A stretch of DNA of 64,000 nucleotides from Alphaproteobacteria bacterium. GTDB lineage: Bacteria > Pseudomonadota > Alphaproteobacteria > Micropepsales > Micropepsaceae. Location of the stretch: contig JAJPIX010000059.1 in the NCBI GenBank assembly GCA_021324545.1, forward strand, positions 1 to 64,000, written 5' to 3'. Position 1 is the first letter of the stretch, and every line of letters begins with the position of its first letter. Below are positions 1-64,000 of this stretch, in pieces. The notes beneath the pieces were generated by a model. It had not been told where the DNA came from. It saw only the letters and a list, made by a program, of their open reading frames with translations, and made no database searches. The position numbers were made by a program, and so were the translations under genes.

Positions 1-1
1 A

Positions 2-1726
2 CGGGCGAATTTCTCGATCGGCGAAGGCGAATGTCTGGGCGTCGTCGGCGAATCAGGCTCCGGCAAGAGCCAGCTCTTCCTTGGCGCACTGGGACTGCTC
101 ACCCGGAACGGGAAGGCGTCGGGCAGCGTGAAATTCCGCCAGCGCGAAATCCTGGGCCTGCCGGAAAAGCAGCTGAATTCCCTGCGCGGTTCGAAAATCA
201 CCATGATCTTCCAGGACCCGCTGACCTCGCTCACGCCGCATCTGACCATCGGCACGCAACTCATCGAGACATTGCGCACCCATCAACGTCTGTCGCGCGG
301 CGAAGCCGAAAAACGCGCGGTTGAAATTCTCGATCTCGTGCGCCTGCCCGAGGCGCGTCGCCGGCTCGTGCAATATCCGCATGAGCTGTCGGGCGGCATG
401 CGGCAGCGTGTCATGATTGCGATGGCGGCGGTCTGCGGCCCCGATCTTTTGATCGCCGACGAACCAACCACGGCTCTCGATGTCACCGTTCAGGCACAGA
501 TCCTGGAGCTGATGCGCGACCTGAAGACCGAGCTCAAGACCGCCATTGTCCTTATTTCGCACGATATGGGCGTGATCGCCGGCGTGGCCGACCGCGTGCT
601 CGTGATGCACGAAGGCGCCATCGTGGAAGACGGCACAGTGGACGATATTTTCTACAGGCCGCAGAATCCGTACACGAAAATGCTGCTCAGCGCGATGCCG
701 CGCATTGACCGTCCGGACCGCAAAACGCCGCCGCAGATTCCCGTGGCGCGCAGCACGCTGCTGCAGGTGGAGAACCTCAAGGTCTATTATCCTGTGAGCC
801 TTGGCAGCTTTCCGTTTTCATACGTCAAGCCTCTGCGTGCCGTTGACGGCGTGAGCTTCAACCTGCGTCAGGGCGAAACCCTGGGCATCGTGGGCGAGTC
901 CGGCTGCGGAAAATCAACTTTGGCGAGGGCCATCATCAAGCTTTTGCCGGAAACGGCCGGCCTTGTGGTCTGGTGCGGACGCAATCTCGGCGCCATGGAA
1001 GAAAACGAGATCCGCAAGCTGCGCAAGGATTTCCAGATCGTCTTTCAGGACCCGATGGAAAGCCTCGATCCGCGCATGACGGTGGGCGAATCCATCGCGG
1101 AACCCCTGAAGACGCTGAAGCCCGAACTGGGCGCTGCGGCCGTGCGCCGCGAAGTGCGCGAAATGATGGCGCGCGTGGGGCTTGAGCCCCAGTGGATCAA
1201 CCGCTATCCGCACGAATTTTCGGGCGGACAGAACCAGCGTGTCGGCATCGCGCGCGCCATGATTGTCAGGCCGAAACTCGTTATCTGCGACGAGGCGGTG
1301 AGCGCGCTCGACGTTTCCATCCGTTCGCAGATCATCGATCTCATCTCCAATCTGCAGGCGGAATTCGGGATGTCCATCATCTTCATCAGCCACGACCTTT
1401 CGGTCGTTCGGCAGATTTCGCACCGGGTGATGGTCCTTTACCTCGGCCGCGTCGTGGAATTCGCCGAAAGCGACGACATCTATGAGAACCCCTGCCACCC
1501 CTATACGCGCGCGCTGGTGTCAGCCATCCCCATTCCCGACCCCAAGGCCGAGCGCAACAAACCGCGCATCCAGCTCTCCGGCGAACTCCCCTCGCCGCTG
1601 GACACGCGCGCCGCGCTGAGCTTCCTGAAATCAAAGATGATCGACAACCCGGACGCCGAGCAATACCAGCCCCGGCTGCTCGAGGTTGCTCCCAATCATT
1701 TCGTCGCGGAACATGACGCCGCGTGA
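2..1726 (+). CDS. Peptide ABC transporter, double ATP-binding protein (YejF/OppDF-like), 5' truncated
   Basis: Energises uptake of peptides through an inner-membrane ABC importer. The gene enters from the left edge, so its start is outside the window; the reading frame is open from base 2. Two complete ATPase domains are fused. The first has Walker A GESGSGKS at about bases 47-70, signature LSGGMRQR and Walker B LLIADEPT. The second has GESGCGKST near base 894, signature FSGGQNQR and Walker B LVICDEAV. Each is followed by the oligopeptide-transporter tail (PYTKMLLSAMP, PYTRALVSAIP). Tandem fusion is typical of YejF-type ATPases, against separate OppD and OppF. Permeases are presumably upstream. 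The next gene is convergent, 8 bp away. Confidence 0.93.
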   Translation, partial: RANFSIGEGECLGVVGESGSGKSQLFLGALGLLTRNGKASGSVKFRQREILGLPEKQLNSLRGSKITMIFQDPLTSLTPHLTIGTQLIETLRTHQRLSRGEAEKRAVEILDLVRLPEARRRLVQYPHELSGGMRQRVMIAMAAVCGPDLLIADEPTTALDVTVQAQILELMRDLKTELKTAIVLISHDMGVIAGVADRVLVMHEGAIVEDGTVDDIFYRPQNPYTKMLLSAMPRIDRPDRKTPPQIPVARSTLLQVENLKVYYPVSLGSFPFSYVKPLRAVDGVSFNLRQGETLGIVGESGCGKSTLARAIIKLLPETAGLVVWCGRNLGAMEENEIRKLRKDFQIVFQDPMESLDPRMTVGESIAEPLKTLKPELGAAAVRREVREMMARVGLEPQWINRYPHEFSGGQNQRVGIARAMIVRPKLVICDEAVSALDVSIRSQIIDLISNLQAEFGMSIIFISHDLSVVRQISHRVMVLYLGRVVEFAESDDIYENPCHPYTRALVSAIPIPDPKAERNKPRIQLSGELPSPLDTRAALSFLKSKMIDNPDAEQYQPRLLEVAPNHFVAEHDAA

Positions 1727-1734
1727 CGCACGCG

Positions 1735-2325
1735 CTATTTCACGCGCGTCACCTTGTAGACCTTCGAGCTGTCATTGATCGTCAGGTTGTAGCTGCCCAT
1801 GAATCCGCGGGATATCGTGACGTGATTGTTCTTCGGATCGCGCGCGAAATGCGCGTGCTCGGAGTCGCCTTCGATCTGGCGCCACACCTGCCCGTTGTCC
1901 AGGAACACGATGAACTTGCCGAACGGGGTGAACGAATAGTCGGTGACGCCGGCGCTGATGCTGTCCACCTGCTGTTGCGCGGTCTCGATGGCCGCCTGCG
2001 TCTGCGGCAGGCGATCGCTGCCGAACTGCTGGGGCGTGGTCTGCGTTCTTTGGCTCGTGCCGAACAGGTCGCCAATATCGAAGCCGAACCAGGATTCCTG
2101 TTCCTGCTGCGTCGGCGGGTGGTCGAGCGTGGCGGGCGGCGTGGACAGGGCCGTCTTCAGCTGCGGCGCCAGCGCGTCATAGCAGGCTAGCCGGGCGGTG
2201 TTGTCGGCGAGGGCCGCGCAGCGACCCATGGCCTCCAGAACGTCGTCCCGAGGCCCTGCCTGCGCGGTGGACAGCCCGATAAACACCAGGGTCGCGGAGG
2301 CCAGGGTAAACGCGCGCCAATTCAT
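1735..2325 (-). CDS. Secreted protein of unknown function with CAxxxDNxARLxCYD motif
   Basis: 196 residues with a clear Sec signal peptide (hydrophobic FTLASATLVFIGL, cleavage likely after AQA). The mature N-terminus has two cysteines in the pattern RCAALADNTARLACYDAL. That pattern recurs in many small proteobacterial periplasmic proteins and probably forms a disulfide. A Gln-rich middle and a C-terminal beta-rich part (FIVFLDNGQVWRQIEGD) follow. The family pattern is recognised but no function is known to me. The gene lies on the opposite strand between the peptide ABC ATPase and the peptide-binding protein, so it is not part of that transport operon. Confidence 0.75.
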   Translation of the reverse strand: MNWRAFTLASATLVFIGLSTAQAGPRDDVLEAMGRCAALADNTARLACYDALAPQLKTALSTPPATLDHPPTQQEQESWFGFDIGDLFGTSQRTQTTPQQFGSDRLPQTQAAIETAQQQVDSISAGVTDYSFTPFGKFIVFLDNGQVWRQIEGDSEHAHFARDPKNNHVTISRGFMGSYNLTINDSSKVYKVTRVK

Positions 2326-2442
2326 GTCTTTTCACCTAACAGTTGATTAATCCCAGCCCCGCAGGACGCAAGGTGCGTAAAGCAAGACGTAACGGAGCCG
2401 ATGATACGTTAACCGCTGGATGGACGCGAGAGTACGCCGGGG

Positions 2443-4101
2443 ATGTTCGACAGCAATAATCCACGCCTGACGCGCCGGGCACTTCTTGGAACTGGCGCGG
2501 CTGTGGCGGTGACAGCAGGCGCGGCCTATGCCCTTCGCGGCAACGGGCACGCGGTGGCACGCGCCACCAGCGACAACAGGACACTGCATCGCGCCAACGG
2601 CGCGGAGCCCAGCAGCCTTGATCCGCACAAGGCGTCCGACCATTGGGAATTCGCCATCATCGGCGACATGTTCCTTGGCCTTATGGCCCTGGATGCGTCA
2701 GCCAATCCCGTGCCCGGCGCCGCGGAGAGCTATACCGTCAGCGCCGACGGCCTGACCTATACCTTCAGGCTGCGCGAGCACCGCTGGTCCGACGGCGTGC
2801 CCGTGACGGCGCATGATTTCGAATTTGCGTTCCGCCGCCTGTTCAATCCCAAGACCGCCGCGCAATACGCATCGGTCCAATATGCGATCCTGAATGCCGA
2901 GCCGGTGAACGGCGGCAAGATGCCTCTCGAGGCGCTGGGCGTTCACGCGCTGGACGACCGCACGCTGCAGATCACCTTCCGCTTCCAGGTGCCCTATATG
3001 GCCGAGCTGATGTCGCACATGACGGCATTTCCGGTGCCGCGGCATGTGGTCGAGCGGCACGGCGACCAGTGGATCATGCCACAGCATGTCGTGACCAACG
3101 GGGCCTATGTCCTGAGGGAATGGGTGCCGAACGACCACATCCTGCTTGCGAAGAACCCGATGTTCGTCGAAGCAGCGAAGGTCGGGATCGAAAACGTCTA
3201 TTACTATCCGACCACCGATTCCTCGGCGGCGGTGAAGCGTTTCCGCGCCGGCGAGTTCGACGTGATCAGCGAGGACATCCCGCCCCAGCAGGTGGACTGG
3301 CTGCGGCACAATCTCTCGCGCGAACTGAAATTCATGCCCTACATCGCGACGAAATACGTGCAGTTCAACGTCGCGCGCAAGCCATTCGACGATCTGCGCG
3401 TGCGGCAGGCAATTTCGATGGCGATGAACCGCGAAATCCTCACCGCGAAGGTTACCCGCGAGGACGAGCAGCCGGCCTATGCGCTTGTGCCGCCCTACAT
3501 GCCGCATTATCCGGCAACCGCGCAGGCCGAGTTCCGTTCGCTGCGCATGGCCGAGCGCATCGCAAAAGCCAGACAGCTTCTGACGGACGCCGGCTATGGC
3601 CCGCACAACCCGCTGACATTCGATTTCAACGTGCCGGCGGCGACCCAGGCCAAACTTGTGAGCGTGGTGCTGCAGGAAATGTGGCATCAGATCGGCGCGC
3701 AGGCGCGCCTTGTCCAGCTTGAGCCGCAGGTCCAATACGAGGTGCTGCGCAAGCGGGATTTCCAGTGCGCCTGGTGCGGCTGGGCCGCGGATTACCGCGA
3801 TGCCAAGAACTTCCTGTTCCTGTTCCAGACCTCCAGCACCGACATGAATTTCGGCAATTACTCGAGCGCGCGCTACGACGCCCTGATGGACGGCTCCGAT
3901 CACGAACGGGACCCCGTCAAGCGCCAGCTGCTTCTCAATCAGGCCGAGCAGGTGCTGCTGGACGATGTGGCGCTGGCGCCGGTCTATTTCGCGACGACGC
4001 CGGATCTGGTCACGCCGCAGGTGAAGGGCTGGATCATCAACAACGTCAACTTCAACTTCTCGCGCTACCTGTCGCTGGACCGTTCGCTGCCGAACGTGTG
4101 A
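2443..4101 (+). CDS. Peptide ABC transporter substrate-binding protein (OppA/DppA family)
   Basis: Periplasmic receptor that delivers oligopeptides to an ABC importer. It has 552 residues, normal for SBP family 5. The N-terminus carries a twin-arginine-like signal (TRRALLGTGAAVAVTAGAAYAL). The family signature follows: GAEPSSLDPHKASD near residue 50, TYTFRLREHRWSDGVPVTAHDFEFAFRR in two runs near 105-130, and the YIATKYVQFN and FDDLRVRQAISMAMNR blocks near residue 300. It is probably the receptor for the double ATPase at the left edge, although an opposite-strand gene separates them, so it must have its own promoter. Confidence 0.92.
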   Translation: MFDSNNPRLTRRALLGTGAAVAVTAGAAYALRGNGHAVARATSDNRTLHRANGAEPSSLDPHKASDHWEFAIIGDMFLGLMALDASANPVPGAAESYTVSADGLTYTFRLREHRWSDGVPVTAHDFEFAFRRLFNPKTAAQYASVQYAILNAEPVNGGKMPLEALGVHALDDRTLQITFRFQVPYMAELMSHMTAFPVPRHVVERHGDQWIMPQHVVTNGAYVLREWVPNDHILLAKNPMFVEAAKVGIENVYYYPTTDSSAAVKRFRAGEFDVISEDIPPQQVDWLRHNLSRELKFMPYIATKYVQFNVARKPFDDLRVRQAISMAMNREILTAKVTREDEQPAYALVPPYMPHYPATAQAEFRSLRMAERIAKARQLLTDAGYGPHNPLTFDFNVPAATQAKLVSVVLQEMWHQIGAQARLVQLEPQVQYEVLRKRDFQCAWCGWAADYRDAKNFLFLFQTSSTDMNFGNYSSARYDALMDGSDHERDPVKRQLLLNQAEQVLLDDVALAPVYFATTPDLVTPQVKGWIINNVNFNFSRYLSLDRSLPNV

Positions 4102-4144
4102 CCGGCGCTTTCTGAATCTGCGGCCAGGGGATATTCTGGCCCCG

Positions 4145-4624
4145 ATGGAGCCCCAACGGCACAAATTGCTGGCGGCCGCGATTCTGCTTGCCGCGGCGTG
4201 CGACGGCGCAGGCCAATGCGCGGCGCAGGCGGATCCTTGCGCCTTGCTGACGCGGAGCGAAGCGGCAGCCTTGCTGGGCGCGGACGTGGCCGCCCCGTCG
4301 CATGGGACAGGCGGCAAGTGCAAATATCTCGCGCCCAAAACCGGCGCTGAAGTCTTGCTGATGCCGGCGCAGATGTCGTGGCTCACGCGCGAGATTTCCG
4401 TGCGGACTTTTTTCGCGCAGGAACGGCCCGGTGCGGAACGAATAAGCGGCCGCTGGGACCGCGCGACGATCAGCTGGGACAAGGACGATCCGCCGCAGAC
4501 CGATGTCATGCGGATTCTGAAGGGCGACAATCTTCTGGAGATCGACATTTCCTGGAAGCGGCCGCAGGACGGGCGCAAGCGGCTGTTGCAGGCCGCAACC
4601 CTGGCGGCCGGCCGGCTGCCTTGA
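4145..4624 (+). CDS. Small secreted protein of unknown function
   Basis: 159 residues. The N-terminus is hydrophobic (LLAAAILLAAACDG), giving a Sec signal or possible lipoprotein signal with cysteine around residue 20. The mature part begins ADPCALLTRSEAAALLGADV, a pattern seen in secreted DUF3558-like proteins where CxLLT is followed by an EAxxLLG helix, and a second cysteine sits in GGKCKYLAP. It starts 43 bp after the peptide-binding protein on the same strand and may be read through from it. No function can be assigned. Confidence 0.7.
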   Translation: MEPQRHKLLAAAILLAAACDGAGQCAAQADPCALLTRSEAAALLGADVAAPSHGTGGKCKYLAPKTGAEVLLMPAQMSWLTREISVRTFFAQERPGAERISGRWDRATISWDKDDPPQTDVMRILKGDNLLEIDISWKRPQDGRKRLLQAATLAAGRLP

Positions 4625-4660
4625 GCTTTCGCGCGCGGAACGGCATGTTTCGCCGCCGAT

Positions 4661-4737
4661 GACCCCGTAGCTCAGCCGGATAGAGCAGCGGTTTCCTAAA
4701 CCGCAGGCCGGGTGTTCGAATCACCCCGGGGTCGCCA
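4661..4737 (+). tRNA. tRNA-Arg (anticodon CCU)
   Basis: A complete cloverleaf can be folded: acceptor GACCCCG pairs with CGGGGTC, D stem GCTC/GAGC, anticodon stem GCGGT/ACCGC around loop TTCCTAA, T stem GGGTG/CACCC around TTCGAAT, then discriminator G and an encoded CCA. The central loop triplet CCT gives anticodon CCU, which reads AGG arginine codons. The gene stands between a small secreted protein and ppk2. Confidence 0.97.
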
Positions 4738-4745
4738 GCCTTCGC

Positions 4746-5540
4746 TCATTTTGCGAGCTTGTCGCGCGTCCGGGCTTCGTCGGACCAGGGAAAGACGATC
4801 CGGCGCTCCGGCTGCGTGAGTTTTTCTTTCTTGTGCCTGTAGTCGAAGCTTTGCAGCAGATCGCGCATCAGCTCCAGCCGCGCGATTTTCTTCACGTCGG
4901 CTTTCACCACATGCCAGCGGCCATCAGGATGGCTGGTGCGCGCGAACATCTCGTCGCGCGCCTTTGTGTAATCGTCCCAGCGTTTCTGCGCGGCTTCATC
5001 CACGGGCGACACCTTCCATTGGGTGAGCGGGTCATCGCGCCGCGCGGCCAGCCGCTTCTTCTGTTCCTTGCGGGAGATGTCCAGATAATATTTGCGCAGG
5101 CCGATCCCGTCGCGCACCAGCATTTCCTCGAAAGGAACGACGGACTGGAAGAAGGCTTCCACATCCTTCCGGCTGCAAAAGCCCATGACGCGCTCGACCC
5201 CGGCGCGGTTGTACCAGGAGCGGTTGAAGATCACGAATTCCCCGCCCGCCGGCAGATAGGGCACAAAACGCTGGAAATACCATTCGCTTTCCTCGCGGCT
5301 TCCGGGCACGCCCGGCGCATGCACGCGCGTTTCGCGCGGCGCCATGTGTTCGGTGAGACGCTTGATGGTGCCATCCTTGCCGGCCGTGTCGCGGCCTTCC
5401 AGAACGATCAGCACGCGCGCGCCATTCTTGATCAGGTCGCGCTGCAGCTTCACCAGCTCGATCTGAAGGTCGCGCAAGCTGCGCTTGTAGTGCGCATCCT
5501 GGCCTTCATCGTCGTCATCGTCGTGCCGGTTCTTTGCCAA
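4746..5540 (-). CDS. ppk2: Polyphosphate kinase 2 family protein
   Basis: Transfers phosphate between polyphosphate and nucleotides. 264 residues match the single-domain PPK2 family. Visible motifs are the P-loop variant EGRDTAGKDGTIKR near residue 50 (most relatives have GRDAAGKGG), the NRSWYNRAGVERVMGF block near 105-120, and the lid-region arginines in KKRLAARRDDPLTQWK. An acidic run HDDDDDEGQD opens the protein. The start is TTG, chosen because GGAGGA lies 8 bp upstream and the alignable N-terminus begins right after it. Nucleotide preference (ADP, GDP or AMP) cannot be read from the sequence. Confidence 0.93.
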   Translation of the reverse strand: MAKNRHDDDDDEGQDAHYKRSLRDLQIELVKLQRDLIKNGARVLIVLEGRDTAGKDGTIKRLTEHMAPRETRVHAPGVPGSREESEWYFQRFVPYLPAGGEFVIFNRSWYNRAGVERVMGFCSRKDVEAFFQSVVPFEEMLVRDGIGLRKYYLDISRKEQKKRLAARRDDPLTQWKVSPVDEAAQKRWDDYTKARDEMFARTSHPDGRWHVVKADVKKIARLELMRDLLQSFDYRHKKEKLTQPERRIVFPWSDEARTRDKLAK

Positions 5541-5579
5541 ACTGAATCCTCCGTGGCGCCGGTTTTGACGTTAGCCTAA

Positions 5580-5667
5580 CCCGCCCCTTGGGGGCGGGTC
5601 GAAAAATTCGCGCCAGGCGAATTTTTCGGGGCGGGGACAATGCGGCCTCCCCCAAGGGGAGGGTTAG
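5580..5667. repeat. Intergenic palindromic repeat, GC-rich arms flanking AT-rich hairpin
   Basis: Consists of a G/C palindrome (CCGCCCC TTGG GGGCGG), a perfect 10-bp inverted repeat GAAAAATTCG with its complement around CGCCAGG, then CTCCCC CAA GGGGAG. The same modular design recurs at 29245-29300 and twice within 32749-32882. It lies just upstream of ppk2 on its non-coding side. Confidence 0.8.
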
Positions 5668-6010
5668 AGGTGAGCGTGATGGTCCAAACAAATAAGGCGG
5701 GTGAAGCCCGGCCCCCGCGCGGAATAGGAAACGCGCGGAGCGGCCATCCCGCCCCGGTCAACAAGCGCCTGGCAGGCCGGCGGAAGGCCCTGATCACGGG
5801 CACAATCGCACGGCACCTTCGCTTCCACACCACCCCGGGCCATTGGTGGGACGTTTCGGCCTTTCCGGCTGCGAGCGCCTTGGCTGCTCCGCGGCACTTG
5901 AAGAAAAACCGGCCAGTCCCCGCGCGGGTTGCACGCGAGCTTGCACCCTTGCCCTGTCTGTTCTCGCGATAAATCTAGAAGGTCATCTCCATCGTTCGCC
6001 CGTTTGGCAT
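5668..6010. other. Unresolved segment, overlapping open frames on both strands
   Basis: This 340-bp segment is not explained by a recognised gene. On the plus strand ATG 5679, preceded by AGAGGTGA, opens a 97-codon frame to 5972 with an Arg/His/Pro-rich product (contains KALITGTIARHLRFHTTPGHWW). On the minus strand an antiparallel frame runs 6053-5664 (contains GLPPACQALVDRGGM), but its only upstream start is a TTG lying above the SOS box. The internal inverted repeats and the lack of convincing protein features fit a structured RNA, read from the minus strand below the SOS box, at least as well as a protein. I assign no function. Confidence 0.4.
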
Positions 6011-6015
6011 CGCGA

Positions 6016-6030
6016 GAACATATAGAGAAC
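6016..6030 (-). promoter_or_regulatory. Candidate LexA (SOS) box, GTTC-N7-GTTC
   Basis: Read on the minus strand the site is GTTC TCTATAT GTTC, an exact match to the direct-repeat operator bound by alphaproteobacterial LexA. It stands immediately upstream, in minus-strand sense, of the unresolved segment 5668-6010, and 3 bp before ATG 6033 of an undistinguished plus-strand frame. The site is seen directly. LexA binding is inferred from the family consensus. Confidence 0.6.
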
Positions 6031-6163
6031 CCATGTTGGGAAATCAAGCCCAAGATGTAGTGTTTAGTCCTCTAGCCATGGGAGGCGCGGAAAATCACCG
6101 AAACCATATTCGGGGGTCTGCAGAAAATACGGCGTCTATTCTCTGCAAACGTGCGGAGATTAG

Positions 6164-6316
6164 GTTTGCGCCTCGCGAAGATTGGAAAAGCGCAAGCTCG
6201 CCAAATGTTCGCACGGAGCGGCGAGCCGCGACGTTGACGACCTGATCGACCGCGGGATTCTTAGACGAGACGCTGCCGGCGGACGGAGCACGAGTTATTC
6301 GGTGGTTGGTGAGTGA
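6164..6316 (+). pseudogene. C-terminal remnant of a Fic-family protein
   Basis: A 50-codon open stretch directly after an in-frame TAG reads ...EKRKLAKCSHGAASRDV then DDLIDRGILRRDAAGGRSTSYSVV and stop. This is the winged-helix tail that ends many Fic proteins (relatives read LAKCSxDTALRDIxxLxxRGIL..GGRSTSY). The catalytic Fic domain is absent upstream, where the frames are broken, so this is a decayed gene end. The base composition is AT-richer than the flanking housekeeping genes. Confidence 0.65.
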
Positions 6317-6340
6317 AATGCGGATGGACATCCTGTCACC

Positions 6341-6390
6341 CTTATCCCTCCTGCTTATCCCTCCTCCTTATCCCTCCTTATCCCTTATCC
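6341..6390 (+). repeat. Tandem repeat, unit about CTTATCCCTCCT
   Basis: Four to five imperfect copies of CTTATCCCTCC(T) with the unit shrinking rightwards. GTCACC flanks both ends (6335-6340 and 6392-6397). It lies between the Fic remnant and the end of the orphan gene 6412-7335, and on the minus strand it is the GGGATAAG-rich region just past that gene's stop. Confidence 0.75.
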
Positions 6391-6411
6391 AGTCACCTTA
6401 TCGCGCCAAGC

Positions 6412-7335
6412 TCACCGTATTTTCGTGAGAGCTAAAATTACTAAGATCACAGCGATAGTCCACGCGGCGTAGGTGAGTTGCTTGAGCCGCTTCACAGTTT
6501 CTAGTGATAGTTTGAAAGTGTTGCGCTGTAGAAGCACAGACTCTTCTGCCGGAGACAATTTCTTCTCTTCGAGTAGCGCTGTAATTTCCTCCCCGTCGTC
6601 CGGTTCGACAGAGCGAGGTGCATAGCACTCCCGTTTCGTAAAGAAGAATAATGCATATTCCTCAACCGCACCCAAGACCGGGGGCGTAAAGCCCACATCT
6701 TCGGGCATCGCGAGTCCGTGGTCCTCAAGATTGGTGAGCACCTTTATGGAGTGCGTAAAAATCGCTGGAGACCAATCTGAATAGAATCCGGAAACACCGC
6801 CGAGCCTCAACGACACTAAGCTAGGCGGGTGATTGCGCACCTTATCGACGTAATGCGCGAAACGTTCGGGCGAAATAAGCAAAGTCACTTGGATGGTGTC
6901 GTCCGTGGTTTCCTCATGAAAATCTATCTCCGTTGTATAGCTGGGGGAGCCCCACAAGACGCAGCGTTCGCCTTTGTCAGGCTCTGTGTTTTCGAAGATA
7001 ACGAGTTCGAAGCTTTCGATAATTCGCTTTGTGCCGAACATCGAATAGAATGGCGCGCTGCCGTCTTCATTCGCGTAGCCGGGACGCAGCTTCGCGCGTA
7101 TATGTGTACGCTCTTCTGGTCGTTGGTTGTCTTCGCCGTAGCGCGACAGCGAGAGTTCCTCCACGAGCTCAATATTGAGCGCTGTGAAATTGAGGTTCCA
7201 GTTCCACGGAATTTGGTCGCGGTCTATTTTCTTCCCGGCGTCGTCAGTCTCATACAGAAACCATTTATAGAGACTTTGATACTGAGACTCCGTGCTGAAG
7301 TGGACCTTCCTATCAAGCTGATAGTCGAGCGCCAT
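6412..7335 (-). CDS. Orphan protein with C-terminal membrane anchor
   Basis: 307 residues, no family recognised. The body is soluble and acidic, beta-rich in appearance, with YKWFLYETDDAG near residue 25, GTKRIIESFELVIFENTEPDKGE near 105-125 in two parts, and Trp/Phe-rich SGFYSDWSPAIF near 185. The last 20 residues (AAWTIAVILVILALTKIR) form one hydrophobic helix, so the protein is probably tail-anchored with its bulk in the cytoplasm. Codons are markedly less GC-rich than in neighbours and no operon partner is present, which suggests transfer together with the adjacent Fic remnant. Function unknown. Confidence 0.7.
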   Translation of the reverse strand: MALDYQLDRKVHFSTESQYQSLYKWFLYETDDAGKKIDRDQIPWNWNLNFTALNIELVEELSLSRYGEDNQRPEERTHIRAKLRPGYANEDGSAPFYSMFGTKRIIESFELVIFENTEPDKGERCVLWGSPSYTTEIDFHEETTDDTIQVTLLISPERFAHYVDKVRNHPPSLVSLRLGGVSGFYSDWSPAIFTHSIKVLTNLEDHGLAMPEDVGFTPPVLGAVEEYALFFFTKRECYAPRSVEPDDGEEITALLEEKKLSPAEESVLLQRNTFKLSLETVKRLKQLTYAAWTIAVILVILALTKIR

Positions 7336-7437
7336 CCCTTTGCCCCCCGCTCATTGGGAGCACGATAGCTTCCTCATTGGGCTTTATCCACTGTCACGGG
7401 GTATGATACGCAATTCGCGACAAGCGACAATTCGTAC

Positions 7438-8214
7438 TCAAGCGCTCTTCCACCCAATAAGAGCCAGGACTCCGTCTGAGCCGGTGGTGCGAACCGCCGA
7501 GACGTTGAATACACGATTCAGAACATCATCCGCCAGCGCGGCGTCGGGCGGGCCGGCGGCGGCCACGCTTCCACCATCCAGCACCACGACCTGGTCGCAA
7601 TAGCGCGCGGCGAGCGAAAGATCGTGCAGCGTGACGATCACGGCGGTGCCGCGGGCGGCCTCATCGCGCAGCAATTCCATCAGGCGGAGCTGATGCGCCG
7701 GGTCCAGATGCGCCGCCGGCTCGTCGGCCAGAAGCACCGGCGCGCCTGTGGCCAGCGCGCGGGCAAGCAACACGCGCGCGCGTTCGCCCGCGGACAATTC
7801 GTCCATCCGGCGCTCCGCAAGGGAAAGCGCATCACAGCGCGCCAGCGCCTCATCCACCGCGCGCAAATCCGCCGCCGCCAATGGCGCAAGCGCGGTGCGG
7901 TGCGGCATGCGGCCGAGCGCAACCAGCCTGCGCGCGACAAGCGGCCAGTGCGCATCCGCACTTTGCGGCAGATAGGCCATCGCTTTCGCACGCGCCTCGC
8001 GCGGCCAGGCCGGCAACGGCTTGCCCAACAGGCGGATCACGCCGCCGGATGCGGGCAGAAGCCCGAGCGCCGTGCGCAGCAGCGTTGTTTTGCCCGCGCC
8101 ATTGGGGCCGACAAGCCCGCTGACCGCGCCGGCCGCGAAGACGGCGCTGACCGCATTGAGCACGGCGCGGCCATGATAGCCGGCCGAAACGCGGGCGAAG
8201 GACAGCGCGCTCAT
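7438..8214 (-). CDS. btuD: Corrinoid (vitamin B12) ABC transporter ATP-binding protein
   Basis: ATPase of a type II importer, 258 residues. It has Walker A GPNGAGKTTLL near residue 37, Q-loop in AYLPQSADAHWP, signature LSAGERARV near 140, Walker B VLLADEPAAHLD and H-loop TLHDLS. The sequence is of the FecE/BtuD type. Its start overlaps the stop of the permease by ATGA, and the upstream cobalamin riboswitch marks the substrate as a corrinoid rather than iron-siderophore or haem. Confidence 0.9.
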   Translation of the reverse strand: MSALSFARVSAGYHGRAVLNAVSAVFAAGAVSGLVGPNGAGKTTLLRTALGLLPASGGVIRLLGKPLPAWPREARAKAMAYLPQSADAHWPLVARRLVALGRMPHRTALAPLAAADLRAVDEALARCDALSLAERRMDELSAGERARVLLARALATGAPVLLADEPAAHLDPAHQLRLMELLRDEAARGTAVIVTLHDLSLAARYCDQVVVLDGGSVAAAGPPDAALADDVLNRVFNVSAVRTTGSDGVLALIGWKSA

Positions 8215-9221
8215 GGCTCGCGCCTCAGTTTCAGGATCAGCCAGATGAAGAACGGCGCGCCCAGCATGGCGGTCAGCACGCCGAGCAGAAGCTGGCCGTC
8301 GGGCGCGATCAGGCGGATGGCGATGTCGGCGGCGGCGACAAGCACGGCGCCGCCCAGCGCGGAGGGAAGGATCAGCCGCGCCGGCTCGTAACCGTAAAAC
8401 GGGCGCAGCAGATGGGGCACCACAAGCCCCACAAAGCTCACCGCGCCCGCGGCCGCCGTGGCCGCCCCCGTGGCCAGCGCCACGCCGAAGACGATGCGCA
8501 TGCGCACGCCCGCCACATTCACGCCCAGCGAATGGGCCACCTCTTCGCCCAGCGTCAGCGCATCAAGCCCGCGCGCGGCGCTTGCAAGAAAGGCGATGCC
8601 CGCAACGACGAGCGGGGCCGCAAACAAAAGATCGGCCAGCGTGCGATCCTTCAGCGAGCCCATCATCCAGAGCACCATCTCGCTCATGGCATACGGATTG
8701 GGCGCAACCGACAGCACAAGCGCCGTGACCGCCGTGGCAAGGCTTGCAATGGCCACGCCCGCCAGCACCAGCGCCATCACGCCCGCGCCCCGGCGCGACA
8801 GGATGTAAAGAACCCCTGCCGAAGCGAGCGCGCCCAGAATGGCAAAGGCGGGCAGAAACGCGGGATGGACCGCGGCCAGCCCGAAATAGAGCGCGATCAC
8901 GGCGCCCAGTCCTGCGCAGGATGTGACGCCGGTCACGCCCGGCTCCGCCAGCGGATTGCGGAACAGGCCCTGCAACGCCGCTCCGCTTGCGCCCAGCGCC
9001 CCGCCAACGATGAGCGCCAGGGCCGCGCGCGGCAGGCGGATCTGCTGCGCAATGATGCCGGAGGCGCCGTGGCCGGAGAACAACCCGGCGATCAGATCGC
9101 GCGGGGCCATGTTCGCGGGGCCGATGAAGAAGGAGATGCATCCAAACGCGAGCGCGAGAAGAAGAAGCGCAAGCGTTACAAACGCCCCCTCCGCCGCGCT
9201 CGCGAAGGGCTCGCGCGCCAC
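8211..9221 (-). CDS. btuC: Corrinoid (vitamin B12) ABC transporter permease
   Basis: FecCD/BtuC-type permease with about ten hydrophobic helices. Family blocks are RLPRAALALIVGGALGASGAALQ in two parts (about residues 75-95), FRNPLAEPGVTGVTSCAGLGA, and VSFVGLVVPHLLRPFYG near 270. The frame stays open far upstream, through a palindromic repeat, to 9437. I prefer GTG 9221 because it gives the usual length (336 residues) and lies at the repeat edge after a purine-rich stretch; the true start is uncertain. Transcription probably begins upstream of the cobalamin riboswitch at 9430-9575. Confidence 0.88.
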   Translation of the reverse strand: MAREPFASAAEGAFVTLALLLLALAFGCISFFIGPANMAPRDLIAGLFSGHGASGIIAQQIRLPRAALALIVGGALGASGAALQGLFRNPLAEPGVTGVTSCAGLGAVIALYFGLAAVHPAFLPAFAILGALASAGVLYILSRRGAGVMALVLAGVAIASLATAVTALVLSVAPNPYAMSEMVLWMMGSLKDRTLADLLFAAPLVVAGIAFLASAARGLDALTLGEEVAHSLGVNVAGVRMRIVFGVALATGAATAAAGAVSFVGLVVPHLLRPFYGYEPARLILPSALGGAVLVAAADIAIRLIAPDGQLLLGVLTAMLGAPFFIWLILKLRREP

Positions 9222-9292
9222 CTCCCCCGCAAGCGGGGGAGAAAAAAATCTGGATCGGCTATTCTGTTTTCCTTCCCCGTTTACGGGGGAGG
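9222..9292. repeat. GC-rich palindromic intergenic repeat
   Basis: Two short palindromes, CTCCCCCGC AA GCGGGGGAG at 9222-9241 and TTCCCCGT TT ACGGGGGA at about 9273-9290. They are separated by an AT-rich spacer and lie in the leader between the cobalamin riboswitch and btuC. They resemble the other GC-rich palindromes of the window but lack the AT-rich hairpin. Confidence 0.6.
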
Positions 9293-9429
9293 CGCCGAAC
9301 AAGCGCAGCGCCGTGAGGCGGAGGGGGCGCTTTGCACGTGTGCCGGTAGCGTTCGGCGCAGACATTCCGCAAGCTCCGTCGCCGCTTGCGGATGGCCCGC
9401 GCGCCTCATGCGCCCCGCATGAAGTTGGA

Positions 9430-9575
9430 CGACGCACGACCGGCAGGTTTCCTGGCTCGCGGCGTTTGGCCTTGGTCCGCCTTCCCGGTTTCCCAGTGGC
9501 ATCGTGGACAAGGCACGCCGCTCACAGTTGCGGGGGCAGCTGCGGCTTTCACCACATTCCCTTTCACCGTCGCGC
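9430..9575 (-). promoter_or_regulatory. Cobalamin (B12) riboswitch
   Basis: On the minus strand the conserved landmarks occur in order: GGTGAAAGGGAATGTGGTGA, GCTGCCCCCGCAACTGT (B12-box region), GCCACTGGGAAACCGGGAAGGC, and the pairing partner CGCGAGCCAGGAAACCTGCC. These match the core of the adenosylcobalamin-class aptamer closely. It lies downstream of btuF and upstream of btuC-btuD, so it probably represses the permease and ATPase genes when cobalamin is plentiful. It cannot control btuF directly, because btuF is transcribed before it. Confidence 0.93.
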
Positions 9576-9623
9576 AAAATGGATATTAGAGCGATATCTT
9601 CTTGAATAAAAGCAGCCTCACGG

Positions 9624-9703
9624 CGTCATTGCCCGGCCTGTCCGGGCAATCCGATTGTTTGCTGGACAATCGGGTCGCCCGCGCAAAGCGGGCGATGACA
9701 ATG
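9624..9703. repeat. Dispersed REP-like element (CGTCATTGCCCGGC type)
   Basis: Begins CGTCATTGCCCGG with CCTGT CCGGGCAAT, ends CCCGC GCAAA GCGGG CGATGACAATG. The ends are thus inverted (GTCATTG / GATGACAATG) with internal stems. Related copies are at 24330, 29111, 32415 and 60555, with a fragment at 58952. It sits between btuF and the cobalamin riboswitch. Confidence 0.75.
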
Positions 9704-9737
9704 TTTTTGACGATGATTCCAAATCGAATGTCTTGCT

Positions 9738-10577
9738 CTAGGGCCTCGCAGAGGCGGCAAGGCGGGCAAAGGCGAGCGCCGAATCCGCCGACCACGGGCC
9801 CGGGCACAGAAGCGGCGTGAGCGTGGACCATCGCATCGCCGTTTTGCCCCTGAGCGCGGAAAGCGCCGGATTGTGCAGCACCAGATCGGCCTGCGACGAC
9901 GGGCTTTGCCGGCCGTTCAGGATGAGCAGTTCGGGCGCGGCGGCAACGACGGATTCGACCGAAAGCCGCCCCATGCGGTTGATCGGCATGGACGGCGCGG
10001 CATTGGCGAGCCCGCCGGCCGCCATCATCGCTTCGGTCACACCGCCCGACGTGACGTAACCGTTCGGCTCGTAGATCAGCGCGCGCACGGGGGGCCTGGG
10101 CGCGGCCGCGCGCGCGGCGGCGAGCTTTGCATCCATCGCCTTCAGCAGGGCTTCGGCGCGGGCCCGTTCGCCGAAGGCATCGCCCAGCATCAGCGTCACG
10201 TTACGCACGTCGGCAATCGAAGCGGCCCAGGGCACATCCAGCACCGGCACGCCGGCCGCGCGCAGAAGCGTGTGCAGCTTCTGGTCCACCCCCTGATAGG
10301 TGACCACGAGATCGGGATGACGGGCGAGAATCTCTTCCGCGTCTTCGTGAACCAGCGGAATGCCCTGCACCTCATCGACGATTGTCGAAACGACCGGATG
10401 CCGGTCCGCCGCCAGATAGGACAGCGCGGCGATCCGATCGCGCGGCAGAAGCCGGAAGACATATTCGTCGGTGCAGACTTCGGCAGACACCACATGCTGC
10501 GGCGCGGCATGGACCCCGCATGCGAGAGTCAGCGCCGCGAGAATTGCGATAACATGGCAGCCATGCTTTGCGCGCAT
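9738..10577 (-). CDS. btuF: Corrinoid ABC transporter periplasmic binding protein
   Basis: 279 residues with a Sec signal peptide (IAILAALTLACGVHAA). The mature protein has the helical-backbone type II receptor pattern: VVSAEVCTDEYVFRLLPRDRIAALS, given here in two halves, near residues 28-52; EILARHPDLVVTYQGV near 85; and a C-terminal region ending in PWSADSALAFARL. With btuC, btuD and the riboswitch downstream it completes a B12 or cobamide importer. No TonB-dependent BtuB is in the window. Confidence 0.88.
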   Translation of the reverse strand: MRAKHGCHVIAILAALTLACGVHAAPQHVVSAEVCTDEYVFRLLPRDRIAALSYLAADRHPVVSTIVDEVQGIPLVHEDAEEILARHPDLVVTYQGVDQKLHTLLRAAGVPVLDVPWAASIADVRNVTLMLGDAFGERARAEALLKAMDAKLAAARAAAPRPPVRALIYEPNGYVTSGGVTEAMMAAGGLANAAPSMPINRMGRLSVESVVAAAPELLILNGRQSPSSQADLVLHNPALSALRGKTAMRWSTLTPLLCPGPWSADSALAFARLAASARP

Positions 10578-10635
10578 ATTGATCGCCTAGGCCGCCTGCA
10601 CCACGTCAAACCCGTCCATCACGAAGGGAGCTTTC

Positions 10636-12474
10636 ATGCGCTTGTCCGTTGCAGCCCTGCTGCTGTCGGTGGCGGCTGTCACGCCCGCCGTTGCTGCGCC
10701 TACCTCTGCCCAGATTTTCGACGAGAATAAAGCAGCTTCCGGCGGCGCCGCCTGGGACGGCAAGGCCGCCATCAGGCTGGACTTCAGTTACAAGGGCCAG
10801 GGCCTGACCGGGACGGCGGAATCGCTGGACGACCTGAAGACCGGCCGTTTCGCCGACAGCTTCGCCATCGGCCCGGCCACCGGCGCCAACGGCTTCGACG
10901 GCAAGAACGGCTGGGCAAAGGATACCTCCGGCACCGTGACCATCCAGAACGGCGGCGAAGAGACGGCGCTCAACATCAACGAAGCCTATCGCCGCGCGAA
11001 CATGTGGTGGCGCGCCGACCGCGGCGGCGCCGACGTCCGCAGCGACGGCGAAAAGAGCGAGGGCGGCAATACCTATGAGGTGCTGACGGTCACGCCGAAG
11101 GGCGGCAAGCCCTTTGACGCCTGGTTCGATGCGAAAACGCACCTGCTCTACCGCACGGTGGAACAGCAGGGCCCCAAGACCATCACCAACACCTTCAGCG
11201 ACTACCGGCCGGTGGACGGGGCCATGATCGCCTTCCACACCCACGGCAACGAAGGCGACGTGAAATACGATCAGGACACCAACGTCACCAAAGCCGTGTT
11301 CCTGCCGGCCCAGCCGGATTCGGCCTTTGCCCCGCCGGCTGTGAAGGTGAACGATTATTCCATCGCGGGCGGCAGCGAGACATCGTTTCCGTTCCACCTC
11401 TACAACAACCACATCTATGCCGACGCGACGATCAACGGCAAAGGGCCGTATCAGTTCATCTTCGACACGGGCGGAGTGAATCTTCTGACGCCGCCGCTGG
11501 TTGCCGAACTTGGCCTGAAAAGCGAAGGCCAGATGGAAGGCGGCGGCGCGGGCAGCGGCCACATGGATGTGGGCTTGACAAAAGTGGCGGCGCTCGGCCT
11601 CGGCAAGGCGACGGTGAAGGACCAGGTGTTTGCGGTAGTACCGCTCAACACCATGTCGCCGGTCGAAGGCGTGCCGATGCCGGGCATGGTGGGCTTTGAA
11701 ACCTTCCGCCGTTTCGTCACGCGCGTGGATTACGGCAGCGGCACGATCACGCTGATCGATCCGAAGGCCTTCAATCCGAAGGATTCCGGCGTTGCCGTGC
11801 CGTTCAATTTCAACGGCAACACCATCGAGGTGGCCGCGGCCTTCGACGGCATGCCCGGCAACTTCACGATCGACACCGGCAGCCGCGCTTCGATCACGCT
11901 GAACGGGCCGTGGGCCGCCAGGAACGGAATCGCCAAGGACAAGGGAATCGACGCGGTGACCGGCTGGGGCGTGGGCGGACCGTCGCGCGCGGTGGCCATG
12001 CGCGGCAAGACGCTTCAGATCGGTTCGTTCACGGTGGACAATCCGGTGACGGAAGTCTCCACCGACAAGGCCGGCGCTTTCGCCGATGCCTCCATCGCCG
12101 GCAATATCGGCGCGGGCATCCTGAAGCGCTACATCGTCACCCTGGATTACGAGCATCAGAACATCTACCTGAAACCGGTTGCGACCCCGGTTCCCGACCT
12201 CGATACCTTCGACCGCGCCGGCATGTGGTTCAACGAGGAAGGCCACGATGGCTTCAAGATCGTGGACGTGACGAAGGGCGCGCCCGCCGATGAAGCGGGC
12301 CTGAAAACCGGCGACATCATCACGGCGGTCAACGGCAAGCCGGTGAGCGGCATCCATCTTTACGACCTGCGGCGGATGCTGCGCGACGAGGCGCCGGGCA
12401 CGGCTGTCGCCTTCACGGTGAAGAGCGGCGGCGCAACGCGCGATGTGAAAGTCACGCTTCGCGACCTGATCTGA
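10636..12474 (+). CDS. Secreted double aspartyl-protease domain protein with C-terminal PDZ
   Basis: 612 residues with signal peptide (cleavage after AVA). After a lipoprotein-localisation-like N-terminal region (about 25-230) come two retropepsin-like modules, each with a D-T-G centre: FIFDTGGVN near residue 275 and FTIDTGSRAS near 415. A PDZ domain follows (about 525-610), with DEAGLKTGDIITAVNGKPV. Two DTG halves in one chain could form an intramolecular active site, as in pepsin. The first has Gly, not Ser/Thr, after DTG, so it may be less active. Probably periplasmic. It ends just before a rho-independent terminator. The substrate is unknown. Confidence 0.85.
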   Translation: MRLSVAALLLSVAAVTPAVAAPTSAQIFDENKAASGGAAWDGKAAIRLDFSYKGQGLTGTAESLDDLKTGRFADSFAIGPATGANGFDGKNGWAKDTSGTVTIQNGGEETALNINEAYRRANMWWRADRGGADVRSDGEKSEGGNTYEVLTVTPKGGKPFDAWFDAKTHLLYRTVEQQGPKTITNTFSDYRPVDGAMIAFHTHGNEGDVKYDQDTNVTKAVFLPAQPDSAFAPPAVKVNDYSIAGGSETSFPFHLYNNHIYADATINGKGPYQFIFDTGGVNLLTPPLVAELGLKSEGQMEGGGAGSGHMDVGLTKVAALGLGKATVKDQVFAVVPLNTMSPVEGVPMPGMVGFETFRRFVTRVDYGSGTITLIDPKAFNPKDSGVAVPFNFNGNTIEVAAAFDGMPGNFTIDTGSRASITLNGPWAARNGIAKDKGIDAVTGWGVGGPSRAVAMRGKTLQIGSFTVDNPVTEVSTDKAGAFADASIAGNIGAGILKRYIVTLDYEHQNIYLKPVATPVPDLDTFDRAGMWFNEEGHDGFKIVDVTKGAPADEAGLKTGDIITAVNGKPVSGIHLYDLRRMLRDEAPGTAVAFTVKSGGATRDVKVTLRDLI

Positions 12475-12500
12475 GCGTCCGCGCGAATGGAGTGGGCGGG

Positions 12501-12528
12501 AAAAGGGCCGGTTCGCCGGCCCTTTTTC
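12501..12528 (+). terminator. Rho-independent terminator
   Basis: Stem AAAGGGCCGG with CCGGCCCTTT around a TTCG tetraloop, followed by TT. It lies 27 bp after the stop of the aspartyl-protease gene, and the flanking A-run makes it likely bidirectional in form. Confidence 0.85.
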
Positions 12529-12580
12529 GCAGGCCCCAAATCGGCCTATACCTCAGGCGCCACGCTCAAGAGGCCTTCCC

Positions 12581-14419
12581 ATGCCGGTCTATCGCGCGCC
12601 TGTCGCCGACTACCAGTTCCTCCTGCACGACGTGTTCGAGGTCGAAAAGCAGACCGACCTGCCCGGCTTCAAAAACATCTCCGCCGACCTGATCGACGAT
12701 GTCCTGTCCAACGCGGGAAAATTTTGCGAAGAAGTTCTTCACCCGCTGAACCAGCCCGGCGACGAGGAAGGCTGCCACTTCGAAAACGGCGTGGTGCGCA
12801 CGCCGAAAGGATTCAAGGAAGCGTACAAGGCCTACAGCCAGGCCGGCTGGGGCGGGCTTGGCGCGCCCGAAGATTTCGGCGGCAGCGGGATGCCCGCGTT
12901 TGTCACCATGGCGGTGGCCGAGATGGCGATGAGCGCCAACCAGGCCTTCGCCATGTATCCGGGGCTGACATCGGCGGCCTATTCGGCGCTGATCGCCACC
13001 GGCGCCGACTGGATGAAGCAGCATATCGTGCCGAAGATGGTGTCGGGCGAATGGAGCGGCACGATGTGCCTGACCGAACCCGGCTGCGGCACCGATCTTC
13101 GCCTGATGAAGACGCGGGCGGTGGAACAGCCGGACGGCACCTACAGGATGAAGGGCACCAAGATCTTCATCTCCGGCGGCGATCACGATCTTGCCGACAA
13201 CATCATTCATATGGTGATCGCGAAAATTCCCGACCCCGACGGGCAGATTCACGACGACCTTTCCACCGTGAATTTTTTCATGGTACCGAAATTCATCGTG
13301 AAGGAAGACGGCAGCCTCGGGACGCGCAACGCCGTCAACACCGGCGGCATCGAGCACAAGATGGGCATCCGCGGAAACGCGACCTGCGTGCTGAACTTCG
13401 ACGATGCGATTGCCTGGCGCCTGGGCCCGAAGCCCACGCCGCCCAAGCCCGGCGAAAAGCGCCACTCGTCGGAAGGCATGAAGGGCATGTTCGGCATGAT
13501 GAATGCCGCGCGCCTCGGCGTGGGCGTGCAAGGCATTTCGATCGGCGAAATCGCCTATCAGAACGGGCTGGATTACGCGCTGACGCGGCGCGTGGGACAC
13601 GCGCTGACCGGGCCGAAGGAACCTGACAAGCCGGCCGATCTGGAGATCGTGCACCCGGACGTCCGGCGCATGCTGTTGCATTGCAAGTCGTTCGTGGAAG
13701 GCGCGCGCGCGGTGGCGATGTGGACATCCATCAACATGGCGGTTGCGCGCTCTTCACGGCCGGACGCGGTGAACGCGGGGCTTGTTGCCGACCTGATGAC
13801 TCCGGTGATCAAGGCTTTCTTCACCGACATGGGATTCGAGGCGGCGAATTTCGGCATGCAGTGCTATGGCGGCCACGGATACATCCGCGACAACGGCGTG
13901 GAACAGTTCGTCCGCGACGGCCGCATCAACCAGACCTATGAAGGCGCCAATGGCGTGCAGGCCATGGATCTTGTGGGCCGCAAGCTTGGCCGCAACGGCG
14001 GCGCCGCGCCCATGGCGCTGTTCAACACGATCAACGGCTGGCTCGTGGACAACGAGAAGGACCAGGCGCTTGCCCCCTTCGCCGCGCCGGTGAAGCGCGG
14101 CGTGGAAACGCTTCAGCAGGCGACGTTATGGCTGGCCCAGCACGGCATCCAGAATCCCAACGATGCCGGCGCCGCGGCGTATGACTATCTGCGCCTGATG
14201 GGGATTGTGGTGGTGGGCTGGATGTGGGCAAGGCTTGTCAAGGTGGCGCAGGCCAAACTTGCCGCGGGCGGCGGCAACGCGGCCTTCTACAACAACAAGC
14301 TCATCGCCGCGCGCTACTGGATGGAGCGCATGATGCCCGAATGTCCCATGCTGTTCGAGCGCATCCAGGCCGGCTCGGCGACACTGATGGCGTTCGACGC
14401 GGCGGCGGATAATGGCTAA
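12581..14419 (+). CDS. Acyl-CoA dehydrogenase, long form (DmdC-like)
   Basis: FAD-dependent alpha,beta-dehydrogenation of an acyl-CoA. 612 residues, about 200 longer than short/medium-chain enzymes, as in the AcdA/DmdC group. Landmarks are GLGAPEDFGGSGMP near residue 95, the FAD/substrate motif MCLTEPGCGTDLRLMKTRA near 165, KGTKIFISGGDHD near 195, MQCYGGHGYIRDNGVEQ near 430, and catalytic Glu in YEGANGVQAMDL near 455. A C-terminal helical extension follows residue 470. The position-3 methylthiopropionyl-CoA activity of DmdC is only one possibility; a fatty acyl-CoA substrate is equally possible. Confidence 0.92.
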   Translation: MPVYRAPVADYQFLLHDVFEVEKQTDLPGFKNISADLIDDVLSNAGKFCEEVLHPLNQPGDEEGCHFENGVVRTPKGFKEAYKAYSQAGWGGLGAPEDFGGSGMPAFVTMAVAEMAMSANQAFAMYPGLTSAAYSALIATGADWMKQHIVPKMVSGEWSGTMCLTEPGCGTDLRLMKTRAVEQPDGTYRMKGTKIFISGGDHDLADNIIHMVIAKIPDPDGQIHDDLSTVNFFMVPKFIVKEDGSLGTRNAVNTGGIEHKMGIRGNATCVLNFDDAIAWRLGPKPTPPKPGEKRHSSEGMKGMFGMMNAARLGVGVQGISIGEIAYQNGLDYALTRRVGHALTGPKEPDKPADLEIVHPDVRRMLLHCKSFVEGARAVAMWTSINMAVARSSRPDAVNAGLVADLMTPVIKAFFTDMGFEAANFGMQCYGGHGYIRDNGVEQFVRDGRINQTYEGANGVQAMDLVGRKLGRNGGAAPMALFNTINGWLVDNEKDQALAPFAAPVKRGVETLQQATLWLAQHGIQNPNDAGAAAYDYLRLMGIVVVGWMWARLVKVAQAKLAAGGGNAAFYNNKLIAARYWMERMMPECPMLFERIQAGSATLMAFDAAADNG

Positions 14420-14425
14420 ATCGTC

Positions 14426-14454
14426 TTGAATACTTGTTCACTGTTTGTTACATA
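14426..14454 (+). promoter_or_regulatory. Likely promoter of the Fic toxin-antitoxin pair
   Basis: TTGAAT, a 17-bp spacer and TACATA, 22 bp upstream of the antitoxin start codon. A short inverted repeat CTGT-N9-ACAG (14441-14457) overlaps the -10 box and could be an autoregulatory operator. Confidence 0.5.
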
Positions 14455-14475
14455 CAGTAGCTACAGGAGATTTCC

Positions 14476-14649
14476 ATGGCTGAGTTGGATCATCTTATTA
14501 ATTTGGCACGGAAAGTGAAAATGACGCCGAGCGAGGGTGAAGCCCAACGCCGAAGCTTTGCTTATGGAAACGCTGCGTTCGAAAATCCGCGCATCACCAG
14601 AGAGATGGTCGACGAACAAGCTGAGAAGCTTGAGAAGCGGAATGGCTGA
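14476..14649 (+). CDS. Small VbhA-like antitoxin candidate for Fic protein
   Basis: 57 residues, ATG preceded by AGGAGA with 5-bp spacing. The product is a single highly charged helical protein. Its core YGNAAFENPRIT resembles the inhibitory helix of VbhA-type class I Fic antitoxins, whose consensus is (S/T)xxxE(G/N). Here the match is N-AAF-EN, with Asn in place of the first Ser/Thr. The stop overlaps the start of the fic gene by 8 bases (ATGGCTGA), implying translational coupling. Known: such antitoxins insert a Glu into the Fic ATP site. Inferred: this one does the same. Confidence 0.7.
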   Translation: MAELDHLINLARKVKMTPSEGEAQRRSFAYGNAAFENPRITREMVDEQAEKLEKRNG

Positions 14650-15316
14650 TTCGGACGGTGAACGGGTCCGGCACAGCAAGGCGCAAACGCCAAGCATAGT
14701 TCTTTCTGAGCAAGAGCGCGCGGAGCGAGAAGCATCAAATGCCCTCGTTCAAGCAAAGCGTCTCGTCGAAATTATTGAATATTGGACGACGGAGCCGGAA
14801 CGCAAATTTCGACTTCGTCCTTCCACGATTCTTGAGCTAAATCGCTTGGCTATTGACGGACTTGACGCCTTTGCCGGCAATTGGCGCCCGGGACCTATCG
14901 AAATTTCGGGAAGTAAACATCAGCCACCTGGCGCGCATCTCGTGCCAGAGTTGATTGAGGATCTGTGCGATTATGTGAATACCAACTGGAGTACTGCAAC
15001 TCCTGCACATTTGGCGGCCTATGTCATGTGGCGCATGAACTGGATTCATGCTTTTACCGATGGCAATGGCCGAACGGCACGAGCGCTTTCCTATCTTGTG
15101 CTCTCGATACGTCTCAAGATGAAAATTCCGGGCACGCCAACGATCCCCGAATTGATCGTTCAGAGTCGCGCGCCATACTACGAAGCACTTGAACAGGCTG
15201 ACGCCGTGACGCAGTCCGGCCAGCCAAATCTGGCAACTATGGAAGCGCTGATAGAAAATTTGCTCGCCAAGCAGTTGTTGACCGTCGTCAGCGAGGCCTC
15301 TGGACGCAATTATTAG
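14642..15316 (+). CDS. Fic-domain AMP-transferase, probable toxin
   Basis: 224 residues. The Fic active-site motif HAFTDGNGRTAR near residue 140 keeps the catalytic His, the anion-binding DGNGR and the second Arg of HxFx(D/E)GNGRxxR. Upstream, PGPIEISGSKHQPPGAHLVPELIEDL fits the flap and substrate-positioning region of Fic proteins (shown as the alignable segment near residue 85). No inhibitory (S/T)xxxE(G/N) helix is visible in the chain, so it is a class I enzyme needing the small upstream antitoxin. ATG 14642 was chosen over the upstream open frame because it overlaps the antitoxin stop. Codon use is less GC-rich than in neighbours. Target unknown; gyrase and topoisomerase IV are targets of some relatives. 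Confidence 0.85.
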   Translation: MADSDGERVRHSKAQTPSIVLSEQERAEREASNALVQAKRLVEIIEYWTTEPERKFRLRPSTILELNRLAIDGLDAFAGNWRPGPIEISGSKHQPPGAHLVPELIEDLCDYVNTNWSTATPAHLAAYVMWRMNWIHAFTDGNGRTARALSYLVLSIRLKMKIPGTPTIPELIVQSRAPYYEALEQADAVTQSGQPNLATMEALIENLLAKQLLTVVSEASGRNY

Positions 15317-15327
15317 AGCCGAAAGAA

Positions 15328-16029
15328 TTACGGCTGTCCGTTGTTGGCGGTGCGGGCGGCATCGTTCACCGGCTCGGCGTTCAGGCCCGATTGGGTCATG
15401 ACGACCTTGTAGTCCGCGCCGTCCCTGAGCGGCATGTAGACGGCCGAGCCGAACCTGCGGTCTTCCGCGAACGAGTGATCCAAAATCCAGAACAGCCATG
15501 AGCGCGGGACATATTGATTTACCGCAGGCTCAGGCCCCGTCAGGTCGCAGGCGGTGATCGGCGCGCCCTGCCCGCGCGCGGCTGTGAAATATTTGTTGCC
15601 GATCTGATCGAGCGTGTAGGTGGAATCGAGCCCCAGCACATTCGCCCATGGCTTCCATTTCTGCACGCGCGCGGTCAATTGCCATTCGTCGCCCTGGATG
15701 TTGCAGATGAAAGTCTGGTTGGGTCCGTCGAGCCGCGTGACCGTGACCGCATAGATCGCATGGGCCGGATCGAGCGACTTCACGCGCACATCGGCGACAT
15801 CGCCTTCATGGGTGAGGCGCGCGAAACTCTGCACGTTGAGCGCAAGCAGGCTGAGCCCAAGGCCGATGACCAGAACCGGCACACCCACAATCAGCCGCGC
15901 CCCGCCCTTGCCGGGATGGCCGGTGAGCAGATGCCGGAAACCGGCCAGCACCAGAAGCAGGCCGAAAATGGCGGCGAGCAGCGGATCGGCCAGCCAGTAC
16001 CAGCCGATCGACGGCCAAAGCGAACTCAC
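15328..16029 (-). CDS. Inner-membrane protein of unknown function
   Basis: About 233 residues. Two hydrophobic helices open the protein (LLAAIFGLLLVLAGF and LIVGVPVLVIGLGLSLLAL). A soluble, probably periplasmic domain follows, with a single-cysteine pair region (TFICNIQGDEWQLTARVQKWKPWANVLG) near residues 110-135 and a Trp-rich PRSWLFWILDHSF near 180. I prefer GTG 16029, with AGAGG nine bases upstream, over TTG 16038, which abuts that sequence. Relatives are sometimes labelled cation/multidrug efflux, but nothing here supports transport. Confidence 0.65.
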   Translation of the reverse strand: MSSLWPSIGWYWLADPLLAAIFGLLLVLAGFRHLLTGHPGKGGARLIVGVPVLVIGLGLSLLALNVQSFARLTHEGDVADVRVKSLDPAHAIYAVTVTRLDGPNQTFICNIQGDEWQLTARVQKWKPWANVLGLDSTYTLDQIGNKYFTAARGQGAPITACDLTGPEPAVNQYVPRSWLFWILDHSFAEDRRFGSAVYMPLRDGADYKVVMTQSGLNAEPVNDAARTANNGQP

Positions 16030-16141
16030 GGCGCGCAACCTCTCATGCGATCAGATTAGACAGGAATTGCGGCAACGGCGGGACAGCTTTCTGCCCCGGG
16101 GGCGCAAATTTACCCTCTTCCGTTGCCCGATTCGCACGAAA

Positions 16142-17239
16142 TCAGGCCGCGGCGCACTTTCGGGTAACGAGAAACATCTCCAGCGCCCGGGAAAACCAGC
16201 GGCGCTGATAGCCCGAGGCAACAAGGGCGAACATCACCGGATCGCGCAGCCAGTGGAAAAGCATCCTGAGATCGGCCGCGCGCGGACGCCTGAGCCGCAG
16301 CATCTGGCGCAAGAGGGCGGGCGGAATGCAGACCTCCACATCGCGAACGGTCTGGACGCTTTGGCCCGGCGCCGACGGCCGGGCGAAATTCAATCCCGCC
16401 ACCATCGCGACGTCCATGTTGTAGAAGAAGCGCGGATTGCATTCGATCAGCCACACCTTGCCGTCGCGGCCGACGCGCGCGTCGAAATTGAAGACGCCGC
16501 TCAGTTTCATGCGCCTGGCAAGCGCGCGCACCAGCGCCGAAAATTCCGGCTCCGCCGTGAAGGCGAACACGCCATCGGGATGGCTGTAGGTCACTTCGCT
16601 GGACACGCGGCCCTGGCGGCAGAACACGGTAAGCGAACGGTCTTCGCCTTCGATGAAATCCTGCGCCAGGATCGGCGCGTAACCGATCGTTTCGGCGATC
16701 TCGCGCGCATTTGCGGAATCGATCCGCACCACGCCGATGCTGCCCGCGCTGTTCACGGGCTTCAGGATGGCGGGCAGGCGAAGCGTCCCCTTCTCAAGCG
16801 CGGCAAGAAGCTCCGCGCGGCCGGCAAAAACCTGGCCTTGCGGATGCGGCAGCGAAAGGCGCCGGCAAAGCTGCATGAAGCGGTCCTTCGTCGCCAATTC
16901 GTCGAAGCTCGCCGGATCGGGCACCGGAAAAACGCGCGTGCGCAGCATCGGACCGATGTTCGAAAGCAGGCGCGTGGTGGGCGCGTCGCTGGGCAGGATC
17001 AAGGCGATACCATGCGCGCGCGCGATGGCATCCAGCCGCACGGCTGTTTTTTCGGGCGCGATTTCCCAATCCAGCGAAAATTCGATGTAACGGGCGCAGA
17101 ACCGCGAAATGGCCAGCGAGCGGGCCTGCGCAGGCCCGGCGACAAACACCTCGGCACCCAGTTCCGCCACGCAGCGCAACACGCGGTATTGCAGCTCGGC
17201 CTCGGACGCGAGCACCAGCCACCTGCGGCACGGTTTCAT
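16142..17239 (-). CDS. ATP-grasp domain enzyme of unknown substrate
   Basis: About 365 residues. The N-terminal part has a Rossmann-like RRWLVLASEAELQYRVLR segment. The ATP-grasp fold is shown by LPAILKPVNSAGSIGVVRI near residue 165, IGYAPILAQDFIEGEDRSL near 195, and the metal-binding VWLIECNPRFFYNMDVA near 275. Such proteins ligate a carboxylate to an amine or thiol at the cost of ATP. ATG 17239 was chosen because the alignable part begins there. It follows the epimerase gene by 87 bp on the same strand and may share its transcript. Confidence 0.8.
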   Translation of the reverse strand: MKPCRRWLVLASEAELQYRVLRCVAELGAEVFVAGPAQARSLAISRFCARYIEFSLDWEIAPEKTAVRLDAIARAHGIALILPSDAPTTRLLSNIGPMLRTRVFPVPDPASFDELATKDRFMQLCRRLSLPHPQGQVFAGRAELLAALEKGTLRLPAILKPVNSAGSIGVVRIDSANAREIAETIGYAPILAQDFIEGEDRSLTVFCRQGRVSSEVTYSHPDGVFAFTAEPEFSALVRALARRMKLSGVFNFDARVGRDGKVWLIECNPRFFYNMDVAMVAGLNFARPSAPGQSVQTVRDVEVCIPPALLRQMLRLRRPRAADLRMLFHWLRDPVMFALVASGYQRRWFSRALEMFLVTRKCAAA

Positions 17240-17326
17240 AGCAGCCTGTCCCGATCTGGGATGCGGCTGGAATTCTCGCAATGTCCAGGCCAGACGCCTG
17301 CAATGGTTCGCCGACCGGCGCGACGC

Positions 17327-18322
17327 CTAGGCCGCGATCGGATAGGTGCCTTCGTGGCAGGCGGTGGCCAGCGCGCGCATGCCATAATCCATGGTGAATG
17401 GCGGATCGTAGCCCATCTCGCGGCGCGCCTTTGCATCGGAAAGGATGCAATCGCGCGACATGAGCGCGGCCGCAAAGCGCGTGAGCGGCGGCGCGCCCTT
17501 GAGTCCGAAGCCGCGCCACACTTTTTCGGCCGCAAAGGCCAGCGCTCGCGCCGTGCCGCCCGGAATGCTTTTTTCCGGCAGCGAAAATCCCGCCGCATGC
17601 GCCATATGCGTGAGCATGTCGTGGAACACCACCGGCGGGCCATCCAGCACGAAATAGGCTTCGCCGCCCCGCCCCTTCGTCAGCGCCAGATCCATCGCGT
17701 AGGTGAGATTGCCGATATAGGTCGTGGACGTGCGGTTGCGCCCGCCGTCGATCCAGGCAAAGCGGCCGGCCTCCACCATCCTGCGCAGGGCGGGAAGAAT
17801 GGTCTGATCGCCCGGCCCCCAGACAAAGCGCGGCCTGAGCACGATGGTCTCGAAGCCGTGTTTCGGGTCGTTGGCTTCACGCACCGCCTTTTCCGCCCAG
17901 GCCTTGGTTCGCGAATAGGGGAAGGGCGAATCCAGCGCAAGCGGATAGGTTTCGTCCACGTTGCGCATGTCCTGGCCGTGAAACAGCGCGGCTTCGGTGC
18001 CGATGTGCACGAAGCGCTTCACGCCCGCCTGCCTTGCGGCATCCAGCAGGCGCCTGGTGCCTTCCACATTCACCGCCCAGTATTCTTCGGGCGGGCCCCA
18101 ATCCTCGACATAGGCGGCGCAATGGATCACGGCCTGCGCGCCGTTCAAATGATGCGCCGACACGTTTTCCAGCGAGCAGGACACCGGCATGACGCCCGCA
18201 AGCTTCAGATGCGCGTCGCTTTGAAGCGAACGCGACATGGCAAGGATGTTGTGGCTTTCGCCTTCCTCCTTCAGGAATGCGCCGCCGACAAATCCCGTTG
18301 CTCCGGTGAGAAAGATGTCCAT
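17327..18322 (-). CDS. NAD-dependent epimerase/dehydratase (extended SDR)
   Basis: 331 residues, Rossmann fold opening with FLTGATGFVGGAFLKE (TGxxGxxG). The catalytic Tyr and Lys are in YSRTKAWAE near residue 145, preceded by HIGTEAALFHG. 3-beta-HSD/dihydroflavonol-type features are ALDSPFPYSRTK and VWGPGDQTILP. The start MDIFLTG lies 6 bp after GGGGAGG. The gene begins 31 bp after the mfd stop, so it may be cotranscribed with mfd. The substrate is unknown. Confidence 0.85.
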   Translation of the reverse strand: MDIFLTGATGFVGGAFLKEEGESHNILAMSRSLQSDAHLKLAGVMPVSCSLENVSAHHLNGAQAVIHCAAYVEDWGPPEEYWAVNVEGTRRLLDAARQAGVKRFVHIGTEAALFHGQDMRNVDETYPLALDSPFPYSRTKAWAEKAVREANDPKHGFETIVLRPRFVWGPGDQTILPALRRMVEAGRFAWIDGGRNRTSTTYIGNLTYAMDLALTKGRGGEAYFVLDGPPVVFHDMLTHMAHAAGFSLPEKSIPGGTARALAFAAEKVWRGFGLKGAPPLTRFAAALMSRDCILSDAKARREMGYDPPFTMDYGMRALATACHEGTYPIAA

Positions 18323-18353
18323 CGGCATCCTCCCCCTTTCTTCGGCGCGCATT

Positions 18354-21300
18354 TTACGCCGCCGCCGCGAGCTTCGCGAGTTGGCCGAGAAGACCTTGCA
18401 CGCCTTTAAGCCGGCCGTCAGCTTCCGGCCAGTCGCGCGCGACGACGACTTTCTGATCCGGTCGAACTTTCATGGTTCCGGCATGTTCGGTGATGAGCCG
18501 TATCAATCCTTCCGGATTTGGAAAGAGGTTGTTGCGGAAGGAAAGCGTGGCCCCCTTTGGACCGGCCTCGATTTTCTCCACTTGCGCAATTCGACACATC
18601 TGCTTGATGCCCACAATTTTCAGCAGGTGCTCCACTTCCGGTGGCAGGGGTCCGAACCGGTCAATCAGCTCGGCGGCGAAGGCGTCGATCTCGTCGGAAG
18701 TTTCGATTTCGGCTAAGCGCCGGTAAAGCGCCATGCGCAAATTGAGATCGCCGACGTAACTTTCGGGGATCAGGACCGCCGTTCCGATATTGATCTGCGG
18801 CGACCACTGATCGGGCAATTCCTCGCCGCCGCCGCCTGCGCGCAGCTGCGACACCGCTTCTTCCAGCATCTCCTGATAGAGCTCGATGCCGACTTCGCGC
18901 ACATGCCCCGACTGCTCTTCGCCCAGCAGATTGCCGGCGCCGCGGATATCGAGATCGTGGCTGGCGACGGAAAAGCCCGCGCCCAGCTGATCGAGCGATT
19001 GCAGCACCTGAAGCCTGCGTTCGGCCGCCTCGGTGAGCTTCCGGCCCGCCGGCGTGGTGAGGTAGGCATACGCGCGCTGCTTGGAGCGGCCGATGCGTCC
19101 GCGCAGCTGATAGAGCTGCGACAGCCCGAACATGTCGGCGCGATGCACGATGAGCGTGTTGGCGGTGGGGATATCGAGCCCGCTTTCCACGATGTTGGTG
19201 GAAACCAGCACGTCGATCTTGCGGTCGTAGAACGCCGTCATCACGTCTTCCAGGACGGTGGCCGCCATCTGGCCGTGGCCGACCGCCGCCTTCACTTCCG
19301 GCACCGTGTCCTTCAGGAACTGCTCGGCCTCGCGCAGATCGGCGATGCGGGGGCAAACGTAGAAGCTCTGGCCGCCGCGATAATGCTCGCGCAGCAATGC
19401 TTCGCGCACCACCAGAGGATCGAACGGGGTGACAAAGGTGCGCACGGCCAGCCTGTCCACCGGCGGCGTGGTGATGAGCGAAAGGTCCCGCACGCCGGAA
19501 AGCGCCAGCTGCAGCGTGCGGGGGATCGGCGTCGCCGTCAGCGTGAGCACATGCACATCGGCCTTGAGCGACTTCAGCCGTTCCTTGTGCGACACGCCGA
19601 AATGCTGTTCCTCGTCCACGATCAGAAGGCCGAGGTCCCGGAATTCGATGCCCTTGGCAAGCAGCGCGTGCGTGCCGATGACGATGTTCACGCTGCCATC
19701 GGCCAGGCCCGCCTTCGTGTCGCGCGTGTCTTTCGCATCCACGAAGCGCGACAGCTGGCGCACCGTCACCGGAAATCCGGCAAAGCGTTCGGCGAAGGTG
19801 CGGAAATGCTGGCGCGCCAGCAGCGTGGTGGGCACGACCACCGCCACCTGCCGGCCGCTCATCGCCATCACGAAGGCCGCGCGCAGCGCCACTTCCGTCT
19901 TGCCGAAGCCCACATCGCCGCAGACCAGCCGGTCCATGGGCCGGCCTTTCGCCAGATCTTCGATGGTCTCGGCGATGGCGCGATCCTGATCCTCCGTTTC
20001 CTGATACGGAAAGCGCGCGCAGAATTCGTCGTAGAGTCCTTCCGGCGGATCGGCCGCCGGCATGGACTTCAGCTCGCGCGCGGCGGCAATGCGGATAAGC
20101 TCGGCCGCAATCTCGCGCACGCGGGCCTTGGCGCGCGCCTTGCGGCTCTGCCAGCCCGCGCCGCCCAGACGATCGAGCTGGGCGGTGCCCTCGTCGGCGC
20201 CATAGCGCGTGAGCAGCTCGATATTCTCGACCGGAAGGAACAGCTTTCCGCCGTCGTATTGCAACTCCAGGTAATCATGCGGAGCCCCGGCGACATCGAG
20301 CGTCCGCAGGCCCTGATAGCGGCCGATGCCGTGCTCGATATGGGTGACAAGATCGCCCGGCGCCAGCGCCGACGCCTCGGTGAGAAAATTCTGCGCGCGG
20401 CGAGCCTTGCGCGCATGCGCCATGCGTTCGCCAAGAATGTCCTGCTCGGCAATCACCGCAAAATCCGGCGCCTCAAAGCCGTGCTCGATTTCGAGCACCG
20501 CGATGCCGGCGGCGTCGCCATGAAGCTTCTGCGCGTCCGGCCAGCCGGAGACCCGGCGGATTGCGGGCAGGCCGTGGTCGGCCAGGACACCGCCCATGCG
20601 TTCGGCGGAGCCTTCGCTCCATGCCGCGATCACCACGCGCTTGCCGGCGCGCTGCAACGCCTTGGCATGCTCGGCCGCAATCTCGAAGACATTCACCTTG
20701 CCCTGCGCGCGTTCGGGCGCGAAGTCGCGGCCCGCGCGGCCACCCGCATCGACAGTGGTTGTCGATTCCGGCGCCTGGAACGGGGAAAGCGTGCGCAATG
20801 GGTGGCGCTTGAGGCGCTGCGCCCATTCGTCCGCCGTGAGATAGAGCTTTTCCGGCGGCAGCGGCTTGTAGGGCGCGGAATCCACATGCGTGGATTCGCT
20901 GCCGCCGCGCAGGAATTGGCGGCGCGTCTCGTAATAATCCTGGATCAGCTCCAGCCGTGCGGATTTCGCTTCATCCGTGTGATGCCCCATCAGGAGCAGC
21001 GTCTGCGGAGGCAAATAGTCGAACAGTGTGTCGAGGTGATCGTGAAACAGGGGCAGCCAGTGTTCCATGCCCTGATGCTTGCGGCCGGCGCTGACGCTTT
21101 CGTAAAGCGGATCGTCGCCGGTCGCCGGGCCGAAAGCTGCGACGTAACCGGCGCGGAACCGGCTGATCGTCTCCTTGTCCAGCGGCGCTTCGCTGGCGGG
21201 CAGAAGCTCGATCTCGCCGATTTCGCCTTTGGAAAGCTGCGAGACCGCATCGAATGTGCGAATGGCTTCCAGCGAAGAGCCGAACAGGTCAAGGCGCAAC

Positions 21301-21842
21301 GGCTCGTCCATTCCCGGCGGCCACAGATCGATGATCCCGCCGCGCAATGCAAACTCGCCCGGCTCGCGAACGGTGCCTGCGCGCGCGTAACCGTTGCGGG
21401 CCAGAAACGCCACCAGCGCGTCGTGATCCACGCTGCCGCCCACACGCGCGAAGAAACTGGATTCCGCAATCAGTTCGCGCGGCGGCACGCGCTGGATGAG
21501 CGCGTTCACGCTTGTGACCACCAGCATCGGCTCATCGCGGTCCTTGCGCCGCGCCAGGGCCGCAAGCGTCGCCAGCCGTTCGCTTTCGATATCGGCCTTG
21601 GGCGACAGCCGGTCGTAGGGCAGGCAATCCCATGCCGGAAACATCAGGACCGGCACATCGGGCGCAAAGAATTTTGCCGCTTCCTGAAGCGCGGCCGCGC
21701 GCGCGCCATCCGCCGCCACGAACACGACAGGCCCCCTGCTTCGCCGCGCGGCTTCCGCCGCGAGGTACGCATCAAAGCCTTCGGGCGCGCCGGTGACCGC
21801 AAAATGCCCCGGCTCGCGCGCGATATAGGTCAGCTTTTCCAT
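18354..21842 (-). CDS. mfd: Transcription-repair coupling factor
   Basis: Removes RNA polymerase stalled at lesions and recruits UvrA. About 1162 residues, the expected length. Domains in order are a UvrB-like homology region (LPYDRLSPKADIESERL near 80), the RNAP-interacting CarD-like module (LAPGDLVTHIEHGIGRYQGL near 500), and the RecG-like helicase with Walker A CGDVGFGKTEVALRAAF near 645, DEEQHFGV as motif II, and LTATPIPRTLQLALSG. A TRCF C-terminal domain ends the protein. The first ATG of the aligned region (21842) is used. It overlaps the sdhE end by 13 bp. Confidence 0.97.
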   Translation of the reverse strand: MEKLTYIAREPGHFAVTGAPEGFDAYLAAEAARRSRGPVVFVAADGARAAALQEAAKFFAPDVPVLMFPAWDCLPYDRLSPKADIESERLATLAALARRKDRDEPMLVVTSVNALIQRVPPRELIAESSFFARVGGSVDHDALVAFLARNGYARAGTVREPGEFALRGGIIDLWPPGMDEPLRLDLFGSSLEAIRTFDAVSQLSKGEIGEIELLPASEAPLDKETISRFRAGYVAAFGPATGDDPLYESVSAGRKHQGMEHWLPLFHDHLDTLFDYLPPQTLLLMGHHTDEAKSARLELIQDYYETRRQFLRGGSESTHVDSAPYKPLPPEKLYLTADEWAQRLKRHPLRTLSPFQAPESTTTVDAGGRAGRDFAPERAQGKVNVFEIAAEHAKALQRAGKRVVIAAWSEGSAERMGGVLADHGLPAIRRVSGWPDAQKLHGDAAGIAVLEIEHGFEAPDFAVIAEQDILGERMAHARKARRAQNFLTEASALAPGDLVTHIEHGIGRYQGLRTLDVAGAPHDYLELQYDGGKLFLPVENIELLTRYGADEGTAQLDRLGGAGWQSRKARAKARVREIAAELIRIAAARELKSMPAADPPEGLYDEFCARFPYQETEDQDRAIAETIEDLAKGRPMDRLVCGDVGFGKTEVALRAAFVMAMSGRQVAVVVPTTLLARQHFRTFAERFAGFPVTVRQLSRFVDAKDTRDTKAGLADGSVNIVIGTHALLAKGIEFRDLGLLIVDEEQHFGVSHKERLKSLKADVHVLTLTATPIPRTLQLALSGVRDLSLITTPPVDRLAVRTFVTPFDPLVVREALLREHYRGGQSFYVCPRIADLREAEQFLKDTVPEVKAAVGHGQMAATVLEDVMTAFYDRKIDVLVSTNIVESGLDIPTANTLIVHRADMFGLSQLYQLRGRIGRSKQRAYAYLTTPAGRKLTEAAERRLQVLQSLDQLGAGFSVASHDLDIRGAGNLLGEEQSGHVREVGIELYQEMLEEAVSQLRAGGGGEELPDQWSPQINIGTAVLIPESYVGDLNLRMALYRRLAEIETSDEIDAFAAELIDRFGPLPPEVEHLLKIVGIKQMCRIAQVEKIEAGPKGATLSFRNNLFPNPEGLIRLITEHAGTMKVRPDQKVVVARDWPEADGRLKGVQGLLGQLAKLAAAA

Positions 21843-22126
21843 GCGGGATTTTTCTGCGCGCAAAGCGCCTTCATGCGATGGAAAACGGCCGTATCGAATT
21901 CGGGCGGCACGGGCGCGGCGCCGCGCAGCCAGTCATAGACGTCCTGCTCATGCGCGTTCAGCAGCGCCTCGAACTGGTCGAGCTCCGCGCCGGAAAGGCC
22001 GGATAGTTCGGCCGCCGCAAAGGCGCCGAAGATAAGGCCCGCTTCCCTGAAGCCTCGCCGCTCGGCCCGGTACAAAAGCCGTTTGCGGCGGACCTCCGAA
22101 GAGCCACCGTTTTCACGCTTGGACAT
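21830..22126 (-). CDS. sdhE: Succinate dehydrogenase flavinylation factor
   Basis: Promotes covalent FAD attachment to SdhA. 98 residues from ATG 22126. The family signature is RRKRLLYRAERRGFREAGLI, in which the RGxxE core is kept as RGFRE, followed by LDQFEALLNAHEQDVYDWL. The pairing sdhE-mfd on one strand with recG divergent is common in Alphaproteobacteria. Confidence 0.9.
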   Translation of the reverse strand: MSKRENGGSSEVRRKRLLYRAERRGFREAGLIFGAFAAAELSGLSGAELDQFEALLNAHEQDVYDWLRGAAPVPPEFDTAVFHRMKALCAQKNPAWKS

Positions 22127-22225
22127 GGCGCTGATATAGCGGCGGGCCGCGCCTTTTGCCAGTGCGCGCTTCCGCTGGCCGAAGCATGAGGACATGGCGC
22201 ATCTGCGACATTATCTTCAGGCACC

Positions 22226-24313
22226 ATGCGGCCTGCGATTCTCTACCCCCTGTTCGCCGAAACGCGCACGCTTCCCGGCATCGGCCCCAAGATCGAGAAG
22301 CTGATCGCGCGCGTGGCCGGCACGCGCCTTGTGGATCTCGTGTTCGATCTGCCGGTGGGCCTGATTGACCGCAGCTACCGGCCGAAGGTGATCGAAGCCG
22401 AGAGCGGGCGCATCGCGACGCTTGCCGTGAATGTCCTGGATCACCTGCCGTCGCGCACGCCGCGGCTGCCCTACAAGGTGCGCTGCTCCGACAACACCGC
22501 AAGCCTGGAGCTCGTATTCTTTCACGCCTACGAAGATCATCTGAAGAAACAGCTGCCGGCAGGCAGCAAGCGCATCGTCAGCGGGCGCATCGAGCGATAC
22601 CGCGACAAGGTGCAGATGCCGCATCCCGATTACATCCTCGCGCCCGAGGATGCGGCCAGCCTGCCGCTGATCGAGCCCGTCTATGGGCTCACCGAAAATC
22701 TTCCCGCCAAGTCGCTTGCGAAAGCCATTCGCACGGCGCTCGAGAAGGTTCCGGACATGCCGGAGTGGCTGGAGCCCAATTTCCGGCGCGCACGCGGCTG
22801 GCCCGCCTTCGCCGAAGCGATCGCCACAGCCCATGCGCCGAAGAGCGAAGCCGATCTTTCGGCGCTCACCCCCGCGCGCCAAAGGCTTGCCTATGATGAA
22901 TTGCTGGCCAACCAGTTGGCCCTTCTGATGATCCGCGCCCGCATGCGCGCGGTGAAAAAAGGCCGCCCGGTGAAAGGCACAGGCGCATTGCGCAAGAAGG
23001 CCATCGCCGCCCTGCCCTTCACGCTGACCAAGGCGCAACAAGCCGCCATCGCGGAAATTGACGCCGACATGGCCAAGCCTGCGCGCATGTTGCGCCTGCT
23101 GCAGGGCGATGTCGGGTCTGGCAAGACGATTGTGGCGCTGCTGGCCATGCTGAGCGCCGTGGAATCGGGCGCACAGGCCGCGCTGATGGCGCCGACGGAA
23201 ATCCTGGCGCGCCAGCATTTCGCGACGCTCTTGCCGCTTGCCGAAGCGGCCGGCGTTCGCCTTGCGCTGCTCACCGGACGCGAGCGCGGGCCGGCGCGCG
23301 ACGAAACGCTGCGCAGGGTGAAGGCGGGCGAGCTCGACATTCTTGTCGGGACCCACGCCCTTTTTTCCGAAGACGTGGCGTTCCGCGATCTGGCGCTGGC
23401 CGTGGTGGACGAGCAGCACCGTTTCGGCGTTCATCAGCGCCTGTCGCTGCAGAACAAGGGCGAACTGCCCGCCGACGTTCTGGTGATGACGGCGACGCCC
23501 ATTCCGCGCACGCTGGCGCTCACGGCCTATGGCGACATGGATGTGTCGCGGCTCACCGGCCGTCCGCCCGGCCGGAAGCCCGTGGACACGCGGCTTCTTT
23601 CCGCCGACCGGCTGGATGAAGTGGTGGCGCATCTTAAAAAGGCGATTGCAAGCGGGGCGCGCGCCTATTGGGTGTGCCCGCTGGTGGAAGAATCCGAAAA
23701 ATCCGATCTCGCCGCCGCCGAAGAACGCGCCGCGATGCTGAACAGGGTGCTGGGCTGGAAGGCCGGGCTGGCGCACGGCCGCATGAAGGGGCCGGAACGC
23801 GATGCGGCGATGGCGGCGTTCCGGAACGGCGAGACCAGAGTGCTCGTCGCCACCACCGTGATCGAAGTGGGCGTGGATGTGCCGGAAGCGACGATCATGG
23901 TGGTGGAACATGCCGAACGCTTCGGGCTTGCCCAGCTTCATCAGCTGCGCGGGCGCGTGGGCCGCGGCGCGGGCAAATCCACCTGTCTCCTCATCTATCA
24001 GGGGCCTTTGACCGAAACCGCCAGAGCGCGGCTGAAAATCCTGCGCGAAACGGAAGACGGTTTCGTCATTGCCGAAGAGGACCTGCGCCTGCGCGGGCCC
24101 GGCGAACTCCTGGGCAAGCGGCAGAGCGGAATTCCGGAATTCCGGCTGGCCGATCTCGCGGTGCATGCGGAATTGCTGGCCGCGGCGCGCGACGATGCAC
24201 GGCTCGTGCTGGAACGCGATCCCGATCTCAAATCGCCGCGCGGGGAGGCGTTGCGCGTTCTGCTTTATCTGTTCGAGCGGGACGAAGCCGTGCGTTACCT
24301 GCGCGCGGGGTAG
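22226..24313 (+). CDS. recG: ATP-dependent DNA helicase RecG
   Basis: Remodels stalled replication forks and Holliday junctions. 695 residues. An N-terminal helix-hairpin segment (LPGIGPKIEKLIARVAGTRL) and wedge/OB domain are followed by Walker A LLQGDVGSGKTIVALLAML near 290, motif II VVDEQHRFGV near 390, MTATPIPRTLALTAYGDMD, and motif VI QLHQLRGRVGRG near 570. The TRG-type C-terminus ends LGKRQSGIPEFR. It is divergent from sdhE-mfd with 99 bp between start codons. Confidence 0.97.
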   Translation: MRPAILYPLFAETRTLPGIGPKIEKLIARVAGTRLVDLVFDLPVGLIDRSYRPKVIEAESGRIATLAVNVLDHLPSRTPRLPYKVRCSDNTASLELVFFHAYEDHLKKQLPAGSKRIVSGRIERYRDKVQMPHPDYILAPEDAASLPLIEPVYGLTENLPAKSLAKAIRTALEKVPDMPEWLEPNFRRARGWPAFAEAIATAHAPKSEADLSALTPARQRLAYDELLANQLALLMIRARMRAVKKGRPVKGTGALRKKAIAALPFTLTKAQQAAIAEIDADMAKPARMLRLLQGDVGSGKTIVALLAMLSAVESGAQAALMAPTEILARQHFATLLPLAEAAGVRLALLTGRERGPARDETLRRVKAGELDILVGTHALFSEDVAFRDLALAVVDEQHRFGVHQRLSLQNKGELPADVLVMTATPIPRTLALTAYGDMDVSRLTGRPPGRKPVDTRLLSADRLDEVVAHLKKAIASGARAYWVCPLVEESEKSDLAAAEERAAMLNRVLGWKAGLAHGRMKGPERDAAMAAFRNGETRVLVATTVIEVGVDVPEATIMVVEHAERFGLAQLHQLRGRVGRGAGKSTCLLIYQGPLTETARARLKILRETEDGFVIAEEDLRLRGPGELLGKRQSGIPEFRLADLAVHAELLAAARDDARLVLERDPDLKSPRGEALRVLLYLFERDEAVRYLRAG

Positions 24314-24329
24314 AGCGGCTCACCCTTCT

Positions 24330-24423
24330 GTCATCGCCCCCCAGATGCGGGCAACGCAGGCGACGCTTCCGGATTGGTGCAGGACCCAACTGGCTCCGCC
24401 ACATTCGCGGCGGATGACAATGA
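24330..24423. repeat. Dispersed REP-like element, diverged copy
   Basis: Begins GTCATCGCCCC and ends GCGGCGGATGACAATG, the same inverted ends (GTCATYG / GATGACAATG) as the element at 9624, but the centre differs. It fills the gap between the convergent recG and the ABC permease genes. Confidence 0.6.
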
Positions 24424-24428
24424 TGTTT

Positions 24429-25796
24429 CTATCCAGCCTGCAAAATCGGCCCGGGTTCCCTGTCGGCAAGCGAAAGCCGCCCCGCCGCAATCGCCCAGAC
24501 GGCAACCGCTTCCGCCCATGGCGCAGCCGCCGTGAGCCACAGGGGCGACGTTTCCTTCGGGAAGAAAATGAACTGCAGGCCCGTCATGCCAAGCCCGTTC
24601 ATGATCGCGGGGATCAGGACATACAGCGCCAGAAGCACCACGAGCGCGCTGAAATCGCCGCGCCGTTTCGTCCAGCTTTGCGCCAGCACGAACAGGCCGG
24701 TATCGCGCGCAATGAACCCGAGCGTAGCGGCCGCCAGCGCCTGGTCGCGCGCGGCATTCAGCTCATAGCTGCCAAGCCACAGGATGAGCGCGACGGAAAC
24801 GGCGAGCGTGGCGATCCATGCCATCATCCAGCTTTGCAGCGCGCCGAGCGCCGCGCGAAGATTGAGCGTCCGCAACTGGCTGCCGATCCAGCGCATCAGC
24901 ACCCGGTCCTTCGGCTCGAGAAGCACCATGATGTAGGTCAGGACGCCATAGGTGGTGGCGGCCAGCGCCAGGCGCTTGGCCGCGACATGCCAATGCGCGA
25001 CAGCCGCATCCTGCGTCAGCCATGCGTCGAAACCGGCCACGTAAAGCCCGATGAACACGAGAAAAGCGAACCAGACCGAAGGCCCGTTCGTCATCTTGAG
25101 ATCAAGCCGCATCTGGCGGTAGCAGCCCACCAGAATCCATGCCGTGAACGCCCCCAGGGAAAGAAGCAGGAACCCCTGCAAGCCAAAACTCTGCCCCCAC
25201 CACATGATGGACTGGGCGGCGCGGGCCTGACGAAACACGTTCTCGGGATCGGCAGCTTCCCACACCCAGAACGTCGCCAGCGCGGCCGCCAGCCCCGCAA
25301 GCTGATAGATGAAAATCTCCAGCCGCGAATGATGCTGGCGCCGGTTCACGGCGATGAGGCTGGCAAGCAGCGCGCCGGCCTGCGCGATCACGCCGATCTC
25401 GACGAAATAGACGAAATCGAGAAGGGCCGGCGCCGGCCCGTCATGAGAAATGCGATAGGCGAGAATGACGGCAAGACAGATGGCCCCGCCGAACCAGTTG
25501 TAGATCGTAGAGCCGAACAGCTTGCCCCATGTCATCGCGCCGGGCGCGATGGACGAGAGCCGCTGCATGTCCCAGGTGCGGTCGCGGATTTCGCCCACCA
25601 CGCTCAGCGCGGCGTTGCGCGAACCCCACAACACGACAATCAGGTAATAAAGCGCTTCGGCGACCGCGGCGGGCCGGTAATCCTTTCCGCCCGATATGGC
25701 GGCCGCAAAAAAGATCAGCGCCAGAATGATGACCATCAGCGCGATGCGCCTGGGCGTCAGCTCGAGCCAGAGGTTGCGCCGGAACTCCGGATTCAT
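24429..25796 (-). CDS. ABC transporter permease, ABC-2-like
   Basis: 455 residues with about ten to twelve hydrophobic segments, e.g. IALMVIILALIFFAAAI near residue 20, LFVLAQSW/FSALVVLLALYVLIPAIM near 375-395. The soluble N-terminus is followed by EIRDRTWDMQRLSSIAPG, the usual post-TM1 element of ABC-2 exporters. It overlaps the start of its partner ATPase gene region by 4 bp (stop of the ATPase). The pair forms a two-component exporter of unknown substrate. Confidence 0.8.
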   Translation of the reverse strand: MNPEFRRNLWLELTPRRIALMVIILALIFFAAAISGGKDYRPAAVAEALYYLIVVLWGSRNAALSVVGEIRDRTWDMQRLSSIAPGAMTWGKLFGSTIYNWFGGAICLAVILAYRISHDGPAPALLDFVYFVEIGVIAQAGALLASLIAVNRRQHHSRLEIFIYQLAGLAAALATFWVWEAADPENVFRQARAAQSIMWWGQSFGLQGFLLLSLGAFTAWILVGCYRQMRLDLKMTNGPSVWFAFLVFIGLYVAGFDAWLTQDAAVAHWHVAAKRLALAATTYGVLTYIMVLLEPKDRVLMRWIGSQLRTLNLRAALGALQSWMMAWIATLAVSVALILWLGSYELNAARDQALAAATLGFIARDTGLFVLAQSWTKRRGDFSALVVLLALYVLIPAIMNGLGMTGLQFIFFPKETSPLWLTAAAPWAEAVAVWAIAAGRLSLADREPGPILQAG

Positions 25797-26716
25797 GCCG
25801 CCACACCCGTCTTGCCGACCTGCGCGAAATAGGCCTCTTCCAGCGCGCGGTCGGATTCGGCAAAGCGCGCCACCTCAAATCCCGCATTCACGAGATCGCG
25901 CACCAGTTTGGCGCGCGCGCCCGGATTGTGCGTGAAGGTGAAAAGCGCGTGCATCTCGTTGGCCTCGATCACGTCGATGCCGCCGTTGCCTTTCAGGAAC
26001 TCGCCCAGATCGCTGCGCGGACTCGCCAGCTCGATGAGATAGCGGGGACGTTCGATTTCGCGCACCTTGATGGGCTTACCTCCCGCCACCCGGCCCTTGT
26101 CGAGCACGATCATCTCCGAACAGTAGTCCTCGAGTTCCGCCAGGATGTGCGACGACACCACGATCGTCATGCCGCTGTCCCTGAGCGACAGGAGCAGCGC
26201 CGACAATTCCTTGCGCGCGGCCGGATCCAGCCCTGCCGCCGGTTCGTCCAGAAGAAGCACCTTGGGCGAATGCACGATCGCCTGCCCGATGGCCAGCCGC
26301 TGGCGAAGCCCGCGCGAAAGCTCGCTCGCCTTCTGTTCCATGCGGTCGCCGAGGCCTACGCGCGAGGCCGCCTTCTCGGCCGCGGCGCCCGCGGCGTCCG
26401 GCTTGATGCCGTGCGCCCATGCGGCATAGGTGAGCGAGCGGCGCACCGAAAGATCATCGTAAAGACCGTAGAAATCCGGCAGGTAACCCAGCTTTTCGTG
26501 GATCTCGCGCGGCCGGGCGCGGCTGTTGAGCCCGTCGATGGTAACTTCGCCGCGATAGGGCGGCTCCAGCGCCGCTAAACATCTCAGCAAGGTGGTCTTG
26601 CCAGCGCCGTTCGGCCCCACTAAGGCAGTGATCGTTTGCGGGGGAATGTCCAGGGACACGCCCCACAGCGCCCGTCCGGACGGGTATTCGTAAACAAGAT
26701 CGCGAACTTCGATCAT
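25793..26716 (-). CDS. ABC transporter ATP-binding protein, exporter type
   Basis: About 307 residues. Walker A ALVGPNGAGKTTLLRCLAAL near 33, Q-loop GYLPDFYGLYDDL (Asp in place of Gln, as in many CcmA-type ATPases), signature LSRGLRQRLAIGQA near 135, Walker B VLLLDEPAAGLDP, H-loop SSHILAELEDY. A 100-residue C-terminal extension after residue 210 is typical of drug, antibiotic or gliding-type exporters. ATG 26716 is preferred over the in-frame GTG two codons earlier. It heads an operon with the permease. Confidence 0.88.
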   Translation of the reverse strand: MIEVRDLVYEYPSGRALWGVSLDIPPQTITALVGPNGAGKTTLLRCLAALEPPYRGEVTIDGLNSRARPREIHEKLGYLPDFYGLYDDLSVRRSLTYAAWAHGIKPDAAGAAAEKAASRVGLGDRMEQKASELSRGLRQRLAIGQAIVHSPKVLLLDEPAAGLDPAARKELSALLLSLRDSGMTIVVSSHILAELEDYCSEMIVLDKGRVAGGKPIKVREIERPRYLIELASPRSDLGEFLKGNGGIDVIEANEMHALFTFTHNPGARAKLVRDLVNAGFEVARFAESDRALEEAYFAQVGKTGVAA

Positions 26717-26830
26717 GACCACCCCGATCGGGCCCCTGGACCGGCAGTATGTTTAAGTCGAAATCACAATGCCACAGTGTCGGGGAAATATGACGGAATC
26801 GTGGGCAGCTTGGTTAGGCGAGGATTGTGA

Positions 26831-28138
26831 ATGCGCATTGCGGTGATCGGCACGGGTTATGTGGGCCTGGTATCGGGGGCCTGCCTGTCGGAATTCGGCC
26901 ATGATGTTGTTTGCATCGACAAGGACAGCGCCAAGATCGAGGCGCTGAGGCGCGGCGTCATCCCCATTTTCGAGCCGGGACTCGACGAGATCGTAGCCGT
27001 CAATGTGAAGGCCGGCCGGCTTTCCTTCGCCACCGATCTTGCGCATGCCGTTCCGCAATCGGATGCGGTGTTTATCGCGGTGGGAACGCCAAGCCGCCGT
27101 GGCGACGGCCATGCCGACCTGTCCTATGTGTTCGCCGCGGCCGAAGAGATTGCCAGGTCGCTTTCCGGCTATACCGTGATCGTGACCAAATCCACGGTGC
27201 CGGTGGGCACCAGCCGGAAGGTGGAAGAAATCGTGAGGCGCGTGCGGCCCGACGCCGATTTCGACTGCGCTTCCAATCCGGAATTCCTGCGCGAAGGTTC
27301 CGCGATCGAGGATTTCCGCAGGCCCGACCGCGTGGTGGTGGGTTGCGACAGCGACCGGGCCCGCAACGTGATGCGGGAGGTCTATCGCCCGCTATATCTG
27401 AACGAAACGCCCATGCTGTTCACCGGCCGCGAGACTTCGGAGCTGATCAAATATGCGGCCAACGCGTTCCTGGCGACCAAGATCACCTTCATCAACGAGA
27501 TGGCGGACCTGTGCGAGGCCGTGGGCGCCGACGTGCAGGATGTGGCGCGCGGCATGGGGCTGGACGGCCGCATCGGCGGAAAGTTCCTGCATGCGGGGCC
27601 CGGTTTCGGCGGATCCTGCTTCCCCAAGGACACGCTGGCGCTTCTGAAGACTTCGCAGCAGTTCGGCGCGCCCACGCGCATCGTGGAAGCCGTGATGGCC
27701 GTCAACGAAGCGCGCAAGGCGGCAATGGCCGAAAGGATCGAGCGCGCGTTCGGAGGCGTCGCCGGCAAGACCATCGCGGTGCTTGGGCTTACCTTCAAGC
27801 CCAACACCGACGACATGCGCGATGCGCCAAGCCTGGTCATCGTGCCGGCGCTGAAGAAGAAGGGCGCGAAGATTCGCGCCTATGACCCCGAAGGCAAGGA
27901 AGCGCAGAAGCTGCTGGACATTGCGCTTTGCGCCAACGCCTATGAAGCGCTGGAGGGCGCGGACGGCGTGGTGATCCTGACCGAATGGAACGAATTCCGC
28001 GCGCTGGATCTGCCGCGCGCAAAATCGCTGCTCAAAACGCCGCTGATGGTGGACCTGCGCAACATCTATCGCCCCGCGCAGATGGCCGAAGCCGGATTCC
28101 GCTATGTCAGCGTGGGCCGGCCGGAGGCGAAGGGCTAA
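26831..28138 (+). CDS. ugd: UDP-glucose 6-dehydrogenase
   Basis: Oxidises UDP-glucose to UDP-glucuronate with two NAD+, feeding exopolysaccharide or lipid modification. 435 residues. NAD-binding GTGYVGLVSGACLSEFGH opens the protein; EFLREGSAIEDF near 155 and the catalytic cysteine in GPGFGGSCFPKDTLAL near residue 260 are present, with Lys of the substrate site in IKYAANAFLATKI near 205. The C-terminal UDP-binding domain (LGLTFKPNTDDMRDAPS) is complete. Convergent with hslO, the two stops overlapping. Confidence 0.96.
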   Translation: MRIAVIGTGYVGLVSGACLSEFGHDVVCIDKDSAKIEALRRGVIPIFEPGLDEIVAVNVKAGRLSFATDLAHAVPQSDAVFIAVGTPSRRGDGHADLSYVFAAAEEIARSLSGYTVIVTKSTVPVGTSRKVEEIVRRVRPDADFDCASNPEFLREGSAIEDFRRPDRVVVGCDSDRARNVMREVYRPLYLNETPMLFTGRETSELIKYAANAFLATKITFINEMADLCEAVGADVQDVARGMGLDGRIGGKFLHAGPGFGGSCFPKDTLALLKTSQQFGAPTRIVEAVMAVNEARKAAMAERIERAFGGVAGKTIAVLGLTFKPNTDDMRDAPSLVIVPALKKKGAKIRAYDPEGKEAQKLLDIALCANAYEALEGADGVVILTEWNEFRALDLPRAKSLLKTPLMVDLRNIYRPAQMAEAGFRYVSVGRPEAKG

Positions 28139-29052
28139 AGCGCCAGCTGCGCCGGCGCGATCTCGTGCACCCGGCCGCAGAATTCGCAGCGCGCGCGGAT
28201 GATGCCGTCGGCATCGGCGAGGCCTTCGCGATCCGCCGCGGGATAGCTTTTCAGCACGCCCGCAATGCGATCGCCGCTGCAATCGCAGCGGAAGATGAGC
28301 GGCTCGGCGGGCAGCACGCGCACATCGTCTTCATGGAACAGCCGCCACAACAGGTCTTCCGCGGGAAGGGCCGTGTCCACCAGCTCGAAATCCTCCACCG
28401 TTTTCAGAAACAGCGACAGGCGCTCCCAGTCGTCCTCGTCGCGGCGGCCTTCGGGCGTGGCCTGCAGCATGATGCCGCCCGCGCGCCAGTGCGCGGATTT
28501 TGCGCCCGGCGTGAACAGGGGCGCGGCCGCCAGGCGGATGGCGGTGGGCAGCTGTTCGCTTTGCGCGAAATAGGTTTCGGCCGAGGCCGCGATGCCATCG
28601 GGCGAAAGCGCCACAATCCCCTGATAGCTTTGCGCGCCGCGCCTGGGCTCGATGGTGATGGCGAGCGAGCCTTCGCCCGCGAGCGCGGCAAAGCCCGGCG
28701 CATGGCCGAGCGCTTCCACGCGCGCATCGTCGGCGCGCGCAAACCCGCGCAGGCCCGCCGCGCGGCCGGCTTCTGCGCCGTAATAATCGCAGGCCGTGAG
28801 ATCGAGCGGGCCGTTCGATTTGGTCTGCACCGTGAGCCGGCCATCGAGCTTGAGCGCCGTGCCCAGAATGGCCGAGAGCGCCAGCACTTCGCCGGCCGCG
28901 CGCGCGGCGGCTTCGGGCAGCGCATGGGCGGACAGCGCGCGCGCCGACGCCGCATCCAGCCGCACCAGCCGGCCGCGCAACCCCGCGGCCGGAAGATCGA
29001 ACGGCAGCACAAAATCCGCCGCCGGCGCGGGGGTGTAGGGCTTTTCGGGCAT
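28135..29052 (-). CDS. hslO: Redox-regulated chaperone Hsp33
   Basis: Holdase activated by oxidation and unfolding. 305 residues. The C-terminal zinc switch is complete: CDC near residue 258 and CEFC near 290. The N-terminal domain has TKSNGPLDLTACDYYG-type substrate-binding features and a typical GEGSLAITIEPRRG segment. The length is the usual one for alphaproteobacterial Hsp33. Confidence 0.94.
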   Translation of the reverse strand: MPEKPYTPAPAADFVLPFDLPAAGLRGRLVRLDAASARALSAHALPEAAARAAGEVLALSAILGTALKLDGRLTVQTKSNGPLDLTACDYYGAEAGRAAGLRGFARADDARVEALGHAPGFAALAGEGSLAITIEPRRGAQSYQGIVALSPDGIAASAETYFAQSEQLPTAIRLAAAPLFTPGAKSAHWRAGGIMLQATPEGRRDEDDWERLSLFLKTVEDFELVDTALPAEDLLWRLFHEDDVRVLPAEPLIFRCDCSGDRIAGVLKSYPAADREGLADADGIIRARCEFCGRVHEIAPAQLAL

Positions 29053-29110
29053 GAGGGAGATATATGTGCGGCGGCTTACCGAAATTCAATGCAGACGTTC
29101 AAATACAGTC

Positions 29111-29225
29111 CGTCATTGCCCGGCTTGTCCGGGCAACCCATTTTGTTTCACGTCCTCATCGCCGTGAGCGATGAAATTGGGTCACCCGGACCCTTCGCGG
29201 AAATGCTCAGGGCCGGGTGATGACG
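29111..29225. repeat. Dispersed REP-like element
   Basis: CGTCATTGCCCGGC TTGT CCGGGCAACCC at the left and GGGTCACCCGGACCCTTCGC...GGCCGGGTGATGACG at the right. Its right half is almost identical to the element at 32415-32501 (shared GGGTCACCCGGACCCTTCGC), and its left half to that at 9624. Confidence 0.75.
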
Positions 29226-29244
29226 ACAAAGGTCACCGCACCAG

Positions 29245-29300
29245 TCCCCTCCCCGAAATTTGCGTGACGCAAATTTCGACCCTCCCCCAAAGGGAGGGTA
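29245..29300. repeat. Palindromic repeat with AT-rich hairpin
   Basis: TCCCCTCCCC, then GAAATTTGCG-TGA-CGCAAATTTC, then CCTCCCCCAAAGGGAGGG. The same unit recurs near-identically at about 32828-32880. It lies 33 bp upstream of the secreted-protein start at 29333. Confidence 0.8.
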
Positions 29301-29332
29301 AGATGTTGGGCATGTCTTTTAAGAGTTGATCC

Positions 29333-29731
29333 ATGCCCGCATTCGCAGCCACCGCCCTTGCCGCAACGCTTGCCGCCGCAGCGCCCGCGCCGTTGCCGAT
29401 CGTGATCACGCCGCAGACGATGGCATCGCCGCAGGCGCAATCGCCCTACACCTGCCCCGCGGTGAAGACCGACATCGACGCGGTGCAGACCGCCGTGCAA
29501 TCCGCGGCGACAGAGGCCATGCGCGTGATGAAGCTGAACCCGCAGCCCGCGACCGACAAAAAATTATGCGCGGCCGAGCTTTCGGTGCGCGCCGCGGTGA
29601 CCAAAGCCAAGGCGCTGCCGCTTGCCACCTGCTTTGCCACCAAGGCGGCTTACGACAAATTCCACGCCAACCTCGCCACCATCCAGGACGGCACGGACAA
29701 GGTGATCAAGGCGTACAAATGCGGCCGCTGA
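29333..29731 (+). CDS. Small secreted protein of unknown function
   Basis: 132 residues with an Ala-rich Sec signal (ATALAATLAAAAPAP). The mature part is helical and contains four cysteines (YTCPAVK, KKLCAAEL, LATCFATK, YKCGR), which would allow two disulfides in the periplasm. No family recognised. The preceding 280 bp consists almost wholly of the two repeat types described here, so its promoter must lie close to or within repeat DNA. Confidence 0.65.
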   Translation: MPAFAATALAATLAAAAPAPLPIVITPQTMASPQAQSPYTCPAVKTDIDAVQTAVQSAATEAMRVMKLNPQPATDKKLCAAELSVRAAVTKAKALPLATCFATKAAYDKFHANLATIQDGTDKVIKAYKCGR

Positions 29732-29746
29732 GCCAACGACCGGCCC

Positions 29747-29775
29747 TTGCAAATATGTATCAATTCTGATACAAA
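29747..29775 (+). promoter_or_regulatory. Promoter and operator of the RelE/Xre module
   Basis: TTGCAA and TACAAA spaced by 17 bp flank a perfect palindrome TGTATCA-ATTC-TGATACA at 29756-29773. It starts 9 bp before the toxin ATG. A helix-turn-helix antitoxin dimer binding here would block the -10 box. Confidence 0.65.
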
Positions 29776-29781
29776 CCGCAC

Positions 29782-30126
29782 ATGGCCGCGAAGAAATTGA
29801 CCGTGGCGTTCTTCGCAACCGAAACGGGCGCGATGCCGGTGCGCGATTGGCTGCTCGCAATGTCGAGCGAAGATCGCAGGAAGATTGGAGAAGACATTCG
29901 AACGGTCGAGTTCGGTTGGCCCATTGGAATGCCCGTGAGCCGCCCGCTTGGAAAAGGTCTTTATGAGGTGCGGACGAATTTGAAAGACCGCATTGCGCGG
30001 GTGTTCTTCACGATTGATGGCGATAAGATGGTGCTGTTGCACGGTTTCATCAAAAAGTCGCAGGAGACGCCCGATAGCGAACTGGCCTTGGCACGGTCGC
30101 GATTGCAAAAGTTTCGTAGGAGTTGA
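29782..30126 (+). CDS. RelE/HigB-family toxin (phage Gp49-like)
   Basis: 114 residues of the DUF891/Gp49-like RelE fold. Diagnostic features are MPVRDWLLAMSSEDRRKIGEDI near residue 17-38 (shown in part), MPVSRPLGKGLYEVRTNL near 55, RIARVFFTIDGDKMVLLHGFIKKSQETP near 75-100 (in parts), and a basic tail. Relatives cleave mRNA at the ribosome. The toxin precedes the antitoxin, the order typical of higBA. The stop lies 2 bp before the antitoxin ATG. Confidence 0.88.
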   Translation: MAAKKLTVAFFATETGAMPVRDWLLAMSSEDRRKIGEDIRTVEFGWPIGMPVSRPLGKGLYEVRTNLKDRIARVFFTIDGDKMVLLHGFIKKSQETPDSELALARSRLQKFRRS

Positions 30127-30128
30127 GC

Positions 30129-30431
30129 ATGGCAAAGAAAAAGAAGAACCCGCATATCGGATCGACATTCGAATCCTTCCTCAAGGAGGAAGGCATTTAC
30201 GAAGAAGTCACGGCAGCCGCGATGAAGCGCGTGCTAGCTTGGCAGATCGCGCAGGCGATGAAGAAGCAGCGCGTCACCAAATCCGCAATGGCCAAGCGGA
30301 TGCGCACCAGCCGGGCGGCGCTTGACCGCCTGCTCGATGCGGAGAACACGTCGGTCACGCTGCAAACGATGGGCCGTGCCGCTGCCGTTCTCGGCAAGGA
30401 ATTGTCGATCACGCTGAAGGATGCGGCTTAG
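30129..30431 (+). CDS. Xre-family antitoxin
   Basis: 100 residues. The N-terminus is Lys-rich (MAKKKKNP), then a long helix, then a helix-turn-helix KSAMAKRMRTSRAALDRLLD near residues 55-75, as in HigA-type antitoxins, with a C-terminal LQTMGRAAAVLGKELSITL. ATG 30129 is placed 8 bp after AGGAG. An in-frame TTG six bases upstream is less likely. Expected to neutralise the toxin and repress the palindromic operator. Confidence 0.85.
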   Translation: MAKKKKNPHIGSTFESFLKEEGIYEEVTAAAMKRVLAWQIAQAMKKQRVTKSAMAKRMRTSRAALDRLLDAENTSVTLQTMGRAAAVLGKELSITLKDAA

Positions 30432-30439
30432 CAGAGCAT

Positions 30440-31423
30440 TTATTTCCGGAGTTCTGAAATTCGACGCTCCTGCCAATCAGCATACGTTTCCCCAGTATCG
30501 TCAATTTTCCAATCGGTTCGCCCGTTGCGACTGGTTCCCATAACAGCCTGCGCCGCTGCACTGGGACTCGAAAACGATACATCCTCGTCAAATCGAAGAA
30601 TCCCTGCTTTACCAGATGGCACAAGTTTTCCGGATTGTTTCAAAAGCTGTCGAAAAGCCCGGACGTTAGATGCTAGCGAAGGCTGTTCTAGTTCGCGCGC
30701 TTCGGAACCCTTCAGTATGACCATTTCCCCATCAATCTCTAAAGCTCTAGCTTGAACGTTGCCGCTTGAATCGGAAAAACGGAATTCGGGACTTTTTCCA
30801 CCATCAGCGGTCGGTCTATCTTGCCCGAAAACATGCCGTTCCAACTCCCCGCCTTTTTCGAGATCGTAGCCAGCATCGACTGTGTCGGCGGTCTTGATTG
30901 TTGAAATTTGAGGACTGACACGGAGAAAATCAAACCCAAGAACTGGAAGCAGCGTTTGGATTTGCATAATGAAATACTCCATGTCGGAGATATCCGACTC
31001 TGGCAGGTAGCCGTATTCGGGTGAGGTCCCATTTACTAGACGAGCGCGACCCGACTTTTTCGCCAGTGCAATTAATTGACTCTCCAAATACTTTACGTGC
31101 GCCTTCGTCAAATTCGCATCTTTGTTGGTTACAATGCATGTAGTTTCCCAAAAACCTTTGCCTTCATCGCGACTGTGCTGAATCAAGCGATCACCCACAT
31201 TGTCACTTTCGCCAACATACACAACCATTTGACCCGGAGTTTCAGGGTCAGAGCCGATCAAGAAATAAACGCCAGTGCGATTTGCTTCTGGCCGGTTCAA
31301 AAGCTCCACAATTCGTGCACGAGGAGCACTGAGGACGTGGCCGGTCCAGTTCATAATCTCAGCAGTTAGGATGCCGTTGGCGGAGCCATCCACCAAAAAA
31401 ATTCGAATTGAGCGCCCATTCAT
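30440..31423 (-). CDS. GIY-YIG nuclease-like protein with C-terminal DUF4357-type domain
   Basis: 327 residues. A GIY-YIG-like core runs about 45-125: TGVYFLIGSD, then MVVYVGESDNVGDRLIQHSRDE, with Arg of the GIY-YIG helix kept in DRLIQH and Glu in KYLESQLI. The C-terminal half, with SGNVQARALEIDGEMVILKGSEA near 215-235 in two parts and AAAQAVMGTSRNGRTDWKIDD near 290, matches the DUF4357 fold seen in this combination in many accessory proteins. AT-richer than its neighbours. It converges with the toxin-antitoxin module. DNA target unknown. Confidence 0.8.
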   Translation of the reverse strand: MNGRSIRIFLVDGSANGILTAEIMNWTGHVLSAPRARIVELLNRPEANRTGVYFLIGSDPETPGQMVVYVGESDNVGDRLIQHSRDEGKGFWETTCIVTNKDANLTKAHVKYLESQLIALAKKSGRARLVNGTSPEYGYLPESDISDMEYFIMQIQTLLPVLGFDFLRVSPQISTIKTADTVDAGYDLEKGGELERHVFGQDRPTADGGKSPEFRFSDSSGNVQARALEIDGEMVILKGSEARELEQPSLASNVRAFRQLLKQSGKLVPSGKAGILRFDEDVSFSSPSAAAQAVMGTSRNGRTDWKIDDTGETYADWQERRISELRK

Positions 31424-31442
31424 CGTGCACCCCTCATCAATA

Positions 31443-32390
31443 CTACCCCAAACACCACTTGAGCACCGCCTTCTGCGCGTGCAGGCGGTTTTCGGCTTCG
31501 TCCCACACCGCGCTTTGCGGCCCGTCGATCACCTCGTCCGTCACTTCCTCGCCGCGGTGCGCGGGCAGGCAGTGCATGAAGATCGCATCGCGCCCGGCGC
31601 GCGCCATCAGCGCCGCATTCACCTGAAACGCCTTCAGAAGATTGTGCCGCCGGGTGGAATCGTCGTCGCCCATCGACACCCAGGCGTCGGTGACCACGCA
31701 ATCGGCGCCCGCCACCGCCTTGGCCGGATCCTCACCGAACGACACATCGGCGCCGGCACCCTTCGCCCACGCTTTCAGCGCTTCGCCCGGCGCCAGGTCT
31801 TTCGGCGTCGCCACGCGCAACGAAAATCCGAAGCGCGCCGCCGCATGCACCCAGCTTGCCAGCACGTTGTTGGCATCGCCCGTCCACGCCACCGTGCGGC
31901 CCGCAATCGGCCCCTTCTTTTCCTCGAACGTCATCACATCGGCCAGCACCTGGCAGGGATGCGACAGCTTGGTCAGCCCGTTGATCACCGGAATGGTGGC
32001 GTTGGCCGCCAGATCCCGGACCATCTCGTGATCGAGCAGGCGGATCATCACCGCATCCACATAGCGCGACAGCACCCGCGCCGTATCGGCGATGGTTTCC
32101 TCGCGCGCGAGCTGCATGTCGCGGCCCGACATCATCATCGTGGAGCCGCCCAGCTGGCGCATCGCCACGTCGAAGGAAATGCGCGTGCGCGTGGAATGCT
32201 TGTCGAAGATCATGGCGAGCACGCGGCCTTTGAGCGGCGCATCGGCATCTTCGGCGCCGTGGGGAAGGCCCGCGCGCGCGGCTTTGCGGCGGATCGCTTC
32301 GTCCACCAGCGCGCGGCAGGTGGCGGCATCGAGATCGGCGATGTCGAGGAAATGCTTCGGCGTCACAAGCGTTTTGATGGGTTTGGTCAA
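31443..32390 (-). CDS. argF: Ornithine carbamoyltransferase
   Basis: Makes citrulline from ornithine and carbamoyl phosphate in arginine synthesis. 315 residues from TTG 32390. Carbamoyl-phosphate site [16 protein letters not shown] near residue 60, [11 protein letters not shown] near 150, ornithine loop DAWVSMGDD near 235, and [11 protein letters not shown] near 275 are all present. TTG is chosen because GGAGA precedes it and the upstream in-frame codons belong to a repeat. Same strand as argD. Between them lies a chimeric relic. Confidence 0.95.
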
Positions 32391-32414
32391 ACGAGTCTCC
32401 AACTTCTCTCCAGC

Positions 32415-32501
32415 CGTCATCGCCCGCTTCATGCGGGCGACCCAATTTCAAATGGGTCACCCGGACCCTTCGCGAAAAAGCTCAGGGCCGGGTGATGACG
32501 G
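32415..32501. repeat. Dispersed REP-like element
   Basis: CCGTCATCGCCCGC TTCAT GCGGGCGACCC at the left and GGGTCACCCGGACCCTTCGC...CCGGGTGATGACGG at the right; the two ends are inverted copies (CGTCATC / GATGACG). It lies between argF and the argF/argD chimera. Confidence 0.8.
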
Positions 32502-32509
32502 CGATAGGG

Positions 32510-32611
32510 TCATTCCGCGGCCTTCTGCTTTACGCTCTCGAACGCCTGCGCCGCGGCGTCCATGTCGAGAAAATGCTTCGGCGTCACGAGCGTTTTGATG
32601 GGCTTGGTCAA
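32510..32611 (-). pseudogene. Chimeric argF/argD relic: ArgF N-terminus joined to ArgD C-terminus
   Basis: A 33-codon frame from TTG 32611, preceded by GGAGAA. Its first 16 residues ([16 protein letters not shown]) equal the start of ArgF. Its last 17 (MDAAAQAFESVKQKAAE) correspond to the end of ArgD ([17 protein letters not shown]). DNA identity to each parent runs over about 49-69 bp. The three base changes in the ArgF half are all synonymous; the ArgD half has four replacements. It is best explained by tandem duplication of argD-argF and an internal deletion. Whether it is translated is unknown. Confidence 0.85.
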
Positions 32612-32635
32612 ACGATTCTCCAGTTCATCTTTTCT

Positions 32636-32697
32636 CCGCGACTCCGCGCCTCCGCGTGAATCCCTCTTTTTTCACGCGGAGCCGCGGAGATCGCGGA
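32636..32697. repeat. Long inverted repeat (CTCCGCGTGAA type)
   Basis: Perfect 11-bp arms CTCCGCGTGAA and TTCACGCGGAG around TCCCTCTTTT, extended on both sides by imperfect pairing of TCCGCGACTCCGCG with CGCGGAGATCGCGGA. It could fold into one long hairpin in the space between argD and the chimera. Confidence 0.75.
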
Positions 32698-32748
32698 GGA
32701 CGATCATTCCGCGGCCTTCTTCGCAAGGAAGGGAAGAAAACAAGGCTA

Positions 32749-32882
32749 CCCGCCCCTTGGGGGCGGGTCGAAAAATTCGAGCGCATGCGAAGAATTTTTC
32801 GGGGCGGGGACAATGCCACCGCTTCCGTCCCCTCCCCGAAATTTGCGGGCGCAAATTTCGACCCTCCCCCAAGGGGAGGGTA
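32749..32882. repeat. Double copy of palindromic AT-hairpin repeat
   Basis: Left unit: CCCGCCCCTTGGGGGCGGG, then GAAAAATTCG...GAATTTTTC, as in 5580-5667. Right unit: CCCCTCCCC, GAAATTTGCG-GG-CGCAAATTTC, CCTCCCCCAAGGGGAGGG, as in 29245-29300. The two forms therefore belong to one repeat family. A further short GC palindrome follows near 32906-32918. Confidence 0.8.
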
Positions 32883-32935
32883 GGAACCTTTGAAATTCCG
32901 ACGTCTCCCAAAGGGCGGGTGGGATGCGGCGCAAA

Positions 32936-34141
32936 TCATTCCGCGGCCTTCTGCTTTGCGGTCTCGAGCGCCCGCGCCGCGGCGGAGAGCGCCATCACCG
33001 CTTCGCGCACGTGATGCTCTTCCACGATCAGCGGCGGCACGATGCGGACCACATTGTCGCCGCCGCCCACCGCCAGCATGTGCTGCTTCCTGAGCGCGGC
33101 CAGAAACTCCGTGTTCGGCACTTTCATCTTGAGCCCCAGCATCAGCCCCTGCCCGCGCACTTCCGCAAACACATCCGGATGCTCCGCGATCAGGCCGGCA
33201 AGCTGCTGCTTTGCGTAATTGCCCATGCGCTGCACGTGTTCCAGAAATCCGGGCTTCAGCACTTCGTCCAGCACGGCATTGCCCACGGCCATGGCCAGCG
33301 GATTGCCGCCGAAGGTGCTCCCATGCGTGCCCGCCACCAGCCCCTTGGCCGCGCGCGCCGTGGCCAGGCAGGCACCCACCGGAAAGCCCGAGCCGATGCC
33401 CTTGGCGATGGGCATGATGTCGGGTGTCACGCCCGCCCATTCATGCGCAAACAGTTTGCCGGTGCGGCCGACGCCCGTCTGCACTTCGTCGAAGATCAAA
33501 AGCAGCCCGCGCTCATCGCAGATGCGGCGAAGCGCGCGCAGGAATTCGCCATCGGCCGGGCGCAATCCGCCTTCGCCCTGGATCGGCTCGATCATCAGCG
33601 CGGCGGTGGCCGGCCCGATCGCCTTCTCAAGCGCCTTTACATCGCCGAACGGCACCTGATCGAACCCGTCCACCTTGGGGCCGAAGCCATCCAGATGCTT
33701 CTGCTGCCCGCCCGCGGCAATGCCGGCCAGCGTGCGGCCGTGGAACGCGCCTTCGAAGGTGATGATGCGGAAGCGTTCGGGATGGCCTTCCACATGATGA
33801 AAACGCCGCGCCATCTTGATCGCACATTCCACCGCTTCCACGCCGGAGTTGGTGAAGAACACGACATCGGCAAAGGTGGCGTCGGCGAGCCTGCGGGCCA
33901 GCCTTTCCTGCCCTGGAATGCGATAGAGGTTGGAGGTGTGCCAGAGCTTTCCCGCCTGTTCGGCCAGGGCCTTCACCAGATGCGGGTGCGCATGCCCCAG
34001 CGAATTGACCGCAATGCCGCCCGCGAAATCGAGATACCGCTCGCCCTTTTCGTCGAACAGATAGGCGCCTTCGCCGCGCTCGAACGCGATGTCGGCGCGC
34101 GCATAGGCGGGAACAAGGGCGGATGCGTTTTGCTCTGTCAC
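32936..34141 (-). CDS. argD: Acetylornithine/succinyldiaminopimelate aminotransferase
   Basis: PLP enzyme of arginine synthesis, 401 residues. [18 protein letters not shown] near 40, the PLP phosphate-binding [18 protein letters not shown] near 95, [15 protein letters not shown] near 135, and [15 protein letters not shown] near 220 are visible, with the Schiff-base Lys in [14 protein letters not shown] near 250. GTG 34141 is preferred because GGAGAA lies 5 bp upstream; a TTG four codons earlier overlaps that Shine-Dalgarno. First gene of argD-(relic)-argF. Confidence 0.94.
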
Positions 34142-34159
34142 GGGATTCTCCAAACGCTT

Positions 34160-34183
34160 GCGCCCGGGCTTCCACCCGGGCGC
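34160..34183 (-). promoter_or_regulatory. Hairpin in argD leader
   Basis: Perfect 9-bp arms GCGCCCGGG and CCCGGGCGC around six bases, ending about 8 bases before the argD Shine-Dalgarno. It could influence initiation. No run of U follows, so it is not a terminator on the coding strand. Confidence 0.4.
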
Positions 34184-34323
34184 TCAAACGCCTGTTTTAT
34201 CGTCCCCCGCCGCCGCGGGGTCAAGAAACGCCGCGGAGGCGCGGAAACCCGTTGTTGGCCGCATCGGTTCGCCAGGATCCGGGCCCCCGGTCCTGGCGCG
34301 CGCCGGCGCCCGTGCGACCGTGT

Positions 34324-36651
34324 TTACGGCGGCGGATTGCTGATGAGATACGGCAGGCCATCGTTGATGCTGTTGCTCTGGCCCCAGACAGCGGCGCTGA
34401 ATCCGTTCGGCAGGCCGCCCTTCAACGCGCTGTCGGTGAGCCCCGTGATGCCGCTCCGGTTCGCGATGCTGCCGACGCCCTGGCCGGGGTCGGAGATTCC
34501 GCTGGTCGTCATGTCCCAGTAATCGTTCTGCAGCACCGACGTGTCGCTGGCGTCCTCGAAGCCGATGAGTCCGCCCGTCACGCCCGCGCCGCCGGTGACG
34601 GCGCCTGCCGCATACGACCGTTTGATCGCCGCGCGCATGAGACCGAAGCCGTGCGTGTGGACTTGCCGGTTGATGAGTTCCGCCACCAACCCGCCGGCAT
34701 CGCCGCTTTTCCCCGTGACTGTCCCGGTGGCATAGGAATCCAGGATCCGGCCGCTTTCCCGCCCGACGAGGCCGCCCGACAAGTCAAACACGTTGTCGTC
34801 GACTGCCGTCACGTTTCCGGTGGCAAAGCAGTTTTTGATCAGGCCTTCGGACCATCCCATCAGACCGCCCCCGGTTGCTGCCTCGACATTGCCCGTTGCG
34901 TACGAATTCAGCACCTCTGCGCCGAGTTGGCCGTTGCCGAACGAGGTACCAATCAGGCCGCCGCCGAAATCGGTGTCGCTGACGTCTCCGGTCGCATAGG
35001 AATTCTCAACCGATACCGGAAACTGGCCGCCCGTTTCCACCTCGCCGGCCAGACCGCCTGTCATAAAGCCGTCTGTTACATCGCCGGATGCATGGGAGTT
35101 CAGGATTTCGCCCGTCAGCTTGCCCACAAGCCCGCCAACAGGCCCGTTCCCGCCGCCGTCCACGTCCACCGCGGCGGAAGAGTTTTCGACCAGGCCGGTC
35201 GCGATCCCCACAAGGCCGCCCGCCGGCACCAGCCCGCCACTGAGAGTCCCGCTGGCGTGCGCGTTCATGATGGCGGTGTTGAGCGCCGCCTGACCTACCA
35301 GCGTGCCGATGGCCGTTATGGTGGGCGAGGCTGCCGTCACCGACACGTTGCTGAGCGTGATGTCGCGCAACACGGCGTTATGGGCGAATCCGAACAGACC
35401 TGTCGCTCCGTCGCCGCTGTTGTTGATCGAGAGATTCGAGATCGTGTGGCCCAACCCGTCGAACGTGCCCTTGAACAGGGGAATCGGCGCCCGCGAATAG
35501 GTGCCGTCGGCGCCGGCGTCATAATCCTGCACCAGGGCGAAATAACCGCCCGTGTTTGCCGATATGGCGCTGGCGAGGTCTGCGACGCTGGCTTCAATCG
35601 TGTAGGCATGCCCGTCGATCGAAAGCGCGCCGCCGAGGTCATCGAAAGTGACGAGGCCGTGCGGACCCAGCGAGAATGCGCCGTCCCCCGATCCATCGTT
35701 CGAAATGATCGTGAGCTTGCCCTTGCCCTCCACCTCGATGGCCCGATTGACCGTGACATTGCGCCATGCGTCCAGCGTAAACGTCGCGCGGGAGCTCCAC
35801 GCAATTGGCGCATTGATGGCTATGTCCCCGTCCCCGCTGCTCTTGGCGCCCGGGCCGCTGGCCGATGCTGCCGATGTCATGAGCGTCACATTCGTTCCGC
35901 CATTGAGGCTTGCATCGATTGTGTTGGCCGCGCCGGAACCGACGGTCAGATTCACGGGGTCAAGCAGCCAGCGCCGGGCAACGATCCTTGCTCCGGCCAG
36001 ATGCAGATGGCGGCCTGAGGTTTCGACGTTCCCACCGCGGCCGTTGCGTTCGTCCGCGCCGATATCGCCTCCCACGCGGGCGCGTCCCGATGCGACGATG
36101 GCGACATTGCGCGCCCCGATGCGCCCCGAATTGACAACCGTGCCGCCAAACAGACCCGCCGTATTTCCGGATTCGATCGTGCCGCGGTTCACGACATTCC
36201 CTTTGTTGCCGCCCGACAGGGTCAGCCGCCGTTCGTCCAGGATCGAATCCGCACTGCGGCCGGAGGCCACAAAGCTCCCCTGCGTGTCCACGGCACCGCT
36301 TTTCGAGACAACGACGCCCGCGCGGTTTACGAGATAGACCGAGCCGCTGGCCTGAAGCGCGCCCGAAATGCGCGAAAGGTTGCCGCCTTTTACGATGTTC
36401 AGCGTGGCGCCGCGCGCGTTGTCAAAAACGACGCTGTTGGCCTTGCCGATGGAAAATGTCTTCCAGTTTATGATTCCGGTCGCGCCCGACTGCTCGATCG
36501 TCATTCGTCCGCCGGATTTCGAGATCGTGCCGCGGCCTTCCGTGAACCGCCCCTTGCCGGGCAGGGGATTGGCCATCGTCCCGCCGGCCGAAATCAGCAG
36601 CGCCAGCGTACCGGCTCCGCTCAAGAAGAGCGTCTTCAAATTGGCCATCAT
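34324..36651 (-). CDS. Large secreted exoprotein: haemagglutination-activity (TPS) domain plus GLUG repeats
   Basis: About 775 residues. A long Sec signal (LKTLFLSGAGTLALLISAGG) is followed by the two-partner-secretion domain: ISKSGGRMTIEQSGATGIINW near 50-68 in parts, NIVKGGNLSRISGAL near 90, GSVYLVNRAGVVVSKSGAVD near 108-127. From about residue 400 come GLUG-type beta-helix repeats (GGLVG, NSYATGDV/NSYATGNV units about every 30 residues). Expected to be exported through a TpsB pore and act in adhesion or biofilm, but no TpsB gene is in the window. ATG 36651 follows GGGGAGGGG. Confidence 0.87.
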   Translation of the reverse strand: MMANLKTLFLSGAGTLALLISAGGTMANPLPGKGRFTEGRGTISKSGGRMTIEQSGATGIINWKTFSIGKANSVVFDNARGATLNIVKGGNLSRISGALQASGSVYLVNRAGVVVSKSGAVDTQGSFVASGRSADSILDERRLTLSGGNKGNVVNRGTIESGNTAGLFGGTVVNSGRIGARNVAIVASGRARVGGDIGADERNGRGGNVETSGRHLHLAGARIVARRWLLDPVNLTVGSGAANTIDASLNGGTNVTLMTSAASASGPGAKSSGDGDIAINAPIAWSSRATFTLDAWRNVTVNRAIEVEGKGKLTIISNDGSGDGAFSLGPHGLVTFDDLGGALSIDGHAYTIEASVADLASAISANTGGYFALVQDYDAGADGTYSRAPIPLFKGTFDGLGHTISNLSINNSGDGATGLFGFAHNAVLRDITLSNVSVTAASPTITAIGTLVGQAALNTAIMNAHASGTLSGGLVPAGGLVGIATGLVENSSAAVDVDGGGNGPVGGLVGKLTGEILNSHASGDVTDGFMTGGLAGEVETGGQFPVSVENSYATGDVSDTDFGGGLIGTSFGNGQLGAEVLNSYATGNVEAATGGGLMGWSEGLIKNCFATGNVTAVDDNVFDLSGGLVGRESGRILDSYATGTVTGKSGDAGGLVAELINRQVHTHGFGLMRAAIKRSYAAGAVTGGAGVTGGLIGFEDASDTSVLQNDYWDMTTSGISDPGQGVGSIANRSGITGLTDSALKGGLPNGFSAAVWGQSNSINDGLPYLISNPPP

Positions 36652-36894
36652 CCCCTCCCCACTCACGACATCACATTATTCAGCGAAGCCGGCCTGCGAC
36701 CATGAAAGTCTTGCTGACGTTCCCGATATGTTCTATAATCTTTTTGGCAAGCTTCGGCTGCTCAAGAGGAAAACGGCAGAATCGATCTGTGGACAAGGAC
36801 TAGTATGCGCCCCTCAGAACTTGTGTGGCTGTCCCGGAAGGCTACGATATCTTGTGCCTTAAAGGCAGGAGATCGGGCAATGGAGCCTTCGCAC

Positions 36895-37347
36895 ATGAGC
36901 TGGACGGACGAACGCGTCGAACAGTTGAAATCGCTTTGGACAGAAGGGCTTTCCGCGAGCCAGATTGCGCGCGCGCTTGGCGGGGTCACCCGCAACGCCG
37001 TGATCGGCAAGGTGCACCGGCTGGGGCTTGCCGGCCGCGCCACCCCCACCCGCTCGGACCGGCCGCGCGTGCCTTCGGCGCCGCGCGTTTCGATGCGCGC
37101 CCATCACGTGCCGGAACCGCCGGTGGTGGAGGAAGATCCCGTCATTCTGGAAGATGGCAGCCATGCCACGGTGCTCACGATCAACGATCGCATGTGCCGC
37201 TGGCCGATCGGCGACCCGAGCGAAAACGAATTCCATTTCTGCGGGCGCAAGCCGAAAGCCGGTTCGCCTTATTGCGAGGCGCATGCGCGCAAGGCCTATC
37301 AGCCGCAACAGCAGCAGCGCCGCGACAAGGGCAGGATGGCAAGTTAA
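36895..37347 (+). CDS. gcrA: Cell-cycle transcriptional regulator GcrA
   Basis: Sigma70-associated activator of alphaproteobacterial cell-cycle genes, acting at CcrM-methylated GANTC promoters. 150 residues from the ATG of MSWTDERVEQLKSLW; the whole N-terminal helix-turn-helix (LSASQIARALGGVTRNAVIG) is conserved. The C-terminal sigma-binding part has the family pattern MCRWPIGDPSENEFHFCGR and GSPYCEAHA. Upstream in-frame ATGs exist from 36805 but lack homology. One GAATC (GANTC) site lies at 36779-36783 in the upstream region. Confidence 0.95.
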   Translation: MSWTDERVEQLKSLWTEGLSASQIARALGGVTRNAVIGKVHRLGLAGRATPTRSDRPRVPSAPRVSMRAHHVPEPPVVEEDPVILEDGSHATVLTINDRMCRWPIGDPSENEFHFCGRKPKAGSPYCEAHARKAYQPQQQQRRDKGRMAS

Positions 37348-37432
37348 GAGCGTCGCAGAGATCCTTGCCGCAAAATCCGGTCTTTATCCGCCGCGAATGT
37401 GACAGACGCAGAGCGGTGACAATAAGGCCAGG

Positions 37433-38134
37433 TCAGGCGGCGAAGGTTTCGTCCAGCGCGTAGCCGGCCGAGCGTACCGTGCGAATCGGATCGCGCACGC
37501 CCTTGATGTTGAGCGCCTTGCGCAGCCGGCCCACGTGCACATCCACGGTGCGGGCTTCGACATAGACATCGGAGCCCCACACCGCATCCAGAAGCTGCTC
37601 GCGGGAAAACACGCGTCCCGGATGCTGGATCAGATGATCGAGCAGCTTGTATTCGGTGGGCCCGAGGTGAATTTCCTCGCCCGCGCGGCGGACGCGATGG
37701 GCCGCACGATCCACCTCGATATCGCCGATCCGGATCACATCTTCCGCAAGTCCCGGCCGGATGCGCCGCATGACCGCGCGCAGCCTTGCCAGCAGCTCGA
37801 TCATCGAAAACGGCTTGGTGATGTAGTCGTCGGCGCCGGTGTCGAGGCCGCGGATGCGGTCGGTTTCCTCGCCGCGTGCGGTCAGCATGATGATCGGCAG
37901 ATTGCGGGTTTCCTGCCGGCCGCGGAGGCGGCGGCAAACCTCGATGCCCGACAGATGCGGAAGCATCCAGTCCAGGAGCACGAGATCGGGCTTTTCCTCG
38001 GCGGTGACAAGAAGCGCCTCTTCGCCGTCATGGGCTTCGAGCACGCGGTAACCCTCGCGCTCCAGATTGTAGCGCAGCAGCGTGATCAGCGCGCCTTCAT
38101 CTTCCGCAATCAGGACGCTCGGCTTCAGCATCAA
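37433..38134 (-). CDS. phoB: Phosphate regulon response regulator PhoB
   Basis: 233 residues, OmpR class. Receiver domain with phospho-acceptor Asp in LVLLDWMLP (residue about 55), acidic pocket AEDEG near 10, Lys in DDYITKPF near 108. The winged helix has HLGPTEYKLLDHLIQHPGRVFSREQLLDAVWG (in parts, about 160-190) and TVDVHVGRLRKAL, the PhoB recognition helix. It overlaps the phoU stop by 4 bp (ATGA), so the operon is translationally coupled. Confidence 0.95.
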   Translation of the reverse strand: MMLKPSVLIAEDEGALITLLRYNLEREGYRVLEAHDGEEALLVTAEEKPDLVLLDWMLPHLSGIEVCRRLRGRQETRNLPIIMLTARGEETDRIRGLDTGADDYITKPFSMIELLARLRAVMRRIRPGLAEDVIRIGDIEVDRAAHRVRRAGEEIHLGPTEYKLLDHLIQHPGRVFSREQLLDAVWGSDVYVEARTVDVHVGRLRKALNIKGVRDPIRTVRSAGYALDETFAA

Positions 38135-38859
38135 GGCTGTTTCCGTTCGAAGGGCACGGTGGTCGTGCTCGTCACGTCGGCCTTGGGACGATCGATGGCC
38201 AGGTGCCCGCCCGTCACCATGTGATAAACGACTTCGGCGATGTTGGTGGCATGATCGCCCGTGCGCTCGATATTCTTGGCCACGAAGAGAAGATGCGTGC
38301 AGAGGCCGATCGTGCGCGGGTCTTCCATCATGTAGGTCAGAAGCTCGCGAAACAGGCTGTTGTAGAGTTCGTCGATTTCGCCGTCATTGCTCCAGACAGC
38401 CACCGCCGCTTCGGAATCGCGGCGCGAATAGGAATCGAGCACCAGTTTCAGCTGCGACAGCGCCTGCCGGCCCATGCGCGCAAGCCCCTGCGTCAGCCGG
38501 ATCGGCGGCTCGCGGTTCAGCACGATGGCGCGCTTGGCGATGTTCTTGGCGAGATCTGCGATGCGCTCAAGCTCGCTTGCGATCTTGATCGAGGCGAGCG
38601 TTTCGCGAAGGTCCACCGCCATCGGCTGCCGCAACGCCAGCAGCTTCAGCGCCTGGTCCTCAACCGTCTGCTGCAGCTGGTCAACTTTCGCGTCGGCCGC
38701 CACGGTCCGTTCGGCAAGGGCCGTGTCGCGGCGGGCAATGGCCTCAATGGCGTCGGCCAGCTGCGATTCCGCAAGCCCCCCCATCTGGGCGACGGAGGTG
38801 GTCAGCGCTTCCAGCTGCTCCGAGAAGGCCTTGACCGTGTGATCGCTCATTTGCGCCAT
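38131..38859 (-). CDS. phoU: Phosphate signalling protein PhoU
   Basis: About 242 residues. The two PhoU helical bundles are visible, each with the metal-contact pattern: ELERIADLAKNIAKRAI near 90 and NIERTGDHATNIAEVVYHMVTG near 195. It opens with HTVKAFSEQLEALTTSVAQMGG, typical of PhoU. ATG 38859 is used; ATG 38850 three codons later is an alternative. Lies between phoR and phoB. It dampens PhoR signalling through the Pst transporter. Confidence 0.93.
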   Translation of the reverse strand: MAQMSDHTVKAFSEQLEALTTSVAQMGGLAESQLADAIEAIARRDTALAERTVAADAKVDQLQQTVEDQALKLLALRQPMAVDLRETLASIKIASELERIADLAKNIAKRAIVLNREPPIRLTQGLARMGRQALSQLKLVLDSYSRRDSEAAVAVWSNDGEIDELYNSLFRELLTYMMEDPRTIGLCTHLLFVAKNIERTGDHATNIAEVVYHMVTGGHLAIDRPKADVTSTTTVPFERKQP

Positions 38860-38910
38860 TCGCTTGCAATCCCTTGCGTAAGGGCGAACCGCCACGTCTT
38901 TGCGACATAT

Positions 38911-40203
38911 TTATAACACTTCCGTGACAGCGGCGGGCGGCTGGCTGGGAACGGCGGCGGCCGGCAGGAATACGGTGAATGTCGACCCGGCCCCCGGCTC
39001 GCTCTCGATCTGAAGCCGACCGCGATGGCGGTTGACGATGTGCTTGACGATGGCCAGACCCAGGCCTGTTCCGCCCTTTTCCCGGCTGCGCTTGACGTCC
39101 ACGCGATAGAACCGCTCGGTCAGACGTGGGACGGCGTCGCGCGGGATGCCCTCGCCGTCGTCCTTCACCGCTGCAAAAACCTCCGGGCCCTGCCGCGACG
39201 CGGCGGCGCCCAGTTTCACCCAGACATGTCCGCCTGGCTTTCCGTATTTGATGGCATTGTGAATCAGGTTCTGGAGCACCTGGATCAATTCATCCCGTTC
39301 GCCTGTGACATCGGGCAGGCTCGGCGGCGCATCCACGGCAACATGGATGCGTTCGGCTTGGGCCAGCGGCGCAAGCGCCGCCGCCGCATCGCGCGCGACG
39401 CCGGCAAGATCGGTTCTTCCCGAAGGCGGAACATGCTCGTTCAATTCAATCCGGTTGAGCGAGAGAAGATCATCGATCAGGCGGCGCATGCGGCCCGCCT
39501 CAAGTCCCATGATTTCGAGGAACTTTTCGCGCGCGGCGGGATCGTCCCTCGCGTGTCCGCGCAGCGTGTCGATAAATCCGGCGACCGCCGCCAGCGGCGT
39601 GCGCAATTCATGGCTGGCATTGGCCACGAAGTCCGCCCGCGCCTGTTCGGCGCGCTTGACCGCCGTCATGTCGTGCAAAAGAAGCGTTATCCAGTGCGGC
39701 GGCGCGTTGGTATGGGCGACATAGGCCTGGTAGTGGCGTTCCACGGGAACGCGCACGGCAAATTCCACCGACGATGCCGCGCCGGTTCGCGCGGTCTGTT
39801 CGATCGCCGAGAGCACCGCAGGCATGCGCAGGAGCGTTGAAACGGGCTTGCGCTCGAATTCCATTCCCACGATCGCCCGCATGGCCGCGTTCGCAAACAA
39901 CGCGCGCCCGGAGCCATCCAGCAGCATCAAGGGATCGGGCAGCGCCTCGAAAACTTCGCGCACGATCGGAGACAGATTTGCGACCGAAGCGACTTCGGCC
40001 GCCGGCGGCTGTGCGGGCAACCGGTCCGCCCGGCGGCTTTCCGCAAACCAGCCGGTGAGCGCCAGAAGCACGGCCGCGGCTGCGGCCGGCCAGGCGCCCG
40101 AGGGGCCAAGAGCGAAATCCAGCGCCACTCCGGCTGCGATGCCCGCGGCCAGCCCAAGGCAGATGTTGCGGATCGCTCGCCAATTCGCGGCTTTTTCGGC
40201 CAT
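38911..40203 (-). CDS. phoR: Phosphate regulon sensor histidine kinase PhoR
   Basis: About 430 residues from ATG 40203. Two N-terminal hydrophobic helices (ICLGLAAGIAAGVALDFAL, AWPAAAAAVLLALTGWF), a PAS domain (VFEALPDPLMLLDGSGRALFAN near 75, in parts), then HisKA with phospho-His in FVANASHELRTPLAAV near 205, N-box LQNLIHNAIKYGKPGG near 320, G1 VKDDGEGIP and G2 KGGTGLGLAIVKH. The frame is open to 40431, but that extension overlaps the pilin gene and has no homology. Upstream of phoU-phoB without pst genes between. Confidence 0.93.
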   Translation of the reverse strand: MAEKAANWRAIRNICLGLAAGIAAGVALDFALGPSGAWPAAAAAVLLALTGWFAESRRADRLPAQPPAAEVASVANLSPIVREVFEALPDPLMLLDGSGRALFANAAMRAIVGMEFERKPVSTLLRMPAVLSAIEQTARTGAASSVEFAVRVPVERHYQAYVAHTNAPPHWITLLLHDMTAVKRAEQARADFVANASHELRTPLAAVAGFIDTLRGHARDDPAAREKFLEIMGLEAGRMRRLIDDLLSLNRIELNEHVPPSGRTDLAGVARDAAAALAPLAQAERIHVAVDAPPSLPDVTGERDELIQVLQNLIHNAIKYGKPGGHVWVKLGAAASRQGPEVFAAVKDDGEGIPRDAVPRLTERFYRVDVKRSREKGGTGLGLAIVKHIVNRHRGRLQIESEPGAGSTFTVFLPAAAVPSQPPAAVTEVL

Positions 40204-40274
40204 CGCTCGCCCCGGGATCACGCCCGCATCATACGCAAACTCCGCCATTCCCGCGCGGGCGTAATGCGACACTT

Positions 40275-40757
40275 CTAATACGTCACCGTGACGGTGATGG
40301 TATCCGAATAAGCCCCCGTTGCGACGAACTGGCCGGCCGGCACGCGGCCATAAACCGTGAAGACCACCGATCCCAGATGCAAGATCGCGGAAAACAGCTG
40401 TTCGATTGTGCCGTCGAGGCCGTCGCCCCACACCGTCGAATAGGCCGGGGTTGTGTAGAGGTTGTAGGCAAGGCCTGAACTTCCGTTCAGCATCCGCCGG
40501 GGCTGGTATCCGCCGCCCACGCCCTGCGATAGGGCCACGGCAAAATCGGGCAACAGATCCAGGCCAAGCCCGCAGGAAATCGTGATGGTGCCACTCGCCG
40601 TGAGCGCAGCCGGCGATGTGGGCAGATAGTTGCCAAAACGGACGGCGGAAGCCGAGACGGTGACGGGATCAAGGCCCGTACCGCACAGGAGCGCATGAGC
40701 CGGACGTACCGACGCACAAATGAAGAGCGCTGCAATCCAGGTGGGCCGTATGTTCAT
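40275..40757 (-). CDS. Spore coat U (SCPU) domain pilin, distal gene of the pilus operon
   Basis: 160 residues with signal peptide (WIAALFICASVRPAHA). A single SCPU domain is recognisable: PVTVSASAVRFGNYLPTSPAA near 30, paired cysteines (LLCGTG, ISCGLG), LAYNLYTTPAYSTVWGDG near 95-112, and the terminal strand VYGRVPAGQFVATGAYSDTITV. In Csu-type operons the gene after the usher encodes the tip adhesin CsuE, normally with two domains. This one has one. The start overlaps the usher stop (ATGA). Confidence 0.85.
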   Translation of the reverse strand: MNIRPTWIAALFICASVRPAHALLCGTGLDPVTVSASAVRFGNYLPTSPAALTASGTITISCGLGLDLLPDFAVALSQGVGGGYQPRRMLNGSSGLAYNLYTTPAYSTVWGDGLDGTIEQLFSAILHLGSVVFTVYGRVPAGQFVATGAYSDTITVTVTY

Positions 40758-43042
40758 TGCGACGGGTCCAATTTGCATTCGACATTTTCGGTTTGGGGCA
40801 GCGTTTTCGCCGAATCCTGCGGCGCGAGCGCAAACCTGCAGCGGCGTTCGCCGAGATCGATGAACCCGGCCGAGCGCCGGTTGAGACCGGCAACGAAAAC
40901 CTTGCCGCCGCGTCCCACCATGAGCGGCACCGAAAGCGCCTCCACGTCCACGCGGGCCCCCACCGGGGGCAGCGAACCGTCTGAAACCACAAAACGCGCC
41001 ATGAAAGCGCAACATCTGTCCGGTGACAGGTCGATCACGACGCCGCTCCGGCGCTGCGGAGCGATCGTCACATCCGATCGCGCAACAATTGTCGCGATCG
41101 GATAGTCGCGCGGGTCTATGCCGACATGATTGGGTGCATAGGGGACAAGCCCGGTCAGCAGCGCTTCGCCGCCGGCATCGCTGACCGCCACAGGGCGGTT
41201 TTCACGATAGATGCGCACGCCCTCCGCTCCGGTCTTCACAAGCGCCACGGCGCCGTCCGTCTTGCGCGCCGCAAACACATCGCCGGCCAGAAACACGAGC
41301 GAACCGGAAACGCCGGCGCGCGCGGCAACACCGTCCGCGCCGGCAGCAAGCGCGCCATCGTAACGGCCTGTGCCTCCCACAACGGTCGCTTCGCCTTGCA
41401 GCCTGGGACCGGCATCACCGTCCTGGGCCATGACCTGCCAGCCCACGCCGCCGTCCGGATCAACCGGCACAGTGTACATCGCCTGAGCGGAAGCCCTTCG
41501 GCCCGAAGAAGCGCCGTCGAAAGATGCAGACCCGCTCCCCAGCGGGACGCTGACGAAGGCTTGCGCCGCCCAGACATGCGCGCCGAGATCACGCAAACCC
41601 GTCAACCCGAAAAAAAGACTGTTGCCGCCGGACAGCGAATAGGACGCCGAGACAAGATCGGTTGCCGGTTGGCCGGGCGTTTTGCCGCCGGTCCAGTTTG
41701 CCGCAAGCGCACCAAAGCGACCGAATGAAAGGGCCGCGCCCAGTTCGAACCGCAGCGTGGGCACAGGATCGCCATTCATGGCGGCCACGTCGGAAAACCA
41801 TTTGGTCGCGGCGCTGACGGAGCCGAAAATCTTCAACGGCGCGACCCAGCCTTCCAGGCCGAGGGACGCCAAAAGACCGGTTCCAGGCGCACTCCGGCTG
41901 GCGGCGATATCGGCAGAGAGCGCGCCCACATCGCCCAGACCGAAGGCCAATCCGGCTCCGGCGAGCGCGCCCTCGGGCGTCGCTTCGCCATGGGCTTCCG
42001 CCGTGACCGCATCGGTCATGCCGTGCCGCACGGTCAGGGCAAACATCGGCATGTCATAGGAAAAGCTCTTTGCGCCATAGTCGCGGCGCAGGAACCCGGC
42101 ATCGATGTCGTAGGCCGAGAGCCCCCGCGCGAGCAGCCGGCCGGTCGCATAAAACGGGATCGTCTGAACGGTTTGCCGGCCAAGAATGTCGCGCAGCACA
42201 ACCGTTGCGGAACCGCCGCCCGTGACCACGGGAATGTCGTTGAGCTCAAAAGGCCCCGGATCGACGTCGGTTTCGAACAGCCGTACCGCACCGGAAAACA
42301 CATCCACCGTGGTGGGGACGGCCGCTGTGCCGAAAAACTGGGGCAGCGGCATGGTCACAAGGTCGGGCCGAAGAGAGAAATCGCTCGCCAATTGAATTCC
42401 GCCGAAACGCACGGCGCGCGACCAATCAAGGCCGCCGGAGATGGAATCGCCCAAAACCACGCGGCGCAACTGTGCGGCGTCATCGAATTCGAGCGCGGTG
42501 TCAAGGCGCGCGCCATTGCCGCCGCCCGCGACCGCGCCCGCAAAGCCATCGATGGTCAGGAGCGCGCCGGGCATGAAGATGGAAAGACCCATTTGGCCGG
42601 CAAGCGAAACGCTGTGCGAGGAACGCGAGACATCCAGGGCCGATGCGGAGATGTCGTAATCGAACATGGCGCCCGTGGCCGATTGGGCGGTCTCGCCATC
42701 GAATTCCGACGGCCTGAGATTGAAGACTTGCGGCGCGAGCCGTTCGGGCGCAGCGGTCAGAAGCAGGCGTTGATTGGCCAGATCGATTTCCGCAGCCAGA
42801 CCGGACACAGCGCCAATGCGGACAAGCCCATCCGGCCCGTCTGCAGGGCCGATCCTGATGCCCGCCTTCCGGACATCGTCCGGCCGCAGCAGGATATCGC
42901 TTCCATCAATGTCAACCTGCACGACCTTGTGCGTGCTGCGGCCGTTCACCCAGAGCTCCAGAAGCAGCCGATGAGGGGATTCGCCGGCCGCCCATGCCGG
43001 CCAGGAAACGAAGAACACGACCACAAGGGCGGCCGCGCGCAT
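40754..43042 (-). CDS. Outer-membrane usher of archaic (Csu-type) chaperone-usher pilus
   Basis: Assembles and secretes pilins across the outer membrane. 762 residues after a signal peptide ending AWAAGE, somewhat short for ushers. The N-terminal domain (LLLELWVNGRSTHKVVQVD) binds chaperone-pilin complexes. The barrel shows usher blocks such as DVFSGAVRLFETDVDPGPFELNDIPVV near 245-270 (in parts), GSATVVLRDILGRQTVQTIPFY near 275, and GLVPYAPNHVGIDPRDYP near 640. A C-terminal domain with CC and a later Cys closes the protein. Located between the chaperone and distal pilin. Confidence 0.9.
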   Translation of the reverse strand: MRAAALVVVFFVSWPAWAAGESPHRLLLELWVNGRSTHKVVQVDIDGSDILLRPDDVRKAGIRIGPADGPDGLVRIGAVSGLAAEIDLANQRLLLTAAPERLAPQVFNLRPSEFDGETAQSATGAMFDYDISASALDVSRSSHSVSLAGQMGLSIFMPGALLTIDGFAGAVAGGGNGARLDTALEFDDAAQLRRVVLGDSISGGLDWSRAVRFGGIQLASDFSLRPDLVTMPLPQFFGTAAVPTTVDVFSGAVRLFETDVDPGPFELNDIPVVTGGGSATVVLRDILGRQTVQTIPFYATGRLLARGLSAYDIDAGFLRRDYGAKSFSYDMPMFALTVRHGMTDAVTAEAHGEATPEGALAGAGLAFGLGDVGALSADIAASRSAPGTGLLASLGLEGWVAPLKIFGSVSAATKWFSDVAAMNGDPVPTLRFELGAALSFGRFGALAANWTGGKTPGQPATDLVSASYSLSGGNSLFFGLTGLRDLGAHVWAAQAFVSVPLGSGSASFDGASSGRRASAQAMYTVPVDPDGGVGWQVMAQDGDAGPRLQGEATVVGGTGRYDGALAAGADGVAARAGVSGSLVFLAGDVFAARKTDGAVALVKTGAEGVRIYRENRPVAVSDAGGEALLTGLVPYAPNHVGIDPRDYPIATIVARSDVTIAPQRRSGVVIDLSPDRCCAFMARFVVSDGSLPPVGARVDVEALSVPLMVGRGGKVFVAGLNRRSAGFIDLGERRCRFALAPQDSAKTLPQTENVECKLDPSQ

Positions 43043-43049
43043 TCCGCGA

Positions 43050-43764
43050 TCACCCGTGCGGCGTGACGTCGGCGGTTATCGCTGCGCCGCTCAGGCCATC
43101 GCGCGCTTCGATATGGATTGGAGTCGCTGACGCCGAATCGAGCTGCCATTCCTGCGCGGCGGCCGGCAATATGTAGCCGAGCCGCCGAAATGCTGGCGTT
43201 TCGCTTTGGCCGTTCTGGAAGATGCGCAGGTCCTGGATCTTGACGGTTCTTGCGCCTGTGTTCTGCGCAATGACCGACAGGTGATGCCCGGTCCGGATTG
43301 CGTCCCAGGCGACTTGCGGCGGTGCCGGTCTGCCGGCCGCGACGAACACCGGAATGTTGAACTGCAGGAGAATATGCACGCCTGCCGCGCCGCTTTCGCC
43401 CGGTCCCGGCAGTTGGCTTATCACCAGGCGGTATTCGGATTCGCGCGACCGATCCGTCGGGGTGGCCAGCACGCGCACAGTCTGGCGAGCGCCGGGCGCG
43501 ATCGTCGCAAAGGGCGGGCTTGCAAAGAGCGTGTTGCCGGGCGTCAGGCGATCGCCATCGGGTGTTTGCGACCAGTCGAAGGGCATCAAGCTGGACCGTG
43601 ACCGGCGACGCGCTGCGATTGGCAAGATAGAAGAGTCCCGCTTCGCCGGGCCTCAGCTGCAGCATGGTCGGCGCAAGCTCCAGCGCGCTGGTTCCGTTTC
43701 TTGCGCTAACAGGCTGGGCCAGAAGCAAGAGAAGAGCGGTGGCGATGGCCTTTCGGGCGCCCAT
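43050..43764 (-). pseudogene. Csu-type periplasmic pilus chaperone, frameshifted
   Basis: Reads from ATG 43764 through a signal peptide (ATALLLLLAQPVSA) and the chaperone start LELAPTMLQLRPGEAGLFYLANRSASPVTVQL (in parts). The frame then leaves the family at 43581-43583 (a GGG on the plus strand). The alternative frame continues at once with the expected FDWSQTPDGDRLTPGNTLFASPPFATIAPG (in parts) and runs to a stop at 43050. Removing one base in that GGG restores a 237-residue chaperone with VQLDA-FDWSQ. It is either a true frameshift or a sequencing error. Confidence 0.8.
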
Positions 43765-44270
43765 CAGAAGTTCACCGTGACCCCAACGATGTCGCTGTAA
43801 TTTCCGGGCGGCACGAACTGACCCGCCGGAAGCCGGCCATACACTGTATAATCCTGCGCGGTGCCGCTGCCCGTGCCGCTCTGCGTGACGGTCGCGCCTG
43901 TGCCGTCGCCCCACAGGGTCGCGTAACCGCCTGTCGTATAGAGGCCGTATGCCAGAGTGTGCGCAGCGCCATCGGTCATGGCGCGTGCGCTCACGTTGCC
44001 GGTTGTGGTGCCGCCATCGAGCGCGATGGTGTAGGCGCTGCCGTTGGTACAGGTGACTTCCACCGTGCTGCTGGCGGTCGCAGCCGAGCCGTTGGTTGGC
44101 AGATAGCTGCCGAACGCCAGATCGCTCGCCGTCACTGAGCAGGCGTCGAGCACCGTGGCGGAGACGGTGAATGTCGTGGCTGCCTGGCCTGCAAAAGACG
44201 CCATGGGCACCAGGGCCATCATGCCGAAAGCCGCTGCGATCCAGGCTTTTCTCAAATACGACGACGTCAT
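43764..44270 (-). CDS. Spore coat U (SCPU) domain major pilin (CsuA/B-like)
   Basis: 168 residues with signal peptide (IAAAFGMMALVPMASFAGQA). SCPU domain: VLDACSVTASDLAFGSYLPTN near 40, VTCTNGSAYTIALDGG near 72-87, LAYGLYTTGGYATLWGDGTGA near 108, and the final GRLPAGQFVPPGNYSDIVGVTV. Cysteine pair as in Csu pilins. First gene of the operon pilin-chaperone-usher-pilin; its stop overlaps the chaperone start by one base. Confidence 0.88.
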   Translation of the reverse strand: MTSSYLRKAWIAAAFGMMALVPMASFAGQAATTFTVSATVLDACSVTASDLAFGSYLPTNGSAATASSTVEVTCTNGSAYTIALDGGTTTGNVSARAMTDGAAHTLAYGLYTTGGYATLWGDGTGATVTQSGTGSGTAQDYTVYGRLPAGQFVPPGNYSDIVGVTVNF

Positions 44271-44321
44271 GGCCCGAGCCCTGCCTGCCCCCAGCAGGAA
44301 CCGATTCGACCCTACGATACA

Positions 44322-44337
44322 ACCTATAATTGTAGGT
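44322..44337. promoter_or_regulatory. Inverted repeat upstream of pilus operon
   Basis: ACCTA-TAATTG-TAGGT, 52 bp upstream of the pilin start, within an AT-rich stretch of an otherwise GC-rich region. It may be an operator or part of the promoter for the minus-strand pilus operon. Confidence 0.35.
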
Positions 44338-44374
44338 AAATTTGCTGATTTTCAGGAACGGGGGCTTGACGGCC

Positions 44375-44403
44375 TTGCCCGCCCGCTGGCCATCCGGTAT
44401 AGG
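44375..44403 (+). promoter_or_regulatory. Candidate promoter of rpsF-rpsR-rplI
   Basis: TTGCCC, 17-bp spacer, TATAGG, about 144 bp upstream of rpsF. A longer leader with strong secondary structure follows. Confidence 0.4.
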
Positions 44404-44425
44404 CGCGCGCTCCAAGCGACTGCGG

Positions 44426-44486
44426 TCGCGGGAAGGCTTCCCCCAGAGGGGGTCGGTCGATGCCGGATGGTCCGGCGTTCCCGCGA
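44426..44486 (+). promoter_or_regulatory. Structured rpsF leader, three-way junction
   Basis: An outer stem of nine perfect pairs, TCGCGGGAA (44426-44434) with TTCCCGCGA (44478-44486), encloses two hairpins: CCCCC-AGA-GGGGG (44440-44452) and GCCGG-ATGGT-CCGGC (44462-44476). It lies 60 bp upstream of rpsF. Many bacteria autoregulate this operon through an S6:S18-binding leader. That this structure plays the same part is inference. Confidence 0.55.
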
Positions 44487-44546
44487 ACCAATGTGGATAC
44501 GGCTTCACCCGGGCCGCCCCACCGCAGCCGGGACAAGGGAAAGCAC

Positions 44547-44915
44547 ATGGCTCTTTACGAGCATCTCCTGATCGCGCGCCAGGATATCAGCGCGCAGCAG
44601 GTGGACGCGCTGGCGACCCACCTGAAAACCATCATCGAAGGCGAAGGCGGCAAGGTCGAGAAGCAGGAATACTGGGGCCTGCGTGGGCTGGCCTATCGCA
44701 TCAAGAAAAACCGGAAAGGCCATTATGTCCTGCTGAACATCAATGCGCCGGCCAAGGCGGTGCAGGAGCTCGAGCGCCAGCTCAAGATCAACGAAGACGT
44801 GCTGCGCTACATGACGGTGAAGGTCGACAAGTTCGAGCAGTCATCCAACAAGAACAAGCGCGACCGCGAAGATAACAAGACAGAAACGGCCGAGACCGAG
44901 GAGACCGCACAATGA
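44547..44915 (+). CDS. rpsF: 30S ribosomal protein S6
   Basis: 122 residues. [15 protein letters not shown] is the family start, then [24 protein letters not shown] near 42-65 (in parts). A charged, disordered tail ([19 protein letters not shown]) replaces the poly-Glu tail of E. coli S6. It overlaps rpsR by 4 bp. Confidence 0.98.
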
Positions 44916-45178
44916 GCTACGGTGGCGAACGTTCCGGCGGCGGTGGCGGCGGGCAGCGCCGCCCCTTCTTCCGGCGCAAAAAGACATGTCCGTTCTCGGG
45001 CGCCAACGCGCCGCGCATCGATTACAAGGACGTGAAGCTGCTGCAGCGCTTCATTTCCGAGCGCGGCAAGATCGTGCCCAGCCGCATCACGGCGGTTTCT
45101 TCGGGCAAGCAGCGCCTTTTGGCGCAGGCCATCAAGCGCGCGCGCTTCATGGCGCTTCTGCCCTATGTCGTGAAATAG
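44912..45178 (+). CDS. rpsR: 30S ribosomal protein S18
   Basis: 88 residues. A Gly/Arg-rich N-terminus precedes [42 protein letters not shown] and [18 protein letters not shown], the standard S18 core. The single Cys in TCPF is one of the zinc ligands in Cys-type S18; the other ligands are not retained. Confidence 0.98.
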
Positions 45179-45189
45179 GAGCAAAGCCC

Positions 45190-45792
45190 ATGCAAGTGAT
45201 CCTGCTCGAACGCGTCGAAAAGCTCGGCCAGATGGGCGACGAAGTGAAGGTGAAGGACGTCTTTGCCCGCAACTACCTTCTGCCGAAGAAGAAGGCCCTG
45301 CGCGCCACAAAGGCCAACCGCGAATATTTCCAGACGCAGAAGGCGCAGCTCGAGGCGCACAATCTGGAAAGGAAGAAGGAAGCCGAAGCCGTCGCGCAGA
45401 AACTGAACGGCCAGAGCTTCGTGCTGTTGCGCCAGGCGGGCGACCGCGGCCAGCTTTACGGCTCGGTCTCGCCGCGCGACATCGCCGATGCGATCACCGC
45501 CGGCGGCTTCACCATTTCGCGCGCCCAGGTGCCGCTCGACAAGGCCATCAAGACGATCGGCCTGTTTGAAACCACCGTCGTGCTGCATCCCGAAGTGCGC
45601 GTGAAGGTCACGATCAACGTCGCGCGTACCGAAGACGAAGCCGAGCGTCAGGCGCGCGGCGAAGATGTGCTCGCCGAACGCACCGCGGAAGAAGAGGCCA
45701 AGGCCGAGGCGCAGATCGCCGCGGAAGCCGTGTTCGAAGAAGGCGCGGGGCCCAAGCCGGAGGCCGCCGAAGGCGAACCCGCCGAAGCCTGA
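45190..45792 (+). CDS. rplI: 50S ribosomal protein L9
   Basis: 200 residues. The N-domain [21 protein letters not shown] with [17 protein letters not shown] and the long connecting helix are typical; the C-domain shows [16 protein letters not shown] and [15 protein letters not shown]. An Ala/Glu-rich tail of about 50 residues extends beyond the E. coli protein, as in other Alphaproteobacteria. Confidence 0.97.
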
Positions 45793-45920
45793 GGTCACAA
45801 GAGACCAGCCGGACTGTGTGGCACTGCGCGGCCGGGCCGGGGCTCGTTCGCAGGCGCAGCATGGGCTAAGATAGCGCGGCTTTTGGTGGCCCAGTTCGCA
45901 GAACAAACGGAGCGATCTCC

Positions 45921-46745
45921 ATGTCCGCCGTCATTCAGACCAAGCGCGTCACCGTGCCCGAAATCCGGGCGCACAAGAACGCAAAGCCGGTCGTGTGCCT
46001 CACCTGCTATCACGCCCACACCGCCCGCCTTCTGGACGCGCATGTGGACCTGATGCTGGTGGGCGACAGCCTGGGCAATGTGATGCACGGGCTGGAATCC
46101 ACCGTGCCCGTGACGCTCGACATGATGATCATGGCGGGCAAGGCGGTGATGCGCGGGTCGAAGCATGCGCTTGTCGTGGTGGACATGCCGTTCGGCTCGT
46201 ATGAGGAATCCCCGCAGATCGCCTTCCGCAACGCCGCCCATGTGATGAAGGAAACCGGCTGCCAGGCGGTGAAGATGGAAGGCGGCACACGCATCGCCGA
46301 CCAGATCCGTTTCCTGAGCGAGCGCGGCATACCCGTGATGGGCCATATCGGACTTACGCCGCAGATGTTCAACGTGATCGGCGGCTTCAAGACCCAGGGC
46401 CGCACCGAATCCGAATGGCCCGCCATCGAGGCGGACGCCAAGGCGGTGGCGGAAGCGGGCGCGTTTGCGGTGGTGCTGGAAGGCATGGCCGAGCCGCTGG
46501 CGGCGAAGATCACGCGCGAAATCGCCATTCCGACCATCGGCATCGGCGCAAGCGTGGAATGTGACGGCCAGATCCTCGTGCTGGAGGACATGCTGGGGCT
46601 TAACCCCAATCCGCCGAAATTCGTGCGGCAATACGCCCAGATGGGCGGCCAGATCGAAGCGGCCGTGAAGGCCTATGCCAAGGATGTGCGCGAACGCGCT
46701 TTCCCCGGCGCCGAAAATGTCTACCAGATGAAGAAGGCCGGTTAA
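45921..46745 (+). CDS. panB: 3-methyl-2-oxobutanoate hydroxymethyltransferase
   Basis: Makes ketopantoate from alpha-ketoisovalerate and methylene-THF, the first step of pantothenate synthesis. 274 residues. Landmarks are the start of the barrel with [26 protein letters not shown] with metal-binding Asp near 46, [12 protein letters not shown] near 85, VKMEGG near 115, GHIGLTPQ and catalytic Glu in VVLEGM near 185. panC is not in the window. Confidence 0.96.
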
Positions 46746-46875
46746 CCGCCGGCCCCCGCCGATTACGGCCCTGTGTGTTGCCTCAGGGGGCGTAAAGCGG
46801 CTAGTTATCCCGCGCGGTCAAGGCCTTGGGTGCCGGGGTGGGTGGCCTTGCGCAGCCGTTCCGAAAGGATTTGCC

Positions 46876-47616
46876 TTGAGCGACATCTTCCGCGAAGTCG
46901 AAGAAGAAGTACGCCGCGAACGCCTGGAAAAACTCTGGAAAGAGTACGGGGATTACATCATCGCCGGCGTCGCGCTCATCGTGATTGCGGTGGCGGGCTG
47001 GCAGCTTTGGCGTCATTACCAGGACCAACAGCGCCTGAAGGCGTCGGACGCCTATCTCGTCGCCGAGCAGACATTCCAGAACGAAGGGCCCCAGGCGGCC
47101 GAAATTGCATTCGACAAGCTCGCCAAGAACGCCCCCGGCGGCTATGCGAATGTTTCCCGGCTGCAGCAGGCCGATGCGTTGCTCGCTTCCGGCCGCAAGG
47201 ACGATGCCATGGCTGTCTACAAACAGATTGCCAACGGCGACGACCCGATCCTTGGCGCGATCGCGCGCTTGCGCGCGGCGTGGGCAATTGCGGACAGCGC
47301 ACCCAAGGCCGATATCGAGGCGTTGCTGTCTCCGCTGAGCGACCCGGCAAGTCCCTGGCACTATGCGGCGCGCGAAATCCTGGCCTATGAAGATTACCGC
47401 GCGGGCCAGATCAATCGGGCGATGAACGAATATGAAAAGCTCGGCGCGGATTCAAAGGCGCCTTCGGGCATCCGCCAGCGCAGCATGGCAATGGCGGTCT
47501 ATCTGAAGGCCGGCGGAGACCAGAACGTCGGCACCGTTCCGCCGCCGCCCGCCGCGCAAAACCCGCTGGCGCCCGCCCCGGCCGCGCCCAACAGCAACGG
47601 ACAAACACCGCAATGA
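46876..47616 (+). CDS. YfgM-like membrane-anchored TPR protein
   Basis: 246 residues from TTG 46876 (AAAGGAT upstream). A cytoplasmic acidic N-terminus (DIFREVEEEVRRERLEKLW) precedes one transmembrane helix (YIIAGVALIVIAVAGWQLW), then TPR-like helices in the periplasm and a Pro/Ala-rich tail. The YfgM/DUF2133 family works beside SecYEG and BamB. Its stop overlaps the bamB start by 4 bp, matching the yfgM-bamB-der order known in proteobacteria. Confidence 0.88.
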   Translation: MSDIFREVEEEVRRERLEKLWKEYGDYIIAGVALIVIAVAGWQLWRHYQDQQRLKASDAYLVAEQTFQNEGPQAAEIAFDKLAKNAPGGYANVSRLQQADALLASGRKDDAMAVYKQIANGDDPILGAIARLRAAWAIADSAPKADIEALLSPLSDPASPWHYAAREILAYEDYRAGQINRAMNEYEKLGADSKAPSGIRQRSMAMAVYLKAGGDQNVGTVPPPPAAQNPLAPAPAAPNSNGQTPQ

Positions 47617-49019
47617 AACACCGCATTCCCGCTTCTGCCGCGGTCGCGCTCGCGGTCTCGCTGCTGATTGGCGGATGCGCACAGCTCGACACGGTGTCCG
47701 GATGGTTCTCGTCCAAGAAGACGATCAACCTGAAGGGCGAGCGCATACCTGTCATGGCAAGCGAAAATTCGATCACGCCCGACGCCGATCTGGCCAGCGT
47801 CAACGTGGTGCTGCCGCCGCCCTATGTGAATCAGGAGTGGCCGTCGCCGGGCGGCTATCCCGCGAACGCGATGTATCATCTGCAGGCCGATGGGCCCTTG
47901 CAGCAGATCTGGGAACAGGATGCGGGCCAGGGGTCGAACGACGATTCCCGGCTCACCGCGCCGCCCATCGTGGCGGACGGGCGCATCTATGTGCTCGATT
48001 CCGAGGCCCATCTGTTCGCTTTCGAGGCGCGCAGCGGCAATCCGCTGTGGGACAAGAGCCTGGTGCCGGAGGAAGGCGAGACCAACTTCTGGAACGACGC
48101 CTCGCTTGGCCTGATCGGCCGCGACACACATGCCGACCCCACCAAGGGCTTTGGCGGCGGCGTAACATTCGATGACGGCAAACTGTTCGTTTCGACGGGA
48201 TTCGGGATTGTCTATGCGCTGGACCCGGTCACCGGCAAACAGCTGTGGAAGACAAACCTGGGCGTGCCGATCATCAACGCCCCGGTGGCGAACGGCGGTC
48301 GCGTGTTCGTTTCCAGCCAAGACAACCATTTCGTGGCGCTGGCCGAGACCGACGGCCGGCAGCTTTGGGATCACAACGGCATCGCTTCGCCGGCCGGCAT
48401 CCTGGAGAGCACAAGCGCGGCGGTTGCCGGACAGTTCGTGATCGTGCCCTACACGTCCGGCGAAATTTACGCCATCAATGTGCAAACCGGCCGCGCGGCG
48501 TGGAATGACACGTTGACCAGCTCGGGCACGGTGACCGCGCTTTCGGAACTGGACGACATCGCCGGCAGGCCCGTTGTGGATCGTGACATGGTATTCGCGA
48601 TCAGCCATTCGGGCCTGATGGTCGGCCTGAGCCTCAGCACCGGACAGCGCGAATGGGCGCAGAGCATCGGCGGCATCAACACGCCCTGGGTGGCCGGCGA
48701 CTGGGTTTACGTGCTGACCATGGACAACAAGCTGATGTGCCTGGAGCGCAAGGACGGCAAGGTGAAATGGATTCACCAGATGCCGCGCTGGGAAAACCCC
48801 GATGACCAGGACGGCCCGATCACCTGGTCCGGCCCTGTGCTCGCCTCCAACCGGCTTGTCCTGGTTTCGTCCAACGGCCGCGCCGTATCGGTTTCGCCAT
48901 ACACCGGCGATGAGCTTGGTTCGGTCGATATCCCGGACGGCGCCTACATCGCCCCCATTGTCGCGAACAGCACGCTTTACATCTTGACGAATGACGCGCA
49001 ACTGATCGCGCTTCGCTGA
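47613..49019 (+). CDS. bamB: Outer membrane assembly lipoprotein BamB
   Basis: 468 residues. Lipobox LLIGGC near residue 23 makes it a lipoprotein. The mature protein is an eight-bladed PQQ-type propeller with repeated blade motifs such as RIYVLDSEAHLFAFEARSGNPLW and FGIVYALDPVTGKQLWKTNLG (each given in part of its blade). Supports BamA in beta-barrel insertion. It lies between yfgM-like and der. Confidence 0.94.
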   Translation: MKHRIPASAAVALAVSLLIGGCAQLDTVSGWFSSKKTINLKGERIPVMASENSITPDADLASVNVVLPPPYVNQEWPSPGGYPANAMYHLQADGPLQQIWEQDAGQGSNDDSRLTAPPIVADGRIYVLDSEAHLFAFEARSGNPLWDKSLVPEEGETNFWNDASLGLIGRDTHADPTKGFGGGVTFDDGKLFVSTGFGIVYALDPVTGKQLWKTNLGVPIINAPVANGGRVFVSSQDNHFVALAETDGRQLWDHNGIASPAGILESTSAAVAGQFVIVPYTSGEIYAINVQTGRAAWNDTLTSSGTVTALSELDDIAGRPVVDRDMVFAISHSGLMVGLSLSTGQREWAQSIGGINTPWVAGDWVYVLTMDNKLMCLERKDGKVKWIHQMPRWENPDDQDGPITWSGPVLASNRLVLVSSNGRAVSVSPYTGDELGSVDIPDGAYIAPIVANSTLYILTNDAQLIALR

Positions 49020-49052
49020 CCCGCGAAAGATGCCCGCGAGAACATCCGTGCC

Positions 49053-50399
49053 ATGCCGCTCACCGTCGCCATCGTCGGACGCCCCAATGTGGGCAAGTCG
49101 ACGCTGTTCAACCGGCTCGCGGGCAAAAAGCTCGCGCTGGTGCACGACACCCCGGGCGTAACGCGCGACTGGCGGGCGGCCGACGCGCCTTTCGGCCCGT
49201 ATATGCTGCGCTTCATCGATACGGCAGGCTTTGAGGAAGACAGGCCCGAAAGCCTTGCCGCCCGCATGACCGCGCAGACGCAGGCGGCGATCCGCCAGGC
49301 CGATGTCTGCCTGTTCCTGATTGACGCGCGCGCGGGCGTTACGGCGGGCGACGAGATCATCGCAGCAGCGCTGCGCAAGAGCGGAAAGCCCGTCATCCTG
49401 GCGGCCAACAAGTGCGAAGGGCGCGCCGTGGCGTCAAAGATCGCGCCGGACGCCTTTGCCTTGGGCTTTGGCGAGCCGATTGCCCTGTCGGCCGAGCACG
49501 GCACGGGCCTTGCCGACCTCCTGGACGCCATCGCGCCCTTTGCTGAGGCATCGCGGCCGGACGAAGAAACTGCGCAAACGCAGGACGAATTCCTGAAGCT
49601 GGCCATCGTGGGACGGCCCAACGTGGGCAAGTCAAGCCTGTTCAACCGGCTTCTGGGGCAGGAGCGCGCGCTGACAGGCCCGGAAGCCGGCATCACGCGC
49701 GATGCGGTGATCGCGGAATGGAAGGCGGGCGGCCGCACAATCCTGCTGCACGACACCGCGGGATTGCGCAAGAAGGCGCGCGCGGCCGGACACACGCTGG
49801 AACAGCTCTCCATCGGAAGCACGCTGAACGCCATCCGCTTTGCCGAATGCGTGATTGTCGTGATCGATGCGACCATGCCATTCGAGAAGCAGGATCTTGC
49901 GATCGCCGATCTTATCGCGCGCGAAGGCCGCGCCGCCGTGTTCGCGATGAACAAATGGGATCTCGTCGAGAACAGGAGCGGCGCCATCGCGCGGTTTCGC
50001 GAACAGCTGGACAGGCTGTTGCCGCAGATTGCCGGCGCGCCGCTGATTGCGGTTTCGGCGCGAACGGGCGCGGGCGTCGAACGGCTTCTGCCCGCGGTTC
50101 TGGAGGCCGACCGCATCTGGAACCGGCGCGTGAGCACCGGAGAGATCAACCGCTTCCTGTCCGGCGTGCTCGAACGCCATCCGCCGCCCGCCATTCACGG
50201 CCACCGCGTGAAGATCCGCTACATGACGCAACCGAAGGCGCGGCCCCCGACATTCGCCCTGTTTGGAACGCAGCTGAAGGCGCTGCCTGATTCCTATCTG
50301 CGCTATATCCAGAACGCCCTGCGCGAAAGTTTCGGCCTGAAGGGAACGCCGATCCGCTTTCTGCTGCGCACCGCAAAAAACCCCTACGCGAAGGACTGA
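49053..50399 (+). CDS. der: Ribosome-assembly GTPase Der (EngA)
   Basis: 448 residues with two GTPase domains in tandem: P-loops GRPNVGKSTLF (residue 8) and GRPNVGKSSLF (about 187), switch II DTAGFEE and DTAGLRK, G4 ANKCEG and MNKWDL. The C-terminal KH-like domain ends with IRFLLRTAKNPY. Needed for 50S maturation. Confidence 0.97.
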   Translation: MPLTVAIVGRPNVGKSTLFNRLAGKKLALVHDTPGVTRDWRAADAPFGPYMLRFIDTAGFEEDRPESLAARMTAQTQAAIRQADVCLFLIDARAGVTAGDEIIAAALRKSGKPVILAANKCEGRAVASKIAPDAFALGFGEPIALSAEHGTGLADLLDAIAPFAEASRPDEETAQTQDEFLKLAIVGRPNVGKSSLFNRLLGQERALTGPEAGITRDAVIAEWKAGGRTILLHDTAGLRKKARAAGHTLEQLSIGSTLNAIRFAECVIVVIDATMPFEKQDLAIADLIAREGRAAVFAMNKWDLVENRSGAIARFREQLDRLLPQIAGAPLIAVSARTGAGVERLLPAVLEADRIWNRRVSTGEINRFLSGVLERHPPPAIHGHRVKIRYMTQPKARPPTFALFGTQLKALPDSYLRYIQNALRESFGLKGTPIRFLLRTAKNPYAKD

Positions 50400-50435
50400 T
50401 ACCGCCCGGCCGTTTCACCCCGCCACGGCGACGAT

Positions 50436-51146
50436 CTAATCCTGGAAATTGACGCGTTCGCCGTTCTTTTCGTACGCGGGCGACAACAGCTCCACGATCA
50501 GCGGCGCCACCGCTTCGGGCGGCCTGAGCGTCATGGGGTCTTCGCCGGGCATGGCTTGCGCGCGCATCTTCGTGCGCAGCGGGCCGGGATTGAGGACATT
50601 GACCCGGACATTCGTGCCGGCACATTCCGCCGCATAGGTGAGCGCCAGTTCTTCCAGCGCGGCTTTGGTCGCGCCATAGCAACCCCAGAAGGCGCGGTGC
50701 GCGCGCGCAGCGCCCGAAGAAATGAACAGCACGCGCCCCGCATCGGATGCCCGCAGCAGCGGATCGAGCGAGCGGATCAGGCGCCAGTTCGCCGTGACAT
50801 TCACATCGAGCGCCTGCTGGAAGACTTTGGGATCGACATGCGCGAGCGGCGACAGCACGCCAAGAACGCCCGCATTGCCGAGAAAGGCATCAAGCCTGCC
50901 CCAGCGTTCATAGATCGAGGCGCCGAGCCGGTCGATCGCCGGAAAGTCGCGCAAATCGAGCGGAACAAGCGTGGCGGACCCGCCGGATTTCCTGATCTCG
51001 TCGTCGGCTTCTTCCAGCCCGCCCACCGTGCGCGCCACGAGTATGGTGTGCGCACCTTCTTTCGCCAAGGCAATGGCAGCGGCGCGGCCGATGCCGCGCG
51101 ATGCGCCGGTGATGAGCGCAATGCGCCCGGACAAGCGACCCGTCAT
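50436..51146 (-). CDS. Short-chain dehydrogenase/reductase
   Basis: 236 residues, classical SDR: LITGASRGIGRAAAIALA at the N-terminus, NAG in AFLGNAGVLG near 92, and catalytic Ser, Tyr and Lys in FISSGAARAHRAFWGCYGATKAALEE near 145-170 (in parts). The pattern after the Tyr resembles the YciK group. Lies 7 bp downstream of purF, so possibly cotranscribed. Substrate unknown. Confidence 0.85.
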   Translation of the reverse strand: MTGRLSGRIALITGASRGIGRAAAIALAKEGAHTILVARTVGGLEEADDEIRKSGGSATLVPLDLRDFPAIDRLGASIYERWGRLDAFLGNAGVLGVLSPLAHVDPKVFQQALDVNVTANWRLIRSLDPLLRASDAGRVLFISSGAARAHRAFWGCYGATKAALEELALTYAAECAGTNVRVNVLNPGPLRTKMRAQAMPGEDPMTLRPPEAVAPLIVELLSPAYEKNGERVNFQD

Positions 51147-51153
51147 CTTTCAA

Positions 51154-52614
51154 TCACGCAAATTCGGCCAGAAGCGACAGCTGATCCTTGCGGCCGCCGT
51201 TCGCATCGCTGGGCTCGATCGGATAGTCGCCGGAGAAGCAGGCATCGCAGAATTGCGGCGCCCGCGCGTTGCGCTTCACCGCGCCCATCGCGCGATAGAG
51301 CCCGTCCATGGAAATGAAGGCAAGGCTGTCGGCATTGATGAAGCGCTGCATTTCTTCGACCGTCATCCGATGCGCCAGCAGGTCTTCCTTGTTGGGCGTG
51401 TCCACGCCGTAGAAGCAGGAATGTGTGGTTGGCGGGCTTGCGATGCGGAAATGCACTTCGGTGGCGCCGGCATCGCGCACCATCTCGACGATCTTCTTGG
51501 ATGTCGTGCCGCGCACGATGGAATCATCCACCAGCACCACGCGCTTGCCTTTCAGCTTGGCGCGATTGGGATTGTGCTTCAGGCGCACGCCGAGATGGCG
51601 GATGCGGTCCGACGGTTCGATGAAGGTGCGGCCGACATAATGATTGCGGATGATGCCGAGCTCGAAGGGGATGCCGGACGCCTGCGAATAGCCGAGCGCA
51701 GCCGGCACGCCCGAATCCGGCACCGGGATCACCATGTCGGCATCCACCGGCGATTCATGCGCCAGCTCTTCGCCGATATTCTTGCGCGCGTCGTAAACAT
51801 TGCGGCCCTCAACGGTGGAATCGGGACGCGCGAAATAGATGTATTCGAACACGCAGAAACGATGAGGCTTCGGCGCGAAGGGCCGGTATGACTCAATGCC
51901 ATCTGCGGTGGCGACAACCATCTCGCCCGGCTGCACGTCGCGGACAAAGCGGGCGCCAATAATATCCAGAGCGCAGGTTTCCGACGCCAGAATGGGCGCG
52001 CCATCGAGGTCACCCAGGACAAGCGGGCGCACGCCGAACGGATCGCGCACGCCGATCAGCTTCTTCGACGTGAGCGCCACCAGCGAATAGGCGCCCTCCA
52101 CCTGCTTGAGCGCATCGATCAGCCTGTCCACGATCGGACCGTAAGCGCTGCGCGCCGTGAGATGGATGATCACCTCGGTGTCCGACGTGGACTGAAAAAT
52201 CGCGCCTTCGCGCACAAGATCGGCCCGCAGCGCCCGCGCGTTGGTCAGATTGCCGTTGTGGGCGATGGCGATGCCGCCGCCCGTAAGATCGGCGAACATC
52301 GGCTGGATGTTGCGGATCACCGACCCGCCCGTCGTGGAATAGCGGTTGTGGCCGATGGCAAAGCTGCCCTTCAGCTTGGCGGCGTGATTGCTGTTCTTGC
52401 CGAAAGCATCGCCGACCAGGCCCGGATGGCGCTCGGCGATGAACTGGCTGCCGTCGAACGTCACGATGCCCGCGGCTTCCTGCCCCCGATGCTGCAGGGC
52501 ATGAAGCCCGAGGACCGTCAGCGCGCCCGCGTCGTCATGGCCGAAAATGCCAAATACGCCGCACTCTTCGTGCAGCGCATCGTCGAATGCCCGTCCGGAT
52601 GGAAGGCCGCTCAT
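51154..52614 (-). CDS. purF: Amidophosphoribosyltransferase
   Basis: First committed enzyme of purine synthesis, 486 residues. A short propeptide MSGLPSGRAFDDALHEE precedes the N-terminal nucleophile Cys of CGVFGIFGHD. GHNRYSTTGG and IAHNGNLTNA mark the glutaminase domain; RVVLVDDSIVRGTTSKKIVEM near 360-380 is the PRPP site. Overlaps the cvpA stop by 4 bp. Confidence 0.97.
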   Translation of the reverse strand: MSGLPSGRAFDDALHEECGVFGIFGHDDAGALTVLGLHALQHRGQEAAGIVTFDGSQFIAERHPGLVGDAFGKNSNHAAKLKGSFAIGHNRYSTTGGSVIRNIQPMFADLTGGGIAIAHNGNLTNARALRADLVREGAIFQSTSDTEVIIHLTARSAYGPIVDRLIDALKQVEGAYSLVALTSKKLIGVRDPFGVRPLVLGDLDGAPILASETCALDIIGARFVRDVQPGEMVVATADGIESYRPFAPKPHRFCVFEYIYFARPDSTVEGRNVYDARKNIGEELAHESPVDADMVIPVPDSGVPAALGYSQASGIPFELGIIRNHYVGRTFIEPSDRIRHLGVRLKHNPNRAKLKGKRVVLVDDSIVRGTTSKKIVEMVRDAGATEVHFRIASPPTTHSCFYGVDTPNKEDLLAHRMTVEEMQRFINADSLAFISMDGLYRAMGAVKRNARAPQFCDACFSGDYPIEPSDANGGRKDQLSLLAEFA

Positions 52615-53315
52615 CGGTGACCGCCGTTTCCCGTGGCCTGTATCAGCCTGTTTAGTCCCTGCCGTTCCTGGGCGCTATAGCCCTTGCGACCATGCTTTGC
52701 AGCGGGCCTTGATGCCGCGCCCGTGGCGGTTCTGACGGGATTGGCCGCAGCCGGGCCCGCGGGCTTGCTGACCGCCGACTGCGCGGCCGGCGCGGGCGCG
52801 GGCTTGAGATCATGGGCAAATTGCGTGTCCCGCTCGGGGACAAGCGAAAGAAGGACCTCCGTGGAGCTCTGGACGAGCGGCAGCAGACGGGCCTGCCTCA
52901 CCCAGTCAGGCTGAACCTTGGGCGGCACGAGCATGGAAAAAAGCAGATAGGCAATGCCCACAATGGCAAAGCCGCGCACGACGCCAAATGCGAGGCCAAG
53001 CGACCGGTCCACCGCCCCCACGGGCGAATGCTTTACGTTCTCCGAAAAGCGGTAGCTCACAAACGACAGCGGAATAAGGACAAGCAGAAAGATCCCCGCA
53101 TAGGCAATGAGATCGCCCAGAACCGGCGGCGAAATGCGCGAATGAAACATCGGCGCCAGCACCGGGCCGAAATAGAGCGTGGCGAAGGCCGCGGCTGCCC
53201 AGGCGAAAATCGAAAGCGTTTCCCGCACGAAGCCGCGATAGATCGCAAAACCCGTCGAGACCACAACGATCACGACGACCAGCAGATCAAGGAAGGTGAA
53301 GCTCAGATTCTGCAT
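52611..53315 (-). CDS. cvpA: CvpA family inner-membrane protein
   Basis: 234 residues with four hydrophobic helices: TFLDLLVVVIVVVSTGFAIYRG, FAWAAAAFATLYFG, GDLIAYAGIFLLVLIPLSFV and FGVVRGFAIVGIAYLLFSML. The C-terminal Ala/Pro-rich tail is disordered. CvpA proteins affect colicin V production and envelope stress resistance; the gene's place before purF is conserved. Confidence 0.9.
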   Translation of the reverse strand: MQNLSFTFLDLLVVVIVVVSTGFAIYRGFVRETLSIFAWAAAAFATLYFGPVLAPMFHSRISPPVLGDLIAYAGIFLLVLIPLSFVSYRFSENVKHSPVGAVDRSLGLAFGVVRGFAIVGIAYLLFSMLVPPKVQPDWVRQARLLPLVQSSTEVLLSLVPERDTQFAHDLKPAPAPAAQSAVSKPAGPAAANPVRTATGAASRPAAKHGRKGYSAQERQGLNRLIQATGNGGHR

Positions 53316-53320
53316 CGATT

Positions 53321-54721
53321 CTATTCTACCACGCCCGGGCGCACGATGCGGCGGGGTCTTTCCTGCGCCGCACCGGCGAATGCCGCCAGATCGGCCACAT
53401 CGCGGACGGGCCGCAGCTCAAGCCCGGAAATTGCGGTTTTCATGCCCGCCGGAACAGCCGCCAGCCGGAAACCGAGCTTGGCGGCTTCCTTCAGGCGCAG
53501 CTCGGCCTGCGGCGCCGGCCGCACGTCGCCGGAAAGGCTGATTTCTCCGAAAAATACGCAATCCTTCGGCAAGGCATGCCCGGTGAGAGAAGAAACAAGG
53601 GCCGCGGCCGCGGCCAGATCGGCGGCGGGCTCCCCGATCCGAAGGCCGCCCGCAACATTCAGATAGATGTCGGAGCCGCCAATGCCAAGACCGGCGCGCG
53701 CATCGAGCACGGCGAGAATCATGGCAAGCCGGCCGCCATCCCAGCCCACCACCGCGCGGCGCGGCGTGCCATAGCTTGCAGGCGCAACCAGCGCCTGCAC
53801 TTCCACCAGCAACGGCCGCGTGCCTTCGAGCCCCGCAAACACCGCAGCGCCCGGCGCGGACGCAAGACGATCGCCGAGAAACAGCGCGGACGGATTGCCG
53901 ACTTCGGCAAGGCCGCGGCCCGTCATCTCGAAAACGCCGATCTCGTCGGTGGGGCCGAAGCGGTTTTTCACCGCGCGCAGCACGCGGAAATGATGGCCGC
54001 GCTCGCCTTCGAAATACAGGACGGCATCCACCAGATGCTCCACCACCTTCGGCCCGGCGATCTGGCCGTCCTTGGTGACATGGCCCGCCAGCAGAAGCGT
54101 GGCGCCGGAGGCTTTGGCATAGCGGACCAGATCGAAGGAGGCCGTGCGCACCTGCGCAACCGTGCCGGGCGCGGCCTCGAGCGCCGATGTCCAGATCGTC
54201 TGGATGGAGTCGATGGCCAGCACATCCGGCGGCGGACCGGCCTCGAGCGTGGCGAGAATGTCTTCGATGCAGTTGGCCGAACCCAGCGCCACCGGCGCTT
54301 CGCTGACCTCCAGGCGGGCGGCGCGCAGCTGCACCTGCGCCATGGCTTCTTCGCCGGAGATGTACACCGCACGGCCGCCGGATTTTGCGAACGAAGAAAG
54401 CGCCTGAAGAATGAGGGTGGATTTGCCCACGCCCGGATCGCCGCCAATGAGCAGCGCCGAACCCGGCACCAGGCCGCCGCCGCAGACGCGATCGAATTCC
54501 GCAATGCCGGTGGCGCGGCGCGGCGGCGCCGCTTCCTGCGTTTTCAGGTCGTCGAGCGAAAACGGCCGGCCTCGCCCGCGCTTCTGCGCCAACGCCCCCG
54601 CCGGCACGGCGCGCGCTTCTTCCACAATCGTGTTCCAGCCGCCACACGCATCGCACTTGCCAGACCATTTGGCCTGGACCGCGCCGCATGCCTGGCAGGC
54701 GAATGTCGCGCTACGCGCCAT
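53321..54721 (-). CDS. radA: DNA repair protein RadA
   Basis: 466 residues. N-terminal zinc finger CQACGAVQAKWSGKCDACG, RecA-like ATPase with Walker A GGDPGVGKSTLILQALS near residue 95, the RadA-specific KNRFG motif in VKNRFGPTDEIG near 255, and a Lon-like C-terminal domain (DIYLNVAGGLRIGEPAADLAAAAAL, in part). Branch-migration factor in recombination. Located just upstream of cvpA with 5 bp between. Confidence 0.96.
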   Translation of the reverse strand: MARSATFACQACGAVQAKWSGKCDACGGWNTIVEEARAVPAGALAQKRGRGRPFSLDDLKTQEAAPPRRATGIAEFDRVCGGGLVPGSALLIGGDPGVGKSTLILQALSSFAKSGGRAVYISGEEAMAQVQLRAARLEVSEAPVALGSANCIEDILATLEAGPPPDVLAIDSIQTIWTSALEAAPGTVAQVRTASFDLVRYAKASGATLLLAGHVTKDGQIAGPKVVEHLVDAVLYFEGERGHHFRVLRAVKNRFGPTDEIGVFEMTGRGLAEVGNPSALFLGDRLASAPGAAVFAGLEGTRPLLVEVQALVAPASYGTPRRAVVGWDGGRLAMILAVLDARAGLGIGGSDIYLNVAGGLRIGEPAADLAAAAALVSSLTGHALPKDCVFFGEISLSGDVRPAPQAELRLKEAAKLGFRLAAVPAGMKTAISGLELRPVRDVADLAAFAGAAQERPRRIVRPGVVE

Positions 54722-54760
54722 GTTGCCGTTCCGTTCCCAAAAAATCGCGCGCGCAAAGAT

Positions 54761-55543
54761 TCATCTGCGCACCTCCATCTTGATGGGCCCTTCGGCGCGG
54801 CCGTGGATGAACTGGTCCACGTATGGATTGCCGCTGTTGTCGATGTCCGCTGTCGGCCCGTCCCAGATGATCTTGCCTTTATAGAGCATGGCGATGCGGC
54901 TGGAGATTTTCCGCGCGCTCGCCATGTCGTGGGTGATCGAGAGCGTGGAGACGCCGAGATCCTTCACCGTGCTGACGATCAGCCCGTTGATGACATCGGC
55001 CATGATGGGATCAAGACCCGTGGTGGGCTCGTCGAAGAAAATGATCTGCGGGTCGGCGGCGATGGCGCGCGCAAGGCCCACGCGCTTCTGCATGCCGCCG
55101 GAAAGTTCTGCCGGCGAAAGCATTGCGACATCGGGACCAAGCCCCACCTTGGCAAGCTTTTCGATGGCGATGTCGCGCGCTTTGCGCCGCGGCACGCCGT
55201 GCCCCTGGATCAGGCCGAAGGCGACGTTTTCCCAGACCGGCAGGCTGTCGAACAGCGCCGAGCCCTGGAACAGCATGCCGAATTTCTTGAGCACGGCTTC
55301 GCGCGCGCGCCCATGCAGATGGGTGACCTCCTGCCCGTCCACGAAGATCCTGCCGGAATCGGGCCGCAGGATTCCCAGCACGCATTTGATCATCACGGAT
55401 TTGCCGGTGCCCGATCCGCCGATGACGACAAGCGACTGGCCCGCATCGAGCGTGAGATCGATTCCGTCCAGCACGACCTTGCGCCCGAATTGCTTCCTGA
55501 CGCCCCGGAGTTCGACTTTCGGTGTGGTTGCGGATCTGGCCAT
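54761..55543 (-). CDS. mlaF: Phospholipid/ABC transport ATP-binding protein MlaF
   Basis: 260 residues. Walker A GGSGTGKSVMIKC near 45, Q-loop LFQGSALFD, signature LSGGMQKRVGLARAI near 150, Walker B IIFFDEPTTGLDP and H-loop ITHD. MlaF sequences show the same GTGKSV P-loop. Partner of MlaE, 1 bp apart. Drives phospholipid movement between membranes. Confidence 0.93.
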   Translation of the reverse strand: MARSATTPKVELRGVRKQFGRKVVLDGIDLTLDAGQSLVVIGGSGTGKSVMIKCVLGILRPDSGRIFVDGQEVTHLHGRAREAVLKKFGMLFQGSALFDSLPVWENVAFGLIQGHGVPRRKARDIAIEKLAKVGLGPDVAMLSPAELSGGMQKRVGLARAIAADPQIIFFDEPTTGLDPIMADVINGLIVSTVKDLGVSTLSITHDMASARKISSRIAMLYKGKIIWDGPTADIDNSGNPYVDQFIHGRAEGPIKMEVRR

Positions 55544-55544
55544 G

Positions 55545-56318
55545 TCAGTGCGGGAAGATCACCGAAGTGAGAATGTAATTCGCGGCAAGGATGAGAATGG
55601 AGGCGCTGACCACCGCATTTGTGGTGGCCGTGCCCACGCCCTGCGCGCCGCCCCTGGAATTGAAGCCGTGGTAGCAGCCCATAAGCGCGATGATGAACCC
55701 GAACACGGCCGCCTTGATCAGGCCGGAGGTGACGTCCTGATTGGTGACGAAGTTGGCGGTGTTGCGCAAGTAGACCGTGCCGTTGAAGTTGAGGCTTTCG
55801 GTGGCGACGACATAACCGCCCAGCACGCCGATGGAATCGGCGATGGCCACAAGAATCGGCATGCTGATCACGGCGGCAAGCAGGCGGGGAACGACGAGAT
55901 ATTTGACCGGATTGGTCGAAAGCGTGGTGAGCGCGTCGATCTGCTCTGTCACCCGCATCGTGCCGATTTCGGCGGCGATGGCCGCGGCCACCCGGCCGGC
56001 CACCATCAGGCCCGCGATCACCGGACCCAGCTCGCGCGTGATGCCGAGCACAACGATCTGCGGCACAAAGGTTTCCGCGCCATAGCGGCTGCTGCCGATG
56101 AATATCTGCAGGGCCAGCACGCCGCCCGTGAAGAAGGCGGTGAGCCCCACCACCGGCAGCGAAAAATAGCCGATGCGCATCATCTGCCTGACGATGAGCA
56201 GCCAGTAAATCGGGGGCCGGACGCAGGCCGACACCGCATCGGCGGCGAAAACCGCAAGGCTTCCTGTGGCGCGGAAAAAGACCAGAACGACATGGCCGAT
56301 GGCGCGAAGGATGTTCAT
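55545..56318 (-). CDS. mlaE: Phospholipid ABC transporter permease MlaE
   Basis: 257 residues, five to six hydrophobic helices with the MlaE permease pattern: GYFSLPVVGLTAFFTGGVLALQI (in part), GAETFVPQIVVLGITRELGPVIAGLMVAGRV near 90-120 (in parts), and CYHGFNSRGGAQGVGTATTNAVV near 200-225. No mlaD follows mlaF here; radA does. It overlaps the alr stop by 4 bp. Confidence 0.93.
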   Translation of the reverse strand: MNILRAIGHVVLVFFRATGSLAVFAADAVSACVRPPIYWLLIVRQMMRIGYFSLPVVGLTAFFTGGVLALQIFIGSSRYGAETFVPQIVVLGITRELGPVIAGLMVAGRVAAAIAAEIGTMRVTEQIDALTTLSTNPVKYLVVPRLLAAVISMPILVAIADSIGVLGGYVVATESLNFNGTVYLRNTANFVTNQDVTSGLIKAAVFGFIIALMGCYHGFNSRGGAQGVGTATTNAVVSASILILAANYILTSVIFPH

Positions 56319-57421
56319 AGGCCGCTCACATAATGGCGCCGGACGCGCGGCTTGAAGCTGGTGAGGATTTCATAGGGCGCGGTTCCCGACGCGGCGGCAA
56401 GCTCATCGAGCGCGATGGTGTCGCCCAGAAACTCGACCTCCGCACCCAGTTCGACGGCGCGCGGCGGAATATCGGTGACATCGAGCGTGATCAGATCCAT
56501 CGAGACGCGGCCCGCGATGGGCGCGCGCTGACCGCCGATGGCGCCATGGCCCCTGTTGGAAAGCGCGCGCATCAAACCGTCGGCATACCCCAAGGCAACG
56601 GTGGCGAGCGTGGAAGGCCGCCCGGTCCGGAAGGTGGCTCCGTAGCCTGCGCTTTCGCCAACGTCAACGCGGCGAATCTGGAGAATGCGCCCGCAAAGCT
56701 GCGCAACGGTCTTGAAGGGATTTGGTCTTTGGGATTGCGGCCGTCCGCCGTAAAGGCCAAGGCCGGGCCGCACCATGTCGAATGTGTAATCCTTGCCGAG
56801 CAGGATTCCGCCGGACGAGGCGAGACTGGCGGGCGCCGGCGGCAACATGGCGAGCGCGGTCCTGAACCGGTCGAGCTGCACGACATTCATCCTGTCGGCC
56901 GGATCGTCGGCGCAGGCAAGATGGCTCATCCACAGCACGACCCGCAGACCGTCGAGCCGCCGGCCTGCTTCGGCGGCGAGCGTGGCAAGCTCGTTGCCCG
57001 GAAGGCCCAGCCGGTTCATGCCCGTGTCGATGTGAATGGCCGCATCGAGCGCGGTGCGCATTTCGCGCGCGGCGGCGGACCAGGCGGCGATCTCGGCCAG
57101 CGAATTGAGCGCGGGCGTGAGCCGGTATTCGATCAGCGCGGGCACCATGTCGGGCTGCGCGCCGTCGAGCACAAAGATGCGCGATCCGGGAACAATGGGG
57201 CGAAGCGCAATGCCTTCTTCGAGGCGGGCCACAAAGAAGGTGTCGCAGCCGGCCGCGGCGAGCGCGCGCGCGCAAGCTTCCATCCCCATGCCATAGGCAT
57301 CGGCTTTGACAACGCCCGTCACTTCCGCCGGCGCGGCCAGCCGCTGGCAGATGCGGTAGTTCTCCGCAATCGCGCCAAGCCGGACCGTCAGCCGCGCGGC
57401 TTCGAAATCGGAATTGCTCAT
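56315..57421 (-). CDS. alr: Alanine racemase
   Basis: Supplies D-alanine for peptidoglycan. 368 residues from ATG 57421. The PLP-Lys motif is VVKADAYGMG near residue 40; the second catalytic base Tyr is in ESAGYGATF near 255; IDTGMNRLGL near 130 and the C-terminal domain (LDVTDIPPRAVELGAEVEFLG, in part) are complete. First gene of a minus-strand run alr-mlaE-mlaF-radA-cvpA-purF. Confidence 0.95.
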   Translation of the reverse strand: MSNSDFEAARLTVRLGAIAENYRICQRLAAPAEVTGVVKADAYGMGMEACARALAAAGCDTFFVARLEEGIALRPIVPGSRIFVLDGAQPDMVPALIEYRLTPALNSLAEIAAWSAAAREMRTALDAAIHIDTGMNRLGLPGNELATLAAEAGRRLDGLRVVLWMSHLACADDPADRMNVVQLDRFRTALAMLPPAPASLASSGGILLGKDYTFDMVRPGLGLYGGRPQSQRPNPFKTVAQLCGRILQIRRVDVGESAGYGATFRTGRPSTLATVALGYADGLMRALSNRGHGAIGGQRAPIAGRVSMDLITLDVTDIPPRAVELGAEVEFLGDTIALDELAAASGTAPYEILTSFKPRVRRHYVSGL

Positions 57422-57779
57422 AGGCGGGCCACAATGCAGGGGCGTCTTGAGAGCGTCAAAGCATGCCCGCTCCCCGCGCGGAAGCATCGCAGCGGAAAAA
57501 TGGCGGAATTCCAGGCCAATTGTTTTCACGAATCGCAGACCCCCTCCCCCCTCTCTCCTTCCCCCCGTTTCCGGCTTTGCATTGGACAGACTCCTTTCCC
57601 TCCGGCGGCGGGATCATTCCCGGCCGGTCCCGGCGCCGATTCGGCGCAAACAGAACATAATAGGAACATTTAGGTTAGTTGTCAAGCCATAGGTTTTACA
57701 TCTGGAACGGGTTAACCACGGCGCAGGGAAATGCGCCCCTTGGCGCAGAACTGTCCCAAAATGGGCGGCGGAGGCAGAC
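57422..57779. other. Intergenic region between divergent alr and lipoprotein genes
   Basis: 358 bp without a gene I can support. Notable only for a pyrimidine-rich run (CCCCCTCCCCCCTCTCTCC near 57541-57560), an AT-rich stretch TAATAGGAACATTTAGGTTAG at 57659-57678 in two parts that may hold the promoter of the gene at 57780, and a GGTTAACC palindrome at 57710-57717. Nothing else is evident. Confidence 0.5.
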
Positions 57780-58286
57780 ATGCGCACATTGGCAGGCATC
57801 ACGGCCGTTCTGATGGCTTCGATGACGCTCTGGAGTTGCGATCAGCAGCAGGCCCAGGCGCCCGCGCCTGCCGCGCCGGCCCCGCAGGCCTGCAACTGCA
57901 CGCCGCCACCGCCGCCGTGCAACTGCACGCCGCAGGCGGCCCAGCCCGCGCCGGCCATGGCGGCCGTCACGCATTACCGGCGTCACCATCACCACCATTA
58001 CTACGCAAGCGAAGAGATCATGCCGGGTTCGCCCGGCTATGTGAGCGACAGCGGCGCTGTGGGCGAAAGCGAATACGCCGCCGCGCAATATTCGAGTTCG
58101 AGCAGCGTGTCCTATCTGGGCCCGCCGCCGCCGGGGCCGTCCTTTGTGGACGGCTATGGCCGCGGACATTTCTGGAGCCGCGGCGAGGTTGCGCATTTCG
58201 CGCATCAGGCCGACGCCAACGGCTATTACGCGCACCTGCGCCTGCGGCCCTGGCGCAAATACGACGCGACCTGCGACTGGCGGTAG
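57780..58286 (+). CDS. Lipoprotein with CNCTP repeats and His-rich stretch
   Basis: 168 residues; ATG preceded by GGAGG at 5 bp. Signal with lipobox LWSC near residue 20. The mature N-terminus is Gln/Ala/Pro-rich and holds two CNCTPP units (ACNCTPPPPPCNCTP), followed by HYRRHHHHHYYASEE near residue 68. The C-terminal third (FVDGYGRGHFWSRGEVAHFAH...) is rich in aromatic residues. Cys-His clusters could bind metal, but I recognise no family. It stands alone between divergent alr and the ParDE pair. Confidence 0.65.
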   Translation: MRTLAGITAVLMASMTLWSCDQQQAQAPAPAAPAPQACNCTPPPPPCNCTPQAAQPAPAMAAVTHYRRHHHHHYYASEEIMPGSPGYVSDSGAVGESEYAAAQYSSSSSVSYLGPPPPGPSFVDGYGRGHFWSRGEVAHFAHQADANGYYAHLRLRPWRKYDATCDWR

Positions 58287-58309
58287 GGCGGGAGCCGGAC
58301 GGGACGCCT

Positions 58310-58603
58310 TCAGAAAAGTTCCGGCAGATCGCGCATGCCTTCAACGACGGCAACGATTTCTACGACATCTTCAGTTCGCCGGAATTCGTAAAGCACAAGA
58401 TAGGCTCCATGCACGAGCGTTCGCGCGCCCTGACGAATATCGTCACGCTTGCGGCCTATTTCGGGAAAACGCCGCAGACGTTCTATCTTCGCGTCCAAGT
58501 CAAGGAGCAGCCTGTCAGCCGCGTTGACGTTGTCCGCGGCAATGAACTTCCAGATGCGCCTGAAGTCTTCGAGCGCACGCCGCGAAATGACGATGTCCGT
58601 CAC
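58310..58603 (-). CDS. parE: ParE-family toxin
   Basis: 97 residues of RelE/ParE fold: ALEDFRRIWKFIAADNVNAAD near 10-30, RRFPEIGRKRDDIRQGARTL near 45, and the final strand YLVLYEFRRTEDVVEIVAVVEGMRD (in part). ParE toxins poison DNA gyrase. Start overlaps the antitoxin stop (ATGA). Confidence 0.9.
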   Translation of the reverse strand: MTDIVISRRALEDFRRIWKFIAADNVNAADRLLLDLDAKIERLRRFPEIGRKRDDIRQGARTLVHGAYLVLYEFRRTEDVVEIVAVVEGMRDLPELF

Positions 58604-58881
58604 GATTTGCGCTTGCGGGCTTTCGGCTTTTCGGAATGAAGCCCCTTGAGGATTTTGCGCATGTCGTAAGTTCCGGCGGCGCCGCTCTTCTTGCCCTCAT
58701 CCCACGCCCGGCGGAGCATGGCGCGTTCGCGGGTCCGAAGGTCCCGCCGATCCGTCCACAGCCGTACGGCTTCGCGCACAACTTCGCTGGTGGATGCATA
58801 TTCGCCTTTTTCGACGGCGGCGCGAATCCGGTCGGCCATCGGCCCGGGAAACACGACCGTCATACGCTCGATGTTGGACAT
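58600..58881 (-). CDS. parD: ParD-family ribbon-helix-helix antitoxin
   Basis: 93 residues. An N-terminal ribbon-helix-helix unit (RMTVVFPGPMADRIRAAVEKGEYAST then SEVVREAVRLW) matches ParD/CopG antitoxins; the Lys-rich tail (HSEKPKARKRKS) should wrap the toxin. It precedes parE in the usual order. A palindrome upstream is a likely operator. Confidence 0.9.
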   Translation of the reverse strand: MSNIERMTVVFPGPMADRIRAAVEKGEYASTSEVVREAVRLWTDRRDLRTRERAMLRRAWDEGKKSGAAGTYDMRKILKGLHSEKPKARKRKS

Positions 58882-58891
58882 TGACTCGCTC

Positions 58892-58930
58892 GTTATGCAT
58901 TTATCATAACATTTCTTACTTCAAAGGCAA
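58892..58930 (-). promoter_or_regulatory. Promoter/operator of parDE
   Basis: On the minus strand TTGCCT, 16-bp spacer and TATGAT precede parD. The perfect inverted repeat GTTATG-N7-CATAAC (58892-58910) overlaps the -10 box, 11 bp before the start codon, suitable for a ribbon-helix-helix dimer. Confidence 0.55.
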
Positions 58931-58951
58931 TGGACATTCCCACATCTGGCA

Positions 58952-58978
58952 CCGGGAACAAGCCCGGCCATGACGGCA
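58952..58978. repeat. Short fragment of the REP-like element
   Basis: CCGGG-AACAAG-CCCGGCCATGACGG resembles one end of the dispersed GTCATNG...CNATGACG elements, here as a solo hairpin between parDE and dnaB. Confidence 0.4.
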
Positions 58979-58990
58979 TGAGACAAGGGG

Positions 58991-60424
58991 CTAATTGCCC
59001 TCCCGCGCCAGATCGCTGAAGCGGGTGAAGCGGTCGTCGAAGAAGAGCTCGATCTTGTTGGTGGCGCCGTGGCGGTGTTTTTCCACGAGCACGTCGGCCT
59101 TGCGGTGGCAGCGCTCGCATTTCTCCAGCCATTTGGTGTGATCGGGCGTGCCGGGCTCGGGCTCGCGCGATTTCAGGTAATATTCCTCGCGATAGACGAA
59201 CATCACCACGTCGGCATCCTGTTCGATGGAGCCGGATTCGCGCAGGTCCGACAGGACGGGGCGCTTGTCGTCGCGGCTGTCCACGCCGCGCGAAAGCTGC
59301 GACAGCGCCAGGATCGGCACATTGAGCTCCTTGGCCAGCGCCTTCAGCCCCTTGGTGATTTCCGTAAGCTCCTGCACGCGGTTTTCGGCGCGGCGCGAGG
59401 GTTCGATCAGCTGGAGATAGTCGATGACCACAAGGCCGATCTTCTTTTCGCGCTTGAGCCTTCGCGCGCGGGCGGCGATCTGCGCGATCGAAATGCCGCC
59501 CGTATCGTCGATGTAAAGCGGAAGGGTGGAAAGCTCCTGCATGGTGAGCACGAATTTTTCCCATTCGGCTTCGGAGAACTTGCCGTTCCTGATCTTCCAC
59601 ATCTCGATTTCGGTCTGTTCCGAAAGGATGCGCGCGGCCAGCTGCTGCGCAGCCATTTCGAGCGAGAAGAACAGCACCGGCGCGCCGCGCGGGACCTCGG
59701 CGCCGTCTTCCATGTCCTGCACGAAGGCGCGCGCGGCGTGAAAGGCCATGTTGGTGGCAAGCGAGGTTTTGCCCATGCCCGGCCGGCCGGCCAGGATGAG
59801 GAGATCGGACGGCTGAAGCCCGCCCAGAAGCCCGTCCAGATCCGCAAAGCCGGTCGCCACGCCGGAAATCTTGCCGCCGCGCAGCTGCGCGCGCTCGGCA
59901 TTGTCCACCGCGCGCTTCAGGCTTTCGGCAAAATCGAGCGGGCCATCGCCATAGCGCGCCGTGTCGGACAGGCGGTAAAGCGCCTTTTCGGCTTCCTCGA
60001 TCTGGGCCTGCGGCGGCTTTTCATGCGGGGCCTCATAGGCCGTGTTGACGATGTCTTCGCCGATGGCAATGAGGCCGCGGCGCACAGCCAGGTCGTGCAG
60101 GATGCGCGCATAATCGCGAACGTTGGGAAGGGCGGGCGCGGCCTGCGCCAGCCCCGCGAGATAGGCATGCCCGCCTACCTCCTGAAGCCCCGGATCGGCT
60201 TTCATCGCCGCATGCAGCGTGAGCGGGGTGATGACCATGCCGCCGCGCTCGAATGTGGCGCCCATCACCTCGTAAAGCCGCTGGTGGAGCGGATCGTAGA
60301 AATGCTCGGGCTTGAGCGTGCCCGACACCTTCTCCAGCGCCTGGTTATCCACAAGGATGGCGCCGAGCAGGGCCTGTTCGACCTCGATGTCGTAAGGGAC
60401 GTGGCGATAGGCCTCTTGTTCCAT
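58991..60424 (-). CDS. dnaB: Replicative DNA helicase DnaB
   Basis: 477 residues, ring helicase of the replisome. N-terminal domain with VPYDIEVEQALLGAILVDN; C-terminal RecA fold with Walker A AGRPGMGKTSLATNMA near 215, Walker B LVVIDYLQLI near 330, catalytic Arg region SRRAENRVQELTEITKGLK and DLRESGSIEQDADVVMF near 390. Full length. The usual rplI-dnaB linkage is loosened here: about 13 kb separates them. Confidence 0.97.
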   Translation of the reverse strand: MEQEAYRHVPYDIEVEQALLGAILVDNQALEKVSGTLKPEHFYDPLHQRLYEVMGATFERGGMVITPLTLHAAMKADPGLQEVGGHAYLAGLAQAAPALPNVRDYARILHDLAVRRGLIAIGEDIVNTAYEAPHEKPPQAQIEEAEKALYRLSDTARYGDGPLDFAESLKRAVDNAERAQLRGGKISGVATGFADLDGLLGGLQPSDLLILAGRPGMGKTSLATNMAFHAARAFVQDMEDGAEVPRGAPVLFFSLEMAAQQLAARILSEQTEIEMWKIRNGKFSEAEWEKFVLTMQELSTLPLYIDDTGGISIAQIAARARRLKREKKIGLVVIDYLQLIEPSRRAENRVQELTEITKGLKALAKELNVPILALSQLSRGVDSRDDKRPVLSDLRESGSIEQDADVVMFVYREEYYLKSREPEPGTPDHTKWLEKCERCHRKADVLVEKHRHGATNKIELFFDDRFTRFSDLAREGN

Positions 60425-60554
60425 GACCTGTTCTTTTGTCGCTGCTGTTCGGCCGTCGCCGGAGAGCGAATCAATCCGGCAGAGGCGTTGACCGCAAGTG
60501 TATTACGCCGCCGCCCACAGGTTTAGTGCGAATCTCCCTTCTCGTACGAGCATG

Positions 60555-60653
60555 ATCGTCATGGCCGCCCTTGTGGCGGCCACCCATTGACTCGATTTGA
60601 GCCACCGATCTCAGACCGAGGTTATGGATGGCCGGGACATGCCGGCCATGACG
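60555..60653. repeat. Dispersed REP-like element, diverged
   Basis: CGTCATGGCCGCC-CTTGT-GGCGGCCACCC at the left and GGATGGCCGGGACATGCCGGCCATGACGG at the right. The ends CGTCATGGCC / GGCCATGACG are inverted. The centre is unrelated to other copies. It lies between dnaB and the cyclopropane synthase gene. Confidence 0.65.
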
Positions 60654-60668
60654 GTTTGGAATCTGAAG

Positions 60669-61916
60669 CTACGCCACGCGCTTCGGCTTGGGCATTTCGG
60701 CGGTGCCGGCGAACTTCATGGTGCGCTCGTTCTCGAACATGTAGTCGCGCGTGATCGGCAGCGCGTCGATCTTCTTCGCCATCTGGATCTGATAGACGAC
60801 GAGCCCTTCGTGCCGGAAGCCCATTTCGGAGCCGGCGAGATAGAACTCCCACATGCGGCAGAAGCGTTCGTCATAGAGCCTGGCGACATCGGCCCAGCGC
60901 GCCTTGAAGCGGCGGCGCCATTCCTTCAGCGTTTCGGCGTAGTGCAGGCGCAGCACTTCCACGTCGGTGACGATGAGGCCCGCGCGCTCGATGACGGGAA
61001 TGACCTCGCTCAGCGACGGCGTATAGCCGCCGGGGAAAATATACTTGGCAATCCAGGGATTTGTGCTGCCCGGCCCGTCCGAACGGCCGATGCTGTGCAG
61101 GAGCGCCACGCCGCCGTCGGCGAGCAGGTCATGCACCTTGCGGAAGAAGACGGGATATTGCGGCACGCCGACATGCTCGAACATGCCCACCGACACGATG
61201 CGGTCGAAGGTTCCCCTGACCGCGCGGTAATCGGCGAGCTCGAACCGGCAGCGCTCGGCGAGCTCCGCCTGCTTCGCCCGGTTGCGCGCAATGGCGAACT
61301 GTTCTTCGGACAGGGTGACGCCCAGAACATTGGCGCCGCAATCGCGCGCCAGATCCAGCGCAAGCCCGCCCCAGCCCGAACCGATGTCGAGCACGGAAAG
61401 GCCCGGCCGGTTCAGATAAAGCTTGGCGGCGATGTGGCGCTTCTTGCCGATCTGCGCTTCGTCCAGGGTTTCGCCCGGCGCGGAGAAATAGGCGCAGGAA
61501 TACTGCTTGTCGCGGTCGAGGAACACGTCATAGAGGCGCCCCGACAGATCGTAATGATGGGCGACATTCTTCTTGGCGCGCTTGGCCCAGTTCGTCTGGC
61601 GCAGCGGCCGCGTCATCTGGCGGATGGCGCGATGGATGCGGATGAACGGTCCCGGCGTCATGCGGCCGAGATTCATCATGAGAAGACCGAGCAGGTCGGC
61701 GATGTCGCGGTCATCCTCCACCGTGAGCCGGCCGTCCATGTAAAGCTCGCCGAGCTTGAGCTCGGGCTTGAGCGCTAGCTCGCGGATCGCCTTGCGGTCA
61801 TGCAGCCTGACCGTGACGTGCGGCTCGCCCTGCCCCACGGTGGTGCTCCGGCCGCCGGGCCTGAGAACCGTGAGGCTTCCCTTGCGAATGACGGATTTCA
61901 AAATGCTGTTGAGCAT
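60669..61916 (-). CDS. cfa: Cyclopropane-fatty-acyl-phospholipid synthase
   Basis: SAM-dependent cyclopropanation of membrane lipid acyl chains. 415 residues from ATG 61916. SAM motif I VLDIGSGWGGLALDLA near 185 and post-motif LGVTLSEEQFAIARNRA; catalytic-site features HHYDLSGRLYDVFLDRDKQYSCAYF near 130-155 (in parts) and FPGGYTPSLSEVIP near 300. The N-terminal lipid-binding domain is present. Confidence 0.93.
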   Translation of the reverse strand: MLNSILKSVIRKGSLTVLRPGGRSTTVGQGEPHVTVRLHDRKAIRELALKPELKLGELYMDGRLTVEDDRDIADLLGLLMMNLGRMTPGPFIRIHRAIRQMTRPLRQTNWAKRAKKNVAHHYDLSGRLYDVFLDRDKQYSCAYFSAPGETLDEAQIGKKRHIAAKLYLNRPGLSVLDIGSGWGGLALDLARDCGANVLGVTLSEEQFAIARNRAKQAELAERCRFELADYRAVRGTFDRIVSVGMFEHVGVPQYPVFFRKVHDLLADGGVALLHSIGRSDGPGSTNPWIAKYIFPGGYTPSLSEVIPVIERAGLIVTDVEVLRLHYAETLKEWRRRFKARWADVARLYDERFCRMWEFYLAGSEMGFRHEGLVVYQIQMAKKIDALPITRDYMFENERTMKFAGTAEMPKPKRVA

Positions 61917-62102
61917 GTTCCCACCCCTGAGAAAGACAAAATCAGGCCACCCCTCCCCGGCGGGGGCATTAAGCCTAATCAAGAAATGCCTGGGGCTGAA
62001 AGGAGGTTCCGCGCGGGGAAGAAAGACCAACACTTTCCGGATATTTGGCCTAAGTCTTTGATCTCAAATGCTTCCGGTATGCTCCGGAGGCTGCAGCACT
62101 CT

Positions 62103-62822
62103 TCAGGCGGCTGACGCAGCGGGCCTTGCCGGGATGTGAAGCCCCCGCTGGACGGCCGGACGGGCAAGCCCGCGATCGAGCCATCCCGGCACATGCTTCA
62201 GCCTGTCGAACTCCACAATGTCGCGCGCGCCATAGAAGCCGATCAGATTGCGCACCCAGCCCAGATGCGCGATGTCGGCGATGCTGTAATCGGCGCCCAT
62301 GATCCATTCGCGGCCTTCAAGGCGGCCATCCAGCACCCGCAACAGGCGCGCGCTTTCGGCGCGATAGCGTTCGAACGGCCGCCGGTCTTCATATTCGCGG
62401 CCGGCGAATTTGTGGAAGAAGCCGAGCTGCCCGAACATCGGGCCGACATTGGCCATCTGGAAAAACACCCACTGGATGGTTTCGATGCGCGCCGCGGGGT
62501 TTTTCGGGAGGAGCTTTCCGGTTTTCTCCGCGAGATAAAGAAGGATGGCGCCTGACTCAAACAGCGGCAGCGGCTTTCCGCCCGGACCGTCCGGATCGAG
62601 GATCGCCGGAATCTTGCCGTTCGGATTGAGCGAGAGGAATTCCGGCGTCCAGGACTGGTTTTCGCCGATATCGACGTAATGGGCCTCATAGGCAAGCCCG
62701 GTCTCTTCCAGCATGATCGAAATCTTCACGCCGTTGGGCGACGGCGCGGAATAGAGCTGAAGGCGGTCGGGATGCTGCGCCGGCCAGCGCCGGGTGATCG
62801 CAAAATCGGACAGGTCGGCCAT
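62103..62822 (-). CDS. Glutathione S-transferase, nu/Ure2p-like (YfcG/YghU group)
   Basis: 239 residues from ATG 62822. Thioredoxin-like N-domain LQLYSAPSPNGVKISIMLEE with NPNGKIPAILDPDGPGGKPLPLFESGAILLYLAEK (in parts, about 60-95); the SGAI motif binds glutathione. The helical C-domain has IQWVFFQMANVGPMFGQ typical of disulfide-bond oxidoreductase GSTs such as YfcG. Confidence 0.9.
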   Translation of the reverse strand: MADLSDFAITRRWPAQHPDRLQLYSAPSPNGVKISIMLEETGLAYEAHYVDIGENQSWTPEFLSLNPNGKIPAILDPDGPGGKPLPLFESGAILLYLAEKTGKLLPKNPAARIETIQWVFFQMANVGPMFGQLGFFHKFAGREYEDRRPFERYRAESARLLRVLDGRLEGREWIMGADYSIADIAHLGWVRNLIGFYGARDIVEFDRLKHVPGWLDRGLARPAVQRGLHIPARPAASAA

Positions 62823-62962
62823 GGCAAAACCGGTTGCGAGGGGACGGCACGCCACGAGATAGGCATGCGGCTCGCGCCGTCAATCGCGCGGCCGGCAACG
62901 GGCTGTCATGCAAATCCGGTTTGGCTTACAGGGCCTGTGGTCATTCGCGCAAACCCGCCAAT

Positions 62963-63553
62963 TCAGAAATCGCCCTCATTCGTATAATGCCGGCACCAGA
63001 GGATCGCCTGCATGAGCACGGCTTTCGTCCAGGCCGCATGCATGGCTTCCACCTCGGCCGCGCTGTGACCCTTGTTCGCAAGAAACGGCTTCATTGTCGC
63101 CGAAATGGGAAGAACAAGAGCAAGAAGATGGCGCATGGGAATGTGCGGCGCGGCCCGGACGCCGTCGGTCCTGTTCTTGCCTGTGCGGTGGTGGCGCCTG
63201 CCGATCTCATCCTGCCAGGCAAGCCATTGCGCACCGAAATCCGCGCGGCAGGTGTCAACAATCCACTGCCCGAAACGCTTGCGCACCGCATCCAGATAGG
63301 CGCCCACGGGCTTGCCCGTTTCCGGATCGCTGAAATAGGCAAGCAGATGCGGATTGGCGCCCACAAAGCCGTACCACACATCGAGTATCGCTTCGACCTG
63401 ATCCTTCACCACGTCATGGGCCTTTCGGAGCGCGGCGATGTCGTCTGCGCCGAACAGCAGCGATTTCTTGAGGTCGGCGAAATCCTTTTCGCTGAGGGGC
63501 GATGGAGGAAGCCCAGGATCGCCATAACGATAGCCGGGAATGGCGGAAGCCAT
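62963..63553 (-). CDS. Protoglobin-family haem protein
   Basis: 196 residues from ATG 63553. IPGYRYGDPGLPPSPLSEKDF opens the protoglobin family; LDVWYGFVGANPHLLAYFS near 60-78 and the proximal-His segment GRRHHRTGKNRTDGV near 125-140 are conserved, followed by MRHLLALVLPISATMKPFL. Single-domain, no signalling module. Protoglobins bind O2, CO and NO; the physiological role is usually gas handling or sensing. Divergent from a MarR-type regulator. Confidence 0.87.
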   Translation of the reverse strand: MASAIPGYRYGDPGLPPSPLSEKDFADLKKSLLFGADDIAALRKAHDVVKDQVEAILDVWYGFVGANPHLLAYFSDPETGKPVGAYLDAVRKRFGQWIVDTCRADFGAQWLAWQDEIGRRHHRTGKNRTDGVRAAPHIPMRHLLALVLPISATMKPFLANKGHSAAEVEAMHAAWTKAVLMQAILWCRHYTNEGDF

Positions 63554-63568
63554 GCGTGTCTCCCGAAT

Positions 63569-63611
63569 AGTTGACAGTAGCAACTATAGCTGCTTGACTT
63601 GCCGCCGTCAA
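63569..63611 (-). promoter_or_regulatory. Protoglobin promoter with overlapping operator-like repeats
   Basis: On the minus strand TTGACG (63606-63611), 17-bp spacer and TATAGT (63583-63588) form a near-consensus promoter. The inverted repeat AGTTG-N7-CAACT (63569-63585) covers the -10 box. The octamer AGTAGCAA occurs here (63576-63583) and again just before the regulator start (63622-63629). Confidence 0.6.
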
Positions 63612-63631
63612 TATGATTTCGAGTAGCAATC

Positions 63632-64000
63632 ATGGTCGCATCCTTGGACGCGCTGGAGGCGGCGCGGCTGGTCGAAAGGCTGGCGCGGCTGGTCCGCATG
63701 CGCGCGCTGAAGGGCGGGCTGAATCCGGCGCAATGGGAAGCGCTGCGATATCTGGCGCGCGCAAACCGGTTTTCGCGCACGCCCGCAGCGATCGCCGAAT
63801 ATCTGGCATCGACGCGCGGCACGGTTTCGCGCACGCTCGCCTCGCTGGAGGAAAAGGGTTACGTCGCGCGCCGCGCGGACAGCGAGGATGGCCGTTCGGT
63901 GAATCTGGCACTGACAAGAAAGGCCATGGATGCACTGAAACGCGACCCGCTTCTGACGCTCGCAGAAGACCTTGAGGCCGGCGCCCGCGGCCGCATGGGA
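63632..64000 (+). CDS. MarR-family transcriptional regulator, 3' truncated by window end
   Basis: At least 123 residues; the gene runs off the right edge. Winged-helix pattern: NPAQWEALRYLARANRFSRTP near 32-52, recognition region IAEYLASTRGTVSRTLASLEEKGYVARRADSEDGRSVNLALT (in parts, about 55-95) with the MarR wing DSEDGRS. Divergent from the protoglobin gene with 78 bp between starts; most likely it controls that gene and itself through the repeats in between. Ligand unknown. Confidence 0.9.
   Translation, partial: MVASLDALEAARLVERLARLVRMRALKGGLNPAQWEALRYLARANRFSRTPAAIAEYLASTRGTVSRTLASLEEKGYVARRADSEDGRSVNLALTRKAMDALKRDPLLTLAEDLEAGARGRMG

Follow-up and report, generated by a model that had tools for sequence, protein, structure and literature searches.

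What is transcribed below the LexA-type box near the left end of this contig? The window, by which we mean the whole 64,000-nucleotide stretch of alphaproteobacterial DNA analysed here (contig JAJPIX010000059.1, positions 1 to 64,000), carries the GTTC-N7-GTTC box GTTCTCTATATGTTC at 6030-6016 on the minus strand, where the original prediction had placed a LexA operator. Two opposing reading frames occupy the segment beside it, both present as first described: a minus-strand ORF at 5664-6053 whose only start, a TTG, lies above the box, and a plus-strand ORF at 5640-5972 that comprises 97 codons if begun at ATG 5679. Three readings had been offered, namely an SOS-controlled non-coding RNA, a damaged SOS gene and a small plus-strand protein. 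Comparison with related genomes makes it highly probable that the segment is an RNA gene under LexA control. The fuller description, in which the segment belongs to a lineage-specific family of structured, stand-alone RNAs that are under LexA control and genuinely include a short reading frame (mini-ORF), is as a whole still probable on the comparative evidence. The features are as follows.

6042 to 6047, minus strand: -35 element TTGATT, 17 nt before TATATG, a layout shared by sister copies
6016 to 6030, minus strand: LexA operator GTTCTCTATATGTTC, an exact box also present in 45/99 family copies
6019 to 6024, minus strand: -10 element TATATG, within the LexA box
5685 to 6012, minus strand: structured RNA gene of about 325 nt, matched at 5743-5976 by model R2 in the own-genome search (124 bits, E 4e-28); both ends are predicted, the start (about 6012) from the -10 element and the end (about 5685) from the terminator
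5975 to 5992, minus strand: mini-ORF ATGGAGATGACCTTCTAG, from ATG to TAG, reading MEMTF*, or MTF* from the second ATG
5963 to 5968, minus strand: 5' strand of pseudoknot helix S1, CGCGAG, pairing with 5939-5934 (covariation)
5953 to 5960, minus strand: conserved CAKACAGG, of which C, A, A, C and A are unpaired and nearly invariant (97-100%)
5951 to 5954, minus strand: 5' strand of long-range helix S3, GGGC (covariation)
5942 to 5948, minus strand: 5' strand of helix S2, GGGTGCA (covariation)
5934 to 5939, minus strand: 3' strand of S1, CTCGCG (covariation)
5926 to 5933, minus strand: 3' strand of S2, TGCAACCC, with one A bulged (covariation)
5841 to 5925, minus strand: variable insert from the pseudoknot to S3, from the alignments of 38 and 100 copies
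5837 to 5840, minus strand: 3' strand of S3, GCCC (covariation)
5813 to 5825, minus strand: conserved motif GAAGCGAAGGTGC, holding the 5' strands of P5 (5824-5821) and P6 (5817-5815)
5763 to 5773, minus strand: 3' strands of P6 (5773-5771) and P5 (5766-5763) (covariation)
5685 to 5755, minus strand: terminator region GGGGCGGG...CACCCGCCTTATTTGTTTG, read from the sequence
5579 to 5636, no strand assigned: dispersed inverted repeat, outside the RNA family, with many copies in this genome and its relatives

A DNA search of 61 genomes with positions 5560-6060 returned two kinds of match, the dispersed inverted repeat and short matches at about 5913-5987 in the same genome and its relatives. The surroundings of the short matches share a common order of promoter, CAKACAGG, hairpin, GAAGCGAAGGTGC and terminator. 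A first model of 53 positions picked up strong further copies. Forty-three places were extracted, and 38 of these entered the first full alignment, from which model R2 (206 positions) was built; L099, L103, L104, L105 and L106 were dropped, their second motif not being clear. R2 listed over 140 matches in the genus, and 60 further places were taken from the top of that list, lower ones and some at contig ends being omitted. L099 re-entered the resulting 100-copy alignment at 43.9 bits, while L103-L106 lay outside that search. L255, which has too little upstream sequence, is excluded from counts of 99 below and scored as a miss in counts of 100.

Copies detected by R2 are present in 35 of the 69 genomes of the genus, with seven in the window's own genome and a maximum of 11 in one genome, so that the search of relatives envisaged in the original prediction did uncover conserved copies. 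The other 34 genomes have no copy at E 0.01, and either the RNA is dispensable to the group or diverged copies were missed by R2. At 41 of the 100 loci a neighbouring gene recurs, with side and strand unchanged, beside a locus of another genome; many copies have therefore been inherited in place. There was no credible copy elsewhere in the class when R2 was run on 289 genomes spread over the Alphaproteobacteria: five genomes matched at E 0.01, two of which belong to the genus itself, and the remaining three matches are weak (22.5-26.8 bits). Two of the weak out-of-genus matches were judged false, as their alignments lack the CAKACAGG-pseudoknot core. A pattern scan covering 84,980 species, each represented by one genome, gave 93 stretches, of which R2 clearly confirms 16 (12/80 and 4/13); their record titles name uncultured Alphaproteobacteria or Proteobacteria. 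A Sphingomonadaceae sequence, L210, reaches 20.3 bits with R2 and is a borderline candidate. Plasmids contained no match to 5560-6060, and neither of two pattern matches in viral contigs was matched by R2 at E 0.1. An uncertain impression had been recorded that similar paired frames occur in other Alphaproteobacteria, favouring a conserved RNA; the conserved RNA holds, and its breadth does not, since copies were found in one genus only. No Rfam family (4227 searched) matched at its gathering score over the RNA, in the window or at nine further family loci, and a literature search found no paper on such an RNA family, though work outside the searched collection is possible. Folded RNA genes of this many-copy family, found in one genus, have apparently not been described before.

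The core of the family is a pseudoknot. S1 (5968-5963 with 5939-5934) crosses S2 (5948-5942 with 5933-5926), giving an H-type arrangement, and in a covariation scan S1 (columns 12-44) ranked first and a pair of S3 (columns 25-202, five pair types) second. In the 38-copy alignment, 94.0% of the cells of 24 pairs are standard-paired, against 28-44% for slid versions of the pairing, and 15 pairs show double changes. The double-changed cells number 94, compared with 27.8 in shuffles that leave kinship between copies in place, and none of 500 shuffles was as high. In 100 copies, 62 of them outside the model-building alignment, 92.6% of cells are paired and double-changed cells number 260 versus 80.5 shuffled. 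That alignment was fitted to S2, S3, P5 and P6, not S1; in S1, five pairs are nevertheless formed in 95.5% of cells and the sixth in 91.3%, with double changes in all six. The innermost S3 pair (columns 39-234) fails in 34 of the 100 copies. The pseudoknot and further helices thus show strong covariation. Almost no variation is seen at the unpaired positions of CAKACA or at a GC that follows P6, which points to a putative binding site.

Downstream, a terminator-like site is found in 76 of 100 copies, compared with 14/94 upstream and 21/100 antisense; in the window, an automatic terminator scan picked a shorter hairpin inside 5685-5755. The adjoining repeat at 5579-5636 is a separate element. 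The GC-rich inverted segments noted in the original prediction are present, and this one is no part of the RNA. It gives a weak match to whalefall-1 (RF01762) at about 5577-5638, 26.1 bits against a cut-off of 37 and outside the RNA. A GC-rich dispersed inverted repeat also occurs at 32748-32881.

The LexA box of the window copy overlaps the -10 element of a sigma-70-type promoter, and the operator is so placed as to block that promoter, as expected for a member of the LexA (SOS) regulon. An exact box lies within 130 nt upstream of 45 of 99 copies in the sense direction and of 1/99 in antisense, and its significance therefore comes from its position across the RNA family. The bare motif in the window is near chance: three exact GTTC-N7-GTTC sites compare with 1.55 expected, and at least three occurred in 22 of 100 shuffles. 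The whole genome is mildly enriched, with 70 sites versus 47 for the reversed pattern. Upstream of recA an exact box is present in all three genomes that could be read there, the fourth recA lying at a contig end. At nine further exact boxes in the window's own genome (L286-L293 and L295) R2 scored at most 7.8 bits. One of these, L286 (~589; G000:C30:4288), has a promoter with GTTCTCTATATGTTC ahead of a strong hairpin that does not match the RNA family.

Other copies carry a different promoter. The heat-shock-type pattern CTTGA-N-CCATNT was found in 24 of 99 copies and in neither of two controls. A CTTGAA-N-CCCATNT promoter, which we take to be the RpoH consensus, is shared by sister copies, not by the window copy, with heat-shock genes of the same genomes. 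Ten hsp20 genes from five genomes were read; four have CCCATCT, four more have CCCACAT behind CTTGA, and two have no strict promoter match. groES was not useful as a heat-shock reference, the readable upstream stretches showing another promoter type; the repeat found there is presumably CIRCE. By strict pattern, 34 of the 99 copies have neither promoter. Both are present in four copies, where a heat-shock promoter coincides with an exact LexA box: L229 (genome G083), L087 (G021) and two copies of G065. In L229 the box and the heat-shock pattern overlap as GTTCCCCATTTGTTC, a double site. Within one syntenic group, the heat-shock form of L087 also fits the box pattern, and L269 and L273 carry LexA boxes. 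On a tree of the copies, which uses 208 columns and has many weak forks, the SOS-only and heat-shock-only types require at least six changes.

The mini-ORF sits immediately ahead of the pseudoknot. Its definition required a Shine-Dalgarno-like stretch for the start codon and a stop codon placed from -15 to +3 relative to S1, and such Shine-Dalgarno-led mini-ORFs are found in 54 of 100 copies versus 12.7 in shuffles. With ATG starts only, the figure is 34 versus 4.8, the largest shuffle giving 12. The frame has 1-3 codons in 38 of the 54 copies (2-3 codons in 37) and 5-21 codons in the other 16. Its stop starts at -9, leaving a 6-nt spacer, in 25 of the 54, and at -3, with no spacer, in 13. At position -9, 29 copies have a T[AG]N triplet, and in 28 it is one of the three stops (UAG, UAA and UGA), as would be expected were the stop itself conserved. 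The remaining 46 copies have no Shine-Dalgarno-led mini-ORF, several having a GC-rich hairpin instead. They include the window copy, whose mini-ORF also stops 6 nt ahead of the pseudoknot and has no Shine-Dalgarno by the criterion used. The leaders of L256, L257, L258, L269 and L273 hold peptides, or start-less relics, of the form TRGRPKGPI*, and leaders of other copies have the form RGRPxVPxRR*. This RGRP form, which we take to resemble AT-hooks, could be a genuine peptide motif or simply reflect a GC-rich hairpin; it was set aside as a motif of the longer mini-ORF peptides because the same bases form a GC-rich hairpin in copies lacking the ORF.

We propose that LexA represses the window RNA and that DNA damage would release it, while sister copies would be released by heat shock. 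Judging by its footprint size, a ribosome that begins or finishes translation at the mini-ORF would lie over, or directly against, the 5' strand of S1. Translation of the mini-ORF may thereby set the timing of pseudoknot closure, or it may shield the 5' end of the RNA. Such coupling of the RNA to its mini-ORF has a chance a little short of even. More tentative is our suggestion that the core, once closed, acts as the effector by binding either a protein or the ribosome. Equally speculative is the combined idea that a start-stop or few-codon frame halts a ribosome at the entrance to the pseudoknot, letting the RNA sense the state of translation, and that copies are rewired between heat shock and SOS by a few base changes. 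The last part is suggested by how closely the heat-shock -10 region found in sister copies, such as GTTCCCCATTTGTCC, approaches a LexA box.

Long open frames on both strands of the window invite the alternative of a protein gene, small or damaged, on either strand, and this has the least chance of the readings considered. Neither opposing frame has a match in Pfam, and fully open frames across the family (sense 79/100, antisense 93/100) are near the values for dinucleotide shuffles (62 and 79), a slight excess that may be explained by the folded, GC-rich sequence. Composition thus largely explains the frames proposed as a damaged SOS gene and as a 97-codon plus-strand protein; double changes that keep pairs and many length differences between copies also tell against a protein. 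The SOS-controlled non-coding RNA is, by comparison, strongly supported by covariation, by the LexA box in the -10 element, by terminators and by the many copies. Scarcely more probable than a protein gene is a readthrough or frameshift signal by which a longer protein is made at times. A stop, a 6-nt spacer and an H-type pseudoknot do resemble viral recoding signals, and 25 of 54 copies have that spacer; against this, 13 of 54 have none, the kind of stop varies (UAG, UAA, UGA) and the in-phase frame is no more open than the others (frames of at least 60 codons in 20, 21 and 21 of 54 copies), on which ground the idea was rejected.

Two further explanations retain the RNA and assign it another task. 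It could be a base-pairing small RNA whose copy-specific insert pairs with target mRNAs while the core serves as a stable scaffold. The insert between the pseudoknot and S3 is indeed the variable part in both length and sequence, and terminators are present; yet known small RNAs usually pair through their conserved part, and here the strongest conservation sits in the folded core, which leaves this reading rather unlikely. We consider it improbable that the RNA is a minigene inhibitor, in which ribosomes that start on AUG-NNN-stop meet a rigid pseudoknot and either stall or release peptidyl-tRNA by drop-off, so that an abundant stress RNA throttles translation. Frames of 2-3 codons near the pseudoknot (37 of the 54 ORF-bearing copies), the 6-nt spacer from stop to pseudoknot in 25 of 54 and the many copies per genome would suit it, but ORFs run to 5-21 codons in other copies, the identity of the second codon varies between copies and the 3' domain would be superfluous. 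The axe-txe locus likewise has a two-codon reading frame, and this minigene reportedly acts in cis, possibly on mRNA stability, and is described in a heading as non-toxic to E. coli (PMC8708949). It precedes a protein gene, whereas the mini-ORF of the RNA family precedes a pseudoknot and no gene (PMC8708949). For the preferred reading of a LexA-controlled structured RNA with its mini-ORF, the roughly 100 copies form a natural series in which the RNA core, the mini-ORF and the promoter type vary separately, and both the coupling of mini-ORF to pseudoknot and the two-regulon switch are therefore directly testable.

Among known systems, alpha tmRNA (RF01849) likewise combines a folded structure, pseudoknot included, with a short reading frame. 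The family is neither tmRNA nor a replacement for it, as a separate alpha tmRNA is encoded elsewhere, once per genome, in all five genomes tested; ARAGORN called no tmRNA in the window. The SOS pair TisB/IstR of E. coli similarly involves a LexA-controlled short transcript. A type I toxin such as TisB would have a conserved toxin-length frame, and the family differs in that no such frame is kept across copies: frames are near shuffled expectation, mini-ORFs mostly have 2-3 codons, and there is a strong folded core instead. The DNA-damage-linked small RNAs of another Alphaproteobacterium, Caulobacter crescentus, are alike in that link, and those induced by mitomycin, including ChvR, are reported to have no GTTC-N7-GTTC box near their start sites, unlike the window RNA with its box in the -10 element (PMC6237742). 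The present family makes a strong comparative case that, in the Alphaproteobacteria, a LexA box can head a structured RNA.

The other two exact boxes of the window lie far from the RNA gene. GTTCCCGATATGTTC (36719-36733) is just upstream of a plus-strand GcrA gene at 36805-37347 (PF07750, E 9e-52), and from its position could put this cell-cycle regulator under SOS control. GTTCCTATTATGTTC (57653-57667, minus strand) lies about 125 nt upstream of a minus-strand alanine racemase gene. The window also contains a cobalamin riboswitch (RF00174, 96.7 bits) at 9424-9586 on the minus strand, upstream of a minus-strand FecCD-type transporter gene.
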